Assembly: GCF_900163565.1 (NCBI RefSeq)
Contig: NZ_FUHU01000026.1
Coordinates: 186,001 to 250,000 of the forward strand
Origin: Agrococcus casei LMG 22410
Lineage (GTDB): Bacteria; Actinomycetota; Actinomycetes; Actinomycetales; Microbacteriaceae
DNA length: 64,000 nt
Reading direction: 5' to 3'
The notes under the pieces were generated by a model. That model was not told the origin of the DNA. It made no database searches and saw only the letters and a program-made list of their open reading frames with translations. Shown piece by piece: positions 1 through 64,000 of the stretch. Every line of letters starts with the position of its first letter. The first letter of the stretch is position 1. A program made the position numbers and the translations under genes.

Positions 1-878
1 TCGGGTCGTGGATGTTGTTCGTCGCCGCGTTCGCGACCATCGGCTACTTTCCCATCGCTGCGTGGGTCTGGGGCGGCGGATGGGTTGCATCGCTTGGCTC
101 TCTGCTCGGTTTCGAGGAAGAGGTCATCGACTACGCGGGCGGCCTGGCTGTGCACATGAATGCGGGAGCAGCCGCTCTGGCATTGACATTCGTGCTCGGC
201 CGACGCGTGGGATTCGCGAAGGGCTCGCACCGACCGCACAACGTGCCCTTCGTGCTGCTGGGCGCCGCTGTGCTCTGGTTCGGCTGGTTCGGCTTCAACG
301 TCGGCGCTGAGTGGACCAACGACATGGCTGGCGCCGGACTCATCGCCGTGAACACGATCGGATGCACGGCTGCGGCGATCTGCGCCTGGCTCATCGTCGA
401 GAAGGTCAAGGACGGCAAGCCGACAGCGGTAGGAGCCGCCTCCGGTGCCGTGGCCGGACTTGTGGCCATCACACCCGCATGCGCCGATCTCACGCCGCTG
501 GCGAGCCTGCTGCTCGGCCTGCTGGCGGGCGCTGCCTGCGCGATGGCTATCGAGCTGAAGTACCGATGGAAGTTCGATGACTCGCTCGACGTGGTCGGCA
601 TCCACCTCGTCGGTGGCTTCATCGGAACCGTGTATCTGGGCTTCTTGGCAGTCGACTCCGGACTCTTCTACGGGGGAGGACTCAACCAGCTCATCTTGCA
701 GCTCGTCTCGACCGCCGGCGTTGTCGCGTATGCCTTTGCTGTCGCCTGGGTGATCGGATTCGTCATCCAGAAGACGGTCGGATTCAGACTGGATTCCACT
801 GAGGAGCAGGCGGGCATAGACCAAGTGGTGCACGGCGAGCGCGCGTATGACTACTCGCTGGAGAACTCGGGCTCGTAG
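1..878 (+). CDS. amt: Ammonium transporter Amt, 5' end outside the window
   Basis: The C-terminal 291 residues of an Amt/MEP/Rh ammonium channel of the cytoplasmic membrane. The reading frame is open from the first complete codon at position 3, so the N-terminus is missing. Visible family marks are DYAGGLAVHMNAG with the first pore histidine, GWFGFNVGA, and IHLVGGFIGT with the second pore histidine of the twin-His pair. Several long hydrophobic helices follow one another. The tail has the conserved EEQAGID...HGERAYD pattern, which in this family contacts PII proteins. A strong hairpin follows the stop, so transcription probably ends here. The family assignment is secure; whether glnK/glnD lie next to it cannot be seen. 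Confidence 0.95.
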   Translation, partial: GSWMLFVAAFATIGYFPIAAWVWGGGWVASLGSLLGFEEEVIDYAGGLAVHMNAGAAALALTFVLGRRVGFAKGSHRPHNVPFVLLGAAVLWFGWFGFNVGAEWTNDMAGAGLIAVNTIGCTAAAICAWLIVEKVKDGKPTAVGAASGAVAGLVAITPACADLTPLASLLLGLLAGAACAMAIELKYRWKFDDSLDVVGIHLVGGFIGTVYLGFLAVDSGLFYGGGLNQLILQLVSTAGVVAYAFAVAWVIGFVIQKTVGFRLDSTEEQAGIDQVVHGERAYDYSLENSGS

Positions 879-892
879 CAGGGTCAGTGCAC

Positions 893-933
893 GGCAGCGA
901 GGCGCAGATTGCAGATGTCCGCGCCTCGCTGCC
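893..933 (+). terminator. Hairpin terminator after amt
   Basis: A perfect 13-bp inverted repeat (893-905 with 921-933) separated by a 15-nt loop starts 15 nt after the amt stop codon. No U-tract follows, as is common for actinobacterial terminators. The position makes termination of amt the simplest reading. Confidence 0.6.
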
Positions 934-1003
934 ACTCAGAGGCCCGCGGACAGCGGCACTGGTGCGCGCAGCAACTGGCACGTCAACAACGGCAGAGACA
1001 CGC

Positions 1004-1031
1004 AAGAGCCCCTGGATCTCCAGGGGCTCTT
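1004..1031 (-). terminator. Terminator of the minus-strand tRNA-Val
   Basis: An 11-12 bp GC-rich inverted repeat (1004-1015 with 1020-1031, loop of 4) sits just downstream of the minus-strand tRNA-Val gene. The tip of the hairpin is CCTGG/CCAGG. It could also stop read-through arriving from amt. Confidence 0.65.
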
Positions 1032-1036
1032 CTCTG

Positions 1037-1109
1037 TGGGCGATGCGGGACTCGAACCCACGACCTCTTCCGTGTGAAGGAAGCGCGCTACCAGCTGCGC
1101 CAATCGCCC
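1037..1109 (-). tRNA. tRNA-Val (anticodon CAC)
   Basis: Read on the minus strand, the 73-nt sequence folds into a cloverleaf. The acceptor stem is GGGCGAT/ATCGCCC, the T-arm contains GGTTCGAGTCCC, and the anticodon loop is TTCACAC with anticodon CAC, which reads GUG valine codons. CCA is not encoded. The gene diverges from a plus-strand tRNA cluster that holds a second valine tRNA. Confidence 0.93.
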
Positions 1110-1212
1110 TTGGGACCTATCAATAATGCCACACAATTCCGAAGCTGATGACACGCGCAAAGGCGTCAGGTACCGACATTCCGCCGATCGCATGAATCAC
1201 CGAGAGGTCGAT

Positions 1213-1241
1213 TTGCACACCGGTGCCGGAGGGGCTAATGT
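1213..1241 (+). promoter_or_regulatory. Promoter of the tRNA-Gly/Cys/Val cluster
   Basis: A TTGCAC -35 box (1213-1218) and a TAATGT -10 box (1236-1241) are separated by exactly 17 nt. They lie 26 nt before the first base of tRNA-Gly. This is the best two-box sigma-70-type promoter that I noticed in the window. The other about 157 nt between the divergent tRNA genes hold nothing else recognisable. Confidence 0.65.
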
Positions 1242-1267
1242 ATTCCAAGTGCTCAGTGATGAGCCCG

Positions 1268-1339
1268 GCGGATGTGGCGCAGTGGTAGCGCATCACCTTG
1301 CCAAGGTGAGGGTCGCGAGTTCGAATCTCGTCATCCGCT
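1268..1339 (+). tRNA. tRNA-Gly (anticodon GCC)
   Basis: A 72-nt cloverleaf with acceptor stem GCGGATG/CATCCGC, a T-arm with GAGTTCGAATCTC, and anticodon loop TTGCCAA, so the anticodon is GCC and reads GGC/GGU glycine codons. CCA is not encoded. It is the first gene of a three-tRNA transcription unit. Confidence 0.93.
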
Positions 1340-1396
1340 CGAGAGTAATCTCATGGCCACCCGGCCTTTCCCCAAGAGGGGCCGCGGTGCCACCAA

Positions 1397-1467
1397 GGTG
1401 GGGTGGCCGAGTGGTTAGGCAGCGGCCTGCAAAGCCGTCTACGCGGGTTCGAATCCCGTCTCCACCT
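1397..1467 (+). tRNA. tRNA-Cys (anticodon GCA)
   Basis: A 71-nt cloverleaf. Acceptor stem GGTGGGG pairs with CTCCACC with one G-U pair, the T-arm contains GGGTTCGAATCCC, and the anticodon loop CTGCAAA gives anticodon GCA. The discriminator base is U, the usual identity element of tRNA-Cys. It is the second gene of the cluster. Confidence 0.93.
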
Positions 1468-1499
1468 CGTCTGACCGAAAATTGAAGATGCCCTTACGG

Positions 1500-1574
1500 G
1501 CGCGATTGGCGCAGCGGTAGCGCGCTTCCCTGACACGGAAGAGGTCACTGGTTCGATCCCAGTATCGCGCACCA
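1500..1574 (+). tRNA. tRNA-Val (anticodon GAC), CCA encoded
   Basis: The acceptor stem is GCGCGAT/ATCGCGC (1500-1506 with 1564-1570), the discriminator is A at 1571, and CCA follows at 1572-1574. Anticodon loop CTGACAC gives anticodon GAC, reading GUC/GUU codons. Of the four tRNAs here only this one encodes its CCA end. It is the last gene before a strong terminator. Confidence 0.93.
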
Positions 1575-1577
1575 ACA

Positions 1578-1606
1578 GAAAGCCCCGGCTCATCCGGGGC
1601 TTTCTT
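1578..1606 (+). terminator. Terminator of the tRNA cluster
   Basis: An 11-bp perfect stem (1578-1588 with 1594-1604) with a 5-nt loop, followed by TT, begins directly after the CCA of tRNA-Val. It is the clearest intrinsic terminator in the window. Confidence 0.8.
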
Positions 1607-1678
1607 CATGCTGCACCGCAGATGAGCACAGTCTGATTACGATTCACCTCGCACCTGGAGTTCGCACTTCGTCTGGAA

Positions 1679-1684
1679 TAGCGT
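1679..1684 (+). promoter_or_regulatory. -10 element for a leaderless transcript
   Basis: TAGCGT ends exactly 6 nt before the ATG at 1691. With a usual start point 6-7 nt after the -10 box, the mRNA would begin at the start codon. No Shine-Dalgarno is present, which supports this reading. Confidence 0.45.
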
Positions 1685-1690
1685 GCAGTC

Positions 1691-1966
1691 ATGAGTCAGT
1701 ATCGAACACGGAACGGCTTCTGGAACAACTGGGCGAAGAACTACGAGCAGGAGTATCGCCACGCTTTTGAGAGCCTGAGCTCTGCACTGCAGGAGAAGCT
1801 CCTCAGCGCCTCGCTGCCTCTCACCGTTGAGGAAGGCAGAGAGCTCTACGAAGCGGGCGGCTGGACTGTCGCGGCCTACGAATCACCCGAGAGCGAGAAC
1901 CCGATTCTCCAGCCCGGTCAGGAATTCCGCGACTGGCTTGCAGCGCAGGAGCTATTTCAGGCGTAG
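1691..1966 (+). CDS. Small hypothetical protein, 91 aa
   Basis: I do not recognise this protein. It is hydrophilic, rich in aromatic and acidic residues (FWNNWAKNYEQEY near the N-terminus), and has no signal peptide or membrane segment. The codon pattern looks like that of a real gene, with mostly G or C in third positions. A TAGCGT -10 element 6 nt upstream of the ATG fits leaderless expression and supports the start. It stands alone between the tRNA terminator and a minus-strand membrane protein gene, so context gives no function. Confidence 0.6.
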   Translation: MSQYRTRNGFWNNWAKNYEQEYRHAFESLSSALQEKLLSASLPLTVEEGRELYEAGGWTVAAYESPESENPILQPGQEFRDWLAAQELFQA

Positions 1967-1980
1967 CCGGGCGACGTCCG

Positions 1981-2277
1981 TCACCGCGTGCTGCGGGAGT
2001 GCGTCTTGAGCTTGCCGTCTCTGCCGAGCGAGTATGTCGTCAGCCGACCCCGTCGCTGCACCAGCAGAACGATCAGGATGATGGCGGGCACGATGAACGC
2101 AGTCACGAGCCCGAGCGCCACAAGGCCGATCCATCCCCACACGCCGATTCTGCCGCGACTCCACACGACCAGCTGGCGCTCGTCGCTGTAGCGAATCTCG
2201 TCGCCAGCCTGCAGGTGTTCGTCGAAGAGCTCGGCGAGACGGCCGTCGGACGGCTTGGCGAATGCGTGTGCGGTCAT
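1981..2277 (-). CDS. Small membrane protein, 98 aa, unknown function
   Basis: I do not recognise the family. The N-terminal half is soluble and acidic, with DEIRYSDERQLVVW around residues 26-39. One or two hydrophobic segments follow (roughly residues 46-73: GWIGLVALGLVTAFIVPAII...), then a basic tail with QRRGRLTTYSLGRDGKLKTH, likely cytoplasmic. The start is supported by a TAGAGT -10 hexamer on the minus strand that ends 6 nt before the ATG. It is transcribed convergently with the gene at 1691 and divergently from the gene at 2353. Confidence 0.65.
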   Translation of the reverse strand: MTAHAFAKPSDGRLAELFDEHLQAGDEIRYSDERQLVVWSRGRIGVWGWIGLVALGLVTAFIVPAIILIVLLVQRRGRLTTYSLGRDGKLKTHSRSTR

Positions 2278-2283
2278 GCCCCG

Positions 2284-2289
2284 ACTCTA
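2284..2289 (-). promoter_or_regulatory. -10 element, leaderless, minus strand
   Basis: On the minus strand, TAGAGT is followed by 6 nt and then the ATG of the gene that ends at 1981. It forms a compact divergent promoter region with the TAGGCT element at 2344. Confidence 0.45.
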
Positions 2290-2343
2290 CGGCCCCGACT
2301 CTGCGGACCCGGGACTGCCGAGTCCATGGCGCGTGCGACTGTC

Positions 2344-2349
2344 TAGGCT
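2344..2349 (+). promoter_or_regulatory. -10 element before the 2353 gene
   Basis: TAGGCT ends 3 nt before the ATG at 2353 and 6 nt before the adjoining in-frame GTG at 2356. If this transcript is leaderless like others in the window, GTG 2356 would be the true start. Confidence 0.45.
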
Positions 2350-2352
2350 GGG

Positions 2353-2822
2353 ATGGTGCATTCCGCCCGCGCAGTCCCCCGCAGACTGAGAGTCGCCGCC
2401 TCCCTCCAGATCGCCCAAGGCGCACTCATGGAGGGCTCTGTCGCCATCGGCCTCATCGTGCTCCTCGCCCTTCGAGTGCCGCAGGCTGCGATCACGGATC
2501 GGGTCGAGATCTTCGCGCTGCCGTACCTGCAGGAGAACCTCTACCTGATGATGGCCATGAGCGGCGTGTTCGCATCGCTGCGCATCATCGGGGGAGTCGC
2601 ACTCTGGCGCGGGCGCCTCTGGGGGCTCTGGCTGACCCTCGTCAACTGCGTGCTGACGCTCATGCTGATGATCTTCATGCTGCCGCCGGGACTCGTCGAC
2701 GGCCTCTTCGCCGGCACCGCCCTCGTGCTGCTGCTCTCTGGCTGGTTCGGCGACTCGCGCATACGTCCGACCCTGTATTCACGACCGGATGACAGCCTCC
2801 GCCGAGCGACTACGATGGACGA

Positions 2823-2826
<4 letters not shown>
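2353..2826 (+). CDS. Integral membrane protein, about 157 aa, unknown function
   Basis: I do not recognise the family. After a basic N-terminus ([15 protein letters not shown]) there are three to four hydrophobic helices. Near the C-terminus it reads [16 protein letters not shown]. The layout resembles small uncharacterised actinobacterial membrane proteins. Its stop codon overlaps the GTG start of thrS (GTGA), so some translational coupling to thrS is possible, although thrS also appears to have its own promoter inside the end of this gene. The start may be ATG 2353 or GTG 2356; the promoter spacing favours the latter. Confidence 0.65.
2811..2816 (+). promoter_or_regulatory. -10 element of thrS inside the upstream gene
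   Basis: TACGAT ends exactly 6 nt before the GTG start of thrS at 2823. It lies within the last codons of the preceding membrane protein gene. This geometry predicts a leaderless thrS mRNA. Confidence 0.5.
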
Positions 2827-4780
<1,954 letters not shown>

Positions 4781-4781
<1 letters not shown>

Positions 4782-5392
4782 TGACAGACAACCCATCCGG
4801 ACTCTCGCAGAACCCCGAGGACTACCCGACGCCCGACGACCCGAGCCGCGAGGCCGGAGCGCCCACGTGGATGTCGTCTGAGATCGGGGGAGTGCCCGAC
4901 GAGTTCCAGCGCCTCTGGACGCCGTACCGGATGGTCTACATCAAGTCGGGCCAGATGCCCGACGCCGACGCGTGCCCGTTCTGCCTCGCGCCGACGCTGG
5001 CCGACGAGGACGGCCTCATCGTGCACCGCGGCGAGCACGCCTACGTGATCATGAACCTGTACCCGTACAACACGGGTCACATCATGGTGAACCCGTACCG
5101 TCACATCGGCACCTACGACCAGGCCAACGCCGACGAGATTGCCGAGATCGGCGCGCTCACGCAGACTGCCATGCGCGTGCTGGGCGAGACCTCACGGTGC
5201 GACGGCTTCAACATCGGCATGAATCAGGGGCGCATCGCCGGAGCCGGCATCGCCGATCACCTGCACCAGCACATCGTTCCGCGCTGGGCCCTCGACTCGA
5301 ACTTCTTCCCGATCATCGCGAAGACGAAGGCGATCCCGAGGCTCATCGAAGAGATTCGCGCCGAGCTCCAGGCCGCCTGGCCGAAAGACTAG
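4781..5392 (+). CDS. HIT family nucleotide hydrolase/transferase
   Basis: A 203-residue histidine-triad protein. The triad HLHQH followed by IVPRW lies near residue 160, and a CPFC pair near residue 65 probably binds a metal ion. The first 45 residues are an acidic, proline-rich extension typical of the actinobacterial form. HIT enzymes of this type act on nucleotides such as AP4A or ADP; the substrate here is not known. The ATG overlaps the thrS stop (TGATG), an arrangement conserved in Actinobacteria, where thrS and this gene are normally followed by pgsA. In this window pgsA is missing from the expected place. Confidence 0.92.
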
Positions 5393-5985
5393 GCGTCGAC
5401 AGGCACCAGTTCGAAGATGCAGGCGCCGTCGGCCACGGTTCGCTCGAGCATCGCGCCGACCGTCTCGCCGTCGGCTGAGTACTGCACCGGCAGATCCCAG
5501 TTGAAGTCGTCGTAGGCGGGGTAGTGGCCGGCCTGCGGGTGCTGCCCGGCATCGCACGCGAGCAGGTGCTCCAGTGGACGCTCCTCGTTCCAGGCGTCCT
5601 CATCGAGCATGACCAGCGAGTTCGGTGGATCCGTCTCGCGAAGCTCGAGAGAAGCCGCTCCCTGGTCTGCGAACTCGTCGCGCACCTCCTGCGCATTGAC
5701 GGTCGGCGGCTGCAGGTCTGGGTTGAAGATGTACCAGATCGGCTGCACGTTGAAGCCGACGAGCACCGCGGCAGCAACACCCGCACAGATCGCCGCAAGC
5801 GTCTGAGGCCCGCGCCACCTGGCCTCGCGCTCACGTGCGTTCTTGATTCGCGCCTGGGCGATCACATCGGCCGCAAGCTGCACAATGCCGATCACCGCCA
5901 GGGCTGTGACGACGATCACCGCGATTCCGAACCACCACGGCAGTCCGGGAGTGATGTCTATGGTGACCTGTGCAACCCGTCGCAT
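5389..5985 (-). CDS. Membrane-anchored hypothetical protein, 198 aa
   Basis: I do not recognise the family. Two hydrophobic segments (about residues 18-42 and 63-85) flank a short basic cytoplasmic stretch with ARIKNAREREARWRG. The C-terminal 110 residues are acidic and probably outside the membrane. They contain two cysteines, in LLACDAG and DGACIFE, which could form a disulfide. The 3' end overlaps the end of the HIT gene by 4 bases, tail to tail. On the minus strand a TAGGCT element lies 7 nt before the ATG, which supports this start and a leaderless transcript. Confidence 0.7.
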   Translation of the reverse strand: MRRVAQVTIDITPGLPWWFGIAVIVVTALAVIGIVQLAADVIAQARIKNAREREARWRGPQTLAAICAGVAAAVLVGFNVQPIWYIFNPDLQPPTVNAQEVRDEFADQGAASLELRETDPPNSLVMLDEDAWNEERPLEHLLACDAGQHPQAGHYPAYDDFNWDLPVQYSADGETVGAMLERTVADGACIFELVPVDA

Positions 5986-5992
5986 GCATGCA

Positions 5993-5998
5993 AGCCTA
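5993..5998 (-). promoter_or_regulatory. -10 element, leaderless, minus strand
   Basis: TAGGCT on the minus strand is followed by 7 nt and then the ATG of the gene ending at 5389. The same hexamer with the same spacing precedes rarA at 17844. Confidence 0.45.
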
Positions 5999-6036
5999 CT
6001 CGGCGGCCGACGGCCGATTCCTGGTTGACTCTCAGC

Positions 6037-6648
6037 ATGCGAATCTACTCCCTGCTGCGTCCCAGGCTCATCAGGCAGATCATTGCCGATGTCGTTGCCC
6101 TCGCAGCGACCATCATCGCGTTCGTCACGGCCGGCCGCGTGCGCTCACAGATTCTCGAGTACCGGCAGTACGGCACCGATCTCATCGACGCGGGAGCAGA
6201 CATCACGGATGTGCTGCACGGGTTCGCGGATCAGGTGCGGCAGATCCCGTTCGTCGGGCCGGCGCTCGGTGACACTCTCGAAGGCAGCGTCGTCATTCCC
6301 GATCAGCTGACCGAAGCCGGCGCGCAGCTGCAGCAGGCTGTCACCGACTTCGCTGGGCTCGCATGGACGCTGATCGCGATTCTGCCCCTCGTCTGCGTGC
6401 TCATCGCGTGGCTGCCGTGGCGGGTGTCGTTCGCAGCGAAGAGCCTCGAGACCGCAAAGCTCGCCAGATCGGAGGGCGGCCTTGACCTGCTGGCCGAGCG
6501 CGCACTCGCCCTGGCGCCTGCGGATGCCGTGCTGCGCATCCATCCCCGTCCGGCCCGCGCCCTGCATCACGACGACGCCGTGCGCGACGCCCTCGCCGCC
6601 ATCCAGCTGCGCTCGTTCGGGCATCGCGGCGCACGCCACGTAGAATGA
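6037..6648 (+). CDS. Membrane protein of unknown function, 203 aa
   Basis: I do not recognise the family. Two transmembrane helices (about residues 15-37 and 106-127) enclose an external loop of roughly 65 residues. After the second helix comes a cytoplasmic tail with AAKSLETAKLARSEGGLDLLAERAL. A loop between two helices with a helical cytoplasmic tail resembles sensor or scaffold membrane proteins, but there is no named domain to support this. The ATG at 6037 is the first methionine just before the first helix; no clear Shine-Dalgarno is present. The yebC promoter overlaps its 3' end. Confidence 0.65.
   Translation: MRIYSLLRPRLIRQIIADVVALAATIIAFVTAGRVRSQILEYRQYGTDLIDAGADITDVLHGFADQVRQIPFVGPALGDTLEGSVVIPDQLTEAGAQLQQAVTDFAGLAWTLIAILPLVCVLIAWLPWRVSFAAKSLETAKLARSEGGLDLLAERALALAPADAVLRIHPRPARALHHDDAVRDALAAIQLRSFGHRGARHVE
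6641..6646 (+). promoter_or_regulatory. -10 element of the yebC-ruv unit
   Basis: TAGAAT lies 29 nt before the yebC start and gives a short leader that carries an AAGGAGG Shine-Dalgarno. It overlaps the end of the preceding gene. Confidence 0.45.
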
Positions 6649-6675
6649 CGGAGTTCGCAGTCTGAAGGAGGACAC

Positions 6676-7440
<765 letters not shown>

Positions 7441-7444
7441 CGCA

Positions 7445-8011
7445 ATGCCTCGCGTTGTCGGCATCGACCCGGGGCTGACTCGCCTCGGGATCGGTGTCGT
7501 CGACACGACCGGCCAGACGCAGCGGCTCGTGCACTACTCCGTGCTGCGGTCTGCACCCGAGATGAGCATCGAGCATCGGCTCATGAAGCTCGGCCGCGAG
7601 GTCGAGGCCGCGATCGACGAGCATGCGCCCGACGCCATCGCGCTCGAGCGCGTGTTCGCCCAGCAGAACCTGCACTCGGTCATGGGCGTCGCACAGGTCT
7701 CCGGCATCGTGCTGCGCGCCGCGGCCGAACGAGACATTCCGATCGTCATGCTCACCCCGACCGAGGTGAAGGCCGCTGTCACCGGCTACGGAGCCGCTGA
7801 GAAGGCGCAGGTCGCCGAGATGGTGCGTCGGCTGCTGCGGCTGGCAGAAGCGCCGAAGCCCGCAGACGCGGCGGATGCGCTGGCACTTGCGATCACGCAC
7901 GGCAGGGCTGTCGTCAGAACGGGGGCGGTGCGCCGCGATTCCGGTTCTCAGCCGACGCCCGCGCAGAAGGCCTGGGCAGCGGCCGAGGCACAGGCGAAGC
8001 GCCGCCGATAG
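7445..8011 (+). CDS. ruvC: Crossover junction endonuclease RuvC
   Basis: Cuts Holliday junctions during recombinational repair, acting with RuvA and RuvB. The protein is 188 residues. The RNase H-fold acidic residues are visible: D8 in GIDPG, E68 in ALERVF, and D141/D144 in ADAADALALAITH. The start at ATG 7445 gives the usual MPRVVGIDPG N-terminus 4 nt after yebC. The tail from about residue 160 is basic and probably disordered (QAKRRR end). Confidence 0.96.
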   Translation: MPRVVGIDPGLTRLGIGVVDTTGQTQRLVHYSVLRSAPEMSIEHRLMKLGREVEAAIDEHAPDAIALERVFAQQNLHSVMGVAQVSGIVLRAAAERDIPIVMLTPTEVKAAVTGYGAAEKAQVAEMVRRLLRLAEAPKPADAADALALAITHGRAVVRTGAVRRDSGSQPTPAQKAWAAAEAQAKRRR

Positions 8012-8055
8012 TTCGGCTGGCCGAGCGTGATCCATCGCGTGTCACAGGTGCTTTC

Positions 8056-8061
8056 TAGACT
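8056..8061 (+). promoter_or_regulatory. -10 element of ruvA, leaderless
   Basis: TAGACT ends 6 nt before the ruvA ATG at 8068, in the 56-nt gap after ruvC. No Shine-Dalgarno is present between them. I saw no clear LexA-type box in this gap. Confidence 0.45.
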
Positions 8062-8067
8062 GTCAGC

Positions 8068-8646
8068 ATGATCTCCTACCTCGAGGGCAGCGTGGTTCGC
8101 GTGGCCCCGACTTCACTCGTGCTGTCGGTGCAGGGCGTCGGCTTCTCAGTTGCCGTCGCACCGGCGGTCTCCGCTGCCGCCCGCGTCGGCTCGTCGATGG
8201 CTCTGCACACCAAGCTGGTCGTGAAAGAAGACGACCTGTCGCTCTACGGCTTCGCAGATGAGGGCGACCTCGGCACCTTCGGCCTGCTGACCTCCGTGTC
8301 GGGCGTCGGCCCCAAGAGCGCAATGGCGGTGCTGGCCACACTCGGCACCGACGGGCTCGCACAGGCAGTCTCCGCCGGCGATGAGGCGGCGTTCAAGCCA
8401 GTGCCCGGCATCGGCCCCAAGACTGCCCGCCTGATCATCGTGCAGCTGAGCGGCAAGGTGATCGTCCAGTCGAGTGCCCCCGCATCCGGCTCCTCCGACA
8501 TGGTCGAGGCTCTCGTCGGCCTCGGGTGGCAGGAGGCCAAGGCCACGCAGACCGTCGAGACGCTCGTCAGAGACCAGCCCGAGCTTGCCGGCGACAGCTC
8601 TGCGCTGCTCCGCGCCGCCCTGCAGTCGCTCGGGGCACGCCGATGA
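8068..8646 (+). CDS. ruvA: Holliday junction branch migration protein RuvA
   Basis: A 192-residue junction-binding subunit. It has the N-terminal OB-fold starting [10 protein letters not shown], two helix-hairpin-helix motifs ([11 protein letters not shown] near residue 75 and [10 protein letters not shown] near 115), and the C-terminal domain that contacts RuvB. It is cytoplasmic and assembles with RuvB on DNA four-way junctions. Its stop overlaps the ruvB start (ATGA). A TAGACT promoter element 6 nt upstream suggests a leaderless ruvAB message separate from yebC-ruvC. Confidence 0.97.
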
Positions 8647-9662
8647 CCGACGAGGCCTCGCCGCTGCAGCCCGAGGCATCGGTCGAAGAGCTCGCCTTCG
8701 AGGGCGCGCTGCGTCCTGAGACCCTCGCGGAGTTCGTCGGCCAGCCGCGAGTGCGCGGCCAGCTCGAGCTGCTGCTCAAGGCCGCTGCGCTACAGCAGCG
8801 CGCACCGGATCACATCCTCCTGGCTGGTCCTCCCGGGCTGGGCAAGACGACACTCGCGATGATCATCGGCAACGAGTCAGGACGTGCTGTTCGCATGGCC
8901 TCAGGGCCGGCGATCCAGCACGCAGGCGATCTCGCCGCGGTGCTCAGCGCACTCGTGCCAGGCGAGGTGCTGTTCGTCGACGAGATCCACCGCATGGCGA
9001 AGAGCGCAGAAGAGATGCTGTACCTCGCCATGGAAGACTTCCGCATCGACATCATGGTCGGCAAGGGAGCAGGGGCCGCCTCTGTGCCGCTCGAGCTCTC
9101 GCCGTTCACTCTCGTCGCCGCCACCACGCGATCGGGCATGCTGCCTGCCCCGCTGCGCGACCGATTCGGATTCACCGCGCACCTCGAGTTCTATTCGGCA
9201 GAAGACCTCACTCGCGTCGTGACGAGATCTGCTGGCATGCTCGACATCCAGCTGACGAGTGCCGCTGCCGCCGAACTCGCGAAGCGCTCCCGCGGAACAC
9301 CGAGAATTGCCAACAGGCTGCTGCGACGCGTGCGCGACTGGAAGCTCGTCCATGAGGGGTCGTCCGACATCGAGGCCGTCCACGGGGCCCTTGAGCTCTA
9401 CGATGTCGACGCCTACGGGCTCGACCGACTCGACCGCAGCGTGCTCGAGGCGATCGCCAAGAGCTTCAAGGGCGGGCCAGTCGGGCTCACCACGCTCGCA
9501 GCCAGCGTCGGCGAAGAGGCAGAGACGATCGAAAGCGTCGTCGAGCCGTATCTGGTTCGCGAAGGCCTGCTCGCCCGCACTCCGCGCGGACGAATGCTCA
9601 CGTCTGAGGGGCTCCGGCACACCGGAATCGACGGTTCGCCTGATCAACTCGATGGCGTATGA
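8643..9662 (+). CDS. ruvB: Holliday junction helicase motor RuvB
   Basis: AAA+ ATPase of 339 residues that drives branch migration with RuvA. The Walker A motif GPPGLGKTT is near residue 61, Walker B is LFVDEIHR, sensor 1 is [17 protein letters not shown], and the C-terminal winged helix contains the [11 protein letters not shown] sequence. The ATG overlaps the ruvA stop by 4 nt. An upstream in-frame extension exists but lies inside ruvA and is not used. Confidence 0.97.
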
Positions 9663-9719
9663 TCGGTAGGTATTGTGCCTGAAACCGGGTACACAAGACT
9701 TCGGGAGGCCACGGACTTC

Positions 9720-10088
9720 ATGCACCTACTCACAGAGACCACTAACCAGCAGGGCGGCGGCTTCACGTTTGATCCGCTCACCATCATCATGCTGCTGCTG
9801 CTCGTGGTGCTCATCATCTTCATGGTCCGCAGCAGCCGCAAGCGCAAGGCTCAGGCAGCTGAGCTCCAGACCAAGATGGTTCCGGGCAAGCGCATCATGA
9901 CCTCCAGCGGCATCTTCGGAACACTGCTCTGGATCGACGACGAGAAGCTGCAGGCAGGCATTGAGGTCTCGCCCGGCGTAGAGCTCGTCGTCCACCGTCA
10001 GATCCTGGCTCAGGTCGTCGAAGAAGACACCGACTCCAGCATCGACCCCGAGACCGACTCGTCGGCTGAAAGCAGCCGAGAGGACTAA
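9720..10088 (+). CDS. yajC: Preprotein translocase accessory subunit YajC
   Basis: A 122-residue single-span membrane protein that associates with SecDF. After a short N-terminus with QQGGGF there is one hydrophobic helix (about residues 20-36, LTIIMLLLLVVLIIFM), then the conserved RSSRKRKAQAAELQ...MVPGKRIMTSSGIFGTL domain, and a very acidic tail (EEDTDSSIDPETDSSAESSRED). I chose ATG 9720, with GGGAGG 11 nt upstream; an in-frame GTG at 9675 would add 15 residues. Order yajC-secD-secF is the usual one. Confidence 0.93.
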   Translation: MHLLTETTNQQGGGFTFDPLTIIMLLLLVVLIIFMVRSSRKRKAQAAELQTKMVPGKRIMTSSGIFGTLLWIDDEKLQAGIEVSPGVELVVHRQILAQVVEEDTDSSIDPETDSSAESSRED

Positions 10089-10091
10089 CTG

Positions 10092-11900
10092 TTGGCCAAG
10101 AATCGCACGCGCGTCGGACGCGCGCTCATTTGGCTGTTCGTGATCGCTGCGGCGGTCGCCGGCCTCAACCTGTATGCAGTTCAGACCGAAGACGGCAGCT
10201 GGAACCCCAAGCTCGCCCTCGACCTCGAGGGCGGCACCCAGATCATGCTGGCGCCGCTCACCGAAGAGGGCACCTCAGTCTCGTCAGAGCAGCTACAGCA
10301 GGCAGTCGGCATCATGCGTCAGCGCGTCAACGCGTCGGGAGTCTCTGAAGCAGAGATCACCACGCAGGGCGGCCAGAACATCGTCGTCTCGATTCCGGGC
10401 ACGCCTGACCAGGCCACTCGCGAGCGACTCATGGCAAGCGCCAAGATGGAGTTCCGTTCCGTGCTCGTCATGGCTGCAGCCGGTCCGGCACAGCAGCCGG
10501 TCGACCCCAGCGCCACCGGCGATCCTGCAGAGACCGATCCTGCTGTGAGTGATCCTGCCCAGAGCGACCCTGCCGAGTCAGAGCCAGCTGAGAGCGGCGA
10601 AGGCGGCGGATCTGAGATCGCCACTGAGACCGAAGAACCGACTGACGAGCCCACTGAGAGCGACCCCGCTCCCAGCGAGCCTGCCGAGCAGCCAGAGCCC
10701 GAGAACCCCTCTGACCCCGCATGGGTGACAGAAGACCTCGCCAATGAGTTCGCGGCATTCACCTGTGACATGGTCGACCGCACGAAGCCCATGCCCTCTG
10801 ACGAGGCTGTCGTCACGTGCGACACCGACAACACGGTCAAGTACATCCTCGGTCCTGTCGAGGTCGAAGGCGCTGATATCGCCGACGCGAACGCCGGTCA
10901 GGTGCCCACGCAGCAGGGCATTCCGACAGGGGAGTGGGCCGTCAACCTCGAGTTCAACGGCGAAGGCTCCGAGGCATTCCACTCCGTCACCCAGCGCATC
11001 ACCTCTCTCGAGCAGCCGCGCAACCAGTTCGCGGTCGTGCTCGACAACACTGTGCTGATCGCACCGCAGTCAAACGTGGTCATCAGCAACGGACAGGCGC
11101 GGATCACAGGTGGCTACACCCAGGAGGGTGCAGAGGCTCTTGCAGACCAGCTGAAGTTCGGTGCGCTGCCCATCGGCTTCCAGGTGCAGTCCGAAGAGAA
11201 CATCTCGCCTCGACTCGGTGAGTCGCAGCTCATGGGCGGCCTCATCGCCGGTCTCATCGGCCTGATCCTCGTCGTCATCTATTCGCTGTTCCAGTACCGA
11301 CTGCTCGGCCTCGTGACGGTGGCGTCACTGGTTGTCGCAGCCGGCCTGACGTATCTCGTGATCACGCTGCTCTCCAGCGTCCAGGGGTACAGACTCTCGC
11401 TTGCCGGGGTCACAGGACTCATGGTCGCGATCGGCATCACTGCCGACTCCTTCATCGTCTACTTCGAACGCGTTCGAGACGAGCTGCGAGACGGCAAGAT
11501 GCTCATCAATGCTGTTGAGTCCGGCTGGCAGCGTGCCGTTCGAACGATTCTGGCCTCAGACGCGATCAACTTCCTCGCGGCTGCAGTGCTGTATCTCCTC
11601 GCGGTCGGAAATGTGCGAGGGTTCGCCTTCACACTGGGCGTGACAACGGTCATCGACTTCGTCGTGGTCGCACTGTTCACGCATCCCGTGCTGCAGATGC
11701 TGGCGCGCACGAAGTTCTTCGGCGGCGGCCACCCCTGGTCAGGCCTGAACCCAGACGCACTCGGTGCCGTCTACCGAGGTCGTGCCCAGTTCCGCAAGCC
11801 GGAGGCCTCGGGCAAGCGGGCCAAGAGCGCCAAGGAAGCCACGCGCAGGCAGACAATAGCCGAACGCAAGAAGGTCTCTGCACAGGAGCGTGAGGACTGA
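10092..11900 (+). CDS. secD: Protein translocase subunit SecD
   Basis: A 602-residue membrane protein of the RND type that uses the proton gradient to help late steps of Sec export. One N-terminal helix (residues 10-30) is followed by a large external domain with LALDLEGGTQIML, then five C-terminal helices with the conserved GITADSFIVYFERVRDE segment. Residues 131-210 form a low-complexity block of repeated DPAxSDPAxS-type units, rich in Pro, Glu, Asp, Ser and Thr, which interrupts the external domain. The start is TTG at 10092, 3 nt after yajC; secF follows 2 nt after the stop. Confidence 0.95.
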   Translation: MAKNRTRVGRALIWLFVIAAAVAGLNLYAVQTEDGSWNPKLALDLEGGTQIMLAPLTEEGTSVSSEQLQQAVGIMRQRVNASGVSEAEITTQGGQNIVVSIPGTPDQATRERLMASAKMEFRSVLVMAAAGPAQQPVDPSATGDPAETDPAVSDPAQSDPAESEPAESGEGGGSEIATETEEPTDEPTESDPAPSEPAEQPEPENPSDPAWVTEDLANEFAAFTCDMVDRTKPMPSDEAVVTCDTDNTVKYILGPVEVEGADIADANAGQVPTQQGIPTGEWAVNLEFNGEGSEAFHSVTQRITSLEQPRNQFAVVLDNTVLIAPQSNVVISNGQARITGGYTQEGAEALADQLKFGALPIGFQVQSEENISPRLGESQLMGGLIAGLIGLILVVIYSLFQYRLLGLVTVASLVVAAGLTYLVITLLSSVQGYRLSLAGVTGLMVAIGITADSFIVYFERVRDELRDGKMLINAVESGWQRAVRTILASDAINFLAAAVLYLLAVGNVRGFAFTLGVTTVIDFVVVALFTHPVLQMLARTKFFGGGHPWSGLNPDALGAVYRGRAQFRKPEASGKRAKSAKEATRRQTIAERKKVSAQERED

Positions 11901-11902
11901 CA

Positions 11903-12880
11903 ATGAGCATCACACAGTTCGGAAACAAGCTCTACACGGGCGAGAAGTCCTATCCGTTCGTCGGCAAGCGCAAGACGTGGTTCACGATCGCAGCGGTCAT
12001 CATGCTGATCTGCATCGTCGGCACACTCGTTCGCGGCGGGTTCCAGCTCGGCATCGAATTCACCGGAGGCAGCGAATTCCGCGTCAGCGGCATCCAGACC
12101 GACGGCGGTCCTGTCGACATCGAGCCGGCAGAGGCGATCCTCGAGCAGCACGTCGACGAGAACGACTACATCGTCTCCAACCTCGGTCAAGACGGCCTGC
12201 GCATTGAGAGCTCGTCCGTAGACGACGACCAGACCAATGCGATCAAGGACCAGATTGCGAGCGAGTACGGAGTCGAGTCCGGCGACGTCACGTCATCGCA
12301 CATCGGGCCCTCGTGGGGCCAGGACGTCTCGAACCAGGGCCTCCGCGCCCTGCTGATCTTCATCGCCCTCGCTGCCTTGGTCATGGCGCTGTACTTCCGC
12401 ACCTGGAAGATGTCAGTCGCTGCGCTCGTCGCGCTCGGGTTCGACATGGTCGTGACCGCCGGTGTCTACGGCATCGTGGGCTTCGAGGTGACTCCGGCAG
12501 CGCTCATCGGATTCCTGACGATCATGGCGTACTCGCTGTACGACACCGTGGTGGTCTTCGACAAGATCCGTGAGAACACGGCCCCTGGCAGCTCCGGAAG
12601 CTACGACGAGAACATCAACCTGGCCGTCAACCAGACCCTGATGCGCTCCATCAACACGAGCGTCGTCGCACTGCTTCCCGTCGCATCCATTCTGTTCATC
12701 GGGGCATTCGTCCTCGGTGCAGGCACGCTGCGCGACATCGCGCTTGCGCTCCTCATCGGAATGTTTGTGGGAACATGGTCGACAATCTTCATCGCAGCGC
12801 CGTTCTATGCTCAGCTTCGAAAGGGCGAGTCCATCGCCACTGAATCCAAGCGCAAGCAGGAGCGCGGGGCGGTGGTCTGA
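11903..12880 (+). CDS. secF: Protein translocase subunit SecF
   Basis: A 325-residue partner of SecD. It has an N-terminal helix, an external domain with LGIEFTGGSEFRV, and five further helices with MAYSLYDTVVVFDKIREN and INTSVVALLPVASI, both typical of SecF. The C-terminus is basic (SKRKQERGAVV). It is encoded 2 nt after secD. A hairpin of 6 bp (12882-12887 with 12892-12897) immediately after its stop may weaken read-through into rel. Confidence 0.96.
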   Translation: MSITQFGNKLYTGEKSYPFVGKRKTWFTIAAVIMLICIVGTLVRGGFQLGIEFTGGSEFRVSGIQTDGGPVDIEPAEAILEQHVDENDYIVSNLGQDGLRIESSSVDDDQTNAIKDQIASEYGVESGDVTSSHIGPSWGQDVSNQGLRALLIFIALAALVMALYFRTWKMSVAALVALGFDMVVTAGVYGIVGFEVTPAALIGFLTIMAYSLYDTVVVFDKIRENTAPGSSGSYDENINLAVNQTLMRSINTSVVALLPVASILFIGAFVLGAGTLRDIALALLIGMFVGTWSTIFIAAPFYAQLRKGESIATESKRKQERGAVV

Positions 12881-12881
12881 C

Positions 12882-12897
12882 GCTCGCATCTGCGAGC
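12882..12897 (+). terminator. Small hairpin between secF and rel
   Basis: GCTCGC and GCGAGC pair around the 4-nt loop ATCT right after the secF stop. It is short and has no U-tract, so it may be an attenuating or mRNA-stabilising hairpin rather than a full terminator. Confidence 0.3.
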
Positions 12898-12923
12898 ATC
12901 CAACGCTTCAACAGGGAGGTGCA

Positions 12924-15152
12924 GTGAGCGACACGTCGAATGCGACCGGTGGGTTCCGCACGCTCCTGCCCTTCCTGTTCTCGCGTTCGAGCCGTGCAGG
13001 CGCCATCGACGCCCTGATCAAGACGGTCAAACAGCACCAGCCGAAGGCGGATGTGGGGCTCATCCAGAGAGCCTTCATCCTCGCTGAGCGCGCACACGAG
13101 GGTCAGTTTCGCAAGAGCGGCGAGCCGTACATCAGCCACCCTGTCGCGGTCGCGCAGATCCTTGCGGATCTCGGCATCGGCGCCGTGACGATCGCAGCGG
13201 CCCTGCTCCATGACACGGTGGAGGACACCGACTACACCCTCGACCAGTGTCGTGACGACTTCGGCGACGAGATCGCCATGCTCGTCGACGGCGTCACGAA
13301 GCTCGACAAGCTCAAGTACGGTGAGTCTGCGCAGGCCGAGACCGTTCGCAAGATGATCGTCGCGATGTCGAAAGACATCCGTGTGCTGGTCATCAAGCTC
13401 GCCGACCGTCTGCACAATGCCAGAACCTGGGGCTTCGTGACCGGCGAGAGCGCCAAGCGCAAGGCCCGCGAGACGCTCGAGATCTATGCTCCTCTGGCGC
13501 ATCGCCTCGGCATCCAGACCATCAAGACCGAACTCGAAGACCTCTCCTTCGCCGTGCTGCAGCCCAAGGTCTACGTCGAAGTCAAGAACCTCGTCGAAGC
13601 CCGGGCGCCGCAGCGTGACGACTACATGAACATCGTCCTGCAGCAGCTCACCGACGACCTGCGCGAGTCGAAGATCAAGGGCCGAGTCGCCGGGCGTCCG
13701 AAGCAGTACTACTCGATCTACCAGAAGATGCGAACCCGAGGCCATGAGTTCAGCGACATCTACGACCTCGTGGGCGTCCGCGTGATCGTGAACACCGTGC
13801 GTGACTGCTACGCCGTGCTCGGCGCTGTGCATGCGCGATGGCGTCCCATGCCGGGCCGCATGAAGGACTACATCGCAACACCCAAGTACAACCTGTACCA
13901 GTCGCTGCACACGACCGTCATCGGGCCGGGCGGCCGCCACGTCGAGATCCAGATCCGCACCGAGGACATGCACCGCAGAGCTGAGCTCGGCGTCGCAGCA
14001 CACTGGAAGTACAAGCAGGGCACGCACAGCGATGTCGGCAACCAGGACATGGCGTGGCTCGCGCACATCAACGACTGGCAGAAGGAGACCGACGACCCGA
14101 GCGAGTTCCTCGACTCGCTGCGCTATGAGATCGGAGCGAAGGAGCTCTACGTCTACACGCCGAAGGGCAAGGTCGTTGGGCTGCCGGCTGAGGCGACGCC
14201 TGTCGACTTCGCGTATGCGGTGCACACCGAGGTGGGCCACCGCACGATGGGGTCGAAGGTCAACGGCAGGCTCGTGCCGCTCGACACACAGCTGGTCACC
14301 GGCGACGTCATCGAGATCTACACGTCGAAGAACCCCGACGCCGGCCCCAGCAAGGACTGGCAGAACTTCGTCAAGAGCGCTCGAGCCCGCAACAAGATCC
14401 GGCAGTGGTTCACGCGTGAGCGTCGTGATGAAGCCGTCGAGGTCGGTCGCGACGCCATCGCGAAGGCGATGCGCCGCCACAACCTGCCGCTGCAGAAGCT
14501 GATGACAGGCGAGAGCCTGCAGGAAGTCGCTGCGACTCTGCGCTACGAAGACGTTACGGCCCTCTACGCGGCCGTCGGCGAGGGCCACGTGTCGAGCCAG
14601 TCGGTGCTCGAGAAGGTGCTTGCGTCGCTCGGAGTGGACGACGAGCAGGACACCGACGTCGTCCAGACCCCTCCCACAACGCACACCCAGCCAGTGAGCT
14701 CGAACTCCGGCGTGCTCGTGCGCGGCGCCCCCGACATCCTCGTCAAGCTCGCAAAGTGCTGTGCGCCCGTGCCAGGCGACGACATCGTGGGCTTCGTCAC
14801 CCGCGGCCAGGGCGTCAGCGTGCACCAGCGCCAGTGCCCGAATGTCGGCTCGCTCTTCGACCAGCCGGACCGCATGATCGAGGTCGCCTGGTCTGACAAC
14901 CTCGGCGGCCTGTTCCTCGTCAACATCCAGGTCGAGGCACTCGATCGCTCTGGCCTGCTCTCAGACGTCACGAAGTCACTCACCGAATACCACGTGAACA
15001 TCCTCTCGGCGAGCGTGCAGACCGGCAACGACCGTCTGGCGATCTCGCGCTTCAGCTTCGAGATCGGCGACATCACCCACCTTGACAGTGTGCTGAACGC
15101 CGTGCGCCGCATCGAAGGCGTCTACGACGTCTATCGAGTCACGCCGGGCTAG
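12924..15152 (+). CDS. rel: Bifunctional (p)ppGpp synthetase/hydrolase Rel
   Basis: A 742-residue stringent-response enzyme that makes and degrades (p)ppGpp in response to amino-acid starvation. Domains in order are an HD hydrolase (HPVAVAQIL and HDTVEDT, so the hydrolase site looks intact), the synthetase domain (GRPKQYYSIYQKM, DIYDLVGVRVIV), TGS (ELYVYTPKGKVVGLP), a Cys-containing conserved region (KLAKCCAPVPGDDIVGFVTRG) and a C-terminal ACT domain (LLSDVTKSLTEYHVNI). The GTG start is preceded by GGGAGG at a good distance; an in-frame upstream extension lies inside secF. Confidence 0.96.
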   Translation: MSDTSNATGGFRTLLPFLFSRSSRAGAIDALIKTVKQHQPKADVGLIQRAFILAERAHEGQFRKSGEPYISHPVAVAQILADLGIGAVTIAAALLHDTVEDTDYTLDQCRDDFGDEIAMLVDGVTKLDKLKYGESAQAETVRKMIVAMSKDIRVLVIKLADRLHNARTWGFVTGESAKRKARETLEIYAPLAHRLGIQTIKTELEDLSFAVLQPKVYVEVKNLVEARAPQRDDYMNIVLQQLTDDLRESKIKGRVAGRPKQYYSIYQKMRTRGHEFSDIYDLVGVRVIVNTVRDCYAVLGAVHARWRPMPGRMKDYIATPKYNLYQSLHTTVIGPGGRHVEIQIRTEDMHRRAELGVAAHWKYKQGTHSDVGNQDMAWLAHINDWQKETDDPSEFLDSLRYEIGAKELYVYTPKGKVVGLPAEATPVDFAYAVHTEVGHRTMGSKVNGRLVPLDTQLVTGDVIEIYTSKNPDAGPSKDWQNFVKSARARNKIRQWFTRERRDEAVEVGRDAIAKAMRRHNLPLQKLMTGESLQEVAATLRYEDVTALYAAVGEGHVSSQSVLEKVLASLGVDDEQDTDVVQTPPTTHTQPVSSNSGVLVRGAPDILVKLAKCCAPVPGDDIVGFVTRGQGVSVHQRQCPNVGSLFDQPDRMIEVAWSDNLGGLFLVNIQVEALDRSGLLSDVTKSLTEYHVNILSASVQTGNDRLAISRFSFEIGDITHLDSVLNAVRRIEGVYDVYRVTPG

Positions 15153-15161
15153 CCTGCGCCG

Positions 15162-15605
15162 TCACGGGCGGTCAGCAGAACACCGCTCTGCCATGAGCAG
15201 CCTCGCCGCCCACTCGTCGTCAGCGTCACACGCGCTGCCTGCCAGGAGCGCGGCCGCAGTCTTCTCGCGAGTCAGCACGCGCATCCCGCCGATCCACATC
15301 GTGTCGTCGTCGATGTGCAGGTCTTCACGACGGATGCGCAGGCGCGGGTCTGTGCGTCGCACAGGGCGAACATGCGCGCGCACCAGCACGTCGAGCATTC
15401 TTGGCAGCGCAGCGCAGCCATGAACCCAGGCAGCCGCATGTCCTGCGAGCACATGGGTGTGCGGAATCGTGAGCATGAGCGATCGGACGCGTGACTCCGG
15501 CGTCGTCACCGACAGGGCGTGCACGAACGTGTCGCCGAGGGGGACGACTTCGCCGTCAAGGCGCATGGCAGACAGTTCGGCAGTGGACAGGCTCATGGAA
15601 AGCAC
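15162..15605 (-). CDS. AbiEi-antitoxin-like hypothetical protein, 147 aa
   Basis: The sequence resembles the C-terminal half of actinobacterial proteins annotated as type IV toxin-antitoxin AbiEi-family antitoxins. The features are THVLAGHAAAWVHGCAALP, a series of basic and acidic residues around RRTDPRLRIRREDL, and WIGGMRVLTREKTAAALL, which looks like the conserved gvrVtsp.RTalDla pattern. There is no N-terminal winged helix and no AbiEii-type nucleotidyltransferase next to it. It may be a remnant or an independent small regulator. The start is either GTG at 15605 or ATG at 15596. The 3' end lies 9 nt from the end of rel, so the two genes converge. Confidence 0.55.
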   Translation of the reverse strand: MLSMSLSTAELSAMRLDGEVVPLGDTFVHALSVTTPESRVRSLMLTIPHTHVLAGHAAAWVHGCAALPRMLDVLVRAHVRPVRRTDPRLRIRREDLHIDDDTMWIGGMRVLTREKTAAALLAGSACDADDEWAARLLMAERCSADRP

Positions 15606-15693
15606 TATGCGCCATGCACAGTCGCCGTGTCGAGCCGATCGATCTGCCTGTGGACAACCTGTCCTGTGAGGAGCAGGCTGCGCCTACAGGACG

Positions 15694-16917
15694 TCAGCCT
15701 GCTTTGCGCGCGACCTCAAGCCACTGACGCTTCGTAGCGAGCTCGTCTTCAAGCTGCTTGACCTTCTTCGCGTCGGATCCTGCCGCACCGATGTCGGCCT
15801 CGAGCTTCTCGATCGACTCCTCGAGCTGGCCTGCGAGGCCCTCTGAGCGAGCCTTGCGCTCTGGATTCGTCGAGTCCCAGTGCTTCTCGTCGAGCTGCTT
15901 CACGTGCGTCTCGATGCGGCGCAGACCGTCTTCCATGTCGCGGATGCTGGCACGGGGGACATGGCCGACCTCATCCCACTGCTTCTGGATGCCGCGAAGC
16001 GCGTTGCGAGCGGCGACCCGATCGGTGATCTTGAGGATGGGCTGTGCCTCTTCGAGCAGAGCTTGCTTCGCGACGAGGTTCTCGGTGTAGGCGGCGTCTT
16101 CGACTGCCTGCTGCTCGGCCTTGGCTCCGTAGAGCACATCACCGGCGGCCTTGAACTCGGCCCAGAGCGCGTCGTCGACCTTGCGGCCGGCACGACCGGC
16201 TGCCTTCCAGCTGTCGAGGAGGCGGCGGTACTCGCCGATGCCGTCGGCACCCTTGGGGGCAAGCGCGTTGGCGCTCTCGATGAGCCGCTGCTTCTCCTGC
16301 TTGGCCTCGCGGTGCTGACCGTCGAGCTTTGAGAAGAACTCGCGCCTCGCGCTCTCAAGCGTGTTGCGTGCCGCGCGGAAGCGCTTCCAGAAGGCATCAT
16401 TCTGCGACTTGGGCAGACGGGGCCCTGCGGCCTGGTGTGCCTTCCATTTCGCGAAGAGCTCGTCGATCTCTGCCGAGACCTGCTTCCACTGCACATTGCT
16501 GAGGTCACGCGCCGCGATCTTCTCGGCCTCGACCACGATCGACTCGCGCTCGGCGATGGCTGCGTCAAGCTTCTCCTGCTGCTCTGCACGCTGCTGCTGC
16601 GAGAGCTCGTCAGTGCGACCGACGACTGCATCGATGCGAGCGCGGAGGCTGACGAAGTCGCCGACTGCTCGTCCTTCATCGGCCTGCTGCTTCAGCGCTG
16701 CGGCCGACTTGGTGACGTCTGACGCGTTGGCGCCCGAGCGCACTCGCTGCTCGAGCAGGCGAACCTGGCCCTCGAGGTCTGCGAACTTGCGCTCGAAGAG
16801 GGCAAGAGCCTCTTCATGGGTTCCGTCTGGGTACTGGCCTACTTCGTGCCAGTCTTCGCCGATCTTGACGAAAACGGTTCCGCTCTCGTCAACTCTGCCG
16901 AATGGGTGCTCAGTCAT
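15694..16917 (-). CDS. DUF349 domain-containing coiled-coil protein
   Basis: A 407-residue, strongly charged, mostly alpha-helical protein with repeated DUF349 units. Each has a W-x(n)-G-x-x-P or D-x-x-LW-x-x-F-x-x-A pattern, for example AFWKRFRAARNTL and ALWAEFKAAGDVLY. The N-terminus FGRVDESGTVFVKIGEDWHEVGQYPDG is conserved in the actinobacterial group. Its function is unknown. The start at 16917 is preceded on the minus strand by AAGGGAAG, and a TAGGCT -10 element lies at 16949-16954. Read-through from the upstream cyclophilin gene is possible. Confidence 0.88.
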   Translation of the reverse strand: MTEHPFGRVDESGTVFVKIGEDWHEVGQYPDGTHEEALALFERKFADLEGQVRLLEQRVRSGANASDVTKSAAALKQQADEGRAVGDFVSLRARIDAVVGRTDELSQQQRAEQQEKLDAAIAERESIVVEAEKIAARDLSNVQWKQVSAEIDELFAKWKAHQAAGPRLPKSQNDAFWKRFRAARNTLESARREFFSKLDGQHREAKQEKQRLIESANALAPKGADGIGEYRRLLDSWKAAGRAGRKVDDALWAEFKAAGDVLYGAKAEQQAVEDAAYTENLVAKQALLEEAQPILKITDRVAARNALRGIQKQWDEVGHVPRASIRDMEDGLRRIETHVKQLDEKHWDSTNPERKARSEGLAGQLEESIEKLEADIGAAGSDAKKVKQLEDELATKRQWLEVARKAG

Positions 16918-16948
16918 GGACTTCCCTTGTGTGCTGTGAACGCAGTCA

Positions 16949-16954
16949 AGCCTA
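16949..16954 (-). promoter_or_regulatory. -10 element of the DUF349 gene
   Basis: TAGGCT on the minus strand lies 31 nt before the ATG and gives a short leader with a Shine-Dalgarno. It is the same hexamer used before rarA and the 5985 gene. Confidence 0.35.
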
Positions 16955-16964
16955 CCCGTGTGGG

Positions 16965-17759
16965 TCACTCGACGATGAACGACTCTATGGATACTGGCTC
17001 AACGGGGGTTCCGTCAGGAGCGTCGCCTTCGACTCCGAGCGAGACGACGTCGTCCTTGAGCTGGTCGAGGCCGCCGGTCACTTGGCCGATGACGGTGTAG
17101 CCGCCTGCAGCGTCGCTGGGGATCGAGGTGTCGCCGTAGACGATGAAGAACTGGTAGCCGTTGGAGTTGGCATTGCCCGACTGACGAGCCATGGCGATCG
17201 TGCCTGCCGCGTATGCGTCGTCTTCGGGAGCATTCTCGATCGGACCGTACTGGAAGGCGGGCTCGCCCATGCCGTCGCCGCCCTTGGAGCCGCACTGCAG
17301 CAGCTCGAAGCCCGGTGACGTGGTCATGCGGTGGCAGACCTTGCCGTCGTAGTAGCCGTCCTGCGCGCTCTTGACTACGGCAGACACTGCCTGCGGAGCC
17401 GCTGCGCCGTCGAGCTCGACAGCGAGTTCGACGCCGTTCACGACCATGGTGCCGGTCCAGGTGCGGTCCTCGGCGTACGACGGATCCGGCACAGCGTCGG
17501 TGCGCGTGCCATCGGTTGCCGTGGGCTCTGTCGAGCCTGTCTCGGTGGGCTGCGTCGTCTGCGACTCTGATGCATCGACGTCGGCGTCGTGCTGAGAGTT
17601 GTAGGCGAGCGTGGCTGCGGTGCCGAGTCCGCCCGCGACCACGACTGCGATCACGGCGATGATGTTGTCGCGACGGCGACGGGAGCGCTTGTGCTCGTGC
17701 ACGGTCTGACGCGCCTGATAGTCGCGCACGCGACGGCGCTGTTCCTTTGACGATGCCAC
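16965..17759 (-). CDS. Membrane-anchored cyclophilin-type peptidylprolyl isomerase
   Basis: A 264-residue protein. It has a very basic cytoplasmic N-terminus ([11 protein letters not shown]...KRSRRRRD), one transmembrane helix at about residues 32-52, a Thr/Ser/Pro-rich linker to about residue 93, and a cyclophilin domain outside the cell. The domain shows [30 protein letters not shown] and [12 protein letters not shown], which match the cyclophilin core. It probably catalyses proline isomerisation in exported proteins. The ATG is preceded by AAGGAG, and a TAGGCT element lies at 17787-17792, back to back with the rarA promoter. Confidence 0.93.
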
Positions 17760-17786
17760 TGCAGTGGGCTCCTTCCGATTCCGGCA

Positions 17787-17836
17787 AGCCTATCGGCCGC
17801 CGCAGCAATTATGCGCCACTCTGCGTCGCTTAGGCT
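17787..17836. promoter_or_regulatory. Divergent promoter region cyclophilin/rarA
   Basis: Two TAGGCT hexamers point away from each other: 17792-17787 on the minus strand for the cyclophilin and 17831-17836 on the plus strand for rarA. The plus-strand element ends 7 nt before the rarA ATG, predicting a leaderless rarA mRNA. The minus-strand element gives a leader of about 20 nt with a Shine-Dalgarno. Confidence 0.45.
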
Positions 17837-17843
17837 GGATGAC

Positions 17844-19163
17844 ATGAGCTTCTCGTCGTCTGCGCCCGCGGCACCCCTCGCGGTGCGGATGCGACCGACG
17901 AGTCTGGACGAGGTCGTGGGACAGGGTCATCTGCTCTCGCCGGGCTCCGCCCTCCGCAACCTCGCCGGAGGCACATCCTCGTCGAGCCAGTCCGTCATAC
18001 TGTGGGGCCCTCCCGGCACAGGCAAGACGACGCTCGCCCAGGCCATCGCGCAGTCGTCAGAGCGACGGTTCGTCGAGCTCTCCGCCGTGACCGCGGGCGT
18101 GAAGGACGTTCGCCAGGTGATGGAGGAGGCCCTGAACCAGCGCGACCTCTTCTCGAACGGCACCGTGCTCTTCCTCGACGAGATCCACAGATTCACGAAG
18201 GCGCAGCAGGATGCGCTGCTGCCGGGCGTCGAGAACGGCTGGGTCACGCTGATAGCGGCGACGACCGAGAACCCGTCGTTCAGCATCATCACCCCGCTCC
18301 TGTCGCGTTCGCTGCTGCTGACGCTTCGACCGCTGGAAGACGACGATCTGGTCACGCTCCTCGAGCGGGCGCTGAGCGATCAGCGGGGCTTCGACGGCTC
18401 CGTCGCGCTCGACGACGACGCGCGAGCTGCGATCGTGCGCCTCTCACAGGGGGACGCCCGCCGAGCGCTCACGACACTGGAGGCTGCGGCACAGGCCGCA
18501 AGGGCCGCATCCGACGACGAACCCCGTGTGACTGCCGACATCGTCGCCAGCAGCGTCGACCGCGCGCTGCTCCGCTACGACCGCGCGGGCGACGAGCACT
18601 ACGACGTGATCAGCGCGTTCATCAAGTCTGTGCGCGGCTCCGACCCGGATGCCGCGCTGCACTACCTGGCACGCATGATCGAGGCGGGCGAAGACCCTCG
18701 CTTCATCGCCCGGCGCCTGATCGTGTCGGCGAGCGAGGACATCGGCATGGCGGACCCCCAGGGCCTGGTCATCGCAGTCGCCGCAGCCGACGCGGTGCAG
18801 CTGATCGGCATGCCCGAGGGACGCATCCCGCTGGCCGAGGCCACGGTCTATCTGGCCACCGCACCGAAGTCCGATCGCTCATACAAGGGGATCGGCCAGG
18901 CGCAGGTCGACGTCCGAGCCGGCCGCATCGGCGCCGTGCCGCTGCACCTTCGCGATGCGCACTACGCCGGCGCGAAGCGGCTCGGTCACGGCAAGGGCTA
19001 CCGGCACGCGCACGACGCCCCGCACAGCGTGCCCACGCAGCAGCATCTGCCCGATGAGCTGGTCGGAACCGAGTACTACACGCCGACCCAGAACGGGTAC
19101 GAACGCGAGATCACTGCACGGCTCGCGAAGATCCGTGCGATCCTCCGGGGAGACCAGCGCTGA
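17844..19163 (+). CDS. rarA: Replication-associated recombination ATPase RarA
   Basis: AAA+ ATPase of the RarA/MgsA/WRNIP1 family, 439 residues, acting at stalled replication forks. Walker A is GPPGTGKTT near residue 57, Walker B is LFLDEIHRF, followed by the sensor region [18 protein letters not shown]. The C-terminal family-specific domain contains [16 protein letters not shown] and [10 protein letters not shown], and the end has [12 protein letters not shown] 17844 follows a TAGGCT promoter element by 7 nt. Confidence 0.95.
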
Positions 19164-19180
19164 ATCGGCCCGACTTCTGG

Positions 19181-19259
19181 TAGCCTGGGAGACTGTGTGC
19201 GATCCCGCATGCAATCCATCATGTCTCCTTTGGCCTTCTCGGCCAGCCGCTCACGCGGC
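19181..19259 (+). promoter_or_regulatory. rpsD promoter and structured leader
   Basis: TAGCCT at 19181-19186 is a likely -10 box, which gives an mRNA leader of about 90 nt. The leader holds two adjacent 5-bp hairpins, TGGCC/GGCCA (19231-19245) and GCCGC/GCGGC (19246-19259), about 26 nt before the start codon. Ribosomal protein S4 controls its own mRNA in other bacteria; whether it does so here is inference. Confidence 0.35.
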
Positions 19260-19285
19260 AGACTGCAATCAGCAGAGGAAGTTAT

Positions 19286-19915
19286 ATGTCCAGCAAGTCA
19301 CGCACGCGTGCCAAGGTGCGCCTGTCGCGCGCTCTCGGCGTCGCGCTGACCCCCAAGGCAGCCCGTTACATGGAGAAGCGCCCCTATGGCCCCGGCCAGC
19401 ACGGACGCACTAAGCGCAAGGCAGACAGCGACTACGCCGTCCGTCTGCGCGAGAAGCAGCGTCTTCGCGCCCAGTACGGCATCCGCGAGGCCCAGCTTCG
19501 CATCCAGTTCAACGAGGCTCGTCGTCAGCCCGGCCTGACCGGTGAGAACCTGGTCGAGCTGCTCGAGATGCGTCTCGACGCACTCGTCCTTCGCGCAGGC
19601 TTCGCCCGCACGATGGCGCAGGCTCGCCAGCTCGTCGTGCACCGCCACATCATGGTGAACGGCCAGCGCGTCGACCGCCCCTCGTTCCGTGTCAAGGAGG
19701 GTCAGCTGATCCACGTGCACGAGCGCTCAGAGGGCATGGAGCCCTTCCAGGTCGCAGCAGCAGGTGCACACGCTCAGGTTCTGCCCGACGTGCCCAAGTA
19801 CCTCGAGGTCGAACTCGACAAGCTGCAGGCTCGCCTCGTGCGTCGCCCCAAGCGCGCCGAGGTGCCCGTCACCTGTGACGTGCAGCTCGTCGTCGAGTAC
19901 TACGCAGCACGCTAG
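19286..19915 (+). CDS. rpsD: Small ribosomal subunit protein uS4
   Basis: A 209-residue primary 16S rRNA-binding protein of the small subunit. It contains GPGQHGRTKRKADSDYAVRLREKQ, the S4 RNA-binding domain (MRLDALVLRAGFARTMAQARQLVVHRHIMVNG) and the end QLVVEYYAAR. The N-terminal part lacks the four-cysteine zinc knuckle found in some S4 proteins. The start is preceded by an AGAGGAAG Shine-Dalgarno. It is monocistronic in appearance, with its own promoter upstream and a hairpin downstream, away from the main ribosomal protein operons as is usual in Actinobacteria. Confidence 0.97.
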   Translation: MSSKSRTRAKVRLSRALGVALTPKAARYMEKRPYGPGQHGRTKRKADSDYAVRLREKQRLRAQYGIREAQLRIQFNEARRQPGLTGENLVELLEMRLDALVLRAGFARTMAQARQLVVHRHIMVNGQRVDRPSFRVKEGQLIHVHERSEGMEPFQVAAAGAHAQVLPDVPKYLEVELDKLQARLVRRPKRAEVPVTCDVQLVVEYYAAR

Positions 19916-19930
19916 TTCTCACAGCGAGTT

Positions 19931-19960
19931 CGAGGGCCTCCGCTTCTGCGGGGGCCCTCG
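19931..19960 (+). terminator. Terminator after rpsD
   Basis: An 8-bp stem CGAGGGCC/GGCCCTCG (19931-19938 with 19953-19960) encloses a second 4-bp stem CCGC/GCGG, 15 nt after the rpsD stop. No U-tract follows. Confidence 0.6.
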
Positions 19961-19965
19961 ATCGC

Positions 19966-19971
19966 TAGACT
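19966..19971 (+). promoter_or_regulatory. -10 element of the small-protein/alaS unit
   Basis: TAGACT lies just after the rpsD terminator and would start a transcript with a leader of about 55 nt that ends in GAGGAG before the GTG at 20035. Confidence 0.4.
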
Positions 19972-20034
19972 GAACATCTGCGCAGCGCTCACGGTGTCGC
20001 GCACTGAATCCATCACTGACGAGGAGCACCTTCC

Positions 20035-20214
20035 GTGAAGAACATCTTCCTGCTCGCACTCGGCGTCGCCGCAGGCGTGGCCGCCTACCGCCTCATCCAG
20101 CTGACACCCGAGGGCAAGTCGGCAATCGAAGACTTCGAAGCCCGTCTCGGCGACTTCTCGCAGGCTGTGAAAGACGGCTACAACTCCCGCGACACCGAGC
20201 TCCGCGACAGCTGA
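20035..20214 (+). CDS. Small membrane protein upstream of alaS, 59 aa
   Basis: A 59-residue protein that starts with GTG at 20035. A GAGGAG Shine-Dalgarno lies 9 nt upstream. One hydrophobic N-terminal helix (KNIFLLALGVAAGVAAYRLIQ) is followed by an acidic, amphipathic tail (GKSAIEDFEARLGDFSQAVKDGY). In many Actinobacteria the space between rpsD and alaS holds small membrane proteins such as DUF948 and DUF6167 members; size, position and layout match the latter, which I infer from context only. The function is unknown. Confidence 0.7.
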   Translation: MKNIFLLALGVAAGVAAYRLIQLTPEGKSAIEDFEARLGDFSQAVKDGYNSRDTELRDS

Positions 20215-20261
20215 TCGCAGCCGCTGCCGCCGCACATCCGACTTCTCAACAGAGGACCACA

Positions 20262-22928
20262 TTGCAGACTGCAGAGATCCAGCGTCGCTTCCTCGCGCAC
20301 TTCGAGCGCACTGACCACACGGTGGTGCCCTCAGCATCGCTCGTGAGCGATGACCCCGCGATCATGTTCACCATCGCCGGGATGGTTCCGTTCATTCCCT
20401 ATCTGTCGGGACGAGTGCCTGCGCCGTGGTCACGCGCCACCAGCGTGCAGAAGTGCATTCGCACGAACGACATCGAAGAGGTCGGCAAGACCCCCAGGCA
20501 CGGCACGTTCTTTCAGATGGCGGGCAACTGGTCGTTCGGCGACTACTTCAAGCGCGAGGCGATCCAGTACGCATGGGAGCTGCTGACCGGCTCTGAGTCA
20601 GACGGCTTCTACGGCTTCGACCCGAAGGACCTCTGGGTGACGGTCTACCAGACCGACGACGAGGCAGAGCGCCTCTGGCGCGAGGTTGCCGAGCTGCCAG
20701 CTGACCGCATCCAGCGTCTCGGACTCGAAGACAACTACTGGATGACCGGCCAGCCCGGCCCCGCAGGCCCCGACTCCGAGATCTTCTTCGACCTCGGGCC
20801 CGAGTACGGCCCAGATGGCGGCCCTGCGACAGGCAGCGACCGATACGTCGAGATCTGGAACCTCGTCTTCATGCAGGACGAGATCAAAGACGTGCGCTCG
20901 AACACCGAGTTCACGATCGTCGGCGAGCTGCCGAACAAGAACATCGACACCGGCATGGGACTCGAGCGCATCGCGTTCCTCAAGCAGGGCGTCCAGAACA
21001 TGTACGAGATCGACCAGGTTCGTCCTGTGCTCGACCTCGCAGCAGAGCTCTCAGGCCGGCGCTACGGCGCGAACGCAGAAGACGACGTGCGCATGCGAAT
21101 CGTCGCCGATCACGTCCGCTCGTCGCTCATGCTCATCGGCGACGGCGTGGCCCCTGGCAACGAGGGCCGCGGGTACATCCTGCGACGCCTCATGCGCCGC
21201 GCGATCCGCCAGATGCGCCTCATGGGCGTCGCCGAGCCGACCTTCGAGCCGCTGTTCGCCGCCTCCCGCGACGCGATGCAGACGAGCTACCCCGAGCTCG
21301 GCGAGCGCTACAAGACGATCGAGCGCACCGCGGTTGCAGAAGAGGCCTCGTTCCTGAAGACGCTCGAGTCGGGCTCGACCGTGCTCGACGTCGCGATCTC
21401 CAAGGTGAGCTCGGGCGACTCGAAGCAGCTCGGCGGCGACACCGCCTTCCTGCTGCATGACACCTACGGCTTTCCGATCGACCTCACCCTCGAGATCGCA
21501 GAGGAGTCCGGCCTCAGCGTCGACCGCACCGCGTTCGACTCGCTCATGTCGGAGCAGCGCCAGCGCGCCCGAGAAGACGCCAAGGCCAAGCGTGGTCAGC
21601 TCGCAGACCTGTCGGTCTACTCGAGCATGCGCGCCCTCGGCGAAACGACGTTCCTCGGCTACGACGAGCTCGAAGCCGACGGAGAGGTCATCGGCATCAT
21701 CGCCGACGGCCAGCAGGTGCAGTCTGCCTCTGTTGGCCAGCAGGTCGAGCTGATTCTGACCGCGACAGCCCTCTACGCCGAGGCCGGCGGACAGGACAGC
21801 GACCACGGCACGATCGTCGGGCCCTCCGGATCCGCCGAAGTGCTCGACGTGCAGCGTCCGATCCAGGGACTCGTGAGCCACACCGTTCGCGTGTCGGATG
21901 GGCAGATCGCCGTGGGCGAGACGCTCCGCACCGAAGTCGATCCGGTGTACCGCTTCGGCGCCGCACAGGCGCACTCGGCCACGCACGTCGTGCACGCAGC
22001 ACTGCACCAGCTGCTCGGCAGCGACGCCAGCCAGTCGGGCTCGTACAACAAGGCCGGCTATATGCGCCTGGACTTCGCGTGGCAGGGCGCCCTCTCGCAG
22101 GAGACTCGCTCCGAGCTCGAGGACGTCGCGAACCAGGCTGTGAGCGCTGACCTCGACGTCGTCACGCGCACGATGCCTACCGACGAGGCGAAGGCGCTCG
22201 GCGCAACGGCCCTGTTCGGCGAGAAGTACGGCGATGTCGTGCGCATGGTCGACATCGGCGGCCCGTGGTCGCGCGAGCTCTGCGGCGGCATCCACGTCGA
22301 CTCGTCGTCGAAGATCGGGCTCATCTCGATCACAGGCGAGTCGAGCGTCTCAGCCACCGCGCGCCGCGTCGAGGCCTTCGTCGGCCCCAGCGCCTTCCGG
22401 CAGCTCGCCGCAGAGCGCGCGCTCGTCAGCGAGCTGACCGAGAACCTGAACACGCCCCGGCACCTGCTGGTGCCGCGCATCCAGGAGCTGACAGAAGAGC
22501 TCAAGCGCGCTCAGAAGCGAGTGCAGGAGTTCGAGGCGGCAAAGCTCACGCAGCGTGTGCCTGAGATCGCATCGGCAGCGGAGCGCGTCGGCGACGTCTC
22601 CGTCGCATCCTTCGACGCAGGAGGCGCCGGCTCGGTCGACGACCTCCGCTCGCTGGTCGCCCAGGTGCGCAATGCTCTCGGTGAGACGGCTGCCGTCGTG
22701 GCCATCGCGGCCGCGATCGGCGACAAGCCGATGGTCGTCGTCGGAACGAACCAGGCGGCACGCGACATCGGAGTGCAGGCCGGACCGCTGGCGAAGGGCG
22801 CCGCGGGCGTGCTCGGCGGCGGAGGCGGCGGCAAGCCCGACATGGCTCAGGGCGGCGGCTCTGACCCCTCGAAGGTCAAGGATGCGCTTGCCAGCGTCGT
22901 CGCGAGCGTGCGAGAGGCACGCGCCTAG
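20262..22928 (+). CDS. alaS: Alanine-tRNA ligase
   Basis: An 888-residue enzyme. It has a class II catalytic domain beginning MQTAEIQRRFLAHFERTDHTVVPSASL, with KCIRTNDIEEVG and MGLERIAFLKQG. The editing domain carries the zinc-binding HSATHVVH and CGGIH motifs, and the C-terminal DHHA1 domain has a run of glycines (GGGGGGKPDMAQGGG). It charges tRNA-Ala and removes mis-attached serine and glycine. The start is TTG at 20262, preceded by AGAGGA. The ruvX start overlaps its stop by one base (TAGTG). Confidence 0.97.
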   Translation: MQTAEIQRRFLAHFERTDHTVVPSASLVSDDPAIMFTIAGMVPFIPYLSGRVPAPWSRATSVQKCIRTNDIEEVGKTPRHGTFFQMAGNWSFGDYFKREAIQYAWELLTGSESDGFYGFDPKDLWVTVYQTDDEAERLWREVAELPADRIQRLGLEDNYWMTGQPGPAGPDSEIFFDLGPEYGPDGGPATGSDRYVEIWNLVFMQDEIKDVRSNTEFTIVGELPNKNIDTGMGLERIAFLKQGVQNMYEIDQVRPVLDLAAELSGRRYGANAEDDVRMRIVADHVRSSLMLIGDGVAPGNEGRGYILRRLMRRAIRQMRLMGVAEPTFEPLFAASRDAMQTSYPELGERYKTIERTAVAEEASFLKTLESGSTVLDVAISKVSSGDSKQLGGDTAFLLHDTYGFPIDLTLEIAEESGLSVDRTAFDSLMSEQRQRAREDAKAKRGQLADLSVYSSMRALGETTFLGYDELEADGEVIGIIADGQQVQSASVGQQVELILTATALYAEAGGQDSDHGTIVGPSGSAEVLDVQRPIQGLVSHTVRVSDGQIAVGETLRTEVDPVYRFGAAQAHSATHVVHAALHQLLGSDASQSGSYNKAGYMRLDFAWQGALSQETRSELEDVANQAVSADLDVVTRTMPTDEAKALGATALFGEKYGDVVRMVDIGGPWSRELCGGIHVDSSSKIGLISITGESSVSATARRVEAFVGPSAFRQLAAERALVSELTENLNTPRHLLVPRIQELTEELKRAQKRVQEFEAAKLTQRVPEIASAAERVGDVSVASFDAGGAGSVDDLRSLVAQVRNALGETAAVVAIAAAIGDKPMVVVGTNQAARDIGVQAGPLAKGAAGVLGGGGGGKPDMAQGGGSDPSKVKDALASVVASVREARA

Positions 22929-23404
22929 TGCGACGCGGAGCTCGACTCGGCGTCGACGTGGGCAAGGCTCGCGTCGGTGTCGCACGCAGCGATGCAGACG
23001 GCATGCTCGCGATGCCGGTCGAGACCGTGCAGCGCGGCAACGACACCGAGGCAGCCGTTCGACGAGTGCTCGAGCTGGCCGAAGAGCACCAGACGGTCGA
23101 GCTCGTGGTCGGCCTGCCGATCTCGTTGAGCGGCAACGACACCCCGAGCACGCAGGATGCGCGCGACTTCGCAGCGCTGCTCGCCTCGGGGGAGCGCGAC
23201 GTGCGCCTCGTCGACGAGCGGCTGAGCACCGTTTCGGCCCAGAGCGCCATGCGCGCAAGCGGTCGCAAAGCCGTCAACCAGCGATCGGTCATCGACCAGG
23301 CCGCCGCGGTCGTGATCCTGCAGCACGCGCTGGACGCCGAGCGCGCATCCGGCAATGTCCCCGGCAGCATCGTCGAACGACCCGCAGCTGACGCAACCCC
23401 CTGA
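22928..23404 (+). CDS. ruvX: YqgF/RuvX family nuclease
   Basis: A 158-residue RNase H-fold protein with the family motifs GVDVGKARVGVARSD, VVGLPISLSGND, VDERLSTVSA and DQAAAVVILQ. Family members process pre-16S rRNA 5' ends and have also been proposed as Holliday-junction resolvases. The GTG start shares its G with the alaS TAG stop. The sequence alaS-ruvX-mltG-aroE is conserved in Actinobacteria. Confidence 0.93.
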   Translation: MRRGARLGVDVGKARVGVARSDADGMLAMPVETVQRGNDTEAAVRRVLELAEEHQTVELVVGLPISLSGNDTPSTQDARDFAALLASGERDVRLVDERLSTVSAQSAMRASGRKAVNQRSVIDQAAAVVILQHALDAERASGNVPGSIVERPAADATP

Positions 23405-23421
23405 ACGACTGAGGAGCAGCC

Positions 23422-24516
23422 ATGGCACGCACCGAAGAAGCGAAGAGATCGACATACGTGGCCCCGCAGCGCAAGCGCCGAGGCCTGATCGGGCTGGTCA
23501 TCGGGCTGCTGGCTGTGGTCGGCATCGTCATCGGGGCCGCCGTCGTGCTGCCTCCGATCTTCGAAGACATGCGAGCGCCGGCTGACTACGAGGGCACAGG
23601 AGCAGATCCCATCAGCGTTTCGATTCCAGAGGGCGCGACCGGCACCGACATCGCGGGCATCCTGTTCGAGAACGATGTCATCGCGTCGCAGGAGGCCATG
23701 GTCGACATCCTCGTCGCCGACTCCAGCATCACCTTCCAGCCCGGCACCTACGAGCTGAAGACCCAGATGAGCGCACAGGCTGCGATCGACGCACTCGTCG
23801 CACCCGGCGCGGCACAGCTCTGGCGCATCACGATTCCCGAGGGCTGGGTGATCACGCAGGTGTTCGACGAGCTGTCGGCTGCAACCGGGTTCAGCGTCGA
23901 GGAGTTCGAGTCTGCGGCCGAGTCGGTGCAGGCAGAGCATCTGCCCGAGTGGGCCATCTCGCTCGAGGGCTGGATGTTCCCGGCCACCTACGAGTTCGAC
24001 CCCACCGAGTCTTCTGCCGAGAGCATCCTCGTGACGCTCGTCAATCGCATGCACCAGGCTCTCGAAGATCGCGGCGTCACCGGCGACGAGGCGCAGGAGG
24101 TGCTCACCATGGCCGCGCTCGTGCAGCGCGAGGGCCGCACCGCCGAGGACTTCGACCAGATGGCCCGGGTCTTCTTCAACCGGCTCGAGATCGACATGAA
24201 GCTGCAGTCCGACGCGACCGTGGCGTACGGCACGGGCCACATGCACGTCGTGACGACGACGCCAGAAGAGCGTGCCGACACGAGCAATCCCTACAACACC
24301 TACGCGCACCACGGTCTGCCGGTCGGTCCGATCGGAGCCCCCGGAGACACCGCGCTCGACGCTGCGATCAACCCCGCAGACGGCGACTGGCTCTTCTTCG
24401 TCACGGTCAATCCCGAGACGGGCGAGACAGTGTTCTCCGAGACCTACGAAGAGCACGAGCAGGCCGTCGCCCGCTTCCAGGAGTGGCTGGCCGAGAACCC
24501 CAGCTGGGGATCATGA
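23422..24516 (+). CDS. mltG: Endolytic transglycosylase MltG
   Basis: A 364-residue membrane-anchored enzyme of the YceG family that cuts nascent peptidoglycan strands and sets glycan length. A basic N-terminus (QRKRR) precedes one helix (about residues 21-43). The LysM-like region contains VSIPEGATGTDIAGILFENDVI, and the catalytic part shows AALVQREGRTAEDFDQMARVFFNRL with the catalytic Glu, then LQSDATVAYG and SNPYNTYAHHGLPVGPIGAPG. GAGGAG precedes the ATG. The aroE start overlaps its stop (ATGA). Confidence 0.95.
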   Translation: MARTEEAKRSTYVAPQRKRRGLIGLVIGLLAVVGIVIGAAVVLPPIFEDMRAPADYEGTGADPISVSIPEGATGTDIAGILFENDVIASQEAMVDILVADSSITFQPGTYELKTQMSAQAAIDALVAPGAAQLWRITIPEGWVITQVFDELSAATGFSVEEFESAAESVQAEHLPEWAISLEGWMFPATYEFDPTESSAESILVTLVNRMHQALEDRGVTGDEAQEVLTMAALVQREGRTAEDFDQMARVFFNRLEIDMKLQSDATVAYGTGHMHVVTTTPEERADTSNPYNTYAHHGLPVGPIGAPGDTALDAAINPADGDWLFFVTVNPETGETVFSETYEEHEQAVARFQEWLAENPSWGS

Positions 24517-25304
24517 GACTCGGAGTCGTCGGAAGCCCGATCGCCCACTCGAAGTCTCCGTTTTTGCAGAAGGCCGCGTTCGGCGTGCTCGGCCTGCGGT
24601 GGGAGTACACCGCCGAGCAGGTCGAACGGGGCTCGTTCGCAGACCACGTGCAGTCGCTCGACGCGCGCTGGCGCGGGCTGTCGGTCACAGCCCCGCTCAA
24701 AGAAGAAGCGCACCAGTACGCCCGCGAGCTCGACGACGACGCGCGCCTCACCGGAGCCGTCAACACCCTGCTGCTCAAGTCGAGGCGGGGCTTCAACACC
24801 GACGTCGACGGCATCGTGCGCGCGTTCGGCACCCGCAGGGTCACGACGGTGCGCCGCGCTGCGGTGATCGGTGGCGGATCGACCGCGGCGAGCGCCCTCG
24901 TCGCGCTTGCACGGATGGGCGCCACGGCTGTCGAGGTGCGTCTGAGAACCGTCGCCAAGGGGGAGTCGCTTCGGCCGATCGCAGACGAGCTCGGCGTAGA
25001 GCTGCTCATAGATGATCTCGATGCGCCGGTCGAGCGCCCCGACGCCGTGGTCTCGACGCTGCCGTCGTCGGCCGCGGTCACGCCGACGCTCGTGCGCCCA
25101 GGAGCCATCCTCGACGCCGACTACGCCCGCGGGGCATCGCGCTACGACTTCGACCACGAGGACCGCGTGATCAGCGGTCTCGAGATGCTGGCAGCCCAGG
25201 CGCTGACGCAGGTGAAGATCTTCGTCGGCGGCGCCCCCGACCGCGAGCTGCCGAACGAGGCACGGGTCTACGAGGCGATGCGCGCGTCGATCGGTCTCGC
25301 GTAG
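24513..25304 (+). CDS. aroE: Shikimate dehydrogenase
   Basis: A 263-residue enzyme that reduces 3-dehydroshikimate with NADPH in the pathway to chorismate. It shows GVVGSPIAHSKSP at the N-terminus, the catalytic lysine in TAPLKEEA, GAVNTLL, and NTDVDG with the aspartate partner. The nucleotide-binding loop reads GGGSTAASAL, a variant of the usual GxGGxxxA. The ATG overlaps the mltG stop. It starts a compact aro cluster (aroE, aroC, aroK, aroB, aroQ). Confidence 0.93.
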   Translation: MRLGVVGSPIAHSKSPFLQKAAFGVLGLRWEYTAEQVERGSFADHVQSLDARWRGLSVTAPLKEEAHQYARELDDDARLTGAVNTLLLKSRRGFNTDVDGIVRAFGTRRVTTVRRAAVIGGGSTAASALVALARMGATAVEVRLRTVAKGESLRPIADELGVELLIDDLDAPVERPDAVVSTLPSSAAVTPTLVRPGAILDADYARGASRYDFDHEDRVISGLEMLAAQALTQVKIFVGGAPDRELPNEARVYEAMRASIGLA

Positions 25305-25340
25305 CAATCCTGTCTTCGAATCAGTGAGAAGATAGGAGGC

Positions 25341-26537
25341 ATGCTTCGTTGGATCACTGCCGGGGAATCACACGGCCCTGAACTCATTGCCACCCTCGAG
25401 GGACTCCCCGCCGGAGTGCCGCTCACGGTCGAACAGATTCAAGAAGACCTCGAGCGTCGCAAGCTCGGCGCGGGCCGCGGCGCACGCATGAAGTTCGAGA
25501 AGGACGCGCTCACCCTCTCCGCGGGTGTCGTGCACGGCGTCACGATCGGCTCACCGCTTGCGATCCGCATCGGCAACACCGAGTGGCCGAAGTGGATGGA
25601 GGTCATGGGCGCTGCGCCTCCAGAGCACGAGCCGACCGGCGCGCGTGCTGCCAAGCTCACGCGTCCTCGCCCGGGCCACGCCGACCTGACGGGCATGCAG
25701 AAGTACGGATTCGCCGAGGCGCGTCCTGTTCTCGAGCGCGCATCCGCCCGCGAGACCGCCGCACGAGTGGCGCTCGGAGCCGTGGCCAGGTCGTTCCTCA
25801 GCGAGCTCGGCATCCGCCTCGTCTCGCACACCGTCGCGATGGGCGGCGCATCAGTCTCCCGCGGAGCCGCGATCCCCACGCCTTCCGATGTCGCGGCACT
25901 CGATGCTGATCCGGTGCGCAGCTTCGACGCCGACGGCAGCGCGGCCATGCTCGCCGAAGTCGAAGCAGCGAAGGGCGACGGAGACACGCTCGGCGGCGTC
26001 GTCGAGGTGCTCGCCTACGGGCTTCCTCCCGGGCTCGGCAGCTACGTGCACTGGGACCGCAGGCTCGACGCCAGGCTGGCGGGCGCGCTCATGAGCGTGC
26101 AGGCGATCAAGGGCGTGGAAGTCGGCGACGGCTTCGAGACGGCGACCCGCCGCGGCAGCGTCGCGCACGACGAGATCCTCGCGTCAGACAGCGCCATCGT
26201 CCGCGAGACGAACCGCGCCGGCGGCATCGAAGGCGGCATGACCAACGGCCAGGTCGTGCGGGTGCGTGCGGCCATGAAGCCCATCTCGACGGTCCCCCGA
26301 TCGCTTCGCACGGTTGACGTCGCGACCGGCGAGGCAGCAGGCGCACACCACCAGCGCAGCGACATCAGTGCGGTTCCCGCTGCGGGCGTCGTCGCAGAGG
26401 CCATGACGGCGCTCGTGCTCGCCGACGCAGTGCTCGAGAAGTTCGGAGGCGACTCCGTGACCGAGACCAAGCGCAACCTGAAGGCGTACCTGGACGGCAT
26501 CGACGAGCACCTGGTGACGCAGAACGTCGAGGCATGA
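25341..26537 (+). CDS. aroC: Chorismate synthase
   Basis: A 398-residue FMN-dependent enzyme that converts 5-enolpyruvylshikimate 3-phosphate to chorismate. It begins [17 protein letters not shown]. Characteristic segments are [26 protein letters not shown], the [13 protein letters not shown] signature, and [17 protein letters not shown] near the C-terminus. GATAGGAGG directly before the ATG is an excellent Shine-Dalgarno. The aroK start overlaps its stop (ATGA). Confidence 0.97.
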
Positions 26538-27118
26538 CAGCCGACCCGTCGACCCCATCCGCTGTGCTGCCGCCTCCCGTGGCGCTCATCGGCCCGATGG
26601 CGGCGGGCAAGAGCTCCGTCGGCCGGCGCCTCGCCAAGATCCTCTCGCGCGACTTCGTCGACACCGACCGCCGGGTCACGGCGGAGCACGGGCCGATCCC
26701 GGCCATCTTCGAGCAGCAGGGCGAGGCTGTGTTCCGCCAGCTCGAGCACGAGCAGGTGGCGAAGAGCCTGCTGCCGGGCCACATCGTGGCGCTCGGGGGA
26801 GGAGCGGTGCTCAATGAGGCCACTCGCGCACTGCTCGCTGACGCGACAGTCGTGCTGGTCACCGTGACAGAGTCAGCGGTCGCTGCCAGAATCGACAATG
26901 ACCGGCGGCCCCTCCTCGCAGAGGGAGGCGTCAGCGCATGGCGTCGCATCGCAGCCGACCGAGAGCCGATCTACCGCCAGCTGGCGCATGTCGAAGCCGA
27001 CACCTCGCGCCGACCGATCGCACACATCGCAGAAGAAGTCGCGGCCTGGGTGCTCGAACACGAGCACCGGGTCGCCCACGGAGAACCCACAGCAGACAGG
27101 AGCAGCCGGATTGACTGA
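26534..27118 (+). CDS. aroK: Shikimate kinase
   Basis: A 194-residue P-loop kinase that phosphorylates shikimate at O3. It has Walker [21 protein letters not shown] with the shikimate-binding aspartate, [10 protein letters not shown], and the lid arginine region NDRRPLL. Translation overlaps aroC upstream by 4 nt and aroB downstream by 8 nt. Confidence 0.95.
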
Positions 27119-28202
27119 GCAGACCGTCATCACAGTGAACACCAGTGAGCCCTATGAGGTGGTCATCGGGCGTGAGATCCTGGTGGCCCAGGCGAACGCG
27201 GCGCTCGAGGGCGCCCGGCAGGTGCTCGTCGTGCACCAGCCTTCCCTGACGGCCGTCGCCGAAGAGCTCAAGCGTCAGATCGAGACGCCCGAGCTGCAGC
27301 TGTTCCTCGCCGAAGTGCCAGACGCCGAAGACGCGAAGCGCATCGAGGTGGCGCAGTTCCTGTGGCAGATCATGGGGCAGGCAGACTTCACCCGCACCGA
27401 CGCCGTGCTGGGCCTCGGCGGCGGCGCAGTCACCGACCTGGCCGGGTTCGTGGCGGCGACGTGGCTGCGCGGAGTCAGCGTCGTGCAGGTGCCGACGACA
27501 GTGCTCGGGATGGTCGATGCGGCAGTCGGCGGAAAGACCGGAATCAACACCGAGCAGGGCAAGAACCTGGTCGGCTCGTTCCACCAGCCGAAGCGCGTGA
27601 TCGTCGACCTGGCGCTGTCAGACACGCTTCCGCGAAAGGAGATCCTCACGGGATTCGCTGAGGTCGCCAAATGCGGCTTCATCGCAGACGAGCGCATCCT
27701 CGAGCTGCTCGAGACCGACCTCGAGGCCACAACTGATCCGAGCACCGAGCAGTTCCGCGAGGCGATCGCCCGCGCGATCACCGTCAAGGCAGAGGTCGTC
27801 GCAGAAGACACGCGCGAGCAGGGCCGCCGCGAGCACCTCAATTACGGCCACACCCTCGGTCACGCCATCGAGCACAGTGAGCGGTACCAGTGGCGTCATG
27901 GCGCCGCGATCGCAATCGGCATGGTCTTCGCGGCCGAGCTCGGGCGCCTCGCCGGCCGACTCGACGATGCTGTCGTCGACCGCCACCGAGCGATCCTGTC
28001 GAGCCTGCAGCTGCCGATGACGTACCCCATCAACCGCTGGAAGACGCTGATGGCGACGATGCGTCGCGACAAGAAGGCACGCGGCGCGATGCTGCGCTTC
28101 GTCGTGCTCGACGGCATCGGCAAGCCGCGCATCCTCGAGGGTCCCGACCAGGCCATGCTGCTGACCGCCTACCAGTCGCTCGCCGACGGCGAAGAAGACT
28201 AG
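27111..28202 (+). CDS. aroB: 3-dehydroquinate synthase
   Basis: A 363-residue NAD- and metal-dependent enzyme of the second shikimate step. Motifs visible are LGLGGGAVTDLAGFVAATWLRG, TTVLGMVDAAVGGKTGIN, KCGFIAD and LNYGHTLGHAIE with metal-binding histidines. I placed the start at TTG 27111, which overlaps the aroK stop and follows CAGGAG by a suitable distance; a longer in-frame extension lies wholly inside aroK. Confidence 0.95.
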   Translation: MTEQTVITVNTSEPYEVVIGREILVAQANAALEGARQVLVVHQPSLTAVAEELKRQIETPELQLFLAEVPDAEDAKRIEVAQFLWQIMGQADFTRTDAVLGLGGGAVTDLAGFVAATWLRGVSVVQVPTTVLGMVDAAVGGKTGINTEQGKNLVGSFHQPKRVIVDLALSDTLPRKEILTGFAEVAKCGFIADERILELLETDLEATTDPSTEQFREAIARAITVKAEVVAEDTREQGRREHLNYGHTLGHAIEHSERYQWRHGAAIAIGMVFAAELGRLAGRLDDAVVDRHRAILSSLQLPMTYPINRWKTLMATMRRDKKARGAMLRFVVLDGIGKPRILEGPDQAMLLTAYQSLADGEED

Positions 28203-28211
28203 GGTCTTGCC

Positions 28212-28637
28212 ATGCGCATCCTCGTACTGAACGGCCCCAACCTGGGCCGCCTCGGCTCTCGCGAGCCGGAGATCTACGGCTCAGCCACACTCGCTGACGT
28301 CCAGACGCTGCTCAATGGCGTCGCGGGCGTCGAGGCAGAGGTCCGCCAGACCGACGACGAGGCCGAGCTGATCCGCTGGATTCACGCAGCGGTCGACGAG
28401 CGCACTCCCGTCGTGCTCAACCCCGCGGCGTTCACGCACTACTCCTATGGCCTCCGCGATGCGTGCGCCATGCTGCAAGGCGTGGCGCCGCTGATCGAGC
28501 TGCACCTGAGCAACCCGCATGCGCGCGAGTCGTTCCGGCACACTTCGGTCATCTCGGGCGTCGCCACGGGTGTCATCGCCGGCTTCGGCATCGCGGGCTA
28601 CCGCATAGCGGCAGAGCTGCTGCGCGACAGCGAGTAG
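28212..28637 (+). CDS. aroQ: Type II 3-dehydroquinate dehydratase
   Basis: A 141-residue enzyme that dehydrates 3-dehydroquinate. It has the family marks LVLNGPNLGRLGSREPEIYG with the catalytic tyrosine, NPAAFTHYSYGLRDA, and ELHLSNPHARESFRHTS with the catalytic histidine. Type II enzymes form dodecamers. It completes five of the seven shikimate steps encoded side by side; aroG/aroF and aroA are elsewhere. The efp -10 element overlaps its stop codon. Confidence 0.96.
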   Translation: MRILVLNGPNLGRLGSREPEIYGSATLADVQTLLNGVAGVEAEVRQTDDEAELIRWIHAAVDERTPVVLNPAAFTHYSYGLRDACAMLQGVAPLIELHLSNPHARESFRHTSVISGVATGVIAGFGIAGYRIAAELLRDSE

Positions 28638-28640
28638 AAT
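28635..28640 (+). promoter_or_regulatory. -10 element of efp-nusB
   Basis: TAGAAT contains the stop codon of aroQ and lies 39 nt before the efp start. It gives a leader of about 33 nt. The -35 region is poor. Confidence 0.4.
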
Positions 28641-28679
28641 CATCCACTGGCCCACCTGAAAGAAATCGAACGGATTCTC

Positions 28680-29243
28680 ATGGCAACGACCAACGACATC
28701 AAGAACGGCTCAGTCCTCTCCATCGACGGACAGCTCTGGAGCGTCATCGAGTTCCAGCACGTGAAGCCCGGCAAGGGCGGGGCCTTCGTGCGCAGCAAGC
28801 TGCGCAACCTTCGCACGCAGAAGGTCGTCGACCGCACATTCAACGCGGGCACCAAGATCGACTTCGAGACCGTCGACCGTCGTGACTACCAGTACCTCTA
28901 CAACGACGGCACTGACTTCTTCTTCATGGACAACGACACCTTCGAGCAGCTGCAGATCAGCGCCGACGTCGTCGGAGACGCTTCGAGGTTCCTGCTCGAG
29001 AACGGCACCGCGACCATCTCCATGCACGACGGCGAAGCGCTGCAGATCGACCTGCCACCTTCGGTCGTGCTCGAGATCACGTACACCGAGCCGGGCCTCC
29101 AGGGCGACCGCTCGAACGCCGGAACAAAGAACGCAACGGTCGAGACCGGAGCTGAGATCCAGGTTCCGCTCTTCGTCGACCAGGGCACGAAGGTCAAGGT
29201 CGACACGCGCACGGGCGATTACCTCGGACGCGTGAACGACTAG
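28680..29243 (+). CDS. efp: Elongation factor P
   Basis: A 187-residue translation factor that relieves ribosome stalling on polyproline. The loop [17 protein letters not shown] carries the lysine at the tip of domain I, equivalent to the modified Lys34 of E. coli. Two OB-type domains follow, and the C-terminus has [28 protein letters not shown], the usual EF-P signature. No modification enzyme is encoded nearby. nusB overlaps its stop by one base (TAGTG). Confidence 0.97.
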
Positions 29244-29701
29244 TGGCAGCCGAGAAGTACCCTTCGCGCCGCAAGGCGCGCAAGCATGCCGTCGAGGTCG
29301 TCTATGCGGCACTCGTTCGCGATGACGATCCTGTCGTGCTGTTCGGTGCGACGGCCCGCGAAGCCGGCTGGCGCGACCATCCGTGGCATCCGTTCGCGCA
29401 GGAGCTGGTTATCGGGGTCGCCGACCACGACCACGAGCTCGATGCCGTCATCGACGGTGCGAGCGACAAGTGGCGCATCTCTCGGATGAGCCGCACCGAC
29501 CTCGCCATCCTCCGGGTCGCGACCTTCGAGCTGCTGCACAAGGACGACGTGCCGGCAGCAGTCGCCATCAGCGAGGCCGCCCACATCGCAGAAGAGCTCT
29601 CGGCCGAAGGCTCGCCGAAGTTCGTGCAGGGCGTCCTCTCGAAGATCGCGTCCAAGCCCGACACCGACGCCGCGGTAGACGACGAGCTAGCCGAACGCTG
29701 A
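29243..29701 (+). CDS. nusB: Transcription antitermination protein NusB
   Basis: A 152-residue all-helical protein that, with S10 (NusE), binds boxA RNA in rRNA leaders. It shows SRRKARKHAVEVVYAAL, SRMSRTDLAILRVATFELL and AAVAISEAAHIAEELSAEGSPKFVQGVLSKI, all typical. GTG 29243 shares a base with the efp stop. The efp-nusB order is common to Firmicutes and Actinobacteria. Confidence 0.96.
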   Translation: MAAEKYPSRRKARKHAVEVVYAALVRDDDPVVLFGATAREAGWRDHPWHPFAQELVIGVADHDHELDAVIDGASDKWRISRMSRTDLAILRVATFELLHKDDVPAAVAISEAAHIAEELSAEGSPKFVQGVLSKIASKPDTDAAVDDELAER

Positions 29702-29758
29702 TATCTTTTTTCGTAGCACTGCAATGACGCGGCGCTCCGAAAAAGGAGAAGAACACCC

Positions 29759-31486
29759 ATGAGCTCCCTTGTTCTCATGCTGGTCGGCCTTGCGATCCTC
29801 ATCCTCGGCTACGTCCTGTACTCAAAGTTCCTTGCACGACGAGTCTTCAAACTCAATGAAGACTTCAAGACTCCCGCCCATGAACTCGAAGACGGCGTCG
29901 ACTACGTGCCGACGAACAAGTTCATCCTGTGGGGTCACCACTTCACGTCGGTCGCGGGTGCGGCTCCCATCGTCGGGCCTGCAGTCGCCATCATCTGGGG
30001 TTGGCTTCCGGCCTTCCTCTGGGTCACGTTCGGCACCGTCTTCTTCGCAGGCATGCACGACCTCGGCTCCCTCTGGGCATCGACTCGCAACAAGGGCCGC
30101 AGCATCGGCTCGCTCGCAGCCAGGTACATCGGCAAGCGCGGAGCAGCCCTCTTCCTCGTCGTGATCTTCCTGCTCCTGCTGATGGTGATCGCAGCATTCG
30201 CGGTCGTCATCACCGGCCTGCTCGTCGGAACGCCGTCCTCCGTCATCCCGACGTGGGGCGCCATCGGCGTCGCGCTGCTCGTCGGCGTGGCCGTGTACAA
30301 GCTGAAGTGGCCGCTCGTCCCTGTCACGGTCGTCGGCGTCGTTGCCCTGTACTCGCTCATCGTGCTCGGAGACCAGGTTCCCGTCATCCTTCCCGACGAC
30401 TTCCTGGGCATCGGACCGGCGAGCTTCTGGATCATCACCCTGTTTGTCTACGGCGCGATCGCGTCGCTGCTTCCCGTCTGGATCCTGCTGCAGCCGCGCG
30501 ACTACATCAACGGCGTGCAGCTCTTCGTCGGGCTCGCGCTGCTCTACGGCGCTGTGCTGATCGGAGCCCTGTTCACGGCATCGAAGCCCGAACTGGTCGC
30601 TCCCATGTGGAACACCGATGTGCCAGCCGGCACGCCGTCACTGGTGCCGCTGCTGTTCGTGACGATCGCGTGCGGTGCCATCAGCGGATTCCACGGCATG
30701 GTCTCGTCTGGAACGAGCTCGAAGCAGCTCGACAAGGAGACGGATGCGCGGTTCGTCGGATACTTCGGCGCTGTCGGCGAAGGACTCCTCTCGCTCGGCA
30801 CGATCCTCGCGGTCGCAGGTGGCATCGGCTCGGTCGCCCGCTGGGAGGAGATCTACGCGAACTTCGGCGCCGGAGGCGTGAATGCCTTCGTCGAAGGCGG
30901 CGGCGCCCTGATGGAGAACGGAATCGGACTTCCCGCATCCTTGAGCGCCACGGTGCTCGCAACCATGGCCGTCCTGTTCGCAGCGACGACCATGGACACC
31001 GGAATCCGTCTGCTGCGATTCGTGGTGCAGGAGATCGGTGACGCCGCGAAGTTCAAGATCAACAAGGTCTGGGCGACGCTCATCGTGGTTGCGGTCGGCC
31101 TCGGCCTGACGTTCTCGCAGGGGCTCGACGGCGATGGCGGCCTGCGCATCTGGCCGCTGTTCGGCACGACCAACCAGCTGCTCGCATCGCTCACGCTGTC
31201 GATCATCGCGATCATGCTCATCCGCAAGCGACGCAACCCGCTGCCGGCGCTCCTGCCGCTCGTGCTCGTGTTCGTGATGTCGTTCTGGGCAGCGCTCGAA
31301 CAGCTGATCACGTTCGCCGATCCCGCGAACCCCGACTGGCTGCTCTTCGTGCTGGACGTCGTGATCATCGTCAGCAGCATCTGGGTGGCCGTCGAGGCAT
31401 TCATCGCGATGCGCAAGGCGGGCCGAGACGACCCGGAGCCGGCCGACGCCGACGAGCGACTCGTCGCAGTCAGAGAAGACCTCTGA
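29759..31486 (+). CDS. cstA: CstA-family transporter (pyruvate/peptide), 575 aa
   Basis: A polytopic membrane protein of the carbon starvation CstA family. Visible family segments are GHHFTSVAGAAPIVGPAVAI, GTVFFAGMHDLGSLWAS, GAISGFHGMVSSGTSSKQL and FAATTMDTGIRLLRF. I estimate 14-16 helices. E. coli CstA and BtsT (about 700 aa) carry pyruvate; this protein is shorter. The ATG is preceded by AAAAGGAG. It is followed within 2 nt by a small gene whose product ends in Cys-Cys, as E. coli cstA and btsT are followed by ybdD and yjiX. The precise substrate is not shown by sequence. Confidence 0.92.
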   Translation: MSSLVLMLVGLAILILGYVLYSKFLARRVFKLNEDFKTPAHELEDGVDYVPTNKFILWGHHFTSVAGAAPIVGPAVAIIWGWLPAFLWVTFGTVFFAGMHDLGSLWASTRNKGRSIGSLAARYIGKRGAALFLVVIFLLLLMVIAAFAVVITGLLVGTPSSVIPTWGAIGVALLVGVAVYKLKWPLVPVTVVGVVALYSLIVLGDQVPVILPDDFLGIGPASFWIITLFVYGAIASLLPVWILLQPRDYINGVQLFVGLALLYGAVLIGALFTASKPELVAPMWNTDVPAGTPSLVPLLFVTIACGAISGFHGMVSSGTSSKQLDKETDARFVGYFGAVGEGLLSLGTILAVAGGIGSVARWEEIYANFGAGGVNAFVEGGGALMENGIGLPASLSATVLATMAVLFAATTMDTGIRLLRFVVQEIGDAAKFKINKVWATLIVVAVGLGLTFSQGLDGDGGLRIWPLFGTTNQLLASLTLSIIAIMLIRKRRNPLPALLPLVLVFVMSFWAALEQLITFADPANPDWLLFVLDVVIIVSSIWVAVEAFIAMRKAGRDDPEPADADERLVAVREDL

Positions 31487-31487
31487 T

Positions 31488-31736
31488 TTGCTTCGACGCC
31501 TGGTGAAGACGCTCGAGGAGGCGTACGCGGGACCATACCGCCAGAGCCTTGCCCGAGACCGACGTGACGAGGACGATCTGTTCACGCTCGTGGTCTTGGG
31601 CGAGGCCCTCGGCGTGCCCGATCCGGCGGCGTACTACACGATGGAGCTGATGCCGTACCTGTATCAGGACTTCCATGCGTGGCACCGTCGCATGGGGATT
31701 CCGCGCTCGCCTCTGGATCACGTCGCATGCTGCTGA
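31488..31736 (+). CDS. Small Cys-Cys-terminating protein, CstA partner
   Basis: An 82-residue protein that starts with TTG 1 nt after the cstA stop and ends in ...SPLDHVACC, so the last two residues are cysteines. It has no clear membrane helix; the centre is hydrophobic (DLFTLVVLGEALGVPDPAAYYTMELMPYLYQDF), followed by HRRMGIPRSP. I recall an actinobacterial family named for its terminal Cys-Cys (cory-CC-star) next to ArsA-like ATPases. The E. coli CstA partners YbdD and YjiX also end in Cys-Cys. It overlaps the ATPase gene by 10 nt, so all three genes are translationally linked. Confidence 0.8.
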   Translation: MLRRLVKTLEEAYAGPYRQSLARDRRDEDDLFTLVVLGEALGVPDPAAYYTMELMPYLYQDFHAWHRRMGIPRSPLDHVACC

Positions 31737-32686
31737 CGTCGCTCGAAACCAGGAGCACGGTGTATGTGGGCGGCAAAGGCGGCGTCGGCAAGACCACGGT
31801 CAGCTCGGGCATCGCGCATGCCCTGGCTGCTCGCGGCCGGCGCGTGCTGGTCGCCTCTACCGATCCGGCGCACAGCCTCGGGCACCTCTGGCGGGTCAGC
31901 GTCGGCGACTCGCCAGTGCTGCTCGCACAGCCTCAGGGCGGCGAGCTGCACGGCGTCGAGCTCGATCCACAGGCGACCCTCGAGCGTCATCTCGCCGCTG
32001 TGCGAGCCACCATGGATCGCATGCTCCCAGAGCGCATGCACAAGGCTGCTCGGGAGCATCTCGATCTCGCAGCGCAGGCCCCTGGCAGCCATGAGTCAGC
32101 GATGCTGGAGCGCATCGCCTCGGTGACAGAGCTCACCGGCACGGAATTCGACACCGTGGTGTTCGACACCGCGCCGACCGGCCACACCCTCAGGCTGCTC
32201 TCGCTGCCGGAGCGGCTGACAGGCTGGACAGAGCGCCTGCTCGCGAATCGAGACAAGTCTGAGCGGTACCAGGCTGCGATGTCATCACTGGTCACGGGCC
32301 GGCACCGCGATGAGCCGGAGTCCGAGCTGCGACAGATGCTGCACCGACGCCGGCAGCGGTTCGCCGCGATGCACACCGACATCACTGACGGGTCTGCAGG
32401 CTTCGTGGCCGTCACGGTCGCCGAGCGGCTCCCGCTGGCCGAGCATGCTGAGCTGGTCGCCGAGCTCGACGTGCTCGGCATCGATCTCGCCGGGGTCGTC
32501 GTCAATCGCCGCGCGCCCAGCGAATCAGGTGCGCTGCTCAAGGCTCGCAGCGCGCTTGAGGAGGCAGCGCTTGCAGATCAGCCGCCCGCAGCCCCCGGCA
32601 CTCCGCTGGTGTCGCTGCCGCTGATGGCGGAGGATCTCACGGGCGCAGAGCAGATCGCACGCATCGGATCGATGCTGACCGGATGA
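31727..32686 (+). CDS. ArsA/Get3-like ATPase
   Basis: A 319-residue P-loop ATPase of the SIMIBI class. It has the deviant Walker A GGKGGVGKTTVS (about residues 15-26), switch I STDPAHSLG, and switch II VFDTAPTGHTLRLLSLPERL. The protein contains no cysteine at all, so it lacks both the arsenite-binding cysteines of ArsA and the CxxC dimer zinc site of Get3. It is therefore unlikely to be an arsenic pump subunit. The ATG 31727 lies inside the last codons of the Cys-Cys protein gene. Coupling to that gene and cstA suggests that it acts on one of them, perhaps in membrane delivery; this is inference. Confidence 0.85.
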   Translation: MLLTSLETRSTVYVGGKGGVGKTTVSSGIAHALAARGRRVLVASTDPAHSLGHLWRVSVGDSPVLLAQPQGGELHGVELDPQATLERHLAAVRATMDRMLPERMHKAAREHLDLAAQAPGSHESAMLERIASVTELTGTEFDTVVFDTAPTGHTLRLLSLPERLTGWTERLLANRDKSERYQAAMSSLVTGRHRDEPESELRQMLHRRRQRFAAMHTDITDGSAGFVAVTVAERLPLAEHAELVAELDVLGIDLAGVVVNRRAPSESGALLKARSALEEAALADQPPAAPGTPLVSLPLMAEDLTGAEQIARIGSMLTG

Positions 32687-32742
32687 CTACAGGGGAGCGA
32701 AGCGCCGCTTCACCGGTGTAAGCTCGAATACGCAGCACCCAA

Positions 32743-32777
32743 CCTTGAAGCTCGTCCAGAGAGGCGAAGAAGGGAGG
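32743..32777 (+). promoter_or_regulatory. PyrR-binding RNA hairpin upstream of pyrR
   Basis: The sequence TCCAGAGAGG at 32755-32764 matches the conserved PyrR recognition loop of Bacillus and mycobacterial pyr leaders. It folds as a tip with CC/GG around an AGAGA loop, an upper stem TCG/CGA (32752-32754 with 32765-32767), an asymmetric purine-rich internal loop, and a lower stem CCTT/AAGG (32743-32746 with 32770-32773). The lower stem uses two bases of the Shine-Dalgarno GGGAGG (32772-32777). Binding of PyrR with UMP would thus hinder translation of pyrR, as in mycobacteria. Confidence 0.8.
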
Positions 32778-32784
32778 CGGCTTC

Positions 32785-33338
32785 GTGACAGACGCATCCG
32801 TCGACGCGAAGATCGTTCTGCATGCCGACGATTTCACGCGCATGCTCAAGCGAATCGCCCATGAGATCCTCGAATCCGAACGCGGCGCCGACGACGTGAT
32901 CCTGCTGGGAATCCCCAGCAGAGGCGTCCCTCTCGCCAGCCGTCTCGGCCGACTCCTCGCAGAGATCGCCGGTCGCGACATTCCGGTCGGCGCCCTCGAC
33001 ATCACGATGCATCGCGACGACCTGCGGGCGAAGCCCACACGCGCGATCCAGCCGACAGAGATTCCCGGAGGCACCGTCGACGGCAAGACCGTCGTGCTCG
33101 TCGACGACGTCCTCTTCTCAGGGCGCACGGTCAGGGCCGCACTCGATGCCCTCGCCGATCTCGGGCGCCCGACCGCTGTGCGCCTTGCGGTGCTGGTCGA
33201 TCGCGGCCACCGAGAGCTGCCCATCCGCGCCGACTTCGTCGGAAAGAACCTGCCGTCCTCCCGCGACGAGCGCATCAGCGTTCGGCTGGTCGAGTCCGAC
33301 GGAGAAGACCACGTGGCAATCGAGCAAGGACCTGCCTC

Positions 33339-33342
<4 letters not shown>
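32785..33342 (+). CDS. pyrR: Pyrimidine operon regulator PyrR
   Basis: A 185-residue bifunctional protein: UMP-dependent RNA-binding regulator of pyr genes with weak uracil phosphoribosyltransferase activity. The PRPP-binding motif [21 protein letters not shown] lies near residues 97-117, and [16 protein letters not shown] is in the N-terminal half. The start is GTG 32785, 7 nt after GGGAGG. The leader contains the PyrR-binding hairpin, so autoregulation is very likely. Its stop overlaps the pyrB start. Confidence 0.96.
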
Positions 33343-34288
<946 letters not shown>

Positions 34289-34292
<4 letters not shown>

Positions 34293-35572
34293 CCACACTC
34301 ATCCGAGGCGCACAGCTGCTGGGAGCAGAGCGCACCGACGTCCTGATCGATGACGGGATCATCGCCGAGGTCGGCAGCGTGGCACGAGCCGACACTGTCA
34401 TCGACGCAGACGGCCTCATCGCCCTTCCCGGCCTCGTCGACCTTCACACGCACCTGCGCGAGCCTGGAGGCGAGCAGTCCGAGACCATCGCCACCGGTTC
34501 GTCCGCAGCTGCCAAGGGCGGGTTCACCGCAGTGTTCGCGATGGCAAACACAGCACCGGTCGCAGACACGGTCGCGGTCGTCGAGCAGGTCGCCGATCGA
34601 GGTCGGGCAGCAGGCCTCGTGCACGTGCAGCCCATCGGCGCCGTCACCGTCGGCCTCGCCGGCCGTGAGCTCGCCGAGATCGGCATGATGGCCGCGAGCC
34701 GCGCCCGAGTGCGCGTGTTCAGCGACGACGGCAAGTGCGTCTTCGACCCGCTGCTGATGCGCCGTGCACTCGAGTACGTCAAGCCCTTCGGCGGCGTCAT
34801 CGCTCAGCACGCACAGGAGCCCCGCCTCACGGAGGGCGCGGTCATGAACGATTCGGCACTCAGCGGCACGCTCGGACTCGGAGGCTGGCCCGCTGTCGCA
34901 GAAGAGTCGATCATCGCCAGAGACGCGCTGCTGGCAGAGCAGACCGGCTCTCGAGTGCACATCTGTCACGTGTCAACCGCGGGCAGCGTCGACGTCCTGC
35001 GCTGGGCCAAGGCTCGCGGCATTGCGATCACAGCCGAAGTGACGCCGCACCACCTGATGCTGACAGAAGAGCTCATCTCGGGATACGACTCGGTCTACAA
35101 GGTGAACCCGCCCCTCCGACGGGACGAAGACGTGCAGGCACTGCGAGAAGCAGTTGCTGACGGCACGATCGACATCGTCGCGACCGACCACGCACCGCAC
35201 GCCCCTGAGCAGAAGCTCACGTCATTCGGCGACGCGGCCTTCGGCATGGTCGGGCTCGAGTCGGCACTGCCAGTGGTGCTGCGCTCGCTCGTCGAGCCGG
35301 GTCACATCGAAGTCGCCGACATCGCCAGAATCCTGAGCTCGGCGCCGGCAGCCATCGGCGGCATCCTCGGCTACGACAAGCCGCTCACGGTCGGAGCCCC
35401 TGCCAACATCACGCTGGTCGACACCTCGGCCTCGCGTACATTCAGCGCCGACGACCTCGCCGGCCGCAGCACCAACTCGCCATTCATCGGCGTAGAGCTG
35501 CCCGGCACCGTCGAACACGTGCTCTTCGAGGGCCGCGCAACTGTGAGAGAAGGACTCGTGATCCATGACTGA
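34289..35572 (+). CDS. pyrC: Dihydroorotase
   Basis: A 427-residue amidohydrolase of the class I type. It has [13 protein letters not shown] with two metal-binding histidines, later metal ligands in IAQHAQEP and CHVSTAGS, and the catalytic aspartate region [12 protein letters not shown]. It cyclises carbamoyl aspartate to dihydroorotate. It overlaps pyrB and the downstream membrane protein gene by a few bases. pyrD, for the next step, is not in the window. Confidence 0.97.
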
Positions 35573-36056
35573 ACCGCTGTTCGCTGTCATCTGCGCAGCC
35601 TTTGTGGCGGTGCTTGCGCTGCTCGCGTGGCTGGGCTGGCGCAGCCGACGCAGATCGCAGAACGGCATCCCGGCCCCTGCGACACCTCCTGCCGACTACC
35701 GCGCAGAGGTCGAGGCAGAGGTCTTCTACGTCGCCACGACCAAGGCCGACGACGAGTACGACCGCATCGCAGTGCACGGCCTCGGCCTTCGCACGAAGTC
35801 GCGTCTGCTGGTCGGCGAGCAGGGCATCCTGCTCGAGACGCCCGAGCGTGCAGTGTTCACGCCCCGCACCGACCTGCTGTCGGTCGAGCGTGCCACCTGG
35901 ACCATCGACCGCGCGGTCGAGCCGGGAGGCCTCCTCCGGTACGCCTGGCGACTCGGCGATTACGAACTTGCAACGAACATCCGCGTCATCGGCGATGACG
36001 AAACGGTGCTGCACGCGATGCAGCGCCTGACTGAACAGGAGCAGCACATTGACTGA
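35565..36056 (+). CDS. PH-like membrane protein of the pyr operon
   Basis: A 163-residue protein with one N-terminal transmembrane helix (residues 5-25), a basic stop-transfer segment (WRSRRRSQNG), and a soluble domain with TKSRLLVGEQGILLETPERAVFTPRTDLLSVERATW. The domain looks like a pleckstrin-homology-like fold and matches the uncharacterised protein between pyrC and carA in mycobacteria (the Rv1382 position). The overlaps with pyrC and carA show that it is co-translated with the pathway. Its function is unknown; a link to membrane-bound dihydroorotate dehydrogenase is conceivable but unsupported. Confidence 0.85.
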   Translation: MTEPLFAVICAAFVAVLALLAWLGWRSRRRSQNGIPAPATPPADYRAEVEAEVFYVATTKADDEYDRIAVHGLGLRTKSRLLVGEQGILLETPERAVFTPRTDLLSVERATWTIDRAVEPGGLLRYAWRLGDYELATNIRVIGDDETVLHAMQRLTEQEQHID

Positions 36057-37174
36057 AGCAGCACTCGTCCTCGAAGACGGCACCGTCTTCAGAGGCACTG
36101 CATACGGCAAGCGGGGCAGGGCACTCGGCGAGGCAGTGTTCTCGACCGGCATGACCGGCTACCAGGAGACACTGACCGACCCCTCGTATGCAGGGCAGAT
36201 CATCGTGCAGACCGCACCGCACATCGGCGTCACCGGCGTGAACGCAGAGGACGACGAGTCGAAGCGCATCTGGGCAGAAGGCTACGTCGTTCGTGCGGCG
36301 AGTCGCTTCACCTCGAACTGGCGCTCTGAGGAGACACTCGAGGCAAGGCTCGAGCGCGAGGGAATCGTGGGCATCTCCCGCGTCGACACGCGCGCGGTCA
36401 CGCTGCACCTTCGCGACAAGGGCTCGATGCGAGCCGGCGTGTTCTCCGGCGACGAGCTGACGGCCGATGCCGACATGCTGGCGCAGGTGCTGAACTCGCC
36501 CGAGATGGCCGGCCGCAGCCTGTCAGAAGCTGTCTCGGTGACCGAGCCCGAGCACTACGACGCCATCGGCGAGCGCATCGGCAGCGTGGCGGTGCTCGAC
36601 CTGGGCATCAAGTCATCGACCATCCAGTACCTCCGCGAACGCGGCTTCGAGCTCACGGTGCTTCCGCAGGACACCTCGTTCGAGCAGCTGAGTGCTCTTG
36701 CTCCCGACGGCGTCTTCTACTCGAACGGCCCGGGCGACCCCGCTGCCAGCACCGGCCAGATCGAGCTGCTGCAGCAGATCCTGCGCGCAGACATTCCCTA
36801 CTTCGGCATCTGCTTCGGCAACCAGCTGCTCGGCCGAGCGCTCGGCTTCGACACCTACAAGCTGACCTTCGGCCACCGAGGCATCAACCAGCCGGTGCTC
36901 GACACCGCCACCGGTCGCGTCGAGATCACGAGCCAGAACCACGGCTTCGCGGTCGACGCGCCCATCGACGAGGTCGTCGACAGCCCGGCCGGCTTCGGCC
37001 GCGTCAAGGTCAGCCACTACTCGCTGAACGATCAGGTCGTCGAAGGCCTCGAAGCCATCGACATCCCCGCGTTCAGCGTGCAGTTCCACCCGGAGTCGGC
37101 CGCTGGGCCCCACGACTCCATGCACCTGTTCGACCGTTTCCGCGAGTCCATCAACATTCGAAAGGGCACCACGA

Positions 37175-37182
<8 letters not shown>
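36049..37182 (+). CDS. carA: Carbamoyl phosphate synthase small subunit
   Basis: A 377-residue glutaminase subunit that supplies ammonia to CarB. The C-terminal class I amidotransferase domain has [10 protein letters not shown], the nucleophile cysteine in [12 protein letters not shown] (the usual His after Gly is Asn here, a common actinobacterial variant), and the catalytic pair in [11 protein letters not shown]. The start is TTG 36049, 9 nt after CAGGAG and overlapping the upstream stop. It overlaps carB by 8 nt. Confidence 0.96.
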
Positions 37183-40454
<3,272 letters not shown>

Positions 40455-40471
<17 letters not shown>

Positions 40472-41267
40472 CCTGCTCGCAGCGGGAGTCGCCGAGCGCG
40501 GCCCCCTCTGCGTGGGCGTGGACCCGCACCCGTACCTCCTGAAGGCATGGGGGCTGACGGATGCGCCGTCTTCACTCGTCGAGTTCGGGCTCGCCACGGT
40601 CGCGGCCGCGGCCGGACGCGTCGCTGCGATCAAGCCGCAGGTCGCATTCTTCGAGCGTCACGGGTCGAAGGGCTACGCGGCGCTCGAATCGGTGCTCGCA
40701 GCGGCTCGCGAGGCGGGCCTCATCGTGATCGCCGACGCCAAGCGAGGCGATGTGGGCACGTCGGTGGCGGCCTACGGAGAGGCATGGCTCTCACCCGGCT
40801 CACCGCTGGAAGCAGATGCGCTGACTGTCAGCGCCTACCAGGGCCTCGGATCGCTCTCGGAGGTCATCACGCTTGCTCGCGATGCGGGCAAGGGGCTGTT
40901 CCTGCTCTGCGCGACGAGCAACCCGGAGGCCGCGGTCGTGCAGCGTGCTGTGACCGAGACCGGCGCCACCGTCGCCAGCCTCATCGCAGACGAGGTCGCG
41001 GCGCTCAACGCAGACGACGCAACGGGATCATTCGGGCTCGTCATCGGCGCCACGATCGAGCGGGAGTCGTTCGGACTCCGGCTCGACTCGCGCACGCCGA
41101 TCCTCGCACCCGGATTCGGAGCGCAGGGCGGCACCCTCGATCGCCTCGGCGACCTGTACCCGACAGACGCGCCGGTGCTTGCATCCGTCTCGCGCAGCGT
41201 GCTGCAGGCAGGCCCTGGCGGCCTGGCGGACGCGATCGACGATCACCGACGTCAGCTGGGCCTGTGA
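40455..41267 (+). CDS. pyrF: Orotidine 5'-phosphate decarboxylase
   Basis: A 270-residue enzyme of the actinobacterial/type 2 group that makes UMP. It has [26 protein letters not shown], and the catalytic loop [14 protein letters not shown] with the Lys and Asp pair, then [11 protein letters not shown] and SRSVLQAG. I placed the start at GTG 40455, which overlaps the end of carB by 17 nt. A longer in-frame extension lies inside carB and has shadow-like arginine-rich composition. Confidence 0.94.
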
Positions 41268-42139
41268 CGGCACCGTCGCAGTCGACCGCCTCGGAGGCGG
41301 CTGTGCGCGTCAGGCGAGCCCGGGCAGAGCTGAAGCGGCAGATCGCGGCGGGGGAGCGCAAGGCGCGTGAGCTGTGCGAGTCTGCCTGGCTCGACCCCGA
41401 TGGCGACGCGGCTTCGCTGCTCGTCGCCGAGGTGCTGGGATCCATGCGCGGCATGGGTTCGCTGCGCACGGCGCAGACGCTCGACGAGCTCGGCATCTCG
41501 TCACGCAGAAGGCTGCGTGGCGTCGGCATCAACCAGCGCAGGCGTCTACGATCCTGGTTGAGCAACAAGGAGGGCGCAATGAAACCACGTCTCGTCGTGC
41601 TGGCCGGGCCGACAGCGGTCGGCAAGGGCACGGTCGCGCAGTATGTCCGCGATCACTTTCCCGAGGTTCGCCACTCTGTCTCGACCACGACGCGCACCAT
41701 TCGGCCGGGAGAGGTCGACGGCGTCCACTACGAGTTCGTCACGGAGGCGCAGTTCGATCAGATGATCGAAGCGGGCGAATTCCTCGAGTGGGCGCAGGTG
41801 CACAACGCCTACCGCTACGGCACGCCGAAGAGCGCGGTCGAGCGCGAGCTCGCCGCCGGCCACAGCGTGCTGCTCGAGATCGACCTGCAGGGTGCGCGCA
41901 ATGTTCGCGAGCAGATGCCGAATGCCCTCACCATCTTCCTCGCGCCGCCCAGCTGGCACGAGCTCGTCAACCGTCTCGTCGGACGCGGAACCGAGTCGGC
42001 CTCCGAGCAGGAGCGCAGGCTCGCGACGGCAAGGATCGAGCTCGCGAGCCAGGACGAATTCGACCATGTCGTCGTCAACACCGATGTCGCAGAGGCCGCC
42101 CGCGAAGTGGTCGCCCTCATGCTTGACGACATCGAGTAG
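41264..42139 (+). CDS. gmk: Fusion: actinobacterial integration host factor (mIHF) plus guanylate kinase
   Basis: One open frame of 291 codons without a stop. Residues 1-105 (41264-41578) match actinobacterial mIHF: a basic helix with [17 protein letters not shown], then [36 protein letters not shown], the helix-two-turn-helix DNA-binding part. Residues 106-291 are guanylate kinase with P-loop [27 protein letters not shown] and [12 protein letters not shown] 41264 overlaps the pyrF stop (GTGA). Internal ATG 41579 has AAGGAGG 5 nt upstream, so a free Gmk is probably also made. In mycobacteria the two are separate adjacent genes. Confidence 0.88.
41567..41581 (+). promoter_or_regulatory. Internal ribosome binding site and start of free guanylate kinase
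   Basis: AAGGAGG at 41567-41573 is followed by 5 nt and ATG 41579, which opens the guanylate kinase domain [12 protein letters not shown]. It is one of the strongest Shine-Dalgarno sequences in the window and lies inside the fused coding frame. Confidence 0.75.
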
Positions 42140-42173
42140 AATGGATCTTTGCGTGCCTCTGCACGCCCAAAGA
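42137..42173 (+). promoter_or_regulatory. -10 element and hairpin before rpoZ
   Basis: TAGAAT (42137-42142) contains the gmk stop codon and may start the rpoZ transcript. Directly after it, TCTTTG.CGTGC and GCACG..CAAAGA form a stem of 6 plus 5 bp (42146-42173) that ends before AAGGAG. It could be a terminator of the pyr operon or a leader hairpin of rpoZ; no U-tract is present. Confidence 0.35.
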
Positions 42174-42192
42174 CACTAAGGAGCATTCCGCT

Positions 42193-42444
42193 ATGAAGGA
42201 ACAGGGCATCATCAACCCGCCCATCGACGAGCTGCTGTCGAAGGTCGACTCCAAGTACCAGCTCGTGATCTTCGCCGCCAAGCGCGCTCGTCAGATCAAC
42301 GACTACTACACCGACCTCTCCGAGGGCTCGATGTTCGACAACATCGGCCCGCTGGTCGACGCATCGCTCGATGACAAGCCCCTGTCTGTCGCAATGCACG
42401 AGATCGCAGAAGACAAGCTCTCGCTGAAGCCCTCCGGAGAGTAG
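42193..42444 (+). CDS. rpoZ: RNA polymerase subunit omega
   Basis: An 83-residue subunit that helps assemble the beta' subunit. It shows [33 protein letters not shown], the core of the omega fold, and [14 protein letters not shown] at the C-terminus. The ATG is preceded by TAAGGAG. The position between gmk and coaBC is universal in Actinobacteria. Confidence 0.96.
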
Positions 42445-42450
42445 TCCGCC

Positions 42451-43638
42451 GTGCGCGTCGTCGTCGGCGTCACAGGGGGCATCGCCGCATACAAGGCCGC
42501 CTGCGTCATCCGCCTGCTTGTGAAAGCGGGCCATGAGGTGCACGCTGTGCCGACTGCATCAGCGCTCCGCTTCATCGGCACGCCGACGCTCGAAGCGCTG
42601 AGCCGCAACCCGGTCTCGTCCGAGGTCTTCGACGACGTCGCCGAGGTGCGCCATGTCGCACTCGGCCAGAGCGCAGACCTCATCATCATCGCCCCGGCGA
42701 CCGCGAACTCCATCGCGAAGCTCGCCGGCGGCCACTCCGACGACCTGCTGGGCACCACGGTGCTCGCCAGCACCGCTCCCGTCGTCATCGCCCCCGCCAT
42801 GCACACCGAGATGTGGCAGAACAGCGCCACGCAGCACAACATCTCGGTGCTGCAGAGCCGCGGGGTGCACATCGTCGGCCCCGACAGCGGGGCCCTGACC
42901 GGCCACGACGTCGGCCCCGGTCGCATGAGCGAGCCAGACGAGATCGTCGAGGCGGCACTCGCCGTCGTCGAGGGCGCGGATGCGCGACTTGCGGGGCAAC
43001 GCGTCGTCGTCTCGGCAGGCGGCACCCGCGAGCCGATCGACCCCGTCCGATTCATCGGCAACCGCTCATCCGGTGCGATGGGCGCGGCGCTCGCCCGAGC
43101 GGCCGCAGAGCGCGGAGCCGACGTGACGCTCGTCGGCGCGAATCTCGAAGTGCCGGTTCCCGACGGCGTCCGCCACGTCGCGGTCGAGTCGGCCGAAGAG
43201 CTGCACGCCGCGATGCTCGAGCACGTCGACGCCGACCTGGTGATCATGGCGGCAGCCGTCAGCGACTATCGCGTCGTCGATGCATCCGACCGCAAGCGCA
43301 AGAAAGAGGCATGGGGCGATTCCCCGACGCTCGCCCTTGCCGAGAACCCAGACATCCTGGTCGATCTCGCATCCCGAGCGGAGGGTGTCGTCGTCGGCTT
43401 CGCCGCCGAGAGCGAGACCGACCCCGACGAGCTTCGCGAAGTCGGCCGCGCCAAGCTCGAACGCAAGGGCTGCGACTTCCTGGTCGTGAACAGCGTCAGT
43501 GCCGACACCGGATTCGGCGCCGTCGACACCAGCGTCATCGTGCTCGCACGGGGCGGCTCAGAGGCTGCTTCGGCATCCGGCGACAAGGTGTCAGTGGCAC
43601 GTGCCATCATCGAGGCGACAACAAAGGAGCATGTGTGA
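42451..43638 (+). CDS. coaBC: Bifunctional phosphopantothenoylcysteine decarboxylase/synthetase
   Basis: A 395-residue flavoenzyme for two steps of coenzyme A synthesis. The CoaC half has [17 protein letters not shown], the active-site [13 protein letters not shown] and adjacent loops. The CoaB half begins near residue 188 with [27 protein letters not shown] and has [10 protein letters not shown] and [25 protein letters not shown] 42451 starts 6 nt after rpoZ. metK overlaps its stop. Confidence 0.95.
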
Positions 43639-44822
43639 GCCTTCGACTCTTCACCTCGGAATCCGTCACCGAGGGGCACCCCGACAAACTCGCCGACCAG
43701 ATCTCAGACGCGATCCTCGACGACCTGCTGCGACAGGATCCGACATCGCGCGTCGCCGTCGAGACGATGCTGACCACGGGCCTGGTGCACGTGGGCGGCG
43801 AGATCCGCACCAAGGGCTACGCCGACATCCCCACGCTCGTTCGCGACCTCGTGCGCAGCGTCGGCTACACGTCGAGCGAGGCGTCGTTTGACGCCGACAC
43901 CTGCGGCATCACATCGTCGATCGGCAACCAGTCTCCCGAGATCGCGGCCGGCGTCGACCATGCGCAAGAGGCCCGCGACGGCGACGGCGACCTCGACTCG
44001 CAGCTCGGTGCTGGCGACCAGGGCATCATGTTCGGGTTCGCATCGAACGAGACGCCGACCTACATGCCCGCAACGGCGTATGCGGCACATCTGCTGGCGC
44101 AGCGCCTCGCCGAGGTCCGCCACAGCGGAGAGCTCGACTACCTGCTGCCTGACGGCAAGACGCAGGTGACGATCGGCTACGACGGGTACACCCCCGTGAT
44201 GGTCGAGACGGTGGTCATCTCGACACAGCACCGCGCATCCGTCACACTCGAGCAGCTGCAGGCCGACGTGCGCCGCGTCGTGATCGATCCCGTGATCGGC
44301 ACGCTCGGTCTCGACTCGTCGAACATGACGGTGATCATCAACCCCGCGGGGCCGTTCACGATCGGCGGCCCCCTCGGCGACGCCGGACTCACCGGCCGCA
44401 AGATCATCGTCGACACATACGGAGGCGCGGCTCGTCACGGCGGCGGCGCGTTCAGCGGCAAAGACCCGTCGAAGGTCGACCGATCGGCAGCCTATGCAAT
44501 GCGCTGGGTCGCCAAGAACGCGGTGGCGGCAGGGCTTGCCGACCGCCTCGAAGTGCAGGTCGCGTACGCCATCGGCCGTGCTGAGCCCGTGGGCATCTAC
44601 GTCGAGGCCTTTGGAACCGAGCACGTCGAGACATCCGTCATCGAGAGCGCGATCAAGAGCGTCTTCGACCTGCGACCGGGTGTCATCATCCGCGAGCTCG
44701 ATCTGATCCGCCCGATCTACTCGCTCACGAGCACCTACGGCCACTTCGGCCGCGAGCTGCCCGAGTTCACGTGGGAGCGCACCGATCGAGTCGAGCAGCT
44801 CCGAGCCGCTGCCGGTCTCTGA
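43635..44822 (+). CDS. metK: S-adenosylmethionine synthase
   Basis: A 395-residue enzyme that makes S-adenosylmethionine from methionine and ATP. The marks are [24 protein letters not shown] at the N-terminus, [12 protein letters not shown] and the glycine-rich [22 protein letters not shown] 43635 overlaps the coaBC stop (GTGA), and AAAGGAG lies about 8 nt upstream. There is no SAM riboswitch because no untranslated leader exists. Confidence 0.97.
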
Positions 44823-44823
44823 G

Positions 44824-46716
44824 ATGACGGCATCCGTCGCCCAGGTCATCCTGGACACACGGCTGCCGCAGCTCGACAAGGTGCTCGACTACGCGATCGC
44901 CGAAGACCAGCGCGAGACCATCGCGCTCGGATGCCGAGTGCGCGTGCCGGTACGAGGCAGTCGGCTGACCGTCGGCTATGTGGTGGGGCTGGCCGACTCG
45001 TCCGAGTTCGACGGTCGCCTGCAGGAGATCGAGCGTGTCGTCTCGCCGGCGCCGGTGCTGCAGCCCGAGGTGCTGGAACTCGCGCGCGCCGTCGCACGCC
45101 GTGCGGCCGGCAATCTCAGCGACGTGCTGCGGCTCGCGATTCCTCCGCGGCAGGCGCGGCAGGAGACCGGCCGCGACTGGCTCCCCTGGCCAGAGCCGCA
45201 GCCCGCTGGCGAAGGAGACCGTCAGGTCGCCGATCTGCCTGGGGGAGTCGTGGCACTCCCTTCGGGCGACACCGTGGGCGCGTGGGCCGCGCAGCTGGCA
45301 GCCCGCGCTGCCGCATGCGTCGCGGCGGGCAAGCAGGCGATCATCGTCGTTCCCGACTTTCGCGATCAGCGGCAGCTCGCCGCTGCCCTGGCCGCCGTGC
45401 TCGAGCCCGATCAGATTGCCGAGCTCGACGCACGACAGCCGGCAAAGGAGCGCTACCGCAGCTTTCTGCGCACGCTGAGCGCGCAGCCGATGGCCGTCAT
45501 CGGGCCACGCAGCACGGTCTACGCTCCGGCATCCGACCTCGGGCTCCTCGTCGTGTTCGACGACGGCGATCCGCTGCACGCCGAGCCGCTTGCGCCGCAC
45601 GTGAGCACCCGTGATGCCGCACTCATCCGACACAGCCTCTCGGGTGCCGACCTGCTCTTCGCCGGTCACTCCAGATCGGTGGCAGTGCAGCGTCTGGTCG
45701 AGATCGGCTACTGCCGTGTCGAGCCGCTGCCGGTCGTCGAAGGCTCGGCGCCGCGCCCCAAGGTGTCTGTCGCCGACTTCGGCGACTCAGGGCCCCAGCG
45801 CATTCCCTCTGCTGCATTTCGCGCGGTGCAGCAGGGCCTCGAGCAGGGGCCCGTGCTGGTGCAGGTGGCGAAGCCCGGCGAGCACACGCGCCTGGTCTGC
45901 CAGCAGTGCCGCGCGCTCGCGCGATGCGTCCAGTGCCAGGGTCCTCTCGACGCGGGCTCGCGCACGCTCTCATGCAAGTGGTGCGGCCGCACGCAGCCGC
46001 CCTTCGAATGCCCCACCTGCGAGGGGCGGGTGATCGCGAAGGCCGGCAGCGGCAGTCAGAAGACCGCTGCCGAGCTCGGAAGGGCGTTTCCAGGGCACAG
46101 CGTGACCGTGGCCGACGGCAGCCACGAGCTGCTCGAGATCGACGACCGGCCCCGCCTCGTCGTGGCGACGACCGGCGCTGCGCCAGTCGCAGCCGGAGGC
46201 TATCGGGCCGTCGTGCTGCTCGACGGCGAATCGCACCTGTCGGGCGAACGGCTCGGCGTTGCAGAAGACTACGTGCGGCAGAGTCGCAACACGATGGCCC
46301 TCGCCGCCAGCGACGCGCGCTGTGTCATCACGGGCGCATCCGGCGCCGTCGCCACCGCAGTGCAGACCGCGACCGCAGCCGGGTTCGCAGCGTCCGAGCT
46401 CGAGGGCCGACAAGAGACCAGCTTTCCGCCGGCAGTGCGGGTGGCGAGCGTCTCGGGCGACCCGGCGATCGTGCGACGGGCAGTCGAGTCCCTCGCCGAT
46501 GTTCCGAAGACGGATACTCTGGGCACGGTCGACATCGTCGGCCCTGACGGCACGAGCGAAGTGCGCACCATCGTGCGCTTCGCGTACGGCAGCGGCACGG
46601 CCGTCGCCGATGAGCTTCGCGCGCAGGTGCTGCGTGCAGCGGCAAAGTCGCGAAAGAACACAGGAAGGCTTCGAGTTCGCATGGATGATCTGACACCGTT
46701 CGAGGGCGGCGCATGA
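44824..46716 (+). CDS. priA: Primosomal protein N' (PriA), helicase motifs lost
   Basis: A 630-residue replication-restart protein. The N-terminal DNA-binding domain has VILDTRLPQLDKVLDYAI and GCRVRVPVRGSRLTVGYVV. The zinc-binding region carries four Cys pairs (CQQC, CVQC, CKWC, CPTC at about residues 358-400). No Walker A GxxGxGK(T/S) or DEAH box is present where the helicase domain should be; the equivalent stretch reads VVALPSGDTVGAWAAQL. Actinobacterial PriA proteins commonly lack ATPase motifs. The fmt start overlaps its stop. Confidence 0.9.
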   Translation: MTASVAQVILDTRLPQLDKVLDYAIAEDQRETIALGCRVRVPVRGSRLTVGYVVGLADSSEFDGRLQEIERVVSPAPVLQPEVLELARAVARRAAGNLSDVLRLAIPPRQARQETGRDWLPWPEPQPAGEGDRQVADLPGGVVALPSGDTVGAWAAQLAARAAACVAAGKQAIIVVPDFRDQRQLAAALAAVLEPDQIAELDARQPAKERYRSFLRTLSAQPMAVIGPRSTVYAPASDLGLLVVFDDGDPLHAEPLAPHVSTRDAALIRHSLSGADLLFAGHSRSVAVQRLVEIGYCRVEPLPVVEGSAPRPKVSVADFGDSGPQRIPSAAFRAVQQGLEQGPVLVQVAKPGEHTRLVCQQCRALARCVQCQGPLDAGSRTLSCKWCGRTQPPFECPTCEGRVIAKAGSGSQKTAAELGRAFPGHSVTVADGSHELLEIDDRPRLVVATTGAAPVAAGGYRAVVLLDGESHLSGERLGVAEDYVRQSRNTMALAASDARCVITGASGAVATAVQTATAAGFAASELEGRQETSFPPAVRVASVSGDPAIVRRAVESLADVPKTDTLGTVDIVGPDGTSEVRTIVRFAYGSGTAVADELRAQVLRAAAKSRKNTGRLRVRMDDLTPFEGGA

Positions 46717-47657
46717 GGCTCGTCTTCGCAGGCACTCCCGAAGTCGCCCTGCCCACGCTGCGCTCTCTCGCCGAACAGCACGACATCGTGGCTGTGCTCA
46801 CGCGCACGCCCGCACCCGTCGGGCGCAAGCGCGTGCTCGAGCCCTCGCCCGTGGCACGGCTGGCGTCAGAGCTCGGCATCGAGCTGATCGAGTCCGATCG
46901 GCCTGACGCCGAGGTCACCGAGCGCATCCGAGCGCTGCAGCCCGAACTCGGTGTCGTGGTCGCCTACGGGGCGCTGCTGCGACGCGACCTGCTCGATGCG
47001 CCCGAGCACGGCTGGATCAACCTGCACTTCTCGCAGCTGCCGTCGTACCGCGGAGCAGCCCCGCTGCAGCGGATGATCATCGACGGCCACCAGCGAGTCG
47101 CCATGAGCGTGTTCCAGCTCGCCGAGCAGCTCGACGCTGGTCCCGTGTTCACGAGCCGCTCGAGCGTTCTCGGTGACGACGAGACCGCAGACGAAGCACT
47201 CGCACGCCTGTCGCACGAGGGCGTCGAGCTCGTGTCGACCACGGTCGCCGGCATCGCCAGCGGAACAGCTGAGGCGACACCGCAGCTCGGCGGCGTCTCC
47301 TTCGCACCGAAGCTGGCTCGCGAAGACGGCCGCCTCGACTTCTCGCAAGACGGCAGCGCCGTGCTCGCGCGATTCAAGGGCGTCACCAGCGAGCCCGGAG
47401 CCTTTGCCGAGACTGCCGACGGTGTCGTGAAGATCCTGTCGATGACCGCTGCAGAGCCAGAGCTCGAGACCGACGCAGCAGTCGGCCTCGCGCAGGTGGT
47501 TCGCAAGCGCGTGCTCGTGCAGACCCGCTCCGGCGTGCTCGAGCTGCTGCGCGTGCAGCCTGCCGGCAAGTCCGCAATGGATGCCGGCGCGTGGCTGCGA
47601 GGCCGCGGCGGCAGCGCCCAGTTCTCTGTCTCCGGGCAGTCAGGGGTCGGCGCATGA
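46713..47657 (+). CDS. fmt: Methionyl-tRNA formyltransferase
   Basis: A 314-residue enzyme that formylates initiator Met-tRNA. It starts MRLVFAGTPEVALPTL. The catalytic region has GWINLHFSQLPSYRGAAPLQRMI, with Asn and His of the active site, and the catalytic Asp region in LAEQLDAGPVF. The C-terminal OB-like domain follows. It overlaps priA and rsmB by 4 nt each. Confidence 0.97.
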   Translation: MRLVFAGTPEVALPTLRSLAEQHDIVAVLTRTPAPVGRKRVLEPSPVARLASELGIELIESDRPDAEVTERIRALQPELGVVVAYGALLRRDLLDAPEHGWINLHFSQLPSYRGAAPLQRMIIDGHQRVAMSVFQLAEQLDAGPVFTSRSSVLGDDETADEALARLSHEGVELVSTTVAGIASGTAEATPQLGGVSFAPKLAREDGRLDFSQDGSAVLARFKGVTSEPGAFAETADGVVKILSMTAAEPELETDAAVGLAQVVRKRVLVQTRSGVLELLRVQPAGKSAMDAGAWLRGRGGSAQFSVSGQSGVGA

Positions 47658-48982
47658 CCGCTCGGTCGGTCGCGATGTCGGTCGTGCTCGACGTGCACGA
47701 AGACGACGTGTTCGCCAACCTCGCGCTGCCCTCCCGGCTGCAGCAGGCACGGCCCTCGACGGCTGACGCGGCCTTCGCGACCGAGCTGACCTACGGCACG
47801 CTTCGCTGGCAGGGGCAGTACGACGCCGTCATCGAGGCCCTCGCGTCTCGCCCGATCACCCAGATCGACCCCGAGCCGCTGGCCGCGCTGCGCATCGGCA
47901 TGCACCAGATCGCCCGCATGCGCGTCGCCGACCACGCGGCAGTGCACGAGACGGTCGAGCTCATGCAGGGCCAGGCGTCCGGCAGGCGCGGCTTCGTCAA
48001 CGCGCTGCTCAGAAAGACCGCGAAGCTCGGCTTCACGACAATCCTCGACGATCTCATCGCCGAGCGCTCAGGCGACGATGCGCTGGCGCTGCAGCACTCG
48101 CATCCGCTCTGGATCCTGCAGTCGCTGCGACGGTCGCTTGCGGCCGAAGGAGCCGAAGCAGAGCTCGAATCGCTGCTGATCGCAGACAACGACCCGCCGG
48201 CAGTGCATCTTGCGGCGCTTCCCGGGCTCACGACACGTTCGAAGCTCGGCGGCACCCACACCGCATCGCCTGTCGGAGCCGCACTCGACTCCGGCGACCC
48301 TGCCTCGCATCCGCTCGTCCGAGCACAGCAGGCTCGCGTGCAAGACTCGGGAAGCCAGCTGGCGGCGCTCGCCCTGGTGCGCGCTCAGGCAGTCGCCAAG
48401 GGGGAGCGGTGGCTCGACATGTGCGCAGGCCCCGGCGGCAAGGCCGCGCTGCTGGCGGCCACGGCACGGCAGGCCGGCGCGACGCTGATCGCCAATGAGG
48501 TGCAGCCGCACCGGGCGAAGCTCGTCGAGCGCGCGATCGCACAGTTCGAGACCGAGGTCACCGTTCAGGACGGACGCGACTTCGCCGACGAGCCCGACGC
48601 GTTCGACCGCATCCTCGTCGACGCGCCCTGCACCGGCATCGGAGCCCTTCGCAGGCGCCCCGAGTCGCGCTGGCGCAAGCGGCCGAGCGACGTGGCGCAG
48701 CTGGCAGACCTGCAGCACGAGCTGCTCGATGCGGCGCTCACCGCCGTCAAGCCCGGCGGCATCGTCGCCTACGTCACGTGCTCGCCGCACCTGGCCGAGA
48801 CCAGCGGCGTCGTGCAGAAGGCCATCCGGCAGCACAGCGTCGAGGTGCTCGACACACCGTCTGTCATCACGCAGCTGAGCCCCGGCATCGAGCTCGGCGG
48901 TCGCGACGGGGCCGTGCAGCTCTGGCCGCACCGGCACGAGACGGATGCGATGTTCGTGCAGCTGCTGCGTCGCACGGAGTAG
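47654..48982 (+). CDS. rsmB: 16S rRNA m5C967 methyltransferase family protein
   Basis: A 442-residue protein with an N-terminal NusB-like RNA-binding domain (about residues 1-135; PSTADAAFATELTYGTLRW and RRGFVNALLRKTAKLG) and a C-terminal SAM-dependent RNA cytosine methyltransferase. The latter has LDMCAGPGGKAALLAA for SAM binding, VDAPCTGIGALRRRPESRWR with the Pro-Cys motif, and YVTCSPHLAET with the second catalytic cysteine. ATG 47654 overlaps fmt. Confidence 0.95.
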   Translation: MTARSVAMSVVLDVHEDDVFANLALPSRLQQARPSTADAAFATELTYGTLRWQGQYDAVIEALASRPITQIDPEPLAALRIGMHQIARMRVADHAAVHETVELMQGQASGRRGFVNALLRKTAKLGFTTILDDLIAERSGDDALALQHSHPLWILQSLRRSLAAEGAEAELESLLIADNDPPAVHLAALPGLTTRSKLGGTHTASPVGAALDSGDPASHPLVRAQQARVQDSGSQLAALALVRAQAVAKGERWLDMCAGPGGKAALLAATARQAGATLIANEVQPHRAKLVERAIAQFETEVTVQDGRDFADEPDAFDRILVDAPCTGIGALRRRPESRWRKRPSDVAQLADLQHELLDAALTAVKPGGIVAYVTCSPHLAETSGVVQKAIRQHSVEVLDTPSVITQLSPGIELGGRDGAVQLWPHRHETDAMFVQLLRRTE

Positions 48983-48983
48983 G

Positions 48984-48989
48984 TACGAT
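48984..48989 (+). promoter_or_regulatory. -10 element of rpe, leaderless
   Basis: TACGAT ends 6 nt before the rpe ATG at 48996, in the 13-nt gap after rsmB. The identical hexamer and spacing precede thrS. Confidence 0.45.
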
Positions 48990-48995
48990 CGAGGC

Positions 48996-49637
48996 ATGCG
49001 CGTGCACCCCTCGATCCTCTCTGCCGACTTCGCCAACCTCGAGCGAGAGCTCGGTCGCATCTCGACGGCCGACGCCGCCCACGTCGACGTCATGGACGGA
49101 CATTTCGTGCCCAACCTCACCCTCGGCATTCCGATCGTGCGCAGACTCGCCGAGGTCTCGCCGATACCGCTCGACGTGCACCTCATGATCGAAGACCCCG
49201 ACCGCTGGGCGCCCGAGTACGTCTTCGAGGGCGTCGAGTCGATCACGTTCCACCACGAGGCCGCCCGCGACTCGGTGGCGCTTGCGAAGACGCTGCGCGA
49301 CGCGGGGGTGCAGGCCGCCGTCGCGCTCAAGCCCGCGACCGACACCGACGCGCTGCTCGACGTCATCGCCGAGTTCGACATGGTGCTCGTGATGACGGTC
49401 GAGCCCGGATTCGGCGGGCAGTCGTTCATGCCCGAGACGCTGCCCAAGCTCGGCCGCCTTCGCGCGGCCGCCGAAGCCGCCGGCACGCAGCTTCGCTTGC
49501 AGGTCGACGGCGGTGTCGACGCCACGACCATCGTCGAGGCGCACGCTGCGGGGGCCGACACCTTCGTGGCCGGCAGCGCCGTCTACGGAGGCGACCCCGC
49601 CGAGCGCATTGCGGCGCTTCGGGGAGCGATAGCCTAG
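48996..49637 (+). CDS. rpe: Ribulose-phosphate 3-epimerase
   Basis: A 213-residue TIM-barrel enzyme of the pentose phosphate pathway that interconverts ribulose- and xylulose-5-phosphate. It shows [30 protein letters not shown] with metal ligands, [22 protein letters not shown] and [11 protein letters not shown]. The ATG is 6 nt after a TACGAT element. It leads the run of his and trp genes; ribose phosphate feeds both pathways through PRPP. Confidence 0.97.
49630..49635 (+). promoter_or_regulatory. -10 element of hisE overlapping the rpe stop
   Basis: TAGCCT ends 6 nt before the hisE GTG at 49642, and its last base is the first base of the rpe TAG stop codon. A GAGG also lies here but only 1 nt from the GTG, too close to work as a Shine-Dalgarno. 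Confidence 0.45.
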
Positions 49638-49641
49638 AGGC

Positions 49642-49905
49642 GTGAAGACCTTCGAATCGCTGTTCGCAGAACTCCAGCAGACCGTTGAGAGCCGCACGCC
49701 CGGCTCATCGACCGTGGCACGAGTCGACGCGGGCGTCCATGCCATCGGCAAGAAGGTCGTCGAAGAGGCCGCAGAGGTCTGGATGGCGGCAGAGCACGAG
49801 ACAGACGACGAGTGCGCCGAAGAGATCTCGCAGCTGCTCTACCACCTGCAGGTCATGATGATCGCCAAGGGCCTCCGGCTCGAAGACGTCTACAAGCACC
49901 TCTAG
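49642..49905 (+). CDS. hisE: Phosphoribosyl-ATP pyrophosphatase
   Basis: An 87-residue, all-alpha enzyme of the second histidine step. It has [34 protein letters not shown] with the acidic metal-binding residues, and [19 protein letters not shown]. It is not fused to hisI, which lies 1.6 kb downstream, as usual in Actinobacteria. GTG start, probably leaderless. Confidence 0.96.
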
Positions 49906-49922
49906 CGAACAAGAAAGACCTC

Positions 49923-50762
49923 ATGCTGAAGATCGCTGTTCCCAACAAGGGAGCCCTCTCCGAGACTGCCGCCGCGATGCTTGCAGAAGCCGGCTACCGC
50001 GGACGCCGTGACTCGAAGGAGCTCACCGTCACCGACGTCGAGAACGACGTCGAGTTCTTCTACCTGCGCCCGCGCGACATCGCGACGTACGTCGGCTCGG
50101 GCGCCCTCGATGTCGGCATCACGGGCCGCGACCTGTTCCTCGACTCGGGCTCGCCTGCGATCGAGCTCAAAGAGCTCGGATTCGCCCGCTCGACGTTCCG
50201 ATTCGCGGGCCCCGTCGGCCGGTTCTCGAGCCTCGCCGACCTCGAAGGCATGCGCATCGCATCCAGCTACACCCGACTCGTCGACGAGGCCCTCGCGGCC
50301 GCGGGCGTCAACGCGACCTCTGTGCACCTCGACGGTGCGGTCGAGTCGAGCGTCAAGCTCGGAGTGGCGGATGCTGTGGCCGACGTCGTAGAGACCGGCA
50401 CCACCCTGCGCACACAGGGTCTCGAGCCGTTCGGCGATGCAATCCTGTCGAGCGAGGCCATCCTCATCGGGTCCGGCGTCGAAGCGCCCGGACTCGCGAA
50501 GCTGCGCCGCCGGCTCAACGGCGTGCTCGTCGCGAGGCGCTACGTGCTGCTCGACTACGACGTGCACCGCGACAGCCTCGACGAGACGGTGCGCGTGGCC
50601 TCGGGCATGGAGTCGCCGACGGTCTCGCCGCTGCACGACCCCGACTGGGTCGCCGTTCGCGTGATGGTCGAATCGAGCCGCACGAACGAGATCATGGACG
50701 CCCTCGCTGAGGCAGGGGCACGCGCGATCCTCGTCACCAACATCGTCGCTGCGAGAATCTGA
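49923..50762 (+). CDS. hisG: ATP phosphoribosyltransferase, long form
   Basis: A 279-residue enzyme of the first, feedback-controlled step of histidine synthesis. It starts [17 protein letters not shown], with [16 protein letters not shown], and the PRPP-binding region near [16 protein letters not shown]. The length includes the C-terminal ACT-like regulatory domain ([14 protein letters not shown] onward), so hisZ is not needed. It is 17 nt after hisE and overlaps hisF by one base. Confidence 0.96.
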
Positions 50763-51526
50763 TGCTCGCCACGCGAGTCATTCCGTGCCTCGACGTGCAG
50801 CACGGCCGAGTCGTCAAGGGCGTCAACTTCAAGAACCTCGCCGACAACGGCGACCCGGTCGAGCTTGCCGCCCGGTATGCGCGCGAAGGCGCGGACGAGC
50901 TGACGTTCCTCGACGTCGCGGCCTCGGTCGACGACGCCGAGACGCTCTACGACGTCGTCGAGCGATGCGCCGAGCAGGTGTTCATCCCGCTCACGGTCGG
51001 CGGGGGAGTCCGATCGGCCGACGACGTGCGCACGCTGCTCTCTCGCGGAGCCGACAAGTGCTCCGTGAACTCGGCCGCTGTGAAGCGTCCGGAGCTCATC
51101 TCCGACATCGCAGACCGATTCGGGTCGCAGGTGCTGGTGCTCTCGCTCGACGTCGCGGGCGGGGCCGGGACCGACAGCGGCTGGGAGGTCACCGTGCGCG
51201 GCGGCCGAGAGCGGACCGGCATCGACGCGCTCGAATGGGCGGAGCGCTGTGCCAGCCTCGGCGCCGGCGAGATCCTGCTCAACTCCATCGACGCCGACGG
51301 CACGCGCGAGGGGTTCGACATCCCGCTGACCCGCGCGGTGCGGGATCGCGTCTCGATTCCTGTGATCGGATCCGGAGGGGCCGGCTCCGCCGCCGACTTC
51401 GCCCCCGCTGTCACCGAAGGAGGCGCTGACGCCATGCTCGCAGCCAGCATCTTCCACTCGGGCCAGGTCTCGATCGCCGAGGTCAAGACCGCGCTCGCCG
51501 CAGCAGGGGTCGAGGTGCGCCGATGA
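50762..51526 (+). CDS. hisF: Imidazole glycerol phosphate synthase cyclase subunit
   Basis: A 254-residue TIM barrel that works with the HisH glutaminase. It shows [19 protein letters not shown] with a catalytic Asp, [31 protein letters not shown] with the second catalytic Asp, [20 protein letters not shown] and [15 protein letters not shown]. hisH and hisA are not in this cluster. It overlaps hisI by 4 nt. Confidence 0.97.
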
Positions 51527-51867
51527 CTCTGATTCCGCCGCTCAAGCTCGACGCAGACGGGCTCATCCCCGCGATCGTGCAGGACGTCACTGACAACGCC
51601 GTGCTGATGCTCGGCTACATGGACGAAGAGGCGCTGCGCCGAACGCTGACAGAAGGGCGCGTCACGTACTGGTCGCGCTCGAGGCAGGAGTACTGGCGCA
51701 AGGGCGACACCTCCGGCAACGTGCAGGTTCCGATCGAGGTCTCCCTCGACTGCGACTCCGACACGCTGCTGATCAGGGTCGAGCAGACCGGAGCCGCGTG
51801 CCACACGGGCTCTCGCACGTGCTTCTTCACGCCGCTGCAGGTGCAGAGCGGTCAGGAGCAGGAGTGA
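51523..51867 (+). CDS. hisI: Phosphoribosyl-AMP cyclohydrolase
   Basis: A 114-residue zinc enzyme of the third histidine step. It has [35 protein letters not shown] and the metal ligands in LDCDSDTLL and [13 protein letters not shown]. It overlaps hisF and trpE (GTGA), linking histidine and tryptophan genes in one unit. Confidence 0.96.
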
Positions 51868-53381
51868 ACACCGATCGCGAGCAGTTCGACCGACTCATCG
51901 AGACGCACCGCGTCGTGCCGGTCGTGCAGACGTTCTTCGCCGACGGCGAGACACCGGTCGGCGTCTTCCACAAGCTTGCCGCTGGCCCGGGCGCATTTCT
52001 GCTCGAGTCGGCGCACCAGGGGGTCTGGAACCGCTACTCGTTCGTCGGCGGCGACGTCTACGGGCTCCTGAGCGCAACGGGATCGAGCGTGGACTGGGTC
52101 GACCGAGGCCTGAGCCGCGAACGCGCATTCGGCGGCGCCGAGCCCGCCGACGGCCTCGCGGCCCTCGAGCTGCTGACCGAGCTGTGGCGCACGCCGAGCA
52201 TTCCCGGGCTTCCGCGTCTGGCGTCGGGACTCGTCGGCCACGTCGGCTGGGACGCCGTGCGGCTCGTCGAGCACCTGCCTGACGCCCCGCCGCGCGAGCA
52301 CACGCTGCCCGACATCGCATTCGGCTTCGTGCGCGACCTCGTCGTGGTCGACCACTCGACCGGCGACATCCACGTGATCTCGGTCGTGCTGACAGACGAG
52401 GGCCGCCCGGCTGACGAGCTCTGGAGCGGCGCCATGCAGCGCATCCGAGACATCATCGTTCGCCTGCAGGCTCCGTCTCCCTCGACGATCGCCGATGTCG
52501 ACCGCGACGCCGTTGCCGACGCGGCGCAGCGCACGAGCGACGCCGAGTACTCCGAGACCATCGAGCGCAGCCGCACGCACATCGCCGACGGCGACATCTT
52601 CCAGGTGGTTCCCTCGATTCGCTTCGACCTCGACACCGACGCCGATCCGATCGACGTCTACCGGGTGCTGCGTCTTCTGAACCCGTCGCCGTACATGTAC
52701 CTGCTCGCGCTCGAAGACGACGCCGGCACGCCCTATCACGTCGTGGGCGCGTCACCGGAGGCGCTCGTCACCGTCAGCGACGGCACCGCGACGATGCACC
52801 CCATCGCAGGCTCGCGGCCGCGCGGGGCAGACGCCGACGAAGACCGAGCGCTCGGCGAGGAGCTGCTGGCAGATCCCAAGGAGCGAAGCGAGCACGTCAT
52901 GCTCGTCGACCTCGCCCGCAACGACCTCTCGAAGGTCGCCGAGGCGGGGTCCGTGCGCGTCACGGAGTTCATGGTGATCGAGCGATTCCGACACATCATG
53001 CACATCGTCTCGAGCGTGACATGCCGGATGCGCGACGACGCGACCGCAGTCGAAGCGCTGCGGGCGACGTTCCCGGCAGGAACCCTCTCCGGTGCTCCGA
53101 AGCCGTGGGCGCTCAGGATCATCGATGCCGTCGAGCCGGCAGCGCGCGGCATCTACGGGGGAGTGGTCGGCTACTTCGACTTCTCAGGCGATGCCGACGT
53201 GGCGATCGCGATCCGCACGGTGACGATGTCGGACGGCCGCGCATCCGTGCAGTCCGGTGCAGGCCTCGTGGCAGACAGCGTCGCCGAGACCGAGATCGCC
53301 GAGATCAAGAGCAAGGCGCGCAGCCCGCTGAACGCGCTCGCCATCGCTGCGACGCTTCGCGACCCGAACGGCGCGCGCTGA
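51864..53381 (+). CDS. trpE: Anthranilate synthase component I
   Basis: A 505-residue enzyme that makes anthranilate from chorismate with TrpG. The N-terminal FLLESAHQ contains the LLES motif that binds tryptophan in feedback inhibition. The catalytic domain shows DGDIFQVVPSIRF, NPSPYMYLLAL, IAGSRPRGADADEDRALGEELLADPKERSEHVMLVDLARNDL and GTLSGAPKPWALRII. trpG and trpD are absent from the window. GTG 51864 overlaps hisI. Confidence 0.97.
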   Translation: MNTDREQFDRLIETHRVVPVVQTFFADGETPVGVFHKLAAGPGAFLLESAHQGVWNRYSFVGGDVYGLLSATGSSVDWVDRGLSRERAFGGAEPADGLAALELLTELWRTPSIPGLPRLASGLVGHVGWDAVRLVEHLPDAPPREHTLPDIAFGFVRDLVVVDHSTGDIHVISVVLTDEGRPADELWSGAMQRIRDIIVRLQAPSPSTIADVDRDAVADAAQRTSDAEYSETIERSRTHIADGDIFQVVPSIRFDLDTDADPIDVYRVLRLLNPSPYMYLLALEDDAGTPYHVVGASPEALVTVSDGTATMHPIAGSRPRGADADEDRALGEELLADPKERSEHVMLVDLARNDLSKVAEAGSVRVTEFMVIERFRHIMHIVSSVTCRMRDDATAVEALRATFPAGTLSGAPKPWALRIIDAVEPAARGIYGGVVGYFDFSGDADVAIAIRTVTMSDGRASVQSGAGLVADSVAETEIAEIKSKARSPLNALAIAATLRDPNGAR

Positions 53382-53953
53382 TGCTGCGCCGAGCAAGGAT
53401 GATCTCGCTTGCGATCGTCATCGTCTCGCTTGCGCTCTCGTCGTCGGCCGCTGTGCAGACCTGGATCACGCTGAACCTCGCCGACTCCGCCGAGCCGCTC
53501 GAGCTCGCGGGCTCTGACCTCGCTTCGGCGCTGCCTGCGACCGCGCTCGGTGTGGGAGGCATCGCGCTTGCGCTGTTCTTCGCGCGGCGCGTGCTGGTAT
53601 ACATCGTGTCGGGCCTCCTCGTGATCCTGGCGCTGGTGCAGGTGAGCGCGGTGCTGCAGGGCATACAGATCGACAACCCCGTCATCGCGAATGCGGCTGC
53701 GGTGGCAACCGGACTGCAGGGGAGCGAAGCCGTCGTCGTCGACCAGCACTGGCTTTGGCCTGCGGTCGCGATCGCCGGTGCCGTGCTCGCCGCCGTTGCT
53801 GCCGCATTCGCAGCGGCGACAGTGCACAGATGGCCGACCGCGGCAAAGAAGGCCGACCGCTATGACATGCGCAGCGGGGCCCTCGCCTGGGACGCGCTCG
53901 ACGACGGCGACGACCCGACGCTGGACGACGACGATTCTCGCAAGACCGAGTAG
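53381..53953 (+). CDS. Trp-operon membrane protein, 190 aa
   Basis: A 190-residue protein with four predicted helices (about residues 7-25, 45-66, 70-90 and 124-145), a short external loop after the first and third helices, and a very acidic C-terminal tail (DALDDGDDPTLDDDD). It corresponds to the family called tryptophan-associated transmembrane protein, found next to trpE in Actinobacteria. The function is unknown. The ATG overlaps the trpE stop by one base. Confidence 0.88.
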   Translation: MLRRARMISLAIVIVSLALSSSAAVQTWITLNLADSAEPLELAGSDLASALPATALGVGGIALALFFARRVLVYIVSGLLVILALVQVSAVLQGIQIDNPVIANAAAVATGLQGSEAVVVDQHWLWPAVAIAGAVLAAVAAAFAAATVHRWPTAAKKADRYDMRSGALAWDALDDGDDPTLDDDDSRKTE

Positions 53954-53956
53954 ACT
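53951..53956 (+). promoter_or_regulatory. -10 element overlapping a stop codon in the trp operon
   Basis: TAGACT includes the TAG stop codon of the trp-associated membrane protein gene. It lies 32 nt before the GTG at 53989 and would give a leader with the AAGGA Shine-Dalgarno. An internal promoter for the later trp genes is possible. Confidence 0.35.
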
Positions 53957-53988
53957 TGCCCCAGTCCCGTATGAACCCAAGGAGCATC

Positions 53989-54264
53989 GTGAGCGAACAG
54001 CTGGTTGAGCAGGAGTCAGCAGGCGAGGAATTCCTCGCCGAGATCCCCGCAGAGCACATCGACCCCGGACACGGCAACAGCGTCGCGGCCTGGGCCACGG
54101 TGCTCATCATGCTGGTCGCAATCACGGCCGGCTGCGTGTTCTTCTGGCTCGACATGGTGCTGCTGGTCTGGGTATGCGCCGGTGTCGTCGTGCTCGGCGC
54201 ACTCGTGGGCTGGCTGCTCAACAAGATGGGATTCGGCGCCAAGTCGTCAGCGCACGGCAAGTGA
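53989..54264 (+). CDS. HGxxPAAW-type small membrane protein
   Basis: A 91-residue protein. The acidic N-terminus is followed by IDPGHGNSVAAWATV, which fits the actinobacterial HGxxPAAW family with the prolines varied, then two transmembrane helices (about residues 37-56 and 58-80). The C-terminus is basic. The function is unknown, but the family sits between trpE and trpC in many Actinobacteria. I chose GTG 53989 because AAGGAG lies 6 nt upstream; an ATG at 53971 has no ribosome binding site. Confidence 0.85.
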   Translation: MSEQLVEQESAGEEFLAEIPAEHIDPGHGNSVAAWATVLIMLVAITAGCVFFWLDMVLLVWVCAGVVVLGALVGWLLNKMGFGAKSSAHGK

Positions 54265-55051
54265 AGGGCGTGAATCTGCTGCTCGAGCTCACTGAAGGCG
54301 CCCGAGCAGACGCAGAAGCCCGACGCGCTGAGCTCTCCTACGAGGCGCTCGAAGAGCGTGCTCGCGCAGCACGGCAGCCGATCGACGTCGCGGCCGCTCT
54401 GGCACACGACCCCGGGCACACGCACGTCATCGCCGAGATCAAGCGATCGAGCCCCTCGAAGGGCGCCCTCGCCGAGATCACCGACCCGGCCGCGCTCGCA
54501 TCCGAGTACGCCGCCGGAGGCGCCTCGTGCATCTCGGTGCTGACCGAGTCACGCCGATTCGGCGGCAGCCTCGACGACCTGCGCGCCGTGCGTGCACGAG
54601 TCGACGTGCCGCTGCTGCGCAAGGACTTCATCTCCGACGAGTACCAGCTGCTCGAGGCGCGCGACGCCGGAGCAGACATGGTGCTGCTGATCGTCGCGGT
54701 GCTGCAGCCCGAGCGACTCCGCGAGCTGCACGCGTTCGCGCTCGACCTCGGCCTCTCGGCGCTCGTCGAGGTGCACGACCCCTCTGAGATCGAGCACGCG
54801 CTGGCAGCCGATGCGCGCATCCTCGGCGTCAACACCCGAGACCTCAAGACCTTCGAGATGCACCCGGAGCGCTTCGCGCAGCTTCGGTCGCAGATTCCCG
54901 CAGGCGTCGTCGCTGTCGCCGAGTCCGGCGTCTCGCAGCTGGCCGACGTCGAGCGATACCGTGCCGACGGCGCCGACGCCGTGCTGATCGGCGAAGCGCT
55001 CGTGCGTGACGGCGAGCCCCAGAAACGAGTGCGCGAGTTCGGAGCAGTGCG

Positions 55052-55055
<4 letters not shown>
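54261..55055 (+). CDS. trpC: Indole-3-glycerol phosphate synthase
   Basis: A 264-residue TIM barrel. It has [15 protein letters not shown] with the catalytic lysine, [31 protein letters not shown] and [10 protein letters not shown]. The start is GTG 54261, overlapping the preceding stop, or GTG 54270; neither has a good Shine-Dalgarno. No trpF is near; in Actinobacteria the HisA homologue (PriA isomerase) usually also does the TrpF step. Confidence 0.95.
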
Positions 55056-56261
<1,206 letters not shown>

Positions 56262-56272
<11 letters not shown>

Positions 56273-57083
56273 CACCCGAGGCAAGACAGCGGCAGCCATC
56301 GAGGCTGCCGGAGGCAAGGCCCTCGTCGCATATCTTCCCGTCGGCTATCCCGACCTCGAGACGAGCATCGAAGCGGCCGTGGCAGTCGCCGACGCTGGCT
56401 TCCAGGTGCTGGAGCTCGGCATCCCGTATTCAGATCCCGCGATGGACGGCCCCGTCATCCAGGCGGCCACACAGCAGGTGCTCGACCGCGGATTCTCGCT
56501 CTCTGAGGTGTTCCAGACGGTCGAAGCGGTCACTGCCCGCACCGACGCCGCAGTGCTGTCGATGACGTACTGGAACCCGGTGCTGCGCTACGGCGTCGAC
56601 CGATTGGCCCACGACTTCGCAGCGGCAGGCGGGGCAGGTCTCATCACCCCCGATCTCACGCCCGAGAACGCAGACGAGTGGATCGCAGCGGCCGAAAAGC
56701 ACGATCTCGACCGCATCTTCCTCGCTGCTCCCAGCTCGTCCGATGCACGCATCGACCGTGCGGTCGAAGCCTCACGCGGATTCGTCTACACGGTCTCGAC
56801 CATGGGAACGACGGGTGTTCGCGGCGACATGGACACCGCGGCGCGCACGCTGTCAGAGCGCATCGCCGAGTCGTCGGCCCGCGTCGGCAAGCCCATCGCG
56901 CGCTGCGTCGGCCTTGGCATCTCGCGCCCCGAGCACGTCGCCGACGTGCTCGACTATGCCGAAGGCGCCATCGTCGGATCAGCGCTCGTCGCAGCGCTGC
57001 GCGACGGCGGCGTCCCAGCGGTCGCTGCCAAAGCGGCCGAGCTGGTGACCGGTCTGCACTCAGACCCCGGAACTCTCTCGTAA
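56262..57083 (+). CDS. trpA: Tryptophan synthase alpha subunit
   Basis: A 273-residue TIM barrel that cleaves indole-3-glycerol phosphate. It shows [33 protein letters not shown] with a catalytic acid, [17 protein letters not shown], and [12 protein letters not shown] chose ATG 56262, which follows GAGGGGG at 56249-56255; an upstream ATG at 56247 would lack a ribosome binding site. The lgt promoter element overlaps its stop codon. Confidence 0.96.
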
Positions 57084-57086
57084 GGT
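57081..57086 (+). promoter_or_regulatory. -10 element of lgt overlapping the trpA stop
   Basis: TAAGGT begins with the TAA stop codon of trpA and ends 6 nt before the lgt GTG at 57093. The spacing predicts a leaderless mRNA. Confidence 0.45.
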
Positions 57087-57092
57087 AGGTAC

Positions 57093-58082
57093 GTGTTCAC
57101 GAGCATCCCAAGCCCCGACCCAGACTGGCGCTACCTCGAGATCCCGCTGACGTGGTTCCACGACATCGGCCTCTCGTTCTTTCCGGCGAGCTTCCAGATC
57201 CACGCCTACGCGCTGTTCATCCTCGCGGGCATCGTCATCGCATGCTGGCTGACGGGCTACCGCCTGAGCCAGCGCGGCGCTGACGGCTGGCTTGTCATCG
57301 ACGTGGGTCTCTGGGCTGTCCTGCTCGGCATCGTCGGGGCGCGCGCATTCCACGTCATCACGCATCCCGACGACTACTTCGGTCCGGGAATCGATCCGCT
57401 CGAGATGCTGCGCATCTGGAATGGCGGCATCGCGATCTTCGGCGCCCTCATTGGCGGCGCAATCGGCATCTGGCTCGGCTGCCGCATCACCGGCCTCCGC
57501 TTCTCAGCCTTCGCAGACGCACTGGCTCCCGGGCTCCTGATCGCCCAGGCAGTCGGCCGCATCGGCAACTACTTCAACCACGAGCTCTTCGGCGCGCCCA
57601 CGACGCTGCCATGGGGCCTCCAGATCGAAGCGGCCAACGCCGCCTTCCCGATCGGCCTGCCCGCTGACACGCTGTTCCACCCGACCTTCCTCTACGAAGT
57701 CATCTGGAACCTGCTCGGCGCAGCGCTCATCCTGTACCTCGACCGTCGCCGCCACCTGCAGTGGGGCAAGTCCATCGCCTTGTACCTCATCTGGTACGGC
57801 GCCGGCCGCAGCGTCTGGGAGACCATCCGCGTCGACCCGTCCGAAGTCTTCTTCGGCATCCGCACCAACGTCTGGATGGCGTTCGCAGCCATTGCGATCG
57901 GTCTCATCATCTGGATCGTGCAGTCGAGGCAGCACAAGGGCCTCGAGCCGTCGCCGTTCGCAGCCGACCGCGAGCCCGGAGCTGAGCGTGTAAGCTCGGA
58001 CTTCTATTCGAACGAAGACTTGGTCACCACCCAGACCGAGACGCGACGCACCTCGGCCGAACAACCGGCCGGAACCCGCTAA
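57093..58082 (+). CDS. lgt: Phosphatidylglycerol-prolipoprotein diacylglyceryl transferase
   Basis: A 329-residue membrane enzyme that adds diacylglyceryl to the cysteine of lipoprotein precursors. Seven hydrophobic segments are visible. The family signature is GRIGNYFNHELFGAPT, and YALFILAGIVIACWL, GARAFHVITHP and HPTFLYEVIWN are also typical. The C-terminal 45 residues are hydrophilic and probably disordered. The trpA-lgt-gltB order is common in Actinobacteria. Confidence 0.95.
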   Translation: MFTSIPSPDPDWRYLEIPLTWFHDIGLSFFPASFQIHAYALFILAGIVIACWLTGYRLSQRGADGWLVIDVGLWAVLLGIVGARAFHVITHPDDYFGPGIDPLEMLRIWNGGIAIFGALIGGAIGIWLGCRITGLRFSAFADALAPGLLIAQAVGRIGNYFNHELFGAPTTLPWGLQIEAANAAFPIGLPADTLFHPTFLYEVIWNLLGAALILYLDRRRHLQWGKSIALYLIWYGAGRSVWETIRVDPSEVFFGIRTNVWMAFAAIAIGLIIWIVQSRQHKGLEPSPFAADREPGAERVSSDFYSNEDLVTTQTETRRTSAEQPAGTR

Positions 58083-58144
58083 GACGCGAGGCGCGAACCC
58101 ACGAGATTTGCGTGCCGCAAACCCTCAGCACGAGGACGCACGAA

Positions 58145-61100
58145 ATGCCCGAAAAGCCCATCCGTCTCGTCGACTCCAAAAGGGCCGGCCTCTTCGACAC
58201 GTCGTTTGACCGCGACTCCTGCGGACTCGCCATGGTTGCGACGCTTCGCAGGGCCCCCGGCCACGACGTCGTGCAGCAGGCGCTCGACTCGCTCCGACAC
58301 CTCGAGCACCGGGGTGCTGTCGGATCCGACGCAGGAACGGGCGACGGCGCAGGCATCCTCACGCAGATGCCAGACGAGTTCCTGCGCGGCGTCTGCGACT
58401 TCTCGCTTCCCTCACCGGGCGAGTATGCGGCCGGCCTGGTCTTCCTGCCGGCGGACGAGCCCGCCCGCGCACGGACGATGGCCGACATCGAGAGAATAGC
58501 CCGCCAGGAGCGCCTCCGAGTCCTGGGCTGGCGGGAGGTGCCGACCGACCCCTCCGTCCTCGGCACTCGCGCACGCGAGTCGATGCCCGCCATCTGGCAG
58601 CTGTTCGTGGCATCGTCGTCGGTGACCGCCGTCGGAATCGAGCTTGATCGACTGACATTCCGGATGCGCAAGCGCATAGAGCGAGAGCTGGGCGAGTACC
58701 TGCCGTCCATCTCGAGCCGTACGATCACCTACAAGGGCATGGTCACGACCCTGCAGCTCGAGCCGTTCTACCCAGACCTGAGCGACTTGCGGTTCACGAG
58801 TCGATTCGCAATTCTGCACTCTCGCTATTCCACCAACACGTTCCCCAGCTGGCCGCTTGCTCAGCCGCTTCGCATGATCGCGCACAACGGCGAGATCAAC
58901 ACCGTGCGCGGCAACCGCAACTGGATGCATGCTCGTCAGTCGCAGCTCGAGAGCGAGCTGCTGGGCGAACTCCAGCCGCTCATGCCGATCGTGTCGGAGC
59001 AGCTGAGCGACTCGGGCTCGTTCGACGAGGTCCTCGAGCTGCTGACGCTCTCGGGACGATCCCTGCCGCACGCCATCATGATGATGGTGCCCGAGGCGTG
59101 GGAGTCGACCGAGGACATGCCGCAGGACCTGCGTGACTTCTACGAGTACCACGAGCTCCTCATGGAGCCGTGGGACGGCCCCGCTGCCATCGCCTTCACC
59201 GACGGCACGCTCGTCGGCGCCACACTCGACCGCAACGGGCTTCGGCCCGGCCGCTGGACGGTCACAACCGACGGACTCGTTGTTCTCGCGAGCGAGACCG
59301 GTGTGCTGCCGTCGATTCCGAATGAGCGCATCGCCCGACGGGGCCGCCTGAAGCCCGGCGAGCTCTTCCTGGTCGACACCGAGGCTGGGCGCATCATCCC
59401 CAGCGACGAGACCAAGATGCGCCTGGCCAAGCAGCATCCCTGGGGCGACTGGCTCGAGTCCACGCGCATCCGACTCGCCGAGCTGCCGGAGCGCGAGCAC
59501 GTGATGCACACACCTGCATCCGTGCTCCGTCGACAGCGCATCTTCGGCTACACAGACGAAGAGGTCCGGCAGCTCATCGGCCCGATGGCGGCCACCGGTC
59601 AGGAACCGCTGGGCGCCATGGGCTCTGACACTCCGATCGCCGTGCTCTCAGACCGCCCGCGGCTGCTCTTCGACTACTTCACACAGGCCTTCGCGCAGGT
59701 CACGAATCCACCGCTCGACTCGATCCGCGAGTCTGTCGTCACCTCCAGCAAGACCGGCCTCGGACCGGTTCGCAACCTGCTCACGGCAACGCCGCTGCAC
59801 GCGAGCCAGATCATCCTCGACTGGCCGGTCATCGACAACGTCGAGCTCTCGAAGATCCGGCACATCGACCGAACCCCGGGGTCAAGCCGCACCGTCACCG
59901 TTTCGACGCTGTATGCAGTCGATGAAGGCCCTGATGCCATGGAGCGCCGACTCACCAGCCTCTGCGATGACATCGATGCCGCCATCGCACGCGGCGCGCA
60001 GTACGTCATCCTGTCGGACAGGGACTCTGACGAGCGCATGGCACCGATCCCCAGCCTCCTGAGCGTGAGTGCAGTGCACCAGCACCTGATCCGAGACGGC
60101 AGCCGCATGCAGGTCGGCCTCGTCGTCGAAGCGGGAGACGTTCGCGAAGTGCACCATGTCGCGACGCTGCTCGGCTACGGCGCGAGCGCGGTCAATCCCT
60201 ATCTCGCGATGGAGTCTGCCGAGCAGCTGGTCGCACAGGAGCTCATCCCGGGGGTGACGCGCGAGGCGGCCGTCCACAACCTCATCAGAGCCCTCGGCAA
60301 GGGCGTGATCAAGATCATGTCGAAGATGGGCATCTCGGCTGTCGGCTCCTACGTGGCATCGCAGGCGTTCGAGGCAGTCGGCCTCTCGCGTGAGCTCGTC
60401 GATCGGTACTTCACGGGCGCGCCGACGAGACTCAGCGGCATCGGCATCGACACGATCGCCGAAGAGACCCGCCTGCGCCATGACCAGGCATACCTCTCCG
60501 AGCGTGCCGCCCTCGCCCACAAGCGCCTCGATGTCGGAGGCGAGTACCAGTGGCGCCGCGAAGGCCCGCCTCACCTGTTCAGCCCCGAAGTCGTGTTCAA
60601 GCTGCAGCATGCGACCCGGTCGAAGCAGTTCGATGTCTTTCGCGAGTACACCTCCCTCGTCAACGGACAGGCAGCCGAGCTCAAGACGATTCGCGGACTC
60701 TTCCGGTTCAGAGAGGGCGACCGCGCTCCTGTCGCCATCGACGAAGTCGAGCCTGCAAGCGCCATCCTGAAGCGCTTCTCGACCGGTGCGATGTCGTACG
60801 GATCGATCTCGCAGGAGGCACACGAGACGCTTGCAGTGGCCATGAACCGCATCGGCGGAAAGTCGAACACGGGAGAGGGCGGCGAAGACGTCGAACGGCT
60901 GCTGGATCCCGCACGCCGCAGCTCCGTCAAGCAGGTCGCCTCCGGCAGATTCGGCGTCACGAGCATGTACCTGACGCACGCAGACGACCTTCAGATCAAG
61001 ATGGCGCAGGGTGCCAAGCCAGGGGAGGGCGGCCAGCTCCCTGCAGGCAAGGCGTACCCATGGGTTGCATCCACCCGGCACTCGACAGCTGGAGTGGGTC

Positions 61101-62692
61101 TGATCTCGCCCCCGCCGCACCATGACATCTACTCCATCGAAGACCTCAAGCAGCTCATCTTCGATCTGAAACGAGCGAACCGTGAGGCGAGAGTCCATGT
61201 GAAGCTCGTCTCACAGTCGGGGATCGGGGCAGTCGCAGCGGGGGTCGCGAAGGCGAAGGCGGATGTGGTGCTCGTCTCCGGACACGACGGCGGCACGGGC
61301 GCTTCCCCGCTGAATTCGTTGAAGCACGCCGGCACCCCGTGGGAGATCGGACTTGCCGAAGCCCAGCAGACACTGCGTGCGAACAGTCTTCGGGGCCGCG
61401 TGGTCGTGCAGGTCGACGGCCAGCTGAAGACCGGACGCGATGTCATGATCGCCGCGCTGCTCGGGGCCGAGGAGTTCGGCTTCGCAACCGCACCGCTCGT
61501 GGTCTCGGGCTGCATCATGATGCGCGCGTGCCATCTCGACACGTGCCCGGTCGGCATCGCAACACAGAATCCGACGCTTCGCAGTCGTTTCGATGGGAGG
61601 CCCGAGTTCGTCGAGACCTTCTTCGAGTACATCGCAGAGGAAGTCAGAGAGCTGCTCGCCGAGCTCGGATTCCGAACCCTCGACGAAGCGGTCGGTCACG
61701 CAGAGGCGATTGAAGTCGACGAGGCCGTGCGGCATTGGAAGGCCGACGGTCTCGATCTCAGCCCCGTGCTGCATGTCGACCACGAGGCAGACGATGCCCT
61801 GCGCAACGTGTCGCAGCAGGATCATGAGCTCGACCAGCAGCTCGACAGCCGCATCCTCTCCGAGGTGACTGCGGCTCTGGAGTCAGGCGAGCGCATCCGC
61901 ATCGACGTCGGAGTCGAGAACACGGATCGCGCTGTCGGCACGATGCTCGGCAACGAGATCACGAAGCGCTTCGGAGAGCACGGCGCCGACCCGGAGACGG
62001 TCGAGCTCATGCTCACCGGATCCGCGGGCCAGTCGCTCGGAGCCTTCGCACCGCGCGGACTCTCGATCCGGCTGCACGGCGATGCGAACGACTTCGTCGG
62101 CAAGGGGCTCTCGGGAGCGCAGATCGCACTGAGTCCTCACCCCAGCTCGAAGCTCGTTGCAGAGGAGAACGTCATAGCGGGCAACGTGATCGGATACGGC
62201 GCGACTTCGGGAGTGATGAGCCTCCGGGGGATCGTGGGCGAGCGCTTCCTCGTTCGCAACTCCGGTGCGACGGCGATCGCAGAGGGAGTGGGCGATCATG
62301 CCCTCGAGTACATGACGGGAGGCACAGCAGTCATCATCGGACCGACGGGCCGCAACATCGGCGCCGGGATGTCTGGCGGCATCGCCTACATCAGGACCCT
62401 CGAGCGCAACCTCATGAACGCTGAGGCGCTGATGAGCGGTGAGCTGCAGCTGCACTCGCTCAGCGACGAAGACGTGTCCGAGCTCAGAGCCCTGCTCGAG
62501 CTGCATGTCGAGCTGACCGGCTCGCAGGTCGCCGCTGACATCCTGACCGCTCAGGACTGGGCCGAGTTCACGAAGATCGTGCCCCGTGACTGGGCTGCGG
62601 TTCGCGCCATTCGCGCGAGGGCGGCAGCAGCGGGCGACGACCCTGACACTGAGCAGACGTGGCAGAAGATCCTGGAGGTGACCGGTGGCTGA
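58145..62692 (+). CDS. gltB: Glutamate synthase large (alpha) subunit
   Basis: A 1515-residue enzyme that makes glutamate from glutamine and 2-oxoglutarate. Cys26 in DRDSCGLAM is the expected N-terminal nucleophile of the mature amidotransferase, so a propeptide of 25 residues would be removed. The FMN-binding synthase domain contains GEGGEDVERL and GAKPGEGGQLPAGK. The 3Fe-4S cysteines lie in SGCIMMRACHLDTCPVG. The C-terminal beta-helix domain follows. I chose ATG 58145, with GAGGA 8 nt upstream; GTG 58112 would add 11 residues. Confidence 0.96.
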   Translation: MPEKPIRLVDSKRAGLFDTSFDRDSCGLAMVATLRRAPGHDVVQQALDSLRHLEHRGAVGSDAGTGDGAGILTQMPDEFLRGVCDFSLPSPGEYAAGLVFLPADEPARARTMADIERIARQERLRVLGWREVPTDPSVLGTRARESMPAIWQLFVASSSVTAVGIELDRLTFRMRKRIERELGEYLPSISSRTITYKGMVTTLQLEPFYPDLSDLRFTSRFAILHSRYSTNTFPSWPLAQPLRMIAHNGEINTVRGNRNWMHARQSQLESELLGELQPLMPIVSEQLSDSGSFDEVLELLTLSGRSLPHAIMMMVPEAWESTEDMPQDLRDFYEYHELLMEPWDGPAAIAFTDGTLVGATLDRNGLRPGRWTVTTDGLVVLASETGVLPSIPNERIARRGRLKPGELFLVDTEAGRIIPSDETKMRLAKQHPWGDWLESTRIRLAELPEREHVMHTPASVLRRQRIFGYTDEEVRQLIGPMAATGQEPLGAMGSDTPIAVLSDRPRLLFDYFTQAFAQVTNPPLDSIRESVVTSSKTGLGPVRNLLTATPLHASQIILDWPVIDNVELSKIRHIDRTPGSSRTVTVSTLYAVDEGPDAMERRLTSLCDDIDAAIARGAQYVILSDRDSDERMAPIPSLLSVSAVHQHLIRDGSRMQVGLVVEAGDVREVHHVATLLGYGASAVNPYLAMESAEQLVAQELIPGVTREAAVHNLIRALGKGVIKIMSKMGISAVGSYVASQAFEAVGLSRELVDRYFTGAPTRLSGIGIDTIAEETRLRHDQAYLSERAALAHKRLDVGGEYQWRREGPPHLFSPEVVFKLQHATRSKQFDVFREYTSLVNGQAAELKTIRGLFRFREGDRAPVAIDEVEPASAILKRFSTGAMSYGSISQEAHETLAVAMNRIGGKSNTGEGGEDVERLLDPARRSSVKQVASGRFGVTSMYLTHADDLQIKMAQGAKPGEGGQLPAGKAYPWVASTRHSTAGVGLISPPPHHDIYSIEDLKQLIFDLKRANREARVHVKLVSQSGIGAVAAGVAKAKADVVLVSGHDGGTGASPLNSLKHAGTPWEIGLAEAQQTLRANSLRGRVVVQVDGQLKTGRDVMIAALLGAEEFGFATAPLVVSGCIMMRACHLDTCPVGIATQNPTLRSRFDGRPEFVETFFEYIAEEVRELLAELGFRTLDEAVGHAEAIEVDEAVRHWKADGLDLSPVLHVDHEADDALRNVSQQDHELDQQLDSRILSEVTAALESGERIRIDVGVENTDRAVGTMLGNEITKRFGEHGADPETVELMLTGSAGQSLGAFAPRGLSIRLHGDANDFVGKGLSGAQIALSPHPSSKLVAEENVIAGNVIGYGATSGVMSLRGIVGERFLVRNSGATAIAEGVGDHALEYMTGGTAVIIGPTGRNIGAGMSGGIAYIRTLERNLMNAEALMSGELQLHSLSDEDVSELRALLELHVELTGSQVAADILTAQDWAEFTKIVPRDWAAVRAIRARAAAAGDDPDTEQTWQKILEVTGG

Positions 62693-64000
62693 TCCACGCG
62701 GATTCCTGAAGACGACCGAACGAGAACTCCCGCCGAAGCGCCCGGTTGCGGTGCGCATCCTGGATTCCAAGGAGATCGGCGAGAAAGGCGACTCAGCCGT
62801 GATCCGACGGCAGGCGAGCCGCTGCATGGACTGCGGCGTGCCGTTCTGCCACACCGGCTGCCCCCTGGGCAACCTGATCCCGGAGTTCAACGACCTCACG
62901 TGGAGGGAGCAGCCCCGGCTCGCGGCCGAGAGCCTGCTCTCGACGAACAACTTTCCGGAGTTCACCGGCCGACTGTGCCCGGCACCGTGTGAATCCTCGT
63001 GTGTTCTCGGCATCAACCAGCCTGCGGTCACGATCAAGTCGATCGAGCAGTCCATCGCCGATGACATCTTCGAGAACGACTGGCTGGAGCCCCACCCGCC
63101 CTCGCGGCTCACCGGGCAGACCGTTGCCGTCGTCGGCTCGGGACCCGCGGGACTGGCTGCCGCCCAGCAGCTGACTCGCGCGGGCCACACCGTCGCGGTC
63201 TACGAGCGCGACGATCGGATCGGGGGCCTTCTTCGATACGGCATTCCCGATTTCAAGCTCGAGAAGCACCGCATCGACACGCGTGTCGAACAGCTCCGCG
63301 CAGAAGGCACCCGCTTTCGAACCGGTGTCGAGGTCGGGGTCGATCTGAGCTGGAGCGACCTTCGCGACCGCTTCGACGCAGTCGTGATTGCCACAGGAGC
63401 GCCTGTCCCGCGGGATCTGGCCATTCCCGGACGCGACCTCGGCGGAGTCCACTTCGCCATGGACTTCCTCGTGCAGCACAATCGTGCGGTCGCCGGCGAT
63501 GACGTGCTCGAACGCCTGAGCGCCGAGGAGAAACACGTGATCGTGCTCGGCGGCGGTGACACCGGATCGGACTGCATCGGCACGGCACATCGTCAGGGCG
63601 CCGCATCCGTCACGAACCTCGCGATAGGCGTGCGCCCGCCCGAAGCGCGACCCGCGCACCAGCCGTGGCCCGTCCATCCGACGATCTTCGAGGTGCAGAG
63701 CAGCCATGAGGAAGGCGGCTCTCGCGAGTACCTCGTGTCGACCGTCGAGTTCGTCGGAGAGCAGGGCCGCGTGCGGGCGCTTCGCGTGGCGGACACCGAG
63801 ATCGTCGACGGCGAACGGCGCCCGAAGCCCGGCACGGAGCGCGAGATCCCCGCAGACCTGGTGCTGCTCGCGATGGGCTTCACAGGCGCCGAGCCCGAGG
63901 CCGCAGCTGCGCTGGGGACGGACACCGGCCAGGGGAGCCTCTCTCGAGACGCATCCTATGCAACGGCCTCGGACGGCGTCTTCGTGGCTGGCGATGCGGG
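62685..64000 (+). CDS. gltD: Glutamate synthase small (beta) subunit, 3' end outside the window
   Basis: The first 438 residues of the NADPH-oxidising subunit that feeds electrons to GltB. It starts at GTG 62685, overlapping the gltB stop, with GGAGG 7 nt upstream. The N-terminal iron-sulfur domain has CMDCGVPFCHTGCPLGN and RLCPAPCESSCVLG. The FAD site is VAVVGSGPAGLAAAQQL and the NADPH site VIVLGGGDTGSDCIG. The frame is still open at the end of the window (FVAGDAG), close to the natural C-terminus. Confidence 0.96.
   Translation, partial: MADPRGFLKTTERELPPKRPVAVRILDSKEIGEKGDSAVIRRQASRCMDCGVPFCHTGCPLGNLIPEFNDLTWREQPRLAAESLLSTNNFPEFTGRLCPAPCESSCVLGINQPAVTIKSIEQSIADDIFENDWLEPHPPSRLTGQTVAVVGSGPAGLAAAQQLTRAGHTVAVYERDDRIGGLLRYGIPDFKLEKHRIDTRVEQLRAEGTRFRTGVEVGVDLSWSDLRDRFDAVVIATGAPVPRDLAIPGRDLGGVHFAMDFLVQHNRAVAGDDVLERLSAEEKHVIVLGGGDTGSDCIGTAHRQGAASVTNLAIGVRPPEARPAHQPWPVHPTIFEVQSSHEEGGSREYLVSTVEFVGEQGRVRALRVADTEIVDGERRPKPGTEREIPADLVLLAMGFTGAEPEAAAALGTDTGQGSLSRDASYATASDGVFVAGDA

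Follow-up and report, generated by a model that had tools for sequence, protein, structure and literature searches.

Results

The mihF-gmk fusion gene and its neighbors

The window analyzed here, a 64,000-nt stretch of the Agrococcus casei LMG 22410 genome (Microbacteriaceae), carries on its forward strand pyrF (40326..41267, start codon tentative; PF00215 OMPdecase, 86.5 bits), an mihF-gmk fusion gene (41264..42139), and rpoZ (42193..42444; PF01192). The fusion gene is an open frame from GTG to TAG of 291 codons plus the TAG, and its start codon overlaps the pyrF stop by 4 nt in the sequence GTGA (41264..41267). An earlier inspection of the sequence alone (the sequence-only reading) had proposed an in-frame fusion of mIHF with guanylate kinase; this was borne out, with both domains above their profile cut-offs and the architecture kept in the family.

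The actinobacterial-type IHF (mIHF) domain occupies residues 2–96 (41267..41551; NF041260, PF22525). The match to NF041260 (actino_IHF, NCBIfam) was marginal for the whole fusion, at 60.6 bits against a cut-off of 60, and reached 63.7 bits for the N-terminal piece alone (residues 1–105). Its H2TH core, residues 51–95 (41414–41548), was recognized by the Pfam profile H2TH_5 (PF22525; 37.7 bits, cut-off 27), and an RRLRGVG signature was located by alignment at residues 82–88 (41507..41527). Residues 97–108 (41552..41587) form the linker between the two NCBIfam matches and include the sequence AAGGAGG-GCGCA-ATG (41567..41581), which could act as an internal ribosome-binding site with its start codon and is found in the window's species only. 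When delimited with our own profiles, the linker is 9 residues long in the window and 7–25 (median 12) in fused loci of the family. The guanylate kinase domain, residues 109–286 (41588..42121), scored 219.5 bits with TIGR03263 (guanyl_kin), above the equivalog cut-off of 160.45, and 143.8 bits with Pfam Guanylate_kin (residues 108–285, cut-off 25.2); its P-loop, GPTAVGKGT, is present at 41606–41632.

By sequence, the nearest solved structure to the kinase part is M. tuberculosis Gmk (1znw, E 1.2e-56), and those nearest to the N-terminal part are sIHF SCO1480 (4itq, E 4.6e-8) and mIHF (6tob, E 2.3e-6). Foldseek placed sIHF-DNA structures (6bek/4itq) first for the AlphaFold model of the N-terminal domain, a low-confidence model (pLDDT 63), with a probability of 1.00 and E values of 0.012–0.05, none under 0.001. 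The fusion protein had a single match in its own genome (E 0.001 or better), which is the only guanylate kinase found there, and an mIHF profile detected the same gene and no second mIHF in that genome.

The N-terminal part resembles known mIHF/sIHF (Rv1388, SCO1480; NF041260) in its H2TH domain, its N-terminal RxxRAxxK helix, its RRxRG-type signature, and its place ahead of gmk, which the free genes share. It differs in that, lying in a fused frame, it is not the stand-alone small protein expected of an actinobacterial-type IHF; it is locked one to one with Gmk, and the gap behind pyrF is gone. NF041260 is typed equivalog_domain in NCBIfam, which suggests that curators have met actino_IHF as part of larger proteins. 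Compared with bacterial guanylate kinase (TIGR03263; 1znw), the kinase part is complete, with its P-loop and no unusual divergence, but it has gained an extra N-terminal domain of 105 residues. Separate mihF-gmk neighbors in corynebacteria and other families share the gene order of the fusion, and excerpts of PMC6155035 give the order mihF-gmk-rpoZ for M. tuberculosis; unlike the fusion, these neighbors have a stop codon, a separate gmk start, and a wider gap before mihF. In the parts of papers returned by literature searches on mIHF/sIHF, gmk, and guanylate kinase, no description of an mIHF-Gmk fusion was found.

The open frame is genuine and is a character of the family

A hidden stop codon or sequencing error would have undone the fusion, but both are ruled out by stop-free matches to it in all 24 genomes sampled from the genus, that of the window among them. 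Twenty-two of these span residues 1–8 to 285–291; the match in G017 begins at residue 14, at a contig end, and that in G018 at residue 27. Within the family, 246 of 249 sampled genomes contained a match, including 225/225 of the good ones, and the three without are 59%–88% complete. Among the family matches listed, all are stop-free and begin at residues 1–8.

We fetched 173 family loci, weak ones deliberately included, and classed them with our own profiles: 156 are fused, 15 lack the mIHF domain, one (L088) is cut by a contig end, and one (L083, from a genome 86% complete) is the sole fetched family locus with a broken frame. The recurrence of the architecture in 156/173 loci from 78 genera leaves virtually no chance that it is a sequencing or assembly artifact. 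Fused loci occur in 78 of the 84 family genera fetched, so the suggestion that the fusion is a lineage character was supported at this level.

Outside this family, the fetched loci either had mihF and gmk as separate neighbors, in agreement with the sequence-only reading, or yielded no mIHF. The exceptions were f44, a small-genome family with 8 of 11 loci fused, and f51, with 1 of 7. Family f44 may correspond to the freshwater Nanopelagicales. A scan of the contigs of named genomes yielded 15 loci, 11 of them from Corynebacterium, all split. No stop-free full-length match to the fusion was found among 18 phylum-level genomes searched outside the class; the families with low-scoring or odd mIHF covered there were f63, f69, f72, f78, f83, f85, f93, f97, and f110 and, in part, f66, f67, and f80. 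Loci were fetched from seven of the 18 genomes and were split in 7/7 cases, as were six more phylum-level loci chosen for their open frames of 236–399 codons.

The fusion arose more than once

A tree of 132 kinase rows grouped the f44 rows together (SH-aLRT 90), well away from the main cluster of the family, which held 42 of the 47 family rows (SH-aLRT 95). The five family rows outside this cluster were L082 (g28, fused, of uncertain placement) and four from g14 and g81, all without the mIHF domain. In a test set of 87 of the 269 loci, with 18 of the 156 fused family loci included and L082 left out, the AU test rejected a single clade of fused rows for the window's family (f1) with f44 (p 0.0012) and for f1, f44, and f51 together (p 0.0017); one origin of all fusions is ruled out on these values. 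As judged from the kinase phylogeny, the f44 fusions arose independently of those in the family. Grouping the f44 and f51 fused rows was not rejected (AU p 0.12), and the single f51 fusion may or may not be a third event.

The kinases of the small-genome genera g14 (L122, L221) and g81 (L126, L223) fall outside those of the family, as would be seen with a replaced gene or with long branches.

A possible internal start at 41579 is confined to the window's species

An AAGGAGG motif 5 nt before an internal ATG at 41579 had been described, together with the proposal that two products are made, a 291-residue fusion and a free 186-residue kinase. The motif is present exactly as described (41567–41573), and the ATG lies exactly at the kinase boundary. 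As a conserved design, the two-product proposal failed. None of the 23 congeners has an ATG at the kinase boundary, where they read, for example, VRGWLDDVDPSRRPRLIVLAGPTA or another 24-residue stretch. A linker-region ATG occurs in 8 of the 156 fused family loci; a seven-base Shine-Dalgarno (SD) sequence stands before it in the window and a four-base SD in one other locus. Counting linker start codons of every kind, only 5 of the 156 loci have one preceded by an SD of at least five bases. SDs of four or more bases were in fact rarer at linker start codons (18/245) than at other in-frame starts of the same family genes (383/2195). The conserved internal SD and start codon expected of a dual-product gene is absent from the family, and linker sequences and SD counts together rule out an internal start as a family design.

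The site may nonetheless be used in the window's species. AAGGAGG-N4-8-ATG occurs 53 times in that genome compared with 6 times for a reversed control pattern, so most copies mark real starts; however, 4 of 30 examined copies, the window's included, sit in frames that possibly start 100 or more codons upstream, so a single internal copy can be a matter of chance. A second AAGGAGG-N5-ATG lies within a long open frame at 56090–56104 of the window. In f44, an SD of four or more bases precedes 4 of 17 linker start codons compared with 11 of 88 starts elsewhere in the same genes, though these numbers are small, and L103 has a linker ATG behind a five-base SD. On balance, we regard synthesis of a free kinase beside the fusion in the window's species as rather unlikely; it would be compatible with the reading favored below.

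The gap behind pyrF has collapsed

We measured the gap from the pyrF stop to position 1 of the mIHF profile. In fused family loci with pyrF found (154/156), its median is 34 nt (range 11–124, all but three below 80). Our set of same-order free mihF genes comprises 33 loci, of which 10 had no pyrF found; in the remaining 23 the gap is 77–297 nt in 22 and 50 nt in one. Of the 15 named loci, which include 11 from Corynebacterium, 13 have a gap of 236–330 nt. The pyrF-mihF gap has thus collapsed in the fused family. A sigma-70 scan of 40200–42700 found no promoter, but in such GC-rich DNA the scan says little.

Change is concentrated in the mIHF domain

Against a profile of free mIHF from 71 loci, with free copies scored after leaving out their own family, fused family copies reached 30–92 bits (median 78, n = 156; window 66), whereas same-order free copies reached 112–158 bits (median 147, n = 33), so the fused domain retains about half of the score; other free copies scored down to 79 bits. 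The lowest fused value, 30 bits, belongs to L024, in which the N-terminal part was unmatched. Kinase profile scores were alike, with medians of 280 for the fused family and 287 for same-order free loci (window 280). The change in the family is therefore specific to the mIHF domain.

The ratio of amino acid change in the domain to that in the kinase has a median of 1.74 over 22 fused family genera and is 1.81 in f44 (two genera), compared with 0.35–0.90 in four free groups. In f6 (L180, L182, L242), free mIHF likewise changes quickly compared with its kinase (2.71), and some relaxation may therefore precede the fusion or be independent of it. The domain had a median within-genus dN/dS of 0.20 over 17 genera, and the kinase 0.14. 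These values rest on one pair in nine of the genera, and single values for the domain reach 0.65; in the window's genus dN/dS was 0.34 (domain) and 0.21 (kinase). Alignment positions R21, R24, K28, G67, R85, G90, and Q93 are kept in 94% or more of the 156 fused copies. These data indicate that the mIHF domain of the fusion is under purifying selection.

Silent changes gave a separate observation. In Corynebacterium (L255, L258, L259, L261, L262, L265), the mIHF/kinase pS ratio is 0.59, compared with 1.11 in fused family genera; free mIHF there has fewer silent changes than the neighboring kinase, as expected of a very highly expressed gene.

The arginine signature is altered in most fused copies

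The signature arginines of the window align with R170, R171, and R173 of M. tuberculosis mIHF in 190-residue numbering, using an offset of 85 residues between the 105- and 190-residue forms. Work by Sharadamma and others from 2017 is said to have found that these three residues matter for DNA binding. The third arginine of RRxRG is present in 30 of 33 same-order free copies. Among the 156 fused family copies only four have it, namely those of the window, L002, L003, and L227, and KRxGG is the usual reading in the family. In f44 it is missing from 8/8 fused copies and present in two of three free ones. Free copies outside the order have it in 29 of 38 cases and lack it in 9 (the named set makes up 15 of the 38). 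Five families outside the class (L118, L125, L132, L138, L142) have a free mIHF in which KT replaces the first two arginines and the third is missing.

The window and its two nearest congeners, L002 and L003, have RRLRG (41507–41521 in the window), and the window thus carries a full RRxRG. A regain of the canonical residues in the window's clade is probable, since its other congeners, like nearly all of the family, read KRx and have no third arginine.

Some lineages lack the domain

The 15 loci without the domain come from five genera (g11, g14, g65, g70, and g81). In 13 of them, at least one per genus, no more than 32 nt separate the pyrF stop from the first position of the kinase profile; L092 has a different, 286-nt stretch between pyrF and the kinase, and pyrF was not found in L217. 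A search for mIHF elsewhere in these 15 genomes, three of them 78%–84% complete, gave only partial matches, the best at 22 bits. Absence in five genera indicates that the domain is dispensable in some lineages.

Fourteen genomes of f4 (four), f3 (five), f23 (three), and f51 (two), one of which is 70% complete, had no mIHF beside gmk or above threshold elsewhere, and they seem to represent further lineages without mIHF.

Discussion

Taken together, the data are best accounted for by a demotion of mIHF, in which a nucleoid protein that once stood alone became an N-terminal domain of Gmk that is kept by selection and probably binds nucleic acid. We assign this reading a probability of about 0.6. 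The gene product would be one polypeptide, with a remodeled mIHF domain N-terminal to the only guanylate kinase found in the genome. The fusion would have arisen in the family ancestor when mihF, lying in the pyrF-mihF-gmk-rpoZ cluster and in register with gmk, lost its stop codon. The stretch between pyrF and mihF that is normal before a free mihF would have been lost as well, and we infer that it held a promoter. mIHF would thereby have ceased to be a separately and very strongly expressed nucleoid protein. Excerpts of PMC3724605 and PMC6155035 place M. tuberculosis mIHF among the most abundant proteins, and those of PMC6155035 among the top ten; such an excess can hardly persist when the domain is locked one to one with Gmk. 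The same excerpts of PMC6155035 describe deletion of mihF in M. tuberculosis as polar on gmk-rpoZ. The kinase would have remained normal, while selection would have preserved the mIHF part as a short, basic H2TH extension whose arginine signature has changed. This extension most likely binds nucleic acid more weakly or differently and serves to place or modulate the kinase. The domain would later have been lost from some genera, most of which have small genomes. The gap collapse, the domain-specific divergence, the altered signature, the second independent fusion, and the domain loss in five genera did not figure in the sequence-only reading.

Several observations count against this demotion of mIHF to a kinase domain. 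Median net charge, although it shows that the domain has stayed basic, is higher, not lower, in fused copies (+9; window +8) than in free copies of the same order (+6) or of others (+7). In f44, fused copies score 86–133 bits (median 117) with the free-mIHF profile, within the range of the free ones (93–143), so fusion need not bring divergence. Rapid change relative to the kinase is seen in the free mIHF of f6 too, and the third arginine is missing from 9 of 38 free copies outside the order. In addition, weakened binding may not hold for the window's species, since the window and its two sisters have the full RRLRG.

The odds of the alternatives overlap with those of the favored reading, and some can hold together with it. 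It is possible, if somewhat improbable, that strong DNA binding holds GMP kinase on the chromosome, a placement that the sequence-only reading had raised, and links the local supply of GDP with DNA or with stringent control. Such a tether would fit a basic domain that is kept across 78 genera under purifying selection, the RRLRG of the window, the leading position of sIHF-DNA structures in the fold search (E 0.012–0.05), and the independent fusion in another family, but the third arginine is gone in 152 of 156 fused family copies, the profile score is about halved, and five genera do without the domain.

We consider it quite unlikely that fusion was a neutral event and that the domain is a passenger without binding activity. 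The faster change of the domain than of the kinase (median 1.74 over 22 genera), the dN/dS of 0.34 against 0.21 in the window's genus, and the five genera without the domain would all be expected of a remnant; they are set against a dN/dS of about 0.2 over 17 genera (nine resting on one pair, with values up to 0.65) and the seven positions kept in at least 94% of copies. The losses show that the domain can go, yet 78 genera retain it. A polyprotein cut in its linker into two separately working parts is highly improbable, for although the linker varies in length and sequence, no shared cleavage motif was apparent by eye among the junctions listed, and free mIHF would still be tied to Gmk abundance.

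The proposed demotion of mIHF to a domain of Gmk bears on what this protein is for. mIHF is reported to be essential in mycobacteria, according to excerpts of PMC10028186 and PMC6155035, yet a whole family keeps an altered mIHF only within a metabolic enzyme, and some of its genera have none. The fused family amounts to a natural experiment on the requirement for mIHF, and the repeated, independent joining of this pair of neighbors offers a clean case of stop-codon loss becoming a fixed protein architecture. The fusion is also a candidate for connecting nucleotide synthesis directly and physically to nucleic acid. The genome of the window's species has one HU match (Pfam, 87 bits), and neither Lsr2 (Pfam profile) nor a free mIHF was found in it. 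We would speculate, as an unlikely but far-reaching extension, that in such a cell guanylate kinase captured a nucleoid protein, as it would have done at least twice in the actinobacteria, so that a protein that packed DNA in bulk now serves as the address of a nucleotide enzyme. The result would be a low-copy GMP kinase, bound to nucleic acid, that may tie the supply of guanine nucleotides, and possibly control by (p)ppGpp, to RNA or the chromosome.
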